DNA of 37,472 nt from Deltaproteobacteria bacterium (GTDB lineage Bacteria; Desulfobacterota; Desulfobaccia; Desulfobaccales; Desulfobaccaceae): positions 1 to 37,472 of the forward strand of contig JAFDGA010000021.1 of the NCBI GenBank assembly GCA_019309545.1, given 5' to 3'. This document shows, one piece after another, positions 1 through 37,472 of this stretch (positions are counted from its first letter, which is position 1; the number at the start of each line of letters is the position of its first letter). The notes below the pieces were generated by a model. It worked only from the letters and a program-made list of their open reading frames with translations, made no database searches and was not told the origin of the DNA. A program made the translations under genes and the position numbers.

Positions 1-591
1 CACTGGATCGGCATTGATATTACTCATCTGGCCATTACGCTGATCAAGAAAAGGTTGCAGGATACCTTTGGCCCCGAGCTAAGTCCTTACGAAGAAATCG
101 GCGCGCCGGAAGATTACCCCAGCGCCGAGGCCTTGGCGACTCTCAACCGCCATCAGTTTGAGTGGTGGGCCCTGGGCCTGGTGGAGGCGCGGCCGGCCCA
201 GGATAAACGCAAAGGCGCCGACACCGGCATCGATGGCATTATCTATTTTTTCGACGATAACAGCGGCCAGGCCAAAAAAATAGTGGTCCAGGTAAAAAGC
301 GGCAATGTCACGGTCAGCCAGTTACGTGATTTAAAAGGAGTAATGGAGCGTGAAAAAGCGGCTATCGGGGTCTTTATTACCTTAAAGGAACCGACCAAGC
401 CGATGCTAGGGGAAGCCGCGGCCGCCGGATTTTATGAGCCGGAGTACTTCCCCGGACACCAGTACCCCCGGCTGCAAATTCTCAGTATTACCGATTTGCT
501 CTTTAAAAAGGCCCAGCGTCAACCTAAAGGTTCAGACAAACAGAAGCAGAATCCTATAACTTGGGATGATAATGCTGACGAAGCATACTGA
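1..591 (+). CDS. DNA methyltransferase with Mrr-like nuclease domain, C-terminal part
   Basis: The frame is open from base 1, so the gene begins outside the window and 196 residues are visible. The first residues (HWIGIDITHLAITLIKKRL) match the end of the catalytic domain of beta-class N6/N4 DNA methyltransferases. They are followed by a PD-(D/E)xK-like domain of the Mrr type: GADTGIDGIIYFF supplies the acidic residue and, after a short strand, IVVQVKSG supplies a Q-x-K pair. A charged tail ends the protein. Such proteins occur in restriction-modification or phage-defence loci and would methylate specific DNA sites; the nuclease part could make the protein a single-chain R-M enzyme or a modification-dependent nuclease. 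The SAM-binding and catalytic motifs are not visible, so activity cannot be judged. There is no partner gene downstream; lysS follows after a 273-bp gap. Confidence 0.8.
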   Translation, partial: HWIGIDITHLAITLIKKRLQDTFGPELSPYEEIGAPEDYPSAEALATLNRHQFEWWALGLVEARPAQDKRKGADTGIDGIIYFFDDNSGQAKKIVVQVKSGNVTVSQLRDLKGVMEREKAAIGVFITLKEPTKPMLGEAAAAGFYEPEYFPGHQYPRLQILSITDLLFKKAQRQPKGSDKQKQNPITWDDNADEAY

Positions 592-651
592 TCTGATTGG
601 CTAGAGGGAAATAGTTCGCCTGTTAACATAAATGGGCTTCAGACTTTGCAC

Positions 652-680
652 TTGACTATATGGGGATGATATTCTAAATT
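652..680 (+). promoter_or_regulatory. Candidate sigma70 promoter of the lysS-lol-bam run
   Basis: TTGACT at 652-657 and TAAATT at 675-680 are separated by 17 bases. This is the best -35/-10 pair in the 273-bp gap before lysS. It would give a leader of about 180 nt containing two 10-bp palindromes (798-807 and 845-854). The -10 matches the consensus at only 4 of 6 positions. Confidence 0.4.
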
Positions 681-864
681 TGTGAAGTTAAAACCAATCC
701 CAAAAGTAAACTGGCTACTTAGCCCCGGAAGGCCGATGCTAGGGAAACGGTGGTTAATTCGGTTATGGTCGCCTCCACGCCAGGGTTCTGGTAGGCGGGC
801 TGCAGCCGGGGTTTGAATAGATAACTCGGGAGGAGGAGTTGCCAGGCAGCTGCCGGGAACATTA

Positions 865-2346
865 ATGAAGGAAGAATCCAAACTTATCCACCAGCGCCGC
901 CTAAAGCTGGCGGAATTGCGGGCGGCGGGAATAGAACCATATGCCAATACCTTCAGACCGACCCAACGCACTACTGATATCATTGCCCAGTATGGTCACC
1001 TGGGAGATGACGAGCTGGCTCACCTGAACCAGACCTTTAAAATGGCCGGTCGGCTGATCCTGATGCGGCAGTTCGGCAAGGCCAGTTTCTGCCACTTTCA
1101 GGATAACACCGGACGTCTGCAGGCTTATGTCCAACGCGACGTCGTGGGGGCTGAAGCTTATTCCCTGTTCAAGCGTCTGGATCTGGGGGATATCCTGGGA
1201 TTGGAAGGGCGGCTGTTTCGCACCCGCACCCAGGAACTGACGCTCTCGGTGCAAAACTTCACCCTGCTTACCAAGGCCATCCGGCCCTTGCCGGAAAAAT
1301 ATCATGGACTGGGCGATGTCGAGCTGCGCTACCGGCAGCGCTATTTGGACCTGATGGTTAATCCCGCGGTCAAGGAAATCTTCCGCAAACGGTCGGCGAT
1401 AATCCGGCAGTTGCGGGAATTTCTGGAGGAACGGGGCTTTCTGGAAGTAGAGACCCCGATGATGCAGCCCATCCCGGGGGGGGCCACGGCCCGGCCCTTT
1501 CAGACCTACCATAATGTCTTGGACCTGCCCTTGTTCTTACGGATCGCCCCGGAGCTCTACCTCAAGCGTCTGCTGGTGGGGGGAATTGATCGGGTCTATG
1601 AAATCAATCGCAATTTTCGCAATGAAGGCATCTCCACCCAGCACAATCCCGAATTTACCATGCTGGAATTTTATCAGGCCTACGCCACTTATGAAGACCT
1701 GATGGCCCTGACCGAGACCATGATCAGCGCCGTGGCCCAGGCGGTGCTGGGCGCTTTAACCTTTGATTATCAGGGTGATCAGATTGATCTTACCCCTCCC
1801 TGGCGGCGTCTCGACCTGCGGCAATCGCTGACCGAGGTGGGGGGCATCCCGGCGGCAGTGGTGCAGGATAAGCAGGCCCTGATCGCCCTGGCCCAGGAGC
1901 ATGGGGTGGTGCTGCGTCCCGGTGAGGGCTATGGCCGGGCGCTGGCCAAACTGTTCGACCTGAAAGTGGAGGGCCGGCTCCTCCAGCCTACTTTTATTGT
2001 GGGATATCCGATTGAAATTTCTCCTCTGTCGCGGCGCAATGAAACCGATCCCGAAGTGGCCGACCGCTTTGAGCTGTTTATTGCCGGGCGGGAAATGGCC
2101 AATGGCTTTTCGGAGCTAAATGACCCGGAGGATCAGCGCCAGCGCTTTCTGAAACAGGTGGCGGCCCGGGAAGCGGGCAACGAAGAGGCCCATTATATGG
2201 ATGAGGACTTTCTCCGGGCCCTGGAATATGGCATGCCCCCGGCAGCCGGGGAGGGGGTCGGCATTGACCGGTTGGTAATGTTGTTGACCAACTCGGCTTC
2301 GATCCGGGAAGTGATTCTCTTCCCTTTACTCCGCCCAGAGGGGTAA
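865..2346 (+). CDS. lysS: Lysyl-tRNA synthetase, class II
   Basis: A 493-residue class II lysyl-tRNA synthetase, close to the usual bacterial length, which charges tRNA-Lys in the cytoplasm using ATP. The N-terminal part (about 55-155) is the OB-fold anticodon-binding domain. The catalytic domain shows motif 1 around [21 protein letters not shown], motif 2 around [20 protein letters not shown] and motif 3 in [13 protein letters not shown]. The ATG at 865 is chosen because the following [19 protein letters not shown] is the standard LysS N-terminus. No strong Shine-Dalgarno sits at normal spacing; a GGAGGAGG lies about 30 bases upstream. It ends 8 bases before the LolC/E gene, so the two are probably cotranscribed. 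A tRNA-Lys gene lies at the far end of the window but is not linked. Confidence 0.97.
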
Positions 2347-2354
2347 CCGCAGCA

Positions 2355-3584
2355 ATGTTTTTTGAACGCTTCGTGGCTCTGCGTTACTTAAAGGCCAAAC
2401 GCAAGCAGACCTTTATTTCCCTGATCACCTTTATCTCGATTGCCGGGGTAATGGTGGGGGTCATGGCCCTGATCGTGGTCATCGGGGTGATGACCGGCTT
2501 TGATCATGACCTGAAAAAGAAGATCCTCAGCGTTAATCCTCATATCATCCTCCTGCAGCAAGGTTCCAGCATCATTGATTATGACCGGGTCGCAAGCCAG
2601 GTCCAGTCTATCCCCGGAGTGGTCTCGGCCCAGCCGTTTATTTACACTCAGGTGATGTTTTCCGGACCGAGGAATATTTCCGGGGGCATCCTGCGCGGGA
2701 TATCTCTGGAGCTGATCGGCCGGGGGGGACCGCAGACTTTGGAGGTGCAGGAAGGGAATTTTCAGACCTTGGCCATTGCTGCCGCCGGCGATCTACCCGT
2801 CATTGCTCTCGGCAATCAGTTGGCCCAGAACCTTGGGGTTTCGGTAGGTACCCCACTTAAGATTATCTCGCCGCTGGGGACCCTGACTCCCATGGGAAGG
2901 GTGCCGCGGGCAAAAAGATTCCGGGTAGGGGCGATCTTTCATTCCGGCATGTTCGAATTCGATTCTACCCTGGCCTATGCCAGCATCCCCGCCGTGCAGG
3001 AATTCCTGGGAATGAGTGACCAAGTGACTGGTATCGAGATCCGGGTGGGGGATATTTACAATGCCGGAAAGCTGGCCGCACTCATTCAAGCAAAGTTGGG
3101 ACCGCCCTATTTTACCCGGGATTGGATGCAGACCAACCGAAGCCTGTTTTCCGCCCTGAAGCTGGAAAAGATCGCCATGTTCATCATTCTGACGTTAATT
3201 GTCCTGGTGGCCGCCTTCAACATTGCCAGCACCCTGATCATGATCGTTATGGAAAAGACCAAGGATATTGCCATCCTTAAATCTATGGGGGCCACCAAAC
3301 AGAGCATCATGCGGATTTTTATGCTGGAAGGACTGATTATCGGGGTGGTCGGCACTGTTTTAGGGCTGATTTTGGGTTTTGGGCTCTGCGCCCTGCTGCG
3401 GCGTTATGAATTTATCAAGCTGCCCAGCGACGTTTATTATATTTCAACCTTGCCGGTGAAACTGCAGGGCTGGGATGTGGCCTGGATTACCGGCGCGGCC
3501 CTGCTCATCAGTTTTTTAGCTACTCTCTACCCGTCCTGGCAAGCCTCGCGCCTGGATCCGGTGGAAGCCATCCGTTATGAGTGA
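2355..3584 (+). CDS. lolC: Lipoprotein-releasing ABC transporter permease LolC/LolE
   Basis: A 409-residue inner-membrane permease of the LolC/E family. It opens with FERFVALRYLKAKRKQTFIS followed by a first membrane helix (about 22-48), then a periplasmic MacB-type core domain (about 50-265), then a FtsX-type block of three helices (about 273-297, 320-345 and 373-393). The cytoplasmic ILKSMGATKQSIMRIFMLEG segment is the coupling region that contacts the ATPase. With LolD it extracts mature lipoproteins from the inner membrane and passes them to LolA for transport to the outer membrane. Only one permease gene is present, so it may act as a homodimer (LolF-like) or pair with a copy elsewhere; LolC and LolE cannot be told apart here. 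It lies between lysS (8-bp gap) and lolD (24-bp gap). Confidence 0.93.
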   Translation: MFFERFVALRYLKAKRKQTFISLITFISIAGVMVGVMALIVVIGVMTGFDHDLKKKILSVNPHIILLQQGSSIIDYDRVASQVQSIPGVVSAQPFIYTQVMFSGPRNISGGILRGISLELIGRGGPQTLEVQEGNFQTLAIAAAGDLPVIALGNQLAQNLGVSVGTPLKIISPLGTLTPMGRVPRAKRFRVGAIFHSGMFEFDSTLAYASIPAVQEFLGMSDQVTGIEIRVGDIYNAGKLAALIQAKLGPPYFTRDWMQTNRSLFSALKLEKIAMFIILTLIVLVAAFNIASTLIMIVMEKTKDIAILKSMGATKQSIMRIFMLEGLIIGVVGTVLGLILGFGLCALLRRYEFIKLPSDVYYISTLPVKLQGWDVAWITGAALLISFLATLYPSWQASRLDPVEAIRYE

Positions 3585-3608
3585 CACCTGGGACTGGAAA
3601 TTTAACTG

Positions 3609-4301
3609 ATGATCCAGATACGTAAGTTGGTCAAGACCTATATGGCCAACGGCAATCGGGTGGAGGTGCTAAGAGGCATCGATCTGGACATCGCGCGGGG
3701 CGACAGCCTGGCCATTGTCGGGGCCTCCGGGGTAGGCAAATCAACCTTGCTCCATATTCTGGGGACCTTGGATCGTCCTACCGCCGGACAGGTGTTGTGG
3801 GAAGGGGAGGAAATTTTTAACCTGGACGACCAGCAACTTGCTGAGTTTCGCAATCGTAGAGTGGGGTTTGTGTTCCAGTTCCATCACCTGCTGCCTGAAT
3901 TTAATGCCCTGGAAAATGTCATGTTGCCTGTGCTGATTGCCCGTCGGCCCCGTTCCGAGGCCCAGGACCGGGCAGAAGCCATACTGGTCCAGGTCGGGCT
4001 GAAAGAACGGCTGCATCACCGCATCGGTGCCCTGTCCGGGGGTGAACAACAACGGGTAGCAGTGGCCCGGGCCTTGGTCCTGGAACCTGAGGTGCTCCTG
4101 GCCGATGAACCCACCGGTAATCTTGATCCTCGTATCGGGGAGCAGGTCCATGAACTGCTGCTCAACTTGAACCGAGAAAAAGGGGTAACCACTGTCATCG
4201 TAACTCACAATCTGGGCCTGGCTAAGCGTTTGAACCGGCATATCACCCTGATTGATGGTAAAGCCGTGTTCCTGCGCCAGCCTGGGAGCGGAGGAGAATA
4301 A
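3609..4301 (+). CDS. lolD: Lipoprotein-releasing ABC transporter ATPase LolD
   Basis: A 230-residue ABC ATPase of the MacB/LolD group. Visible motifs are Walker [10 protein letters not shown] (about 38-46), the Q-loop region [19 protein letters not shown], the signature [15 protein letters not shown], Walker [13 protein letters not shown], and the switch histidine in VIVTHN. It powers lipoprotein release by the LolC/E permease encoded just upstream. The ATG at 3609 gives the standard N-terminus [11 protein letters not shown]. The stop is 2 bases before the GTG of bamA, so translation of the two is probably coupled. Confidence 0.96.
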
Positions 4302-4303
4302 GG

Positions 4304-6952
4304 GTGGGGAACAGACTATGGTCATCGATCCTGGTGCTCTTCGGGCTGGTCTACCTGGCTGGGACCAGCGCCGCTCAGGAATTGGTCTTCAAAAAAGTAG
4401 CAGTTTTTCCCTTTAGCGTCATGAGCAAAGAACCGCTGGAACATCTGGGGGGAAAAATTCAGGCAACCATTCAGGATTATCTACTTAAAGAGGGTTTCAA
4501 TCTGGTGTCCTCCGAGGATTTGAACCGAGAACTGGCACAGTTAAGGGAACCGCTGACCAATGCCCGAGCGGTGGAACTTGGCCGAAAATTAGGGGCCGAT
4601 CTGGTTATCAGTGGGTCCATGATCAAAATCGGGCCGACTCTGGCCCTTAAAGCTCAGCTCACCGATCTTACCGGCAAAATCACCCCTGCTACCTTAACCG
4701 CCGAGAGTGTCGGTTTAGGCACGCTTGATCAGTTGAGTACTAAGCTGGCTCAGGAAGCCAGTTTTAAGATTCTCGGACAAGAGCGCATCTTTCGCATCGA
4801 AGTTAAGGGTAACCGTCGGGTAGAAAAAGACGCCATCCTGGCTATCATTCAATCCCGTGAGGGTGATCTGATTTCTCCGGCCAAACTTCGGGACGATCTA
4901 AAGGCAGTTTACAAGTTGGGTTACTTTACCGACGTCAAAATCGATGTTTCCGACAGCCCCGAGGGTCAGATAGTAACTTTTGTGGTAGATGAAAAGCCGG
5001 CTATTCGGGAGATTTTTATCGAAGGCAATCGTAAGATCAAAGATAAAAAGATTATGGAAGCCCTGGACATCAAGCTTTATTCCGTAGCGTCGGATGCCGC
5101 GATCCTGGAAAACATCGATAAAGTCAAAGGCATATATCGCGAAAAAGGCTATTACGAGGCTCAGGTCAAATACCGGCTGGAACCCATCAGCAAAGAAGAA
5201 GTCAATCTGGTCCTGGAGATTGAGGAGGGACCGAAATTATATATTGATGAGATCAGCTTTGAGGGCAATCGGGCCTTTAAAGACAAAAAGCTTAGAAAGT
5301 TGATGGAGACCAAAGAAAAGAGTCTGCTCACCTTTATTACCGGAGCCGGAATTTTAAATCGGGATACCCTGGAACGGGATGCGGAAAAAATTGCGGCTTT
5401 TTACTACAATCACGGCTATATTAAGGCCCGGGTAGGTGAACCAAGGATTGATATTCAACGGAACAAGATTAACATCACCATTCCCATTGAAGAAGGGGCG
5501 CAATATAAAGTAGGGCAGGTTGATTTTCAGGGTGATCTTTTGGAACCGCCGGAAAAATTAAAGGAATTACTTTCTATTACCAAAGAGGATATTTATAGCC
5601 GAGAAGTTATTCAAACAGATCTTACTAATCTAGGGGATTTTTATGCTGACCATGGCTATGCTAATGCTAATATTGCCCCCTTATTAAAAGAGAACGACCT
5701 TGACCTTACGGTAGACGTCATTTTTGATATCCATAAAGGAGAAAAGATTTATTTTGAGCGTATCGAGATCTCTGGTAATACCAGAACCCGGGATAAAGTC
5801 ATCCGACGCGAATTACGGGTCTATGAGCAGGAACTTTTTTCTGCCACCAATATCAAGCGTAGCATCCAGAATCTGCGCCGCCTGGAATTTTTTGAGGATG
5901 TTAATTTCAGTACTAGCCCGGGTAGCAGTGCTGATAAAATGAACCTGAAGATCGCGATAAAGGAACGGCCTACTGGGACTTTTGGGATTGGCGCGGGCTA
6001 TAGCACTCAGGACCGGGTAGTTGGTATGATTGAGATCTCTCAGGCCAATCTCTTTGGCCGGGGCCAAAAACTCAAAGCCCAGGGCTTATTGGGTGCTATT
6101 TCTCACCGTTTCCGACTGAGTTTTGAGGAACCTTATCTGCTGGACCGACCTTTAAGCTTGGGACTGGATGCCTATAACTGGGAACGGGAATACGATGAAT
6201 ATATCCGGAAAAGTAAGGGTGGTAATATTCAACTGAGTCACCCCATGCGCTGGGAGTACACCCGCCTCTATGGGATGTACCGGTATGAAAATGTCAATCT
6301 CCGAGATCTGGACCCTTATGCCTCCCAGGTACTCCTAGAAGCAGCCACGATCCATAATACCAGTGCGGTCAGCATGACTTTTCGGAGGGATTCCCGCGAT
6401 GCCCTGTTCAATACCACGAGGGGATCGGATAACAGCATTTCAATTGAATTGGCCGGGCTCGGCGGTGATGTCGCGTATACCCGTTACGTAGGGGAATCAG
6501 GGTGGTATTTCCCGCTATTCTGGAATACGGTGGGATTAATCCATGGCCGCATAGGGTATTTGCAGAGAAACCCCTGGGGAAAATTGCCCAGTTACGAAAA
6601 GTTTTATCTGGGTGGCATTGACACCATCCGCGGCTTCAAATATGCTGAGATTAGCCCCCGGGATCCCATTACCAATGAGCGGATTGGCGGCGAAAAGTTC
6701 GTCCAATTCAACACGGAGTATCGCTTCCCGTTGTACAAGAAATTGGGTCTGATCGGCCTGGTATTTTTTGATGCCGGCAATGTTTATGCCAACAATGTCG
6801 AATACTTCAGCAGCATGCGGACCAGCGTCGGCACCGGCATCCGCTGGTATTCGCCCATGGGGCCACTGCGGGTGGAGTGGGGTTATAATATCCGTCCCAA
6901 ACCGTGGGAAAGCCACAGCAACTGGGAATTCTCGGTGGGCGGAGTGTTTTGA
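4304..6952 (+). CDS. bamA: Outer membrane protein assembly factor BamA with extra N-terminal domain
   Basis: An 882-residue BamA/Omp85 protein that folds beta-barrel proteins into the outer membrane. A signal peptide (about 1-24, ending SAA) is followed by five POTRA repeats from about residue 162 to 565 (the first begins IFRIEVKGNRRVEKDAI) and a C-terminal barrel ending in phenylalanine (FSVGGVF). The barrel contains the conserved GGIDTIRGF loop motif. Residues about 25-160 are additional to the usual BamA. They begin ELVFKKVAVFPFSVMSKE and continue with ELGRKLGADLVISGSMIKIG, resembling the TolB N-terminal/CsgG-like fold. Start: GTG at 4304, 7 bases after GAGGAG and 2 bases after lolD. The chaperone skp and lipid A genes follow, the canonical order in many proteobacteria. 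Confidence 0.96.
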   Translation: MGNRLWSSILVLFGLVYLAGTSAAQELVFKKVAVFPFSVMSKEPLEHLGGKIQATIQDYLLKEGFNLVSSEDLNRELAQLREPLTNARAVELGRKLGADLVISGSMIKIGPTLALKAQLTDLTGKITPATLTAESVGLGTLDQLSTKLAQEASFKILGQERIFRIEVKGNRRVEKDAILAIIQSREGDLISPAKLRDDLKAVYKLGYFTDVKIDVSDSPEGQIVTFVVDEKPAIREIFIEGNRKIKDKKIMEALDIKLYSVASDAAILENIDKVKGIYREKGYYEAQVKYRLEPISKEEVNLVLEIEEGPKLYIDEISFEGNRAFKDKKLRKLMETKEKSLLTFITGAGILNRDTLERDAEKIAAFYYNHGYIKARVGEPRIDIQRNKINITIPIEEGAQYKVGQVDFQGDLLEPPEKLKELLSITKEDIYSREVIQTDLTNLGDFYADHGYANANIAPLLKENDLDLTVDVIFDIHKGEKIYFERIEISGNTRTRDKVIRRELRVYEQELFSATNIKRSIQNLRRLEFFEDVNFSTSPGSSADKMNLKIAIKERPTGTFGIGAGYSTQDRVVGMIEISQANLFGRGQKLKAQGLLGAISHRFRLSFEEPYLLDRPLSLGLDAYNWEREYDEYIRKSKGGNIQLSHPMRWEYTRLYGMYRYENVNLRDLDPYASQVLLEAATIHNTSAVSMTFRRDSRDALFNTTRGSDNSISIELAGLGGDVAYTRYVGESGWYFPLFWNTVGLIHGRIGYLQRNPWGKLPSYEKFYLGGIDTIRGFKYAEISPRDPITNERIGGEKFVQFNTEYRFPLYKKLGLIGLVFFDAGNVYANNVEYFSSMRTSVGTGIRWYSPMGPLRVEWGYNIRPKPWESHSNWEFSVGGVF

Positions 6953-7093
6953 TAACGCCCGCTTGCGGAGCTTGATTTTGCGTTGGTCAGGTGAAGCCCC
7001 GGACCGATTTTGTCTGAGAAGGGTCATATCATCGATTACAGAAATTCGTCCATACAATTCCTAAAAGGAGACATTCATCATAGGAGGGAATTA

Positions 7094-7606
7094 ATGTTTA
7101 GTAAAGCAACACGCCTAGTGATGGCTCTGGTGGCCGTGTTATGGCTGTCCTCTATGACCGAGGCAGCCCCATTGAAAATTGGGGTGGTTGACTCCGGAGA
7201 CGTAGTATTTAACTCCGCGGAAGGCAGACGGGTTCAACAAATCCTGAAACGCAAGAACGAGGAGTTGAGTCGCAACCTGGAACGCCGCCAGGGCGCTCTC
7301 CGCCGGATGCTCGAAGACTATGAAAGACAGAAGGCGATCATGAAAGATGAAGCCCGTCGTCGCAAGGAAGAGGAATTATCCCGCAAGGGCGAGGAATTCC
7401 GACGGCAATGGGGGGCCTCAGAACAAGAGTTCGCCAAAGTCCGTGACCGGGAACTCAAACCGTTATTTGAAAAATTCGAGCGGGTGATCAACCAGGTGGC
7501 CCGGGAGGACGGCTATAGCTTGATTATTGACAAACGCGGGGGGGTGCTCTTCTGCGATACGGCGATAGATATCACCGATAAGGTGCGCAGCGCTTTTGGT
7601 CGCTAA
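7094..7606 (+). CDS. skp: Periplasmic chaperone Skp/OmpH
   Basis: A 170-residue OmpH/Skp-type chaperone that holds unfolded outer-membrane proteins in the periplasm for BamA. The ATG at 7094 is chosen over an in-frame upstream start because it is preceded by a strong TAGGAGGG and gives a clear signal peptide ([20 protein letters not shown], cleavage near TEAA). The mature protein begins [20 protein letters not shown], typical of the family. It continues as a long charged coiled coil (about 50-130) that forms the tentacle arms, and ends with a short beta strand ([14 protein letters not shown]). It lies between bamA and lpxD. Confidence 0.92.
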
Positions 7607-7614
7607 GGCGGGCA

Positions 7615-8658
7615 ATGGAAAGAACACTGGGGGAATTGGCCCAACTGGTGGGTGGTGAATGTCAGGGACCACCGGAGTTGCGGCTGCGCGGCATCGCCTC
7701 TTTAGACCGGGCCGGTCCAGATGAGATTACCTTCATAACTAAGGACCGCTACGGACGACGGGCAGACCAGAGTAAGGCAGGCGCCTTTGTGGTCTCTCCC
7801 CAATGGGGCCATCTGCCGCGCCCCTTAATTATCACAGCTGATCCATATCTGGCTTATGCCAAGATTGCGGCAATATTTGCGCCTCCGCTCCGGCGCTGGC
7901 CCGGCATTAGCAACCAGGCTCATTTAGGTCAAGAGCTAATTTTAGGTCAGGAGGTTTCCATTGCGCCGCTGGTTTGGGTGGGAAACCAGGTCTCCTTGGG
8001 GAATCGGGTCACCCTGATGCCCGGCGCCGTGGTGGCCGACCGGGTCAATATTGGAGCTGATACCTTGATCTACCCCAATGTCACCATTCTTGAAGGTTGT
8101 AGTTTGGGACAACGGGTCATCGTGCATAGTGGTACAGTAATCGGCTCCGATGGCTTCGGCTTTGCCCCGGACGGCGAAGCGTTGGTCAAAATTCCACAAC
8201 TGGGCACGGTGATCATTGAAGACGATGTGGAGATCGGCGCCAACTGTACCATAGATCGCGGCGCCCTGGGAGAAACCCGCATCTGTCGGGGGGTGAAGAT
8301 CGATAATCTGGTCCAGGTGGCCCATAATGTGGTGATCGGAGAAAATACCATCGTGGTGGCCCAGGTGGGGATTTCTGGTTCGACCCGCATCGGCAAAAAC
8401 GTTCAGTTGGCGGGGCAGGTAGGCCTGGTGGGCCATATCGAGATCGGCGATCGGGTCCGGATCGGGGCCCAATCCGGGGTTACCCATTCCATCCCGGCGG
8501 GGCAGACAGTAACCGGCTCCCCGGCTCGCCCGCATGCCGAATTCCTTCGCATCATGGGGATTATGGCCCGTCTCCCCCAGCTCCACAAGACCATTAAAGA
8601 ATTAGAGAAAAAAATTGAGGCCTTGGAAAACGCTACGCCCCCGGAGTCCCACTCATGA
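7615..8658 (+). CDS. lpxD: UDP-3-O-(3-hydroxyacyl)glucosamine N-acyltransferase LpxD
   Basis: A 347-residue LpxD, which N-acylates UDP-3-O-acyl-glucosamine in the third step of lipid A synthesis using hydroxyacyl-ACP. The N-terminal uridine-binding domain (about 1-100) includes [18 protein letters not shown]. The rest is a left-handed beta helix of hexapeptide repeats (about 105-315), with the catalytic histidine in [14 protein letters not shown]. The C-terminal helix ([19 protein letters not shown]) is the ACP-binding/trimer helix. It begins 8 bases after skp, and its TGA overlaps the fabZ start (ATGA). Confidence 0.96.
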
Positions 8659-9113
8659 CTGTGCCCGATTCGATAGCGATAGAAGAAATAATGGGCTACT
8701 TGCCTCATCGATATCCCTTTTTATTGGTGGATCGGATTGTTTCCATAATCCCTGGGAAAAAGATCGTCGGTCTGAAGAATGTCACTCTTAACGAGCCTTT
8801 TTTCCAGGGCCATTTCCCCGGGCGTCCAGTCATGCCGGGGGTGCTGATTATCGAAGCCATGGCCCAGGTGGGAGGAGTGCTGGCTTATATGTCCACTCAG
8901 GCTCATCGCAACAACCAGCTATATTATTTTATGGGCATGGACAAGGTCCGTTTTCGAAAACCGGTAGTTCCTGGCGATCAACTCATTATGGAGCTGGAGA
9001 CACTGCGGGGGGGCAAAAGGATCTGGAAAATGCAGGGTAAGGCCTTTGTAAACGAGACTTTAGTGGCTGAAGGGGAGTTTATGGCCGCCCTGGGTCAATC
9101 TGAGGGTAGCTGA
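8655..9113 (+). CDS. fabZ: 3-hydroxyacyl-ACP dehydratase FabZ
   Basis: A 152-residue hot-dog-fold dehydratase that converts 3-hydroxyacyl-ACP to trans-2-enoyl-ACP in fatty acid elongation. The family signature is clear: [13 protein letters not shown] near the N-terminus, then [20 protein letters not shown], which carries the catalytic His and Glu. It overlaps lpxD by 4 bases and precedes lpxA by 4 bases. This placement is common because FabZ and the Lpx acyltransferases compete for the same hydroxyacyl-ACP pool. Confidence 0.97.
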
Positions 9114-9117
9114 GCTG

Positions 9118-9927
9118 ATGCCGCATATTCATCCCACCGCCCTGGTCGATAGTAAAGCCGAACTGGCTGACAGCGTTACGGTAGGGCCCTATAGTATCAT
9201 TGCTGGCCGGGTCATCATCGGAGCTGATACCCAGATCGGCCCTCATGTGGTAATCAAGGACTTCACCACCATTGGCGCTCGGGTGTGCATCTATCAGTTT
9301 GCCTCCATCGGTGAGATACCCCAGGATCTGAAGTTCCGAGGAGAGGAGTCCAGTCTGCTGATCGGCGATGATAACGTTATCCGGGAGTTTACCACCCTGC
9401 ACCGCGGCACTGCTAATGGGGGTGGGGTAACCAGGATCGGCAACGGCAATCTTTTGATGGCCTATACTCATGTCGCCCATGATTGTCAGGTCGGCAATGG
9501 CGTCATCATGTCCAACGCCGCCACCCTGGCGGGTCATATTACGGTTGAGGATCATGCCATCCTGGGTGGTTTATCAGCTGTCCACCAGTTCTGCAAGATC
9601 GGCGCGCATGCCTTTATCGGTGGCTGTTCAGCGGTGGCCCGGGATGTCCCCCCTTATTGTATGGCGGTGGGCAACCGGGCGAAACTGGTCGGCCTGAATC
9701 TGGTCGGCCTGAAACGGGCTGGCTATGACAGCGCTTTCCTAGAGGTCCTGAAAACCGCTTATAACTTGTTGTTTCTCTCGGAACTGAATATGAAGGAGGC
9801 CATGGCCCGGGTGCGGCAAGAACTTCCTGACTTGCCTGAAATCCAAAATCTGCTCTGCTTTATTGAAACCTCGGAACGAGGTTTAGCCCCAGTAGATGTC
9901 CGAGAAAATCGGTCTCATCGCGGGTAG
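9118..9927 (+). CDS. lpxA: UDP-N-acetylglucosamine acyltransferase LpxA
   Basis: A 269-residue LpxA, the first enzyme of lipid A synthesis, which transfers a 3-hydroxyacyl group from ACP to the 3-OH of UDP-GlcNAc. The N-terminal two thirds is a left-handed beta helix beginning IHPTALVDSKAELADSVTVG. The catalytic histidine lies in THVAHDCQVGNGVIM. The C-terminal helical domain includes VGLKRAGYDSAFLEVLKTAY and LPEIQNLLCFIETSERG. It overlaps the start of lpxI by 32 bases. Confidence 0.96.
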   Translation: MPHIHPTALVDSKAELADSVTVGPYSIIAGRVIIGADTQIGPHVVIKDFTTIGARVCIYQFASIGEIPQDLKFRGEESSLLIGDDNVIREFTTLHRGTANGGGVTRIGNGNLLMAYTHVAHDCQVGNGVIMSNAATLAGHITVEDHAILGGLSAVHQFCKIGAHAFIGGCSAVARDVPPYCMAVGNRAKLVGLNLVGLKRAGYDSAFLEVLKTAYNLLFLSELNMKEAMARVRQELPDLPEIQNLLCFIETSERGLAPVDVRENRSHRG

Positions 9928-10717
9928 CAGTCAATTTCCCCTCCTCTTCGCCCAGGTCGCCCAGCAAAAGGGGCTGGAGGTAATAGCGGTGGGCCATTAC
10001 GGAGAGACCGACCCGGCCCTGGCAGACCTGGTCAGCCAGCTGGAGTGGGTTTACGTGGGTCAACTAGGGCGGATCATTCGCTGCTTCCAGATGGCTGGCG
10101 TCAGCCAAGCGGTAATGGCCGGCGGCATCAGAAAAGGCCGCCTGTATACTCATTTGCGACCTGACTGGCGGGCGATTAATCTAATCCGTCGGGTCGGACG
10201 AGTCCGGGATGACGGCATTCTCCGGGCCGTTGCCGAAGAACTGGAAGGCGCCGGGATTACCATCGTTCCTTCCACCCTGTTTTTGGATGAACTTCTGGCC
10301 CCGGCGGGGCTGCTCAGCCGCCGTAAACCCACTCCGGAAGAATTGCAGGATGTTGACTATGGCTTCAATATTGCCAAAGAAATCGGTAGGTTGGATATCG
10401 GCCAGTGTGTAGTCGTCCGCCGTCAGGCAGTTCTGGCCCTGGAAGCTATCGAAGGAACTGATGAAACCATCCGCCGCGGCGGCCGCCTGGCCGGAGAAAA
10501 GGCAGTGGTGGTCAAGGTGAGTAAACCAGGGCAGGATTTGCGTTTTGATGTGCCGGCAGTAGGCCTGGAGACCATCAAGGTGATGATTGAAGTCAAGGCC
10601 GCGGTGTTGGCGGTGGAGGCCGGCAAGACCTTGATCTTCAACCGGGAAGCCATGCTTAATGAGGCTAATCGGGCCCGCCTGGCAGTTTTGGGAGTGTCAG
10701 AGCCAACCGTCCTTTAA
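9896..10717 (+). CDS. lpxI: UDP-2,3-diacylglucosamine pyrophosphatase LpxI
   Basis: A 273-residue DUF1009/LpxI protein. LpxI hydrolyses UDP-2,3-diacylglucosamine to lipid X in bacteria that lack LpxH, by attack on the other phosphate. The N-terminal domain starts with the family signature IGLIAGSSQFPLLFA. The C-terminal catalytic part includes DETIRRGGRLAGEKAVVVKV and RFDVPAVGLETIKVM, with conserved acidic residues. The ATG at 9896 lies inside the 3' end of lpxA, so translation is probably coupled. lpxB, a frequent downstream neighbour, is absent; the next gene is convergent. Confidence 0.93.
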   Translation: MSEKIGLIAGSSQFPLLFAQVAQQKGLEVIAVGHYGETDPALADLVSQLEWVYVGQLGRIIRCFQMAGVSQAVMAGGIRKGRLYTHLRPDWRAINLIRRVGRVRDDGILRAVAEELEGAGITIVPSTLFLDELLAPAGLLSRRKPTPEELQDVDYGFNIAKEIGRLDIGQCVVVRRQAVLALEAIEGTDETIRRGGRLAGEKAVVVKVSKPGQDLRFDVPAVGLETIKVMIEVKAAVLAVEAGKTLIFNREAMLNEANRARLAVLGVSEPTVL

Positions 10718-10777
10718 TAATGGTTTTAACTTCCAACTTCCGGTTTGCTGTTTGCACTAGCAAAGAATATTAACTGG

Positions 10778-10794
10778 AACAGCAGGGCTGTTTT
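10778..10794. terminator. Weak candidate terminator between convergent genes
   Basis: AACAGC (10778-10783) and GCTGTT (10787-10792) form a 6-bp stem with a 3-base loop, followed by two more T on the + strand. It sits between the convergent lpxI and the small unknown gene. The stem is short and the T-run poor, so the call is tentative. Confidence 0.3.
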
Positions 10795-10803
10795 GCCCCC
10801 GAC

Positions 10804-11058
10804 TCAGGTATAGTTCTGGAATATGCGCGCCGGAATTTCCACCGACAGACGCTGGGCCAGGCCTTCATGCGTCCGGCAAGCATCCTTGAGATTATCTGAA
10901 TGAATGATCAACTCCGGGTGCTTCAAGCTGCGAGGGATGTAGAGAAGATTAGCGGCAAATACCGCGGTTTCAAACAGGTCGGCGCTTTTGCGAATAGTCG
11001 AAATTACATACCGCTGGCCCGTAGGGCGATTTCTGATTTTTTTAAAAAGTCCGGCCAT
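10804..11058 (-). CDS. Small protein of unknown function downstream of the carboxypeptidase gene
   Basis: An 84-residue protein with no domain I recognise. It begins MAGLFKKIRNRPTGQRYVIS and contains SADLFETAVFAANLLYIPRS; it has no signal peptide or membrane segment. It begins 5 bases after the stop of the D,D-carboxypeptidase gene on the same strand. It lacks its own clear Shine-Dalgarno, which suggests translational coupling. Base composition is like its neighbours, and the reading frame accounts for the space up to the convergent lpxI. I consider it probably real. Confidence 0.6.
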   Translation of the reverse strand: MAGLFKKIRNRPTGQRYVISTIRKSADLFETAVFAANLLYIPRSLKHPELIIHSDNLKDACRTHEGLAQRLSVEIPARIFQNYT

Positions 11059-11063
11059 CTGGT

Positions 11064-12182
11064 TTAACGTTCTTTTGCCACCCTGATCTGCACCTTAACC
11101 TTACGGTCCTGGGGGGACCTTTGTTTTCGTTTTTTGAGGCGGGATCGGTGCTTAGACTTAGAAGATCGGTTCCTAACTTTCTTTTCACTCTTTCTATACA
11201 CCATTGAAGCTTTTGTCGCCGAATTCCCTTGGCGATGATGGCGGCAAGCCACCCTTTTCGCCCTTTTTTTGCGGTGCTTGCGGCTGACATATCTTTTCTT
11301 TGACCGAGATTTTGGCAATTTATGGGCATGACCCAACCGCGGATGGCGCAATTGCTCCTCTACCGCGGCTAATTGGGCTATAGGGGTGCCGCAGAGTTCA
11401 AAACCTTTTTCAATCAGCACCCGGCGGTCTGCCCACTTTTGTTTAGTCTTACTACCCATGACCGAGATAATGATATGCCGGCCCCGATTTTCGAACATCC
11501 CGACATAGGTATGTTGGGAGGCTCTGGTAAAGCCGGTCTTGCCACCCATGGCATAGGGGATGGTAAAGAGAAAGCGGTCATGATTGTAAATCTTCGATCC
11601 GCCTTCGATTTTATAACTTTTAGTGCTCAAGATCTGAGCAAAAGTGGGATTGAGCATAGCCCGCCGCATAATCAAGGCCATGTCCCGGGCCGTTGAATAC
11701 TGGTCAGCGGCCGGCAGTCCGGAGGCATTTTTAAAATTGCTCCGGTAAGCGCCCCATATCCGGACCCGCTTGGTCATATATTTGCCAAACCGGCTTTCGC
11801 TACCGCAGATTTTCTCGGCAATAGCCCGGGCCGCATCATTGCCGGAGCCAAGTAAAACGCCATAAAGGATATCCTTTACGGAATAAGTTTTTCCGGCCCG
11901 GAGATAAACTTTGGAAGGAGGTGCCGAGGCGGCATAGCGGCTCACCCTTACCGAGTCATTTAAATCTAAAGTATTGAGTGCAATCAAGGCCGTGGCCACC
12001 TTAAGAGTACTGGCCGGCGGGTGTAACAGGTCAGAATTGCGGCTTAACAAGACTCTTCCGGTATCAGCATCCATGATCACAAAGGACTTGGCGGACACCG
12101 GCACGCCCGATTGTGCCCAGAGCCCGCTGATGGTGAATATAACAGCCAGAAGGGAAATAACACCAATAGTCCAGCGGGGCAT
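11064..12182 (-). CDS. D-alanyl-D-alanine carboxypeptidase (S11/PBP5 family) with polybasic tail
   Basis: A 372-residue peptidase S11 that trims the terminal D-alanine of peptidoglycan stem peptides in the periplasm. The signal peptide is at about 1-24. All three active-site motifs are present: S-T-L-K in PPASTLKVATAL, S-G-N in LLGSGNDAARAI, and K-T-G in MGGKTGFTRASQ. The catalytic domain ends near residue 280. In place of the usual PBP5 C-terminal domain and amphipathic anchor there is a tail of about 90 residues made mostly of Lys, Arg, Ser and His (for example KSRSKKRYVSRKHRKKRAKR). That tail could bind anionic wall or lipid polymers. Start: the ATG is preceded by GGAAGGAGG, and a good promoter lies upstream (12228-12257). 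Confidence 0.92.
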   Translation of the reverse strand: MPRWTIGVISLLAVIFTISGLWAQSGVPVSAKSFVIMDADTGRVLLSRNSDLLHPPASTLKVATALIALNTLDLNDSVRVSRYAASAPPSKVYLRAGKTYSVKDILYGVLLGSGNDAARAIAEKICGSESRFGKYMTKRVRIWGAYRSNFKNASGLPAADQYSTARDMALIMRRAMLNPTFAQILSTKSYKIEGGSKIYNHDRFLFTIPYAMGGKTGFTRASQHTYVGMFENRGRHIIISVMGSKTKQKWADRRVLIEKGFELCGTPIAQLAAVEEQLRHPRLGHAHKLPKSRSKKRYVSRKHRKKRAKRVACRHHRQGNSATKASMVYRKSEKKVRNRSSKSKHRSRLKKRKQRSPQDRKVKVQIRVAKER

Positions 12183-12227
12183 GTCGCCTCCTTCCAGTTA
12201 GCTAAAGATTCCCGATTTTAGGGGTCT

Positions 12228-12257
12228 ATTATAAGGCACTGACTTGCCGCCTGTAAA
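12228..12257 (-). promoter_or_regulatory. Sigma70 promoter of the carboxypeptidase gene
   Basis: On the minus strand, TTTACA (12252-12257) and a perfect TATAAT (12228-12233) are 18 bases apart. The -10 lies about 45 bases upstream of the ATG at 12182, and a strong Shine-Dalgarno follows. Confidence 0.65.
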
Positions 12258-12376
12258 GGGGAAAAGGGTTGATTTTAAGCCAGGATGTTGATTATCGCTG
12301 GAAATTTGAGCCTATGTCACTGCCCTGAAAAGTCAAATTAACCGGTTGAAGGCTCCGAGTGATAAGTTTTAGGCCT

Positions 12377-13786
12377 TCAGGTCTTCCAGGTAATCAAGTT
12401 GCTGACTAGATTTATGACTCCCAGTAGGGCCATGACCGCAAAGGCCAGGTGAAAATAGCTTAATTCCAGGCAGACCCCGGGGGTCAGGCAAGTCTGATGT
12501 TGATGACCCCAGGCAAAGACGGTTACGGTTAGGGTGATCCCAAAGAGGGTGCCGATATTCTTTAGAACCGTGATGGTGCTGGCCGCCAGGCCGACCAGAG
12601 CCGGTGGGACTCCCCGCAAAACCTCATTCAGGTTGGGAGCATGGAAGAGCCCGAATCCTATTCCGATAAGAGCCAGACGGACCGCCAAGCCGATAGCGGA
12701 ACTGCCCGGACCGGTGAAAAGAAATGAACCTAAGCCGGTTAGAATCAGCGCTGATGAGGTTCGCAGGACGGCCAAGCTGCCTAGGCGGTCGGCTAGGCGG
12801 CCGCCCAGAGGGGCCACGCTCCCACTGGTCACACTCATGACCGCCAACAGGAATCCGGTCTGATCGGGTGCATAATGGTAAATCTGTTCGAAGAAAAACG
12901 GGAGGAGAAAAAAAATCCCCAGCACTGCGGCAGGTGCTAAGCAGGCCCCGGCCGCGGCCAGGCAAAAAGCTCGACGTTGCCAGAGTTCCGGGTGGAGTAG
13001 AGGGAATGTCTGGCGGCGTTCCAAGAACAACAATAGCCCGAAAAGTCCACCCGCCAGGCCCAACATGATCAGGGTCCAGCCATTCTCCCAGCCCAGATCT
13101 TGCAGTCGATTCAGGGCCAACAATAGCAGTCCTAGACTCCCGGCCAGGGTAAGGCTGCCCCCCAGATCAACTGCCCGCCAATTCCAGGTGGCTCCGGCCG
13201 ATAGCCGGGCCAGCGGACGGCCGCCTGCCATTAAGGCTAGGGCACAGATGGGGATATTTATAAAAAAAATATAGGGCCATCCCCAGTGAGAGGTAATCAA
13301 CCCGCCCAATGGTGCACCGATGCTGATGCCGCTGGCAAAGGCGGTGGAAAATAACCCTAAAGGCAGCCCCCGTTCCCCTTCCTCATAGGAGAGAGCAATG
13401 AGTTTAGGGGCCAGAGCCAGGATCAATGAAGTCCCCAAGCCCTGAAGGGCCCTACTGGCCACCAGCTCCAACCACCCGGTGCTTATCCCACACAGGGCCG
13501 AAGCGGTAGTGAACACCAACAGACCCAGAAAATAGAGCCGTCCGGGAGCCAGGAGATCTCCTAACCGGCCACTGGTCAACAAGAAAGAGGCATTGGTCAG
13601 GAGGTAGGCCACCACCACCCAGGAAACTTGCGCCAGGGAACTAGGCAAATCCCTGGCGATCTGAGGCAAAGCGATGTTGACTATACTCATGTCCAGGGTG
13701 GACATAAAAGCCCCCACACAGGCGGCCAACAACACCCGGCGGCGTTCCGGAAATCTGGTGCCCGGCGCAGTGGGAGCGGAAGGCAT
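12377..13786 (-). CDS. MFS drug:proton antiporter, DHA2 (EmrB/QacA) type
   Basis: A 469-residue major facilitator protein with about 14 hydrophobic segments, as in the DHA2 family of drug exporters. Motif D1 appears in STLDMSIVNIALPQI, motif A in GRLGDLLAPGRL and motif C in ASGISIGAPLGG. The second half repeats a motif A-like GRLADRLGS. It is predicted to sit in the inner membrane and export amphipathic compounds at the expense of the proton gradient; the substrate is unknown. Its ATG lies 2 bases after the stop of the thioredoxin-fold gene, so the two form an operon. No outer-membrane or adaptor partner is nearby. Confidence 0.9.
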   Translation of the reverse strand: MPSAPTAPGTRFPERRRVLLAACVGAFMSTLDMSIVNIALPQIARDLPSSLAQVSWVVVAYLLTNASFLLTSGRLGDLLAPGRLYFLGLLVFTTASALCGISTGWLELVASRALQGLGTSLILALAPKLIALSYEEGERGLPLGLFSTAFASGISIGAPLGGLITSHWGWPYIFFINIPICALALMAGGRPLARLSAGATWNWRAVDLGGSLTLAGSLGLLLLALNRLQDLGWENGWTLIMLGLAGGLFGLLLFLERRQTFPLLHPELWQRRAFCLAAAGACLAPAAVLGIFFLLPFFFEQIYHYAPDQTGFLLAVMSVTSGSVAPLGGRLADRLGSLAVLRTSSALILTGLGSFLFTGPGSSAIGLAVRLALIGIGFGLFHAPNLNEVLRGVPPALVGLAASTITVLKNIGTLFGITLTVTVFAWGHQHQTCLTPGVCLELSYFHLAFAVMALLGVINLVSNLITWKT

Positions 13787-13788
13787 GC

Positions 13789-14130
13789 TTAAGCCACGGC
13801 TGCTAATTCCTTTAAGTAATCAGAGGGTGTATGGAAGCCGACGATGCGGCGCTGCTCCTGGCCCTGGGAAGATAAAATCAAGGTGGTGGGAGCGCCTTTG
13901 ACCTCGAATTGGTTGACCACATCCATATAGCTGCGGCCCTCCAGCCGAACCGGAATGAACCGTTTATTAATCTCTTGGATTACCTGCGGATCGCCGTGGG
14001 TTTCCTTATGGAGGCGGGCACAATGCGGACAACCGTCCATATACAGTTCTAACAGCAACAGTTTATTATCCGCCTGGGCCTGCTCCAGGCCTGCTTGGTA
14101 ATCCCCTAGCCAATTAATCTGATCGCTCAT
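13789..14130 (-). CDS. Thioredoxin-fold protein with CPHC motif
   Basis: A 113-residue single-domain thioredoxin-fold protein with no signal peptide. The redox motif is C-P-H-C (MDGCPHCARLHKET, about 34-37), the dipeptide found in oxidising DsbA proteins rather than the C-G-P-C of reducing thioredoxins. The cis-proline loop is VKGAPTTLIL. It resembles the thioredoxin_7/SoxW-like group. Without a visible export signal it would act in the cytoplasm, which is odd for a CPHC protein. The ATG is preceded by GGAGG at 5 bases, and the stop is 2 bases from the MFS start. Confidence 0.85.
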   Translation of the reverse strand: MSDQINWLGDYQAGLEQAQADNKLLLLELYMDGCPHCARLHKETHGDPQVIQEINKRFIPVRLEGRSYMDVVNQFEVKGAPTTLILSSQGQEQRRIVGFHTPSDYLKELAAVA

Positions 14131-14488
14131 AAAGCCTCCGTTACCAGTTTATTCAAGGTATATAAATTACCCAACAATTCTATAGGTGATGAGGTCAAAT
14201 CTGAAGAAATTTTATCGGCTCAAAATTTAAGGAAAATATCATGGCGTTTAAAGAAAAGCAAAGAATATCTATCAGATTTTAATGATTCGCTTTCAGTTTC
14301 AAGTAAAAACAAGGCATTATCGGGAAAGCACATGGAATTTCATGAACCGGATCCTGGGTAGCCAGTTGTATTTGGCCGGTCTGCTTAAGACTTAAGCGAT
14401 CTTTAAAGAATCTCCTAATTCAACTCCCCTTTTAAAGAACATTTCCTTATAATAGGAGAAAGCCTGTTAAGGGTTATGAGGTTCGGTT
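14131..14488. other. AT-rich intergenic region between divergent genes
   Basis: This 358-bp stretch separates the divergent thioredoxin-like and glycosyltransferase genes and is clearly more AT-rich than its surroundings. A perfect TATAAT lies at 14448-14453 on the + strand, about 36 bases before the glycosyltransferase start, but has no convincing -35. One + frame through about 14170-14361 stays open and ends in a stop but has no usable start codon. I see no RNA gene. Confidence 0.5.
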
Positions 14489-15631
14489 TTGACTTATCTG
14501 TTTTTAGCCTTGTGGGCAGCGGCGCTGGCTTATCAACTTTTTGCCTTGGTGGCTCTGGCCTGGTTTATGCACACTCCCTTGCCCGCCGCTTCCGGTCCAG
14601 ATGGCCCAGGAGTCACCATTCTCAAGCCGGTCCGGGGGGTTGATACAGATACCCGGAATTGCCTGAGCAGTTTTTTAAACCAGGATTACCGATTGTTCCA
14701 AGTGTTGTTCGGAGTGGCCGACCTTCAAGATCCGGTTATGCCTCTCTTAAGAGAGCTTCAGGCCGATTACCCGGAGGTGGCCATCGATATTATCGTCTGT
14801 GGCCAGTCCAAGGGACTGAATCCCAAGGTCAGCACCCTGCGGCAACTGGAGCCGCTAGCCCGCTATGATTATCTGGTAATTTCTGATAGCGATATCAAGG
14901 TAGGCCCCGATTATCTGCAGCAGGTGGTCGCGGCGCTAAATCAACCTGGGGTGGGGCTCGTTACCTGTCCCTACCGGGCCGGGCCGGTACAATCGTGGGG
15001 TGCGGCCTTGGAAGCTCTATCAATCAGCGCCGATTTTATCCCCTCGGTGGCAGTGGCCCATTATGTGGAGGGCATTCGCTTTGGCCTGGGAGCGACCCTG
15101 GCCCTGTCCCGGCAGGTGCTGGCCCAGATCGGCGGTCTGGCCGCCTTGGCCGATTATCTGGCCGATGATTACCATTTGGGCCATCGGGTGGCTCAGCTCG
15201 GCTATCAGGTCCGTTTGCTACCCTACGTCATCGAAACTCATGCCAGTCAGCAGACCTGGGGGGGATACCTGGCCCATCAGCTAAGATGGGCACGGACCTA
15301 CCGGGTGTGCCGACCCAAAGGATATTTTGCTTATGGCATTACCCATGCGCTGATTTTTGCTCTCCTTACCTGGCTGGGTAGCGGTATGGCCCTCTGGGCC
15401 AGCGGGCTGGTATTGAGCACCCTGATCGTGCGTTTTGTTCTGGCTTATGGGTCGGAGCACTTCTTTCTCCAGGGCCGGCTGCCCTGGCCCTATCTGGCCC
15501 TGCTGCCCTTTAAGGACCTGTTATCCTTTGGCCTGTGGTTGCTGAGTTTCCTGGGGGACCGGGTGATTTGGCAGGGAGAACTCTACCGGGTCACTCCCTC
15601 CGGCCAGTTGGTAAGGATAAGCCAGCGGTGA
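14489..15631 (+). CDS. hpnI: Hopanoid/ceramide-type glycosyltransferase, HpnI-like
   Basis: A 380-residue membrane glycosyltransferase of family GT21 (ceramide glucosyltransferase-like). HpnI adds N-acetylglucosamine to bacteriohopanetetrol. There is an N-terminal membrane helix (about 3-26) and two or three C-terminal helices (from about 285). The catalytic domain starts GVTILKPVRGVDTDTRNCLSSF and carries the acidic motifs SDSDIKVGPDY and LADDYHLG and the Q-x-x-R-W motif HQLRWARTY. The TTG at 14489 is preceded by TGAGG, and no better in-frame start exists. No squalene-hopene cyclase or other hpn gene is in the window, so the hopanoid role rests on family resemblance; a glycolipid substrate is the alternative. 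Confidence 0.85.
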   Translation: MTYLFLALWAAALAYQLFALVALAWFMHTPLPAASGPDGPGVTILKPVRGVDTDTRNCLSSFLNQDYRLFQVLFGVADLQDPVMPLLRELQADYPEVAIDIIVCGQSKGLNPKVSTLRQLEPLARYDYLVISDSDIKVGPDYLQQVVAALNQPGVGLVTCPYRAGPVQSWGAALEALSISADFIPSVAVAHYVEGIRFGLGATLALSRQVLAQIGGLAALADYLADDYHLGHRVAQLGYQVRLLPYVIETHASQQTWGGYLAHQLRWARTYRVCRPKGYFAYGITHALIFALLTWLGSGMALWASGLVLSTLIVRFVLAYGSEHFFLQGRLPWPYLALLPFKDLLSFGLWLLSFLGDRVIWQGELYRVTPSGQLVRISQR

Positions 15632-15785
15632 ATGGACCGCATCCCTAAAGTGCCCCATAAAAACCGTATTTTTAACTTGAAACTGTTAATCCACCGCATT
15701 TTGGGTTATTCTCCCACAAACCGTTGGGCAAAGATTTTTTTTGGTAAAAGGGGGATATCTATTAATCATTACGCCATGGACACTT

Positions 15786-16538
15786 ATGGACCTTAAACAG
15801 TTACAGCAACTTCTGGAGGAGGTCAGAGAAGGCCGCCTCAGTGTGGCCGAGGCCGCTCGGCGGCTGCAATCTTTACCCTTTGCGAACCTGGGGTTTGCTC
15901 ATGTGGATCATCACCGGCAGTTGCGCCAGGGTTTTCCCGAGGTGGTTTTGGGATCTGGCAAAAGCCTGCCCCAGATTAAGTCTATTATGGAATCCCTGCG
16001 GTCCCGGACCGAACATCTGCTGGTAACCCGCCTGGAGGCGGGGAAGGCTGCTGAACTTAAGGCCTTTTTCCCGGAGGCGCGTTATTATCCCGATTCCCAG
16101 GTGATGACTCTGGGTCCGGAAGAGGTGCCGGAGCGCGGCCGGGGCCTTATACTGGTCATCTCCGCTGGCACCTCCGACATCCCGGTGGCCGAAGAAGCCC
16201 TGGTGACTGCCCAAATAATGGGCAATCGGGTGGAGGCCATTTACGACGTAGGGGTAGCCGGGCTGCATCGCCTACTGGCCTATCAGGACAAACTCCAGGA
16301 GGCCGCGGTATTTATTGTGGTAGCCGGTATGGAAGGGGCTTTGCCCAGCGTGGTGGGGGGCCTGGTGAACCGGCCAGTAATTGCCGTGCCCACCAGTGTG
16401 GGTTATGGGGCCAGTTTCGCCGGTCTGGCCGCCCTATTGGGGATGCTTAATTCCTGTGCTGCCAACGTCGCAGTAGTCAATATCGACAATGGCTTCGGAG
16501 CCGGTTATTTGGCGGCGCTGATCAATCGGAAGGAATAG
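15786..16538 (+). CDS. larB: Nickel-pincer cofactor biosynthesis protein LarB
   Basis: A 250-residue protein of the LarB (PurE-related) family. LarB carboxylates the pyridinium ring of nicotinic acid adenine dinucleotide and hydrolyses the phosphoanhydride, giving the precursor of the nickel-pincer nucleotide of lactate racemase and related LarA enzymes. The C-terminal half is a PurE-like domain with ISAGTSDIPVAEEA, EAIYDVGVAGLHRL, VAGMEGALPSVVGG and the glycine-rich VPTSVGYGASFAG. The N-terminus MDLKQLQQLLEEVREGRLSV is typical. The ATG at 15786 is preferred to the upstream TTG at 15741, which adds an atypical extension. larC, larE and larA are not in the window. Confidence 0.93.
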   Translation: MDLKQLQQLLEEVREGRLSVAEAARRLQSLPFANLGFAHVDHHRQLRQGFPEVVLGSGKSLPQIKSIMESLRSRTEHLLVTRLEAGKAAELKAFFPEARYYPDSQVMTLGPEEVPERGRGLILVISAGTSDIPVAEEALVTAQIMGNRVEAIYDVGVAGLHRLLAYQDKLQEAAVFIVVAGMEGALPSVVGGLVNRPVIAVPTSVGYGASFAGLAALLGMLNSCAANVAVVNIDNGFGAGYLAALINRKE

Positions 16539-16568
16539 ATCACTTGAATTTATTATTGAGGAGGTATT

Positions 16569-17276
16569 ATGCAGATTGTTGCTTTCAACAGTAGTCCCCG
16601 GGATAACCAGACCAGCAAGACCGAGCTTATCCTGCAAAAATTTTTGGGGGGTGCCCGCCAGGCCGGGGCCAGCACTGAGACCATTTACCTTCGTAACCAC
16701 CGGGTCGAACACTGCCTGGGATGTTTTAGCTGTTGGACCAATACCCCGGGCCGCTGTATCCAGGATGATGATATGACCAATGAATTACTCGACCGGTTTC
16801 TGGGAGCGGATCTAGTAGTGCTGGCCACGCCGCTTTATTGTGGTAATATGAATGCCCGGCTGAAGGCCTTCATCGAACGCACCTTGCCCATTTACGATCC
16901 GGCCAAAATCGATTTTACCCAGAAATCGGACGAACCCCAAGCAGTTTTACCTTTGCGGTTCGGACGGCATCCCCGCATTGTTGCTCTTAGCATCGGTGGT
17001 TTTCCCGACCCGGAGATCTTTCAATTTATCCGGCCCACCATGCAGGTTTTTTATGGGTCTTATTTAGCGGCCGGCATTTATCGCCATTCTTCCGAATTTA
17101 TGGATGTCCCTGCATTCCAGTCAAAGGTGCAACAGGTGCTGGCCGCTACGGTCCAGGCCGGGGTCGAAGTGGTACAGCAAGGCAAGGTTGAGCAGAATAC
17201 CCTGGCCACCCTGACCCAGGCGCTGGCCCCACTCGAAGAAATGATCGCCCTGATGCAGCAAATCTGGCAAAAGTAA
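16569..17276 (+). CDS. Flavodoxin-fold NAD(P)H-dependent FMN reductase
   Basis: A 235-residue flavodoxin-like protein. The FMN phosphate loop is NSSPRDNQTSKTE at the N-terminus. A cysteine cluster, EHCLGCFSCWTNTPGRC, follows at about residue 50, with Cys spacing seen in iron-sulfur flavoproteins. The second flavin contact is LATPLYCGNMNARLKAFIERT. Such proteins move electrons between NAD(P)H, ferredoxin and quinone or metal acceptors in anaerobes. The C-terminal 60 residues are helical. The ATG has an excellent Shine-Dalgarno (GAGGAGG). It lies between larB and an FAD oxidoreductase on the same strand; a second, shorter member of the family is at 23574-24140. Confidence 0.87.
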   Translation: MQIVAFNSSPRDNQTSKTELILQKFLGGARQAGASTETIYLRNHRVEHCLGCFSCWTNTPGRCIQDDDMTNELLDRFLGADLVVLATPLYCGNMNARLKAFIERTLPIYDPAKIDFTQKSDEPQAVLPLRFGRHPRIVALSIGGFPDPEIFQFIRPTMQVFYGSYLAAGIYRHSSEFMDVPAFQSKVQQVLAATVQAGVEVVQQGKVEQNTLATLTQALAPLEEMIALMQQIWQK

Positions 17277-17302
17277 ACCGGAGCGGAGTCGATCGGCCAA
17301 TC

Positions 17303-18763
17303 ATGACGATGGAGACCTTAAAGCCTTTGCGGATTCAGCCCTGGGGCGGAGAGGATCCCAGCCTCTGTCACCAATATTTTTATCCTCAGGGCAAGAGGCC
17401 CAGGCTGACTTTCCCGGAGCGGCCTGAAATCATTACTGAAGTGGCCGTGGTCGGTGCCGGGCTGTCGGGGCTGACCGCCGCTTATGAACTGCGCCATAAG
17501 GAAGTGGTCATCTTAGAAGCCGATGCTCGGCCCGGAGGCGTCTGCAAAGGGGGAGAATATCGGGGTTGCCGCTATCCGGAAGGCGCGGCCTACTTCCTTT
17601 ATCCTACTGATAATGACTGGAAAGGCTGGTACCAGGAACTGGGCCTGGAGGTTGACTCAGCCGTAATCACCGGCCCGGTCAGTTGCCTCTATTATCAGGG
17701 TCAGTGGTATCCTGACTGTTTTTACGAATCCGGCATTCGGCAATTGCCGATCTCCCCCAAGGGCCGGGATGATTTTTTGCGCCTTTCCCAACAGTTAGCG
17801 GCTTGGGAGCGGGATGCGAACGGCTTTGCGCCAGCCGGCCTCGACTGGGAAAAGCTGGACCAGATCAGCCTGCAGCATTACCTGGAGGTGGTCCAGGGCT
17901 ATTCCTCTGAACTGGCCCCACTTTTGGACCCCTATTGCCGTTCCTGTCTGGGAGCTGGACCGGCCCAGGTGTCGGCCTGGGCGGCACTTTATTTTTTGAT
18001 GTCAGAATGCTCTCCGGAGGCCACCAGTTGTGCCTTTCCCGAGGGCGATGCCCGCTTGGCGGCCGCTCTGCTTAAAGGAGCTGGGCCGGACCGCCTGAGA
18101 GTCCGCCAGGTGGTCATTAGTTTACAGGAACAACCAGAGGCCATCCGGCTTTGTATCTGGGATCAGGACCGGCAGGAGCCTTATCTGCTGCAGGCCGACT
18201 TAGTTATCCTGGCGATAGGGAAATTTGCCGCCCGGCGTCTGCTGGCCGGAGTGTCGGGCTGGAGCCCGGAAATTTTTCAGCCCTTTCAATACAGTAATTA
18301 TGTAGTAGCGGCTGTGTGCGGGCTTGAAGGTTTCGCTACCCCCGGATTTGAAAACTGGATAGTAGGAGAGGCTGCCTTTTCAGACCTGGTTCTGGAACCC
18401 CATCCGCCAGCCTCGGGGGAGCCCCAGGTAATGGTGGTTTATGCACCGCAGGCCTTTCCGCTGCCGCGGCAGGCCTTGCTTCAGGAGTCGGTAGCCGTCA
18501 AGACTGAAGAAATTCTCACCGGGCTGCAGAAAATCTGGCCTGGTATCGACAGCTGGGCCGAGGAGATCAGAATGTACCGTTACGGCCATGCCCAGGTAGT
18601 GCCTTACCCCGGCTTTCTATCCGCCATCCGCGGCCGGATTGCGCCCCGGCAAGGGCGCATCATCCTGGCCCACTCCGACCTGGACGGCCTGCCCTGCGTG
18701 GAGGCGGCTATGCTTACCGGACAACGGGCCGCCCGCTTAGCCCAGCAAGCTCTTCAACAATGA
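17303..18763 (+). CDS. FAD-dependent oxidoreductase, protoporphyrinogen oxidase/amine oxidase type
   Basis: A 486-residue flavoprotein of the NAD(P)-binding Rossmann/amine-oxidase superfamily. The dinucleotide-binding motif VAVVGAGLSGLTAAYELR is at about 48-65, and VVILEADARPGGVCKGGEY is the following beta strand and FAD loop. The C-terminal FAD contact is near ILAHSDLDGLPCVEAAM, followed by GQRAARLA. Relatives include HemY/HemG-like protoporphyrinogen oxidases and carotenoid desaturases; the substrate cannot be fixed from sequence. It lies 26 bases after the FMN reductase gene, so the two are probably cotranscribed. Its 3' end overlaps the convergent small gene by 10 bases. Confidence 0.82.
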   Translation: MTMETLKPLRIQPWGGEDPSLCHQYFYPQGKRPRLTFPERPEIITEVAVVGAGLSGLTAAYELRHKEVVILEADARPGGVCKGGEYRGCRYPEGAAYFLYPTDNDWKGWYQELGLEVDSAVITGPVSCLYYQGQWYPDCFYESGIRQLPISPKGRDDFLRLSQQLAAWERDANGFAPAGLDWEKLDQISLQHYLEVVQGYSSELAPLLDPYCRSCLGAGPAQVSAWAALYFLMSECSPEATSCAFPEGDARLAAALLKGAGPDRLRVRQVVISLQEQPEAIRLCIWDQDRQEPYLLQADLVILAIGKFAARRLLAGVSGWSPEIFQPFQYSNYVVAAVCGLEGFATPGFENWIVGEAAFSDLVLEPHPPASGEPQVMVVYAPQAFPLPRQALLQESVAVKTEEILTGLQKIWPGIDSWAEEIRMYRYGHAQVVPYPGFLSAIRGRIAPRQGRIILAHSDLDGLPCVEAAMLTGQRAARLAQQALQQ

Positions 18764-18969
18764 GAACCGGTGCGCCAAGGGGGCGGTTCCTTCTTGGCTT
18801 CCAACAGGGTCTTGTAATGATCGCGCTCTTTACGGGCCTGAAACAGTTCGGCCTCGAGCTGCACCCGCTTCGGCGACGGCTCCGACCCTAACGCGGCCAG
18901 GGCCTGCTTTAGTTGGTCAACTTTTTGTTCCGCCCGATATAATTCCTGCGCCAGATAACGAATCGACAC
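18754..18969 (-). CDS. Small coiled-coil protein downstream of meaB
   Basis: A 71-residue, highly charged protein, almost entirely helical and likely coiled coil: MSIRYLAQELYRAEQKVDQL, then EAELFQARKERDHYKTLLEA. The start is GTG. It lies 24 bases downstream of meaB on the same strand and overlaps the end of the convergent oxidoreductase gene by 10 bases. The N-terminal pattern IRYLAQELYR, as I recall it, recurs in small conserved deltaproteobacterial proteins, and I believe it is a real gene. Function is unknown. Confidence 0.65.
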   Translation of the reverse strand: MSIRYLAQELYRAEQKVDQLKQALAALGSEPSPKRVQLEAELFQARKERDHYKTLLEAKKEPPPWRTGSHC

Positions 18970-18993
18970 CCCTGGTTCCCCAAAGCCGGTTGA

Positions 18994-19974
18994 TTAAAAT
19001 TTGCACTGCTTTAAAGTGCGGGCCACGATTTCTTCGCTGACCGTGTAGGGGTCGGTCTTTTTATCAAGGATATCGGCAATCAGTTGCTCGAGGCGGTCGT
19101 AGGCGGTCAGGGACTGCATAATTTTCTGGGCAATGCCGGCTTTGATCAGGTCGAGTAATTCAGCCCGAGTGCGTTGATAAAGGGTTTTTTGCAATAATTT
19201 ACCACCGTCTTGCTGAAGAAATTCTTGGTGGGCGAAAATCCCTTGCATCAGCTCGGAGATCCCAACATTGCGGGGAGCTTCGGTAAGATATACGCCAGGC
19301 TGCCAGCTGTCCGCCTCTCGGGTGGCGGCCCGCATCTCCAGCATGGTGACCAGCTCCTGGTAGGTGCGCTCGGCGCCGTCCCGGTCGGCCTTGTTGATCA
19401 CGAACAGGTCGCCTACTTCCAGAATGCCCGCCTTGATGGCCTGAATATCATCACCCATCCCTGGCACGGTGACCACCAGGGTGGTATGGGCGGTGCTGAC
19501 GACCTCAACTTCATCCTGGCCCACGCCCACAGTCTCCACCAGGACATAATCCTTGCCCATGGCATCGAGTACGGCGATTACCGCCCGGGCCGACACGGTT
19601 AGCCCGCCAAAGTGCCCCCGGGTCGCCAGAGAGCGGATAAATACTCCCTCATCAGTGGCATGGCGCTGCATGCGGATGCGATCCCCCAGGATGGCGCCGC
19701 CGGAAAAGGGGCTGGTAGGGTCTACCGCTACCACCCCGACGGTTTTGTCATGCTCCCGGAGATATTGAATCATCTTATCGGTGAGGGTGCTCTTGCCAAC
19801 CCCGGGAGCGCCGGTGATGCCAATAATGTGGGCCCGACCGGTGTAAGGGTGCAGGGCTTTTAGAACTGTTCGGGCTTCGGGGACGCCATCATCAATATCA
19901 CGTATCAGCCGGGCACTGGTGCGGATGTCCCCTCCTCGGATCTGCTCAACCATATCCATAAATTTTTGCTCCAC
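18994..19974 (-). CDS. meaB: Methylmalonyl-CoA mutase-associated GTPase MeaB
   Basis: A 326-residue MeaB/ArgK G3E-family GTPase, which loads and protects the adenosylcobalamin cofactor of methylmalonyl-CoA mutase. Visible motifs are the P-loop GITGAPGVGKSTLTDKM (about 54-70), VVAVDPTSPFSGGAILGDR, the switch region VLVETVGVGQDEVEV, and the N-K-x-D base-specificity motif VINKADRDGAERT. The GTG at 19974 gives MEQKFMDMVEQ; an ATG five codons later (19959) has GGAG at 9 bases and is an equally good start. The mutase is not in the window, but scpB lies 1.3 kb away on the other strand. Confidence 0.94.
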   Translation of the reverse strand: MEQKFMDMVEQIRGGDIRTSARLIRDIDDGVPEARTVLKALHPYTGRAHIIGITGAPGVGKSTLTDKMIQYLREHDKTVGVVAVDPTSPFSGGAILGDRIRMQRHATDEGVFIRSLATRGHFGGLTVSARAVIAVLDAMGKDYVLVETVGVGQDEVEVVSTAHTTLVVTVPGMGDDIQAIKAGILEVGDLFVINKADRDGAERTYQELVTMLEMRAATREADSWQPGVYLTEAPRNVGISELMQGIFAHQEFLQQDGGKLLQKTLYQRTRAELLDLIKAGIAQKIMQSLTAYDRLEQLIADILDKKTDPYTVSEEIVARTLKQCKF

Positions 19975-20059
19975 TTAATTTATCCTATTTAATACCTTAT
20001 CACTTGCCCGCCTGCCAATCAATAAAAGTCATAGGGGCGAAGGTCTGTTACTTGGTGTA

Positions 20060-20135
20060 TTTAAAAGGTTAATTTGAGGGGAGGGCCGGAGGACCACCGG
20101 CCCCCCGCCCTCCCCTCAAGCTCCCCTCCCACCCC
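20060..20135 (+). repeat. Intergenic repeat, copy 1
   Basis: The copy begins with the core TTTAAAAGGTTAATTT (20060-20075). A G-rich arm (20077-20090) and a C-rich arm (20097-20115) follow and can form a strong hairpin, then CAAGCTCCCCTCCCACC. It lies between the 5' end of meaB and the 3' end of the DUF72 gene. Copies 2 and 3 are at 29342-29413 and 27800-27855. Confidence 0.75.
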
Positions 20136-20160
20136 CCCTTAAGGGTTGGGGGTGAGGGTT

Positions 20161-20202
20161 TGGTAGAGGGCTAAGGTCTGCCAGACCCCTAGCCCTCTAC
20201 CA
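20161..20202. repeat. Long inverted repeat overlapping the DUF72 stop codon
   Basis: TGGTAGAGGGCTA (20161-20173) is exactly complementary to 20190-20202. A second nested stem, GGTCTG (20175-20180) with CAGACC (20182-20187), fills the centre, so the 42 bases fold into one long hairpin. It includes the last codons and the stop of the DUF72 gene. No T-run follows on either strand, so it is more likely an mRNA 3'-end stabiliser than an intrinsic terminator. Confidence 0.65.
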
Positions 20203-21046
20203 CGTCTTCCAAGGGATTCAACCGCGGGAAGGCAGCCTTTAAGCTTTCGGGCAATAACAGGCGGCCAGGCCGCAGACGCTTAATCATCTCCAGGGCATTG
20301 GCTACCGCCTGTCCATGCGGATGGTTATTAAAAATCAGATAGGTTTCAGTAGCTTGGGCTGCCAGTTCCCGGGCCCGATGTTCCAGCTGAGCCAACTCAT
20401 GGGAGTCATATAGATAATCATAGCGGGCGTGGGGGTCGTTGAGTTTTCCGAACCAGGCCCGGCGGTTGCGACCGTGCAGGCGCAGATAACCCACATTACC
20501 GGTCACCCAGTTGGTAGTCCCCAGAGCATAGGAAACCTGGGGCTGGTCAATATTACAGAATTCCAGGTGCTGGTCATGCAAAAATTGCCGTACCTCCGGG
20601 CGCTGCCAGGAGCGATGGCGGACCTCCACGGCCAGCGGATAGTCGGCAAAATGCTGACGGAGAGTTACCAGATAGGCCTGGTTGGCCTCGGTATGATGAA
20701 ATGAATAAGGAAATTGGGCCAGTAATACCCCCAGGCGACCGGCTAAGAGCAGCGGTTCCAGACCAGCTTTAACCGAGGCCTCTGCCTGCCAGGCGGCCGC
20801 GGTGCGGTCATGGGTAAATACCTGCAAGAGCTTGGCGGTAAAGCGAAAATCGGGGTGTTCGGCGACCGCTTCCAGCCAGCGCCGGGACACCACCGGGGAC
20901 AACGGCCGGTAAAAAGTGACATTAATTTCCACCACCAGGAAAAATTGGCTGAGAAAGACCAGTCGCTCCGTGCCCTTTATTTTGGGGGGATAGACCACTC
21001 CCTGCCAATCGGGGTAGTCCCAGCCCGCCGGACCGATGCGGATCAT
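20189..21046 (-). CDS. DUF72 family protein (YecE-like)
   Basis: A 285-residue DUF72 protein, a TIM-barrel-like family of unknown biochemical role. The N-terminus IRIGPAGWDYPDWQGVVYP and the following VEINVTFYRPLSP are diagnostic, as are FTAKLLQVFTHDR, LLAQFPYSFHH, VEVRHRSWQ and YLRLHGRNRRAWF. TYLIFNNHPHGQAVANALEM closes the barrel. Length is normal for the family. It lies between meaB (same strand, 214-bp gap) and scpB (divergent, 243-bp gap), with a hairpin at its 3' end. Confidence 0.9.
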   Translation of the reverse strand: MIRIGPAGWDYPDWQGVVYPPKIKGTERLVFLSQFFLVVEINVTFYRPLSPVVSRRWLEAVAEHPDFRFTAKLLQVFTHDRTAAAWQAEASVKAGLEPLLLAGRLGVLLAQFPYSFHHTEANQAYLVTLRQHFADYPLAVEVRHRSWQRPEVRQFLHDQHLEFCNIDQPQVSYALGTTNWVTGNVGYLRLHGRNRRAWFGKLNDPHARYDYLYDSHELAQLEHRARELAAQATETYLIFNNHPHGQAVANALEMIKRLRPGRLLLPESLKAAFPRLNPLEDVVEG

Positions 21047-21197
21047 CTTAGACTCCGGTTGCTTATTGCCACGAACCCCATATCCTAAAATAATTATATC
21101 CCTTGATAGCGGGTTTGGAAAGGTTCTGCTTGCCGGCCATCCATCAATTTCAGTCAGGCGGTTAAGTTCAGTTGGTTAACATGACAAGGTTTATCGC

Positions 21198-21227
21198 TTG
21201 CAAAGATTATCTTAATCTGGCTATACT
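21198..21227 (+). promoter_or_regulatory. scpB promoter with operator-like inverted repeat
   Basis: TTGCAA (21198-21203) and TATACT (21222-21227) are 18 bases apart and lie about 63 bases upstream of the scpB start. The spacer contains the inverted repeat AGATTA-TCT-TAATCT (21204-21218), which fills nearly the whole gap between -35 and -10, where a repressor or MerR-type regulator could bind. Confidence 0.5.
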
Positions 21228-21289
21228 TGGGCCAGATCATTTGGCTGAATGAACCAATAAAAGGATGATAATCAATTAAAGGAGAATGA

Positions 21290-22069
21290 TTGGAATTTAT
21301 TTTAACTGATTTCCAGGAACAGATCGGCACTATCACCTTCAATCACCCGGCTAAACGCCATGCCTTAAGTAGGGCCCTGGTCAGTGAACTAATTGCGGCT
21401 TTATCTAAATTTAGGAATCAAAAAGCCCGGGCGTTGATTTTGCGTGCTCCTCCAGGGTCCAAGGTCTGGTCGGCCGGAGTGGATATCACCGAATTCCCAC
21501 AGCCAGGGGAAGAGGCGCTGCCGTATTATGGTCATATAGAACGGCTTATCCGGGCCATTCAACATTTCCCGGCTCCAGTGATCGCCATGATTGAAGGAAG
21601 CGTCTGGGGCGGGGCCTGCGAGTTAGCCCTGGTTTGCGATATCCTGATTGGCGCTGATACCGCCAGCTTCGCCATTACCCCGGCCCGCATCGGAGTGCCT
21701 TATAATCCTGCCGGTATCCTGCATTTCATCAATAGGGTGGGAATGGCTACGGTCAAGGAGATGTTCTTCACGGCCCAGCCGATTGCCGCCCCACGGGCCT
21801 TGGCGGTGGGTATCCTTACCCATTTGGTCCCCGCGGCGGAGTTGGAAAGCTTTACCTATCAGATGGCCAGGATAATCACTTTAAATTCGCCGTTGAGCAT
21901 CTCGGTAATCAAAGAGCAACTCCGCCTCCTGGGCAATGCCATGCCCTTGAGTCCGGAGACTTTTGAGCGCATCCAGGGGTTACGTGAAAAAGTTTACCAC
22001 AGTAAAGACTATCTGGAAGGCCAGCAGGCATTTCTGGAGAAACGTCCGCCAGAGTTTAAAGGAGAATAG
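21290..22069 (+). CDS. scpB: Methylmalonyl-CoA decarboxylase (crotonase family)
   Basis: A 259-residue crotonase that closely resembles E. coli YgfG/ScpB, which decarboxylates methylmalonyl-CoA to propionyl-CoA. Shared family blocks include LRAPPGSKVWSAGVDI, MIEGSVWGGACELAL (oxyanion-hole glycines), TPARIGVPYNPAGI (with the ligand-contacting Tyr), AVGILTHLV and IKEQLRLLG near the C-terminus. The TTG at 21290 is the start because AAAGGAG lies at optimal distance; the ATG at 21286 is out of frame. The proximity of meaB recalls the E. coli sbm-argK-scpB cluster. A general enoyl-CoA hydratase role is less likely given the ScpB-specific VWGGA and GVPYN motifs. Confidence 0.88.
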   Translation: MEFILTDFQEQIGTITFNHPAKRHALSRALVSELIAALSKFRNQKARALILRAPPGSKVWSAGVDITEFPQPGEEALPYYGHIERLIRAIQHFPAPVIAMIEGSVWGGACELALVCDILIGADTASFAITPARIGVPYNPAGILHFINRVGMATVKEMFFTAQPIAAPRALAVGILTHLVPAAELESFTYQMARIITLNSPLSISVIKEQLRLLGNAMPLSPETFERIQGLREKVYHSKDYLEGQQAFLEKRPPEFKGE

Positions 22070-22115
22070 AAAGTCATCATTTTTTAAGGAATTCAAAAGG
22101 GAGAATTTCCAAGCC

Positions 22116-22331
22116 ATGCCAATTTATGACTTTGTCTGTCCGCATTGCGGGGCCAGACGGGATATGCTGTTACTCCCGGGAGACTTGGGGGAGGATATTC
22201 TCTGTCCGGCCTGCGGCCTAGGAACGCTGATCCGAGTTGTCTCCGCTTCGGAGCTCCCCTCAGAACGCTGTACCGGACCGGCTGGACCTACTAAGGGTGG
22301 CCATTCCGGGGACGCCCCTGAGGATAGTTGA
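22116..22331 (+). CDS. FmdB-like zinc-ribbon protein
   Basis: A 71-residue protein with an N-terminal FmdB-type zinc ribbon: MPIYDFVCPHCGARRDML, then ILCPACGLGTLIRVVS, giving two C-x2-C pairs 24 residues apart. The C-terminal part (from about 55) is Gly/Pro-rich and probably disordered. The ATG at 22116 gives the family's standard MPIYDFxC beginning; longer in-frame starts overlap scpB without support. Related proteins are thought to act as small regulatory or metal-binding proteins. It lies between scpB and the radical SAM gene on the same strand. Confidence 0.8.
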   Translation: MPIYDFVCPHCGARRDMLLLPGDLGEDILCPACGLGTLIRVVSASELPSERCTGPAGPTKGGHSGDAPEDS

Positions 22332-22383
22332 AGAATTTTCTAGAATTGTGCAAGTATAAGTTGGCCCGGATTTCCGGGCCGAG

Positions 22384-23532
22384 GTGGCGGTGATAAAAAG
22401 GCTGACTGAATTGGGCCGGATACTGTTAGGTCGTCGGCCTTTACACTTACAGTATCTCCAGGTTGAAGTTACCACCCGCTGCAATCTCCCCGGTTGTCAG
22501 ATGTGTCCCCGGTCGGCCTGCAAAGACCGCTGGGACGCCCATGACTTGAGTTGGGAGGATTTTGAGCGGCTGCTTCCGAGCATAGCCCGGTTTGAACAGG
22601 TCCACTTAAGCGGCTGGGGGGAGCCTCTGGTGCATCCCCGCCTCTGGGAAATGGCACAGGTGGCCCGGGCCCAAGGTTGCAAAGTGGGCCTGACCACCAA
22701 TGGTTTGGGCCTGACCGAGGCGGTGCAGGCCCAGGTGCTGGAGCATCTGGATATGGTGGCCATCTCCGTGGATGGGGCTCAGGCCGCGACCTATGAGAGG
22801 CTGCGGCCGGGAGGCGATTTTGACCGCTTGACCCGCCAGATCGGCTCCTTATGCGCTCGCAAGCGGGAAGTGGGGAGCCGCCGTCCGGAGGTGGTGTTGC
22901 TGTTTATGAAAATGCGGCCGAATATCGGCGAGTTGCCGGAATTTATTGAATTGGCCGCCACCCTGGGAGTGGACCGGGTTAATGCCACCAACCTGGATTT
23001 TATTCCGGTGCCGGAGATGGAACCCCTGTCACTGTATACCCATGCGGCAGTGGAACCAGCCATTGACGAGATTAGCCACCAGGCGGAACAGAAAGCCCGG
23101 GAACTAGGGTTGCCGTTTCGCAACTTCCCCCTCCACCCCATTTTAGATCTGATGGTATGCGATGCCAATCCCCTAAAAAATGCCTTTGTCACTGTCTTCG
23201 GAGAGTTTTGCCCCTGCGTTTACCTGGGGCTGCCGGTGGGGGAGGGTTTTTCTCGGCAATTTTTCGGACAGACCTACACCGCCCACAATTATTCCTATGG
23301 CAATGTTCGAAGCGGTGATTTTTTAAAACACTGCCAACAGCTGGCCTATCGTCAGTTTACCGATTTTTTCCGCCATCGGGTCGGCCGGGTACCCGGTCTG
23401 CTGACCGAACTGGTCCAACGGGGCACCGTCCCAAGCCAACAAAAGACCATCCGCCCGCAATCTGCCCGACCAGAACCTCTTTATCCCTGGCCGCCGGCCT
23501 GCCAGGGCTGTTATAAGACCCTGGGGTTTTGA
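22384..23532 (+). CDS. Radical SAM/SPASM-like protein with CX4CX2C motif
   Basis: A 382-residue radical SAM enzyme. The cluster-binding segment reads VEVTTRCNLPGCQMCPRS (about 27-44), so the cysteines are spaced CX4CX2C instead of CX3CX2C. The rest of the core is normal: VHLSGWGEPLVHPRL (GGE-like motif), GLTTNGLGL and VAISVDGAQAATYERLRPGG. The C-terminal region has more cysteines (FGEFCPCVYL and ACQGCYKTL at the end), like a SPASM or twitch auxiliary cluster. It is probably a peptide- or cofactor-modifying enzyme; no precursor peptide or partner is evident. Start: GTG at 22384, or GTG at 22390 with GAGG in front. It is convergent with the FMN reductase gene. Confidence 0.88.
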   Translation: MAVIKRLTELGRILLGRRPLHLQYLQVEVTTRCNLPGCQMCPRSACKDRWDAHDLSWEDFERLLPSIARFEQVHLSGWGEPLVHPRLWEMAQVARAQGCKVGLTTNGLGLTEAVQAQVLEHLDMVAISVDGAQAATYERLRPGGDFDRLTRQIGSLCARKREVGSRRPEVVLLFMKMRPNIGELPEFIELAATLGVDRVNATNLDFIPVPEMEPLSLYTHAAVEPAIDEISHQAEQKARELGLPFRNFPLHPILDLMVCDANPLKNAFVTVFGEFCPCVYLGLPVGEGFSRQFFGQTYTAHNYSYGNVRSGDFLKHCQQLAYRQFTDFFRHRVGRVPGLLTELVQRGTVPSQQKTIRPQSARPEPLYPWPPACQGCYKTLGF

Positions 23533-23573
23533 ACTCTATTCAAAGCCTTCCCCTTAAGTCGATTTCTGGCGGG

Positions 23574-24140
23574 TTATCGAAGTTTCTGCAAGAGCCAGGC
23601 GATGTTTTCAGCCAGATCGCTGATGGTTTTAAGACCCTCATCATCCTGGGCCACCTCGCCGGGCTGATGGCCATAAGCTATCGGCCAGTAGCTCGACCCT
23701 GGCACCACCATTCCCATGATGGAAAAGAAGAACATCAGTTGGGCATAGGTAAAATTAACCCCGGCCCGGCGGGCCACGACCACCGGGGCACCGATTTTCC
23801 GGTAAAAAATATTATCGCCCAGGCGAGCTAGATATCCGGCCCGATCTAACAAGGCCATGATATTAGGGGAGGCGGAGCCGAAGTAAACCGGGGAGCCAAT
23901 CAGCAGGGCCTTAGCCTGGCGCATCTGTTCATAAATGGGCATGAAGTCATCCGCCAAGATGCAGACATTCTTCTCCTCGGCGCACTGCAGGCAGGCAGTG
24001 CAAGGCAAAATATGCTTATTATGGAGAGAGATCAGGGCGGTGGTAAAACTGTGTTGCTGGAGCACCTGCAGGGCATGGTTGAGCAGATATTGGGTATTGC
24101 CCGCCGCGCGGGCAGAGCCAGAGATAGCCAGCACGTCCAT
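23574..24140 (-). CDS. NADPH-dependent FMN reductase/iron-sulfur flavoprotein-like
   Basis: A 188-residue flavodoxin-fold reductase. The FMN phosphate loop is SGSARAAGNTQYLL, the cysteine segment ILPCTACLQCAEEKNVC could bind an iron-sulfur cluster, and IGSPVYFGSASPNIMALLDR is the second flavin loop. VVVARRAGVNFTYAQLMFFF is typical of the NADPH-dependent FMN reductase family. It is related to but shorter than the protein at 16569-17276. Its 3' end faces that of the radical SAM gene 41 bases away. Confidence 0.88.
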   Translation of the reverse strand: MDVLAISGSARAAGNTQYLLNHALQVLQQHSFTTALISLHNKHILPCTACLQCAEEKNVCILADDFMPIYEQMRQAKALLIGSPVYFGSASPNIMALLDRAGYLARLGDNIFYRKIGAPVVVARRAGVNFTYAQLMFFFSIMGMVVPGSSYWPIAYGHQPGEVAQDDEGLKTISDLAENIAWLLQKLR

Positions 24141-24207
24141 GAAGTTCTCCTCTTTAGGTAAAAAGTAGGAAATATAACGGCCGCTGGCCAGACCAGCTGT
24201 CTGGGCC

Positions 24208-24450
24208 TTAGTCAGAACCCAGGTCTAACCCGTAGGCCTGCTCAAACTGGGCGATAATCCCGGCCGCCCACTGCTGATCGGCTGCGGCCACCCAAATCGC
24301 TCCCCAACCCTCGCGAGCCGTAAACAGGCCATCATAGGCGGTATCCTCAAAAGTTCGTAAAAAATAATCGACTCCGGCCTGATCCAGAGCCCGGGTCAGC
24401 AGGTCGGCTTCAAAGCGGTTCGCCAAAGTGCGCAGTCTGACATAAGGCAT
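24208..24450 (-). CDS. DUF2007-like small protein
   Basis: An 80-residue acidic protein that fits the DUF2007 (putative signal-transducing protein) family. The N-terminal beta-alpha-beta pattern RLRTLANRFEADLLTRALDQ followed by GVDYFLRTFEDTAYDG is the usual ferredoxin-like or GlnB-like fold start. WGAIWVAAADQQWAAGIIAQ is the second half. It lies 67 bases upstream of the FMN reductase gene on the same strand, so the two could be cotranscribed. Confidence 0.75.
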   Translation of the reverse strand: MPYVRLRTLANRFEADLLTRALDQAGVDYFLRTFEDTAYDGLFTAREGWGAIWVAAADQQWAAGIIAQFEQAYGLDLGSD

Positions 24451-24497
24451 CGGAGAAAATTTCTCTTTTCCGGAGGAAAAATAATTCTAAATCCCAG

Positions 24498-24520
24498 AAA
24501 AAAAGGCCGGAACCCCGGCC
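24498..24520 (-). terminator. Intrinsic terminator of the structured RNA
   Basis: On the minus strand GGCCGG-GGTT-CCGGCC (24520-24505) is followed directly by seven T (24504-24498). No protein gene on this strand leads into it, which supports a separate RNA transcript ending here. Confidence 0.85.
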
Positions 24521-24740
24521 CGGATAAGAATAACCCCAGGTAACCACGCTGCTGACTGCCCCTCACCGCCAACCTTTTCAATCTCTTACTCCTCTGCCAC
24601 TTTCATCCTCTCTTGTTGGGAATTCACCGCTTCCTTTCGGAGGCGGAACTTCCTTAAAGAGATTCTGAAACCAACAGCCATCCAAGATTTACTCGGGTTG
24701 CCAGCCATTGACAACCAGTGCCCCTTGGCTTCCTGGGGTC
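24498..24740 (-). ncRNA. Structured non-coding RNA, unidentified (6S-like candidate)
   Basis: No convincing protein gene lies here, but all parts of an RNA gene are present on the minus strand. A consensus promoter (24747-24775) predicts a start at about 24740. The 5' end ACCCCAGG (24739-24732) is complementary to 24540-24533 near the 3' end, giving a closing stem. Inside, 24716-24710 pairs with 24702-24696 as a hairpin; 24670-24667 and 24664-24657 pair with 24579-24576 and 24587-24580 as a long-range helix; and 24646-24627 folds into a GAAA-capped hairpin. A 6-bp GC stem plus seven U ends the RNA, for a length of about 243 nt. One long irregular rod closed by its ends is the general shape of 6S RNA, but I cannot confirm the family. 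RNase P, tmRNA and small SRP RNA signatures are absent. Confidence 0.7.
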
Positions 24741-24746
24741 AATTTT

Positions 24747-24775
24747 ATAATAATAACTGTTGTTGTATTTGTCAA
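24747..24775 (-). promoter_or_regulatory. Consensus sigma70 promoter of the structured RNA
   Basis: On the minus strand a perfect TTGACA (24770-24775) and TATTAT (24747-24752) are exactly 17 bases apart. This is the strongest promoter seen in the window. It points away from the epimerase gene and into a stretch without a protein gene. Confidence 0.85.
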
Positions 24776-25069
24776 GATATTTTTTCGCAATCCAGTTAAT
24801 AAATTTAAATCGGACCCGGTTTGCCCTCCGACAACCGGTGACGCGCGGAGCCGCCTTTTTACAAATTACTTGTCCGGAAACTTTTTCCCATGTATAGTTA
24901 AATCTTGGCATTGATTATTCGGATCATGGTTGGGCTTGATTAACCCGGCCGAGAAAATCTGTCTCAGAAACGAGGACCGGTATCCCTAATTACCTAAAAT
25001 CGAACTTTTTTGGCCATAAATTACTGGTATGGCAAATCCTCCCCCATTTCTCTCGACCAGGGAGCAGAT

Positions 25070-26005
25070 ATGGCAGCTAAACTGATCATGGTTACCGGAG
25101 GGGCCGGGTTTATCGGCTCACATGTGGTGGACCTCCTGTTAGAGCAGGGGCACCGGGTGCTGGTGGTCGACGATCTCTCCACCGGCTCAAGGGCCAATCT
25201 CAATCCGCAGGCTGAATTTCATCAGTTGGATATTCGCCGTCCTGAGGTTTATGATCTGATTTTACAGACTAAGCCAGCGGTCATCTGCCATCAGGCCGCC
25301 CAGGTCAGTGTCAGGAATTCAGTGGCTGATCCGCTCTACGATGCCACGATCAATATCATGGGGTCTTTGAACCTGCTCCAGGCCGCGATCGAGACTAGAG
25401 TGGAAAAATTTATTTTCGCTTCCACCGGCGGCGCTATCTATGGCGAACAGGATTATTTCCCCGCCGATGAGCAGCATCCGCTGCGGCCGGTCTGTCCCTA
25501 TGGGGTCGCCAAGCTGGCGGTGGAGAAGTACCTCTACTATTATCAGCAGGAGTATGGCCTTAAGTATGTGGCCCTGCGTTACGCCAATGTCTATGGGCCC
25601 CGGCAGGATCCTTACGGGGAGGCCGGGGTAGTGGCCATCTTTGCCGAGAAGATGCTGAGCGGGGAACAGGCGGTGATTAATGGCGACGGGTTACAGACCC
25701 GGGACTTTGTTTATGTTAAGGACGTGGCCCGGGCCAACTGGCTGGCCCTTGGTGCCGACGTTCAGGGCGAAATCAATATCGGCACCGGTCTGGAGACGGA
25801 CATCAACACCCTGTTCCATTATCTGAAGGAATTTACTGCCGCTTCTATGGAGGAGTACCACGGCCCGCCCAAATCCGGGGAGCAGCGGCGCAGTGTGATC
25901 AATTTCGGCAAGGCCCGGGCGCAACTGGGCTGGGAGCCGCAGACCCCCTTGAAGGAGGGTCTGGCCGCTACGGTGGAGTATTTTCGCCACCATTCAACCA
26001 CCTAG
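25070..26005 (+). CDS. NAD-dependent sugar-nucleotide epimerase/dehydratase
   Basis: A 311-residue extended short-chain dehydrogenase of the UDP-glucose 4-epimerase group. It has the NAD-binding motif VTGGAGFIGSHVVDLL at the N-terminus and VVDDLSTGSRANL, a catalytic Ser in ASTGGAIYGE, and Y-x3-K in CPYGVAKLAVEKYL. RYANVYGPRQDPYGEAGVV and GDGLQTRDFVYVKDVARA are typical of GalE/WbpP-like epimerases. It would make UDP-galactose or a related sugar for cell-surface glycans. The ATG at 25070 is preferred to the upstream GTG-type start at 25010 because it has GGGAG in front and begins directly at the Rossmann fold. No other sugar genes are adjacent. Confidence 0.9.
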   Translation: MAAKLIMVTGGAGFIGSHVVDLLLEQGHRVLVVDDLSTGSRANLNPQAEFHQLDIRRPEVYDLILQTKPAVICHQAAQVSVRNSVADPLYDATINIMGSLNLLQAAIETRVEKFIFASTGGAIYGEQDYFPADEQHPLRPVCPYGVAKLAVEKYLYYYQQEYGLKYVALRYANVYGPRQDPYGEAGVVAIFAEKMLSGEQAVINGDGLQTRDFVYVKDVARANWLALGADVQGEINIGTGLETDINTLFHYLKEFTAASMEEYHGPPKSGEQRRSVINFGKARAQLGWEPQTPLKEGLAATVEYFRHHSTT

Positions 26006-26081
26006 GAAGATCCAGACAGAAGCTAACCCGCGTTAATACCGTTGGAACTACCGGAGAAGGAAAGCTCAGCAAAGAACCGGT

Positions 26082-27437
26082 TCAGGACCTTTCAGGAGAT
26101 TTCTCCAATCCCAGGACCGGTAGAATAAAATAAAAATCATTGCCCTCCGAGGTAGGTTCATAGCCTACCTGGCCGCCGTGGGTTTCGATGACGTTGCGCA
26201 TAAAATAGAGGCCGCGGCCAGTTCCCACTTCTCCTCCGATATTGCTGCCGCGATACCCTTCATCAAAGATATGCTCGATGTCTGGGGGCGGAACATGAGG
26301 CCCGGAGGAAAAGACATTGAAGCGGATTCCATCTTTGCCCGGGCCGAAAAAATCTTTGACCAATTGACGACCGAAAGAAACATATTTACGGCCCGACGGG
26401 CTGGGGCGGGTATATTTCACCGCATTAGAGAAAAGATTAGCGTATACTTGGGCAATCAATCCCTTATCTACGGATAAGGTGAGATCTTCTTCCGGGACCC
26501 CGCCCAGGCTTTCGTCGATTTCGATCTGGCGTTCCCGGAATTTGGGCAAAAACAGTTCCAACTGCGGAGCAATGATCTCGCTACGGACGTTGCAGGTCCG
26601 ACGTCGGAGGACAAAGTGGCCTTTCTCGAAATGGCTGGGCCGGAATAGGGATTCTAAATACAGGCTGATGCCTTGATAATGCTTTTCCAGATTCTGAAAA
26701 TCTTCTTCGATGCCTTGAATCAATTCCTGCAGGGCCGGGGCTATTTCTCGGGCTTTGGCCTCGGCTGCGGGGGCGGTCGGAAGACCACGGCACAGGTCAT
26801 GCAAGGACATGATTTTCTTTTTTAAATGGCGCAAGTAAAGCGTCAGGCTGATGTTCGGGGTGATGACATTATGTTCGATGTCGGCCACCAGACTATTGAT
26901 AAACCGAATATGCTGGATGTTCTGCCAGAGAATGATTTTGTTATTTAAACAGTAGCCCAGACGGTTAGTATATTTTTCAAAGAAAAACTTGTCAGACTCG
27001 GAAAGACCATCCACCGGAAAGATTTCCAGCATGCCGATCACCTGGTCCTTGGCAAAAAACGGCAACCGTTCCACCAACAAACGATTGCCCCGGATCGGAA
27101 TAATCCAGGAGGACCCGACCTCATAGGTGGTGCTGGAAAGATAAATATACGGAGGTGGCGGCGTCATTTCAGGCTGGAGTCCAGTCAAACTGTCGCACAC
27201 ATACTCCATCCGGCCGGCATCGCTAGACACCAGACAGAGGCGGCTGTCCCGGTCAAAGAACTCCTTAATGACCGTAATGCAGACCCGATAAAGGTTTTCC
27301 AGGGTTTCATATTCCTGGGACAGGTCGAAGAAGGTTTTAATCGCATCATCCTGTAACCGGCCGAAATTGTATTCCTGGAAACTCTTTTTCTTTTCCTGGA
27401 CGCGTTGGCGAACCACATCTAGATCAGTGGGTTCCAT
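26082..27437 (-). CDS. Orphan sensor histidine kinase-like protein
   Basis: A 451-residue soluble protein. A GAF-like N-terminal region (about 40-170; VCITVIKEFFDRDSRLCLVS) precedes a divergent dimerisation helix with a candidate phospho-acceptor histidine, SLVADIEHNVITPNISLTLY (about 182-201). A long coiled helix and a C-terminal ATPase domain follow: N box LFSNAVKYTR, D box region IEHIFDEGYRGSN, and G box GTGRGLYFMRNVIETHGG. There are no membrane segments, no receiver and no response regulator next door. It may phosphorylate a distant partner or work as an ATP-binding regulator. It is convergent with the epimerase gene, and a 445-bp gap with a repeat lies upstream. Confidence 0.8.
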   Translation of the reverse strand: MEPTDLDVVRQRVQEKKKSFQEYNFGRLQDDAIKTFFDLSQEYETLENLYRVCITVIKEFFDRDSRLCLVSSDAGRMEYVCDSLTGLQPEMTPPPPYIYLSSTTYEVGSSWIIPIRGNRLLVERLPFFAKDQVIGMLEIFPVDGLSESDKFFFEKYTNRLGYCLNNKIILWQNIQHIRFINSLVADIEHNVITPNISLTLYLRHLKKKIMSLHDLCRGLPTAPAAEAKAREIAPALQELIQGIEEDFQNLEKHYQGISLYLESLFRPSHFEKGHFVLRRRTCNVRSEIIAPQLELFLPKFRERQIEIDESLGGVPEEDLTLSVDKGLIAQVYANLFSNAVKYTRPSPSGRKYVSFGRQLVKDFFGPGKDGIRFNVFSSGPHVPPPDIEHIFDEGYRGSNIGGEVGTGRGLYFMRNVIETHGGQVGYEPTSEGNDFYFILPVLGLEKSPERS

Positions 27438-27882
27438 GGGTCGGATTCCTTTAACCGCTGTCTCGGAGATTTCACCTACCAGACATTGCTCACAGCCTGA
27501 ACATCAGATGCATGGCGTTGCATGAATTGGGGCATCAGGGTCCTAATAAAGTGCTTTCAAAGGAGAAGGGGATTTAACCTAATGTCTTGGTTAATGAATC
27601 CCAGTCAGTCTTTTTGTATATTTTGGGATAACCGGGAAAAATAATAACTGGCAAGCATCTTGAGTGATCCATTTATATATTATCATATTTAATAACTGCC
27701 CTTCAAGGCAGTGTAGATTTGCCTTACCTAGTTTCGCCACCGTCTATAGCTCTTACTCGGGTCGCAAAAAATGGATGGGGGCAGAGAAAAACCGCTTTTG
27801 GGAAGGGGGAGGGGCCGACAATCCCCCTTTTTCCCCATCAAATTAACCTTTTAAATGCTTCGAGAAATAAATAGCCGTTGCT
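27438..27882. other. Intergenic region between fumarase beta and the orphan kinase
   Basis: 445 bp without a supported gene. It contains a hairpin (ACTGCC/GGCAGT, 27695-27712), which on the minus strand is followed by a T/A-rich stretch and might end fumarase transcription, and copy 3 of the intergenic repeat at 27800-27855. A 20-codon frame at 27582-27644 (+) has purines in front but no other support. Confidence 0.5.
27800..27855 (-). repeat. Intergenic repeat, copy 3 (inverted)
   Basis: Read on the minus strand, the same core TTTAAAAGGTTAATTT (27855-27840) is followed by a G-rich arm and CGGCCCCTCCCCCTTCCC. The core is identical to copies 1 and 2, while the hairpin part is diverged. It lies 28 bases downstream of the fumarase beta stop. 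Confidence 0.6.
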
Positions 27883-28455
27883 TTAGCAACCGATCTTGCC
27901 TGACCGGGCATAGTGTTTAACCCCTTCCTCATAAAGGTCGTGCCCCCGGCAATCATTGATGACGATAGTAGGAAAATCCTCCACCACCAGCCGGTGGATG
28001 GCTTCCGGACCCAGATCCTCATAGGCCAGGACCTGAGCCTCTTTGATGGCCTGGGCAATCAAGGCCCCGGCCCCGCCGGTCGCCCCCAGGTAAACCGCTT
28101 TATATTTCACCAGGGCGTCGATCACTTCCGGGCTGCGCTTGCCTTTGCCGATCATGGCCTTGAGTCCCCGAGCCAGAAGCTGGGGGGTATAGGGATCCAT
28201 CCGGTAACTGGTGGTGGGGCCGGCCGCCCCGATCACCTGACCGGGCCGTGCCGGACTGGGACCCACATAATACATCACCTGACCCTGGAGATCAAAGGGC
28301 AGCTCCTGGCCGGTGTTCAACAGGTCAATCAGACGCTTATGCGCCGCATCCCGGGCGGTATAGATGACACCACTCAGCAAAACCTTATCACCAATCTGCA
28401 GATCGGTGACCTGCTGGTCATTCAAAGGGGTGGTTAATTTTATGGTTCTGGACAT
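27883..28455 (-). CDS. Fumarate hydratase class I, beta subunit
   Basis: A 190-residue protein matching the C-terminal (swivel) domain of class I Fe-S hydro-lyases (FumA C-terminus/TtdB). The blocks GDKVLLSGVIYTARDAAHKR, IGAAGPTTSYRMDPYTPQLL, MIGKGKRSPEVIDAL and YLGATGGAGALIAQAI are characteristic. With the alpha subunit encoded 10 bases upstream it would hydrate fumarate to L-malate. L(+)-tartrate dehydratase is the alternative assignment, but a housekeeping fumarase is more likely in an anaerobe with no tartrate genes nearby. Confidence 0.92.
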   Translation of the reverse strand: MSRTIKLTTPLNDQQVTDLQIGDKVLLSGVIYTARDAAHKRLIDLLNTGQELPFDLQGQVMYYVGPSPARPGQVIGAAGPTTSYRMDPYTPQLLARGLKAMIGKGKRSPEVIDALVKYKAVYLGATGGAGALIAQAIKEAQVLAYEDLGPEAIHRLVVEDFPTIVINDCRGHDLYEEGVKHYARSGKIGC

Positions 28456-28465
28456 GGACTGCTCC

Positions 28466-29305
28466 TTATAACACTACTTCCTGGTGACGGCTGGCATGGC
28501 ACTGGACATTAACCGCCACCGGCAGACTGGCAATATGGCAAGGTATCAGGTTGATATGGACGGCCAGGGAAGTAAAACGTCCCCCCAACCCCTGGGGGCC
28601 GATTCCCAGATCATTGATCAGGGTCAACAACTCTTCTTCCAGGACGGCCAACTCCGGGTCGGGATGCTGGCTACCCACCTCCCGCAACAGGGCCTTTTTG
28701 GCCTGCAGGGCGGCCTGCTCAAAGGTGCCGCCGATACCCACCCCAATGATGGTCGGCGGACAGGGATTGGCTCCCGCCTCCCGGACCGTTTGCACCACCT
28801 TCTCTTTGATCCCGGCCAGGCCCGCGGCCGGGCGCAGCATATAGACCCGGCTCATGTTTTCGCTGCCGCCGCCTTTGGGGACCACGATCAGCTTTAAGCG
28901 GTCGCCGGGCACGATGCTGGTGTAGATCACCGCCGGGGTATTATCGCCGGTGTTTTGGCGGGTAAGGGGATGGCACAAGGATTTCCGCAAGTAGCCTTCC
29001 TGATATCCCTGGCGCACGCCTGCCTGAATAGCCTCATTAAAGTCGCCCCCGACCAGATGGACCTCCTGCCCGACCTCGGCAAAGACTACGGTCAGGCCGC
29101 AATCCTGACAGAGGGGGATCAGCTTTTCCCGGGCAATGCGGGCGTTTTCCAATAATTGCCGGAATACTTCTTGGCCGGCCGGGGATTCTTCCTCCCGCAG
29201 CCCCTTTTCCAAGGCCCGGATCATATCTTCCCCCAGCTCAAAATTAGCCGTCATCGCTGCTTGTCTGACCGCCGCGGTCACTTCTTTAACGTTGATTTCT
29301 CGCAT
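28466..29305 (-). CDS. Fumarate hydratase class I, alpha subunit
   Basis: A 279-residue protein matching the N-terminal catalytic domain of class I fumarases/TtdA. Conserved cysteines that should ligate the [4Fe-4S] cluster appear in LIPLCQDCGLTVVF, ANPCPPTIIGVGIGG and VNVQCHASRH. NTGDNTPAVIYTSIVPGD and VVPKGGGSENMSRV are family signatures. It is encoded just upstream of the beta subunit, the usual split arrangement in deltaproteobacteria and archaea. Copy 2 of the intergenic repeat lies upstream, between this gene and the hybrid kinase. Confidence 0.93.
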   Translation of the reverse strand: MREINVKEVTAAVRQAAMTANFELGEDMIRALEKGLREEESPAGQEVFRQLLENARIAREKLIPLCQDCGLTVVFAEVGQEVHLVGGDFNEAIQAGVRQGYQEGYLRKSLCHPLTRQNTGDNTPAVIYTSIVPGDRLKLIVVPKGGGSENMSRVYMLRPAAGLAGIKEKVVQTVREAGANPCPPTIIGVGIGGTFEQAALQAKKALLREVGSQHPDPELAVLEEELLTLINDLGIGPQGLGGRFTSLAVHINLIPCHIASLPVAVNVQCHASRHQEVVL

Positions 29306-29341
29306 CTTTTTTTCTCATTTATATCTTTATGTTACTCCGCG

Positions 29342-29413
29342 TTTAAAAGGTTAATTTAAGGGAGGGCCGGGGGACCGTCAGCCCCCCTCTCCCCTCAAGC
29401 TCTTTTCCCCACC
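29342..29413 (+). repeat. Intergenic repeat, copy 2
   Basis: The core TTTAAAAGGTTAATTT (29342-29357) is followed by a G-rich arm and a C-rich arm (to about 29395), then CAAGCTCTTTTCCCCACC. It closely matches copy 1 over its whole length apart from small changes in the arms. It lies between the 5' end of fumarase alpha and the 3' end of the hybrid kinase gene. Confidence 0.75.
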
Positions 29414-29457
29414 TTAAAAGATTGCGGAAAGGATGACAATTGAAATCGCTGGTTTTT

Positions 29458-31881
29458 TTAGAACTTGTCTAAGATCCCCCGGACCGTTGTGAGCAGTTGT
29501 CTCAGGTTATAAGGCTTCCTAAGGAACCAGGTTTTTTTGGCCTGGAAAACTTCCTGTCCCACAGAGTCCTCGTTAAAACCGCTGGTGAGAACCACTCTGG
29601 CCTGGGGATCGAGTCCAATCAATTCTTCCAGACATCTCTTACCCCCCATGCCCGGCATCGATAGATCCAAAATAACCAGATCTAGATATCTGGCCTGCTG
29701 TCGATAAATCTGTAACGCCTCCTCGCCGCTGGCCGCAGTAATTACCTGATAACCATACCTTTTCAACATGTTTTGACCTAAATCTCGCAGGGTTTCCTCG
29801 TCATCGACGAACAGGATGGTCTCTGTCCCCTGCCAGGAAACCTCTAAAGCCTTCTTTACCACTGGTTGGGCCAGTTCACCGGCTTTGTCCAAAGCCGGCA
29901 GATAAATTCTGAAAGTGGTTCCTTTCCCGGGTTCGCTGGAGCAATTTATGTATCCCCCATGACTTTGCACCACCCCATAGACCATGGCCAGCCCCAAGCC
30001 GGTGCCCCGACCGGGCTCTTTGGTGGTAAAGAATGGCTCAAAAATGCGTTCCATCAGCTCTTTCGACATGCCGCAGCCCGTATCGGAAACGCTGAGTAAG
30101 ACATAATCACCGGGTTTGACCCCCAGATGATCTTGGCGGTGCTGATGGTCTAAAGTGAGGTTTTCGGTGGCCAGGATTAATTTCCCTCCTGCTGGCATGG
30201 CATCGCGGGCATTAACCGCCAGATTTAACAGCACCTGCTCAAGTTGAATCGGGTCGGCATGGACCGTCCATAAATTACGCGCCTGCCGTAATTCAATGGC
30301 AATCATCCGGGGGATAGTTCTGACCAAGATCTTTTCAATTTTCTCAATGGCCTCATTGAGATTGACCGGTTGGAGATTGCTCTCTGCCTTCCGACCTAAG
30401 GTAAGAATTTGCTGGATCAATTTAGCCCCCTGCTGGGCGGCTTTGTTTATTGTTTTTAATTCAGCAAAGCCAGGATGATCATTGTCCAGCTCCAAGAGAA
30501 GAATTTCGGCATAACCCTGAATAGCTTGAAGAATATTATTGAAGTCATGAGCAATGCCGCTGGCCAGGGTCCCCACTGCCTCCATTTTTTGGGCCTGTTG
30601 GAGTTGTGCCCGCAGGTTTTTCTCAGCGCTGACATCGATAATAAAAGCCAGCGTAGCCGGTTCGCCCTGATAGTCTATTAGCGCCAGCCTCACTGCAACA
30701 TTAAAAGTTTGGCCATTCTTTTTCAGGGTTTTGACCTCGTAAGGGGGGACTTCCCGGCCCGCCAAACTATCTGACCGCCTCTGTCGGACCATTTCTCGCA
30801 GCTCCGGAACAGTGAAAGACCCCACTTCGCGACCCAAAATTTCCCTGGCATGGTCATAGCCAAACATTTTGAGCCAAGCGGGATTGACATAAACGTATTT
30901 TCCGTGCTGAACTATGCTGATCCCTAGCGGGGCTGATTCGATCAGGTTGCGCATTTGGACTTCTGAAGCCTGCCGCGCCTCCTCCGACCGCTGGCGCGCT
31001 TCCCTAAGTTCGATACTGTGCAGGGCAAAACCCAGATCTTCCCCCACATCTTGGAAAAGCTCTCGCTCCTCCGGGTAAATCGCCATTTCGGGGGGGATGG
31101 AAACACTTAGCAACCCGTAGGTTTGGCCGTTATATTCCAATCGGCAAGTCATGGCCACCCGGCCTTGGTATTGATGAGCCAAGGGACAATCACCACAAGC
31201 TGACGGCGGATTCAGAATTACCACCGGAGCCGTTTGGGTCAGGGCCTGAAGAGCACAGTAAATTAACTCACCACGTTGCAAGCGCTCCGGCAGGGGGTGA
31301 AAGTTATTACCCAGTCCAGATTCAGCGGCTTGCACAAATCGCCCGGATTCATCCAAGAGTGCGATCCAGGCGGTTAAATAACCCCGCGTCTCGATTAATT
31401 TGTCGCAGGCGTGCTGGATCAGCCGGTCGCGCTCTATTTCCGGGGTGATGACTTGGCTGACACCGCGGACCGCCCGCAATACGGCGTTGAGGTGCTCAAT
31501 CCGCTTCTCGGTCTGACTTTTGTGAAAAGCGATTTCGATAGTAATGTGCAATTCTCGGTTGTCAAAAGGTTTTAAGATATATCCGAAAGGTTCGGTTAAT
31601 TTGGCGCGCTTCAAGGTCTGCTCATCTCCATAAGCGGTGAGGAACACCACCGGGATTTTGAAACAGGAGCGGATCTGCTCCGCGGCCGCGATACCATCCA
31701 TCTCACCTGATAAGACAATATCCATCAGCACCAAATCGGGGTTATGGGTTGCGGCTATTTCTACCGCTTCCTCCCCCGAGGGCACGATAGCGGCAACACT
31801 GTAACCCAGGTTCTCCAGCGTCCGTTGCAGATCTTCGGCGATAATCCTTTCATCTTCCACGATCAAGATACGCTTTTTCAT
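29458..31881 (-). CDS. Hybrid histidine kinase with receivers at both ends (REC-GAF-PAS-HisKA-HATPase-REC)
   Basis: An 807-residue soluble signalling protein. The N-terminal receiver begins [17 protein letters not shown], with phospho-Asp in [18 protein letters not shown]-like domain follows (about 140-315), then PAS (about 325-440), HisKA with the phospho-His in [18 protein letters not shown], HATPase with the G2-like [20 protein letters not shown], and a second receiver, [16 protein letters not shown], with Asp in [13 protein letters not shown]. The ATG at 31881 is chosen because AAAGGA lies 7 bases upstream; an earlier ATG (31905) is possible. It begins close behind the HisKA_2 kinase, whose phosphate its N-terminal receiver may accept. 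It lacks a DNA-binding domain. Confidence 0.9.
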
Positions 31882-31907
31882 TAGTCGATCCTTTGTAGTA
31901 GTCATCC

Positions 31908-34883
31908 TTAGCGCTTAGCAGAAAATTCGATGATAAATTCGGTGCCGCCGGTCCGATTCAGCCGGATTTTCCCCTGGAGCTGTTCTTCAATTAAGATATG
32001 TACCAGATGCAGGCCTAATGATTCGGCTTTGTTAAAGTCGAAATCTTCCGGCAGCCCCACGCCGTTGTCGCGGATGATTAATTCCAGCTTCTGATCACCC
32101 ATAGAATGCAAGCTGAGGTTAATTTCACCTTTTTTATGGTCTGGAAAGGCGTATTTCAGGGAATTGGAGACCAGTTCGTTGATGATCAGGCCACAAGGAA
32201 TGGCGATGTCAACCCCCAGGTGAACGTCTTCCACCGCCAGTTTCAGGGCAATTTTCGTCGAATCGGCTCTATAAGTTTGATACAGCCCCTCTACCAGGGT
32301 CTTGATGTAAGAAGGTAGGTCAATCCTGGCCAGGTCCGGGGATTGATATAGTAACTCATGCACCAGAGCCATGATTTTTATGCGGTTCTGACTGTCCTGG
32401 ATAACCTCACATACCTTGGGGTCATCGGCATATCCGGCTTGCAGCTTGAGCAGACTGGAAATAATCTGCATATTGTTTTTGACCCGGTGGTGGATCTCCT
32501 TCAGAAGCACTTCTTTTTCTCGGAGCGAGGCCTTAATAAGCTCCTCGGCCTGTTGGCGCTGAATAATTCGCCACATTCCGGCCATCAGCAGAGTAAGTTG
32601 GCGGACATCAGATTCGTCATAGTCCGAGGGTTTGTTACCTACGCCGGCGACCAGGACAATATGATTACCCTCGAAGATCGGCACATTCATATGCCGCCTG
32701 ATCTCAACATGGCCCTCGGGATAGCCCTTTTTCCAGGGGTTGGGCGCGGTATAATCATTGGTGATTATCGGCTGGCGCTGCCGAATTGCTTCGCCCCAGA
32801 GTCCGGTGGTCTCTACCGGGTAATCTATCGGCTTATCGGCGATGCGACATTCAGCCATGGCGCTTTTCGACCAGCCATACATCGTCAGAACCGACTCGTC
32901 TTCATTCGTAAAGGCCAGATAGCCGATCCTGCTTTTAGTAAGGGAAGTTCCTTCTTCCAGGGCAAAGTTTATGATCTCCTGGGGGGTGGCATGCGTCAGT
33001 TGATGAAGTCTTAATAGGGCCTCCAGGCGAGATTCATTTAATTTTAACACCTCCTCGGCCAGTTTACGGTCGGTGATATCGACCCAGTTTGCCAAATAAT
33101 ACTTGAATTCCCCGTTGCTCCTTATCGGAGTGGAATTGATTTCCACCCAGAATCGCTGTTCATCCTTATTCCGGAAAATTTCCACTAGCTTGGATGTGCC
33201 CTCACCCATAGCTGCCCTCAGGTCTGCAGCAGTTTTTTCCACGGTTTCCGGCGTCCACCACGGATAGGGGGCCTTTTGGCCAATAAGCTCTGTGGAGGAA
33301 AAACCGGTTAGCCTTTCCAGGGCCGGATTCACATACCTTATGGAAGTATCTGGATTAATAACAACTATCGGATGCGAAGAATTAATCAAAATATTGTTTC
33401 TAAACTCTTCGCTTTCCCTTAGTGCCTGCTCGGCCTGCTTGCGGGCGGTAATGTCGCGTGACACCTCCACTGCCATTTTCGGACGTCCGTCTGGATGTCG
33501 GCCCGCCACACCGGCGCAGCGCCATAAATACATTATCTGGCCGTCGGCGCCAATTACTTCAGTCTCATGTTCATGGATTTGACTGTCCTGGAAAACCTTG
33601 CTGACAAGGCAAGATTCGCAAGGCTCTTCTCGCCGATGATAGACCGCGTAGCATTTTTTTCCCACTAAGTCGGGTCCAAATAATCGCCTGGCAACCTCGT
33701 TAACAAACAAAATATTATGATCTTCATCTATCATGCTAATATGATCAGGCACCGATTGGATAATCCCGGTTAGTCTTTCTTCACTTGCTCGCAGCGCCTC
33801 TTCGGTCAGCTTCCGTTCGGCGATTTCTGCCTCAAGCTGGCGGTTCTTCTCTTCAATAATTTCCCGCTCTCTTTTTGAGGCTTCTACCAGGCGGGCCTGC
33901 AGATCCAAATTGCGCTTGTCGGACCTCCAGATAATCCCTATCCCACCTAATAGAAGAAGCGCTAAGGACCCGAGCACCACCGGCAGATGCCAGGGAGACA
34001 TGGAACCGAATACCTCGGTTATGGGTAGAGCACCGTGCAGACAGAAGGGCGTGTCGTGAATCGGAACCCAGAGGGCAATCATCTTCTCCTGGGTCCGATC
34101 ATTGCTGACTGTCCGAACCCCTTGGGATTCACCGGGATTTATTCTGCCGAGGTCGGGGAGCAATGAGTGGCGTAGGTCTGTATGCCGATATACATCTAAG
34201 TAGGGTCCATCTGGCTGTAACAGTATGATGTGGAGAATCAGATTCGAGGCTCCGGACCCTCCAGCAATTAGATGGGTGTAAAGGGTTTTGGTTGAGACCC
34301 AGGCAATAATCTGTCCGGCATAGGTGCCTTTAAAAACGTAGGGAGTGGAGACCATTACCTTCACCAGACGACGCCCGAGGGGTTTGACAAGGATGACCGG
34401 GCCCGAGCCTTCCGGGGCCAGGAATTGTTGCCAGTTCCACTCATCCTGCCGTTTGGTGTCTGCCGACCGGCTATCCACCAAACATTCTCCAGAACTATCA
34501 ATAAATACGATGCGGGTATAGATCGGTCCGGGACCCAGATGCCTTTCATTCCGGAGACGATCAAAACACTTTTGGATAGCAATCAGGCTAGCCCTGAGGC
34601 CATATTCCATGGACATTCCCAGGGCCTTATTTTCAAAGAATAACGAGATCTCCCGGCTGTGGGCGAGATCTCGCAGATCTTGTTTCCGCTCGGAATAGAA
34701 ATAGCTCACTGCGGCGGCACGCTTCTCCAGATCCTGCCGTAAATTTTTCAAAGCCAACTTTTGTAATTCCACCTGGGATAAGTAATTCTCTCCGATCAGG
34801 AAAGCGATGAATCCGGCCAGCGCTATACCCATCAGCAAGGCGATGAAATACCTTTTTATTAAGGGGTGCTGAGTATTGTCCAT
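31908..34883 (-). CDS. Membrane sensor histidine kinase with PAS, GAF and HisKA_2 domains
   Basis: A 991-residue membrane kinase. TM1 (about 12-33) and TM2 (about 292-313) bracket a large periplasmic sensor of the Cache type. On the cytoplasmic side there is a helix, a PAS domain (about 365-480, with a C-x2-C in [10 protein letters not shown]), a second PAS (about 490-610), a GAF domain (about 625-790; [18 protein letters not shown]), and a HisKA_2 domain with the phospho-His in [20 protein letters not shown]. The ATPase domain has [15 protein letters not shown] and [14 protein letters not shown]. HisKA_2 kinases often signal to receivers in separate proteins. It lies between a solute-binding protein gene (86-bp gap) and the double-receiver hybrid kinase. 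Confidence 0.92.
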
Positions 34884-34969
34884 CTTCTCCGTCTGCTTTC
34901 CGATGAAATAATTACCTCCAAAAAAATGCCAACCGTTTTTACCGCTACAAAAGCTTAACCCTTCTCAGG

Positions 34970-35944
34970 CTAAAGCTTTCGATCGCTTCCTACTCCTGGT
35001 CCGGAACCGCCTTCGATGTCGGAGACTACTTTCTCTCTAAAAAAATCTGGATAATAGTCTAAAACCGCAGGATAGTATTTCTTTACCAGGCGTAAGTAGG
35101 TGCCCTCCCTTTTGCACTTTGCCAAAAACTGATTAAAGGCGTCCCGCAGTTGCCGGGAGGTTTTAGCAAAGGCACAACCCATTTCCTGTTGGGGAGAAAG
35201 AGGACCGATCACTTTGACCTTGCCGGGCCACTTCTCCAGGGCGATCAGGGCATCAGGGACATCCAAGAGGGTGCTCTCGGCATCGCCCTGGATGACTGCC
35301 GGGGCTAACTCGTTGACATTTCCAGCGAACAGTTTCACCCTGACGCCAGTCTCTTTCAACCCGTAAAGAGCCGGGTCGAGGCAGGTATTGGCCTTCCCCA
35401 GAATGGTGTGTCCCTTTAAAAGGGCTTTAACCGCACCGATATCCTTTCTGATATCACCACTGGGAACAATGGGCTTCAGGGGTGAATCGGCGCGGGCGAT
35501 TAACCAGACCTGGGTGGGAAACGTAGGGGTGGAATAATCCACAATTTTTTGCCGCCAAGGGAGAATGGTGAAGCCATTGGCGACCATATCGCCTCTGATC
35601 GGCACCTTCCCGATGACCTGGATCTCGTCACCCATAGGTTTCACTTTTTTCCCCGTCAGGTCCCCGATCACATTCTTCCAGGAAGTTTTGATGAACTTAT
35701 ACCTGACCCCCAGATATTTGGCAAAGAGTTTTACCAGTTCCACATCCATGCCGTCCCCGCTGCCGGTGACAAAATTGGCGTAGGGAATGCCAAGATGTCT
35801 CAGAACCCCTCTTTCTTTAACTTCCTGAAGATCGCCCCCCGAGACGGTGCCAGTGAAAACGACAGCTAACAGGATGATCGAATACCACCACGTTGCCACG
35901 AAAACCAAAAGGATCTTCCGCCATCTTAACCAACGATTATACAT
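34970..35944 (-). CDS. Periplasmic solute-binding protein, family 3
   Basis: A 324-residue amino-acid-type binding protein (SBP_bac_3). It has a signal peptide or anchor (about 12-33), then the family start LQEVKERGVLRHLGIPYANF, DGMDVELVKLFAKYLGVRYK and the hinge region VANGFTILPWRQKIVDYSTP. The C-terminal lobe has MGCAFAKTSRQLRDAFNQFL and GTYLRLVKKYYP. No ABC permease or ATPase is near, while two kinases follow on the same strand, so it is more likely a sensory ligand-binding partner than a transport component. The ATG is preceded by AAGGAG at 5 bases. Confidence 0.9.
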   Translation of the reverse strand: MYNRWLRWRKILLVFVATWWYSIILLAVVFTGTVSGGDLQEVKERGVLRHLGIPYANFVTGSGDGMDVELVKLFAKYLGVRYKFIKTSWKNVIGDLTGKKVKPMGDEIQVIGKVPIRGDMVANGFTILPWRQKIVDYSTPTFPTQVWLIARADSPLKPIVPSGDIRKDIGAVKALLKGHTILGKANTCLDPALYGLKETGVRVKLFAGNVNELAPAVIQGDAESTLLDVPDALIALEKWPGKVKVIGPLSPQQEMGCAFAKTSRQLRDAFNQFLAKCKREGTYLRLVKKYYPAVLDYYPDFFREKVVSDIEGGSGPGVGSDRKL

Positions 35945-36043
35945 CCCATCTCCTTACTTTGATAAAGGATATATATTTTCAGTCACTCCTTTCCCGGCGC
36001 CGGTTTCGGTTTCAAGAGGAAACAGGTGTCTTCTGGTTGTATA

Positions 36044-36436
36044 CCAGCCAAAGATTTCCTCTACCGGTTTGCGCCGGCGTTGACTGAGGGCGTAACCCGG
36101 ACGGCGGGTAGCGGCGGTCCATGGCAGATTTCCTCCCCTTGCCGTTTTGGGCCCCATGCGGCACGGCATTCAAAGCCAGCAGCGATTGGACAAACTCCCG
36201 AGTACCACAAGCCTTATCACCGTCCACGGTAATGCGAGACCCCGGCCGGAAACTCTTCAGGGAGGCCCAAGCCGCCATCACGGTGCTGTCCCGGTGAAAT
36301 GCTCGTCCGACAGCGGTTCGGCCAGGGCTTGATTCACCATGTTCCGAATCGGCCGCAGCGGATGGTCCTGGGGCACTCGAGCTTCCGGAGAAAGGTAGCT
36401 GAACATTGCTTGCTGGTGTACATCGTCACCCCGCAT
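36044..36436 (-). pseudogene. IS5-family transposase pseudogene (DUF772/DDE type)
   Basis: The N-terminus is intact (MRGDDVHQQAMFSYLSPEA, then VPQDHPLRPIRNMVNQALAE) but jumps directly to LSDEHFT, skipping some 80 residues found in full-length relatives. After a frame change the frame reads AWASLKSFRP and jumps again to ITVDGDKACGTREFVQSLL, then VPHGAQN. A further frame shift leads to RRPGYALSQRRRKPVEEIFG, after which similarity ends. Two deletions and two frameshifts make it certainly non-functional. An ATG at 36436 is the likely original start. Confidence 0.85.
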
Positions 36437-36546
36437 AGTCGTTGCCTCCGTATAAGATCTTGTTATCCTTGAGTATAGCACCTTTTGGGCTTTAAAGACA
36501 GTACTTTTTGGCGCTCTCAAGTAACGAGTTTTTCAACAGCCTGTTA
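36044..36546 (-). mobile_element. Remnant of an IS5-like insertion sequence
   Basis: One end is recognisable at 36525-36546: CGAGTTTTTCAACAGCCTGTTA, typical of IS5-group termini. The opposite end, expected as the reverse complement near 36000, is missing. Between them lies a transposase with internal deletions and frameshifts. The element interrupts the tyrosine recombinase gene whose 3' part starts at its edge. Confidence 0.75.
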
Positions 36547-36762
36547 GGACATGAGAACCGCAGCACTACCGAGATTTATCTACATTCCATCGGAGAAGCG
36601 GAACGGGAAGCGATGGCGGTATTTGAACGGGTAAGCCCGGAAGAGCTTTCCGGGGAAGGTTTCACACAAAGTCTCACACAGAAAAAACAAAGGTTAGCCA
36701 AATCAGCTAACCCGTTGATATCTTTGGTGGGCCGTCAGGGTCTCGAACCCCGAACCTACTGA
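36541..36762 (+). pseudogene. Tyrosine recombinase (integrase), C-terminal stub
   Basis: The frame reads LLGHENRSTTEIYLHSIGEA, the last catalytic block of phage-type integrases, including the box histidine and the nucleophilic Tyr. The 5' part, with the first Arg and the His-x-x-Arg motif, has been removed by the IS remnant ending at 36546. The frame continues through a terminator region and runs into the tRNA-Lys gene, where it stops (GRQGLEPRTY then TGA). That arrangement is usual for integrases of elements inserted at a tRNA 3' end. It marks the border of a former or present genomic island. Confidence 0.85.
36682..36712 (-). terminator. Intrinsic terminator of tRNA-Lys
   Basis: On the minus strand GGTTAGC and GCTAACC (36712-36692) form a perfect 7-bp stem with a 7-base loop, followed by TTTGTTTTTT (36691-36682). 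It lies 13 bases beyond the CCA end of the tRNA and inside the coding frame of the integrase stub. Confidence 0.8.
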
Positions 36763-36800
36763 TTAAGAGTCAGTTGCTCTACCAATTGAGCTAACGGCCC
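36725..36800 (-). tRNA. tRNA-Lys (anticodon CTT)
   Basis: A complete cloverleaf on the minus strand. The acceptor stem GGGCCGT/ACGGCCC is perfect, and the D arm is GCTC-AATTGGTA-GAGC. The anticodon arm is ACTGA-CTCTTAA-TCAGT with anticodon CTT (lysine, AAG). The T arm CGGGG-TTCGAGA-CCCTG has one G-T pair. Discriminator A is followed by an encoded CCA (36727-36725). The gene has its own promoter and terminator. The 3' half served as an integration site, as the adjoining integrase stub shows. Confidence 0.97.
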
Positions 36801-36818
36801 ATACCTTGACTGGCCTTG

Positions 36819-36847
36819 ATTATCGCACATTTTATAAAAATTGGCAA
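36819..36847 (-). promoter_or_regulatory. Promoter of tRNA-Lys
   Basis: On the minus strand TTGCCA (36842-36847) and GATAAT (36819-36824) are 17 bases apart. The -10 ends 18 bases before the tRNA 5' end, in an AT-rich stretch typical of stable RNA promoters. Confidence 0.7.
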
Positions 36848-37015
36848 AAATTTTTCATTTTATGCGCGCCTTCGCGCACAGTTCGCGCAAACTAGCTTGA
36901 AGGCGTAGCCCAATATTTAATCAGATTTTTCCAAGGCTTCGGCGATCTTGATGACGGTGTCTAAGACTTTTTTTTATGGTATTATTTAGATAGTCATTAC
37001 TCAGAGCGTGTAATT

Positions 37016-37203
37016 GATTAACTTTTCAGGCTGCATATTGGACGTGTTGCCCCGGGAAATTAATTGGCGACGATGTCCGGTTTACGTTGGCGACTACGGC
37101 GGTAGCTTCTCAACTTGCTCAGCAACTGCGTTTGATTGCCGGGGCGTTGACGACCCAGGGCATTGCTTTGGACAGCTTGAGACTGTTGCAAAACGATACG
37201 TAA
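37016..37203 (+). pseudogene. C-terminal fragment of an unidentified gene
   Basis: An open frame of 62 codons without a start codon, ending with a stop at 37201-37203. The second half (VRFTLATTAVASQLAQQLRL, then IAGALTTQGIALDSLRLLQN) has a regular amphipathic pattern like a real protein C-terminus, but I do not recognise the family. It lies 83 bases upstream of the transposase start, so it may have been cut off by insertion. Confidence 0.3.
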
Positions 37204-37286
37204 ATATTACTAAAAATTAATACAAAAAAGACTCCCAAAATGCTTAACTTATGGTAATATCAAGGAAACATTTTTCTGGAGCTGAT

Positions 37287-37472
37287 ATGAGCAAAAAGGG
37301 CCGAGCCAACGGTTCATTCTTTGGCAACCATATTTATGAAAGCCTCTTGGCCCGGCGGTCCCACCTCCTTTATGAACTGGGTCAGGTGGTGGACTTCAGC
37401 TTTGTCCGCCATGCCTGCCGGGACTTTTACGTGGATTGGGGCCGGGACGCCTGGGACCCGGTGTTGATGTTC
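37287..37472 (+). CDS. Transposase, IS1182-like (DUF772), N-terminal part
   Basis: 62 codons are visible before the window ends. After a short basic N-terminus (MSKKGRANGSFFGNHIYESL) the frame reads LYELGQVVDFSFVRHACRDF, then YVDWGRDAWDPVLMF, the DUF772 start found in IS1182/IS5-group DDE transposases. The ATG at 37287 has GGAG at 5 bases. It differs from the IS remnant at 36044-36546. Whether it is intact cannot be seen. Confidence 0.82.
   Translation, partial: MSKKGRANGSFFGNHIYESLLARRSHLLYELGQVVDFSFVRHACRDFYVDWGRDAWDPVLMF

Follow-up and report, generated by a model that had tools for sequence, protein, structure and literature searches.

The RNA locus and its predicted fold

The stretch of DNA that we analysed (the window) comprises 37,472 nucleotides of contig JAFDGA010000021.1, from the 2.43-Mb draft genome (G000) of a sulfate reducer of the Desulfobaccaceae, and on its minus strand, just ahead of a small protein gene, it holds a predicted RNA of about 240 nt (24498-24740), which its fold and its homologues resolve into a 207-nt sealed rod and a terminator. 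The unit is preceded by a -35 hexamer TTGACA (24770-24775), the same in all four copies that we recognise, and, after a 17-nt spacer, by a -10 hexamer TATTAT (24747-24752); with a score of 11 out of 12, this promoter (24775-24747) was the top site of 20 promoter-like sites within 10 kb. Seven nucleotides separate the -10 hexamer from the first base of the stem in each of the four copies. That closing stem, P1, pairs a 5' arm ACCCCAGG (24732-24739) with a 3' arm CCTGGGGT (24533-24540), is kept in every copy, and continues beyond an A/A mismatch into an extension whose 5' arm, AGCCA (24726-24730), has its partner near 24542-24546 and is paired in all cells of the alignment. Farther along the rod, a GAGUA segment (24690-24694), well conserved among family members, occupies an internal loop opposite an A-rich strand, and fold and alignment together place the apical hairpin, the length of which differs among copies, at 24627-24646. 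In the window RNA, the GAGUA segment can be read as a loop E, but this reading was rejected, since the strand opposite does not keep GAA in the orthologs. Immediately after the rod comes an intrinsic terminator, a 7-bp GC hairpin (24504-24521) followed by a T run to about 24498, which was the top terminator-like site within 10 kb and has counterparts at the same place in all four copies. The sequence-only reading had named TTGACA-N17-TATTAT, exactly this closing pairing, further internal helices, and a GC hairpin with its U run (24521-24498), and all were found, the stem and the helices being present in the predicted fold.

Energy folding of the whole 244 nt gave one rod plus the terminator hairpin at -106.5 kcal/mol; its 200 dinucleotide shuffles averaged -80.2 +/- 4.9 kcal/mol, a difference of 26 kcal/mol (z -5.4), and none of them was as stable. 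The homologues, folded singly, had z values of about -5.5 each, and the three orthologs each formed one rod independently. Since the complement of the rod also folds well (z -4.2), the assignment of the strand rests on the promoter and the terminator. The combined architecture of promoter, end-sealed fold and terminator is rarer than chance, as judged by a homology-free scan of 2.53 Mb of a sister-genus genome (G004). No single rod was found there, and the one match with a closing helix of at least 6 bp was branched, with six hairpins, and cobalamin-riboswitch-like; in the control, the same scan recovered four of four family members as rods, the closing helix of one (the G002 copy) being only 3 there. 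The cobalamin-riboswitch-like RNA, identified by eye, lies in G004 from L129 2486 onward, behind a perfect TTGACA-18-TATAAT promoter.

Conservation and covariation within the genus

The two genus mates that were compared (G001 and G002) both have the RNA at the syntenic position, upstream of the 80-aa gene P0001, and both orthologs keep the promoter, the sealed stem and the terminator. Identity among orthologs is 66-67% for the RNA, 67-72% for the promoter and terminator, and 78-79% for the downstream gene; over the 100 bp that precede the promoter, it falls to 30-40% and the sequences are hardly alignable. The divergent upstream gene differs, being an epimerase gene in the window and one for a HemB-like protein (named by eye) in G001.

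To the orthologs can be added a second copy from the window genome, described below, and the arms of the four sequences were combined in an alignment (A5), in which 40 consensus pairs were left and 93% of cells pair. Ten of the 40 pairs change on both sides, a number reached by none of 500 shuffles (4.4 +/- 1.5), so that the covariation is real but thin, as it comes from four sequences, three of them orthologs, and from a structure computed from the same sequences. Controls in which the structure was slid along the alignment had only 1-3 pairs changing on both sides. Between helices 5 and 6, two thirds of the way up the rod, all copies have an unpaired loop of roughly 7 x 7 (A5 columns 71-77/102-108).

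The search for a conserved reading frame on this strand gave only short ORFs that do not match one another in the three orthologs, and the indels that distinguish the orthologs are not multiples of three. The sequence-only reading had seen no convincing protein gene on the strand and had suggested looking among relatives for covariation; the short, unconserved ORFs bear out the former, and the latter yielded the compensatory changes given above with no reading frame kept. What the sequences show is a self-contained transcription unit, with selection on its product to form an end-sealed rod.

A second copy in the same genome

A covariance model of the three orthologs (R1), with the second copy left out, was searched over 29 genomes of the order and found one extra locus, in the window's own genome (G000:C1:108146-108394, minus strand; 27.6 bits, E 8.8e-4), with no other non-self match above 15.3 bits. 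Because a rod matches the model on either strand, with scores of 19-45 bits for the reverse one, the model score of this copy is not overwhelming by itself; combined with its anatomy, the case is overwhelming. The copy has a promoter, TTGACA-17-TATATT, with the RNA beginning 7 nt after TATATT, P1 arms AUCCCAAG/CUUGGGAU that carry two compensatory changes relative to the window P1, a rod with a fold z of -5.5, and a GC terminator at its end. In the aligned arms, it shares 61% identity with the window RNA and 50-53% with the other two. Its neighbours, both named by eye, are a BamD-like gene, which it follows, and a convergent NAD-synthase gene, which it faces; by synteny, it was not found at the corresponding place next to nadE in other genomes. 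The earlier claim that this structured RNA has a gene to itself, complete with promoter and terminator, is well supported by conservation across the genus, by covariation, and by a second copy of like anatomy beside a convergent gene.

The window genome also has a dispersed intergenic repeat, the core of which, TCAAATTAACCTTTTAAATGC, occurs in the window at 20057-20077 (-), 27838-27858 (+) and 29339-29359 (-) with 0-2 mismatches, where 0 would be expected by chance. Its longer unit is present at about 40 places in the genome, with weak matches only in the genus mates, and one of these repeats immediately precedes the second RNA copy's promoter.

Known RNA families and the reach of the new one

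A comparison with Rfam 15 gave no family above its gathering threshold at the locus, the sole match in the window being a tRNA. The sequence-only reading had suggested 6S RNA, perhaps a diverged one, and a search of Rfam, which gave neither 6S nor any other family at the locus, speaks against it: no match to 6S (RF00013) appeared in cmscan down to E 10 at the locus or down to E 5 at four homologous loci, and the bona fide 6S of the genome lies elsewhere, at C11:30530-30712 (56.2 bits, above the gathering score). With no model match and a canonical 6S on C11, membership in that family was rejected. A 6S RNA is present in seven of seven genomes of the family, and the new-family model gave only noise scores on twelve 6S loci. 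The end-sealed rod looked for in 6S (about 180-200 nt) is found in the window RNA and its homologues as well; their largest internal loops total 11-14 nt, but the large single-stranded central bubble expected of 6S does not emerge reliably even when genuine 6S RNAs are folded by energy. SRP RNA was also rejected, having no match at the locus and its own gene at C2:57797-57894.

A further model (R2) was searched against 395 genomes of the phylum (with strict filters), 36 relatives, and the genomes of the genus and family. Outside the genus, no relative was found in the 395 phylum genomes, the 36 relatives, or four sister-genus genomes, and within the genus and family genomes, R2 returned the four known copies plus opposite-strand self-matches and noise. 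For the complete sister-genus genome G004 (3,282,536 bases), 2.53 Mb (77%) was searched by cmsearch without prefilter, again with no relative found, the best match having 15.6 bits, an E of 0.83 and many broken pairs. A pattern scan for both ends of P1 across 84,980 species returned the two genus mates and, apart from these, a single match in a planctomycete, which was in a different context (a repeat) and was taken as chance. A synteny search upstream of the P0001 homologues of the sister genus did not find the RNA, nor was a relative found in IMG/VR or in phage and plasmid records. The genus to which the family is confined is the genus of Desulfobaccaceae sister to Desulfobacca. The sequence-only reading had associated strong promoters of this sort with abundant housekeeping RNAs; the searches of the sister genus, in which the RNA was not found, count against a universal role of that kind. 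The new class that had been offered as the alternative to 6S fits, with the restriction that it is a class of one genus.

Possible modes of action

What the locus encodes is real, new at the level of the family and ordinary in kind, i.e., a lineage-specific structured small RNA. With moderate confidence, we favour a new genus-restricted family of trans-acting structured small RNAs, each from a stand-alone noncoding gene and most probably acting by way of a protein that it binds. A strong promoter of the sigma-70 type would set the start of the transcript flush with the closing stem, and the RNA, presumably abundant, would form a single long rod that is closed by its ends, is interrupted by short conserved internal loops and finishes with its own terminator. 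Stable once folded, it could then act in trans, binding or titrating a protein via the rod and its internal loops. It is the shape that suggests that a protein is bound, and action through a protein is preferred over pairing with mRNAs because little of the RNA is single-stranded. RNA polymerase is a candidate partner, purely by analogy with 6S and Ms1 (PMC4191392).

The gene that follows the RNA invites a different explanation, that the rod and terminator form a cis-acting leader or attenuator governing read-through into P0001. P0001 (24208-24450, minus strand) lies outside the RNA and encodes an 80-aa DUF2007-like protein (Pfam E 0.0032, below the cut-off); just 5' of its start codon is a short inverted repeat, GAGAAATTTTCTC (24453-24465, minus strand), with a similar form in the orthologs, and a clear ribosome-binding site was not seen at the start. 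RNA and gene are adjacent and in the same order in three of three genus genomes, and P0001 starts about 47 nt past the T run, with no promoter-like site found in between. A leader would have a co-directional gene after every copy, and this was found at the three orthologous loci but not at the second copy, which cannot be a leader because it faces a convergent gene and so has nothing to control. Moreover, P0001 is conserved across the family (60-89% identity) while its linkage to the RNA occurs in one genus only (three genomes), the sister-genus homologues standing without the RNA; a conserved anti-terminator was not seen, and the terminator loop varies between genomes. A leader role is possible at the window locus and not at the second copy, and as an account of the RNA we consider it quite unlikely.

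The other explanations depend on what the rod itself might do. As a special case of the protein-bound RNA that we favour, it may be a second, strongly diverged RNA-polymerase-binding RNA that mimics an open promoter without being an ortholog of 6S. The strong promoter and the end-sealed rod, about 210 nt long, are as in 6S and Ms1 (PMC4191392), and the roughly 7 x 7 loop present in all copies would suit such a role, but in the predicted fold the loop is small and the rod mostly paired, a canonical 6S is already in the genome, and neither the 6S model at these loci nor the family model at 6S loci gave a match; we regard this as unlikely. Regulation of mRNAs by base-pairing through exposed loops would agree with a stand-alone gene and a terminator U-tail, common among base-pairing small RNAs, yet nearly the whole RNA is within the rod and we saw no long unpaired segment that is conserved and could serve as a seed, making it a rather improbable mode of action. 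That the rod is a decayed repeat or a chance structure, functionless as RNA, might be supposed from its restriction to one genus and from a genome full of intergenic repeats; compensatory changes, together with a promoter spacing and a terminator kept among four copies that are about 50-89% identical, make this very improbable. Barely credible, finally, is an RNA that sequesters CsrA in the manner of CsrB/RsmY: CsrA is encoded in the genome and GGA occurs six times in the window RNA, but the 4-10 triplets per copy are no excess over dinucleotide shuffles in any of the four copies, and most of them lie in helices or internal loops. The many GGA in hairpin loops expected of such a sponge were not found, and it was rejected.

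If transcribed, the RNA stands for a new family of structured RNAs that Rfam does not contain, from a group of sulfate reducers that has been little studied, and with a distribution so narrow that comparative pipelines could miss it. Its two diverged copies in one genome offer a ready-made test of which loops are important. A bolder and doubtful proposition is that a rod RNA binding RNA polymerase, or forming some other RNP, arose within one genus, coexists there with the canonical 6S and was duplicated in one genome, giving a new family of protein-regulating RNAs; a rod RNA beside a canonical 6S raises the question of whether other lineages have evolved polymerase- or protein-binding RNAs of their own.

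Comparison with known systems

At the window locus, the order of a closed P1, then a terminator, then a gene is like that of a terminator-type riboswitch or leader, from which the family differs in its second copy without a gene to control and in having no conserved anti-terminator that we could see. With CsrB/RsmY, it shares a stand-alone gene with a terminator and a CsrA in the genome, but not the enrichment of GGA or its placement in hairpin loops. The likeness to 6S (RF00013) is closer, i.e., a rod of about 200 nt with sealed ends, an internal loop and a stand-alone gene, although the window RNA is mostly paired in its predicted fold, with small loops, an intrinsic terminator of its own, a range of one genus and no match to the 6S model. 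Ms1 comes from a different phylum, the Actinobacteria, its central bubble is clear and its partner is core RNA polymerase; no sequence relation between it and the window RNA was seen. Yet Ms1, too, is a long hairpin that is specific to one lineage, bears an internal loop and was recognised via synteny and structure and not via sequence (PMC4191392), and in its lineage specificity, its hairpin shape and its internal loop, the window RNA is like it.
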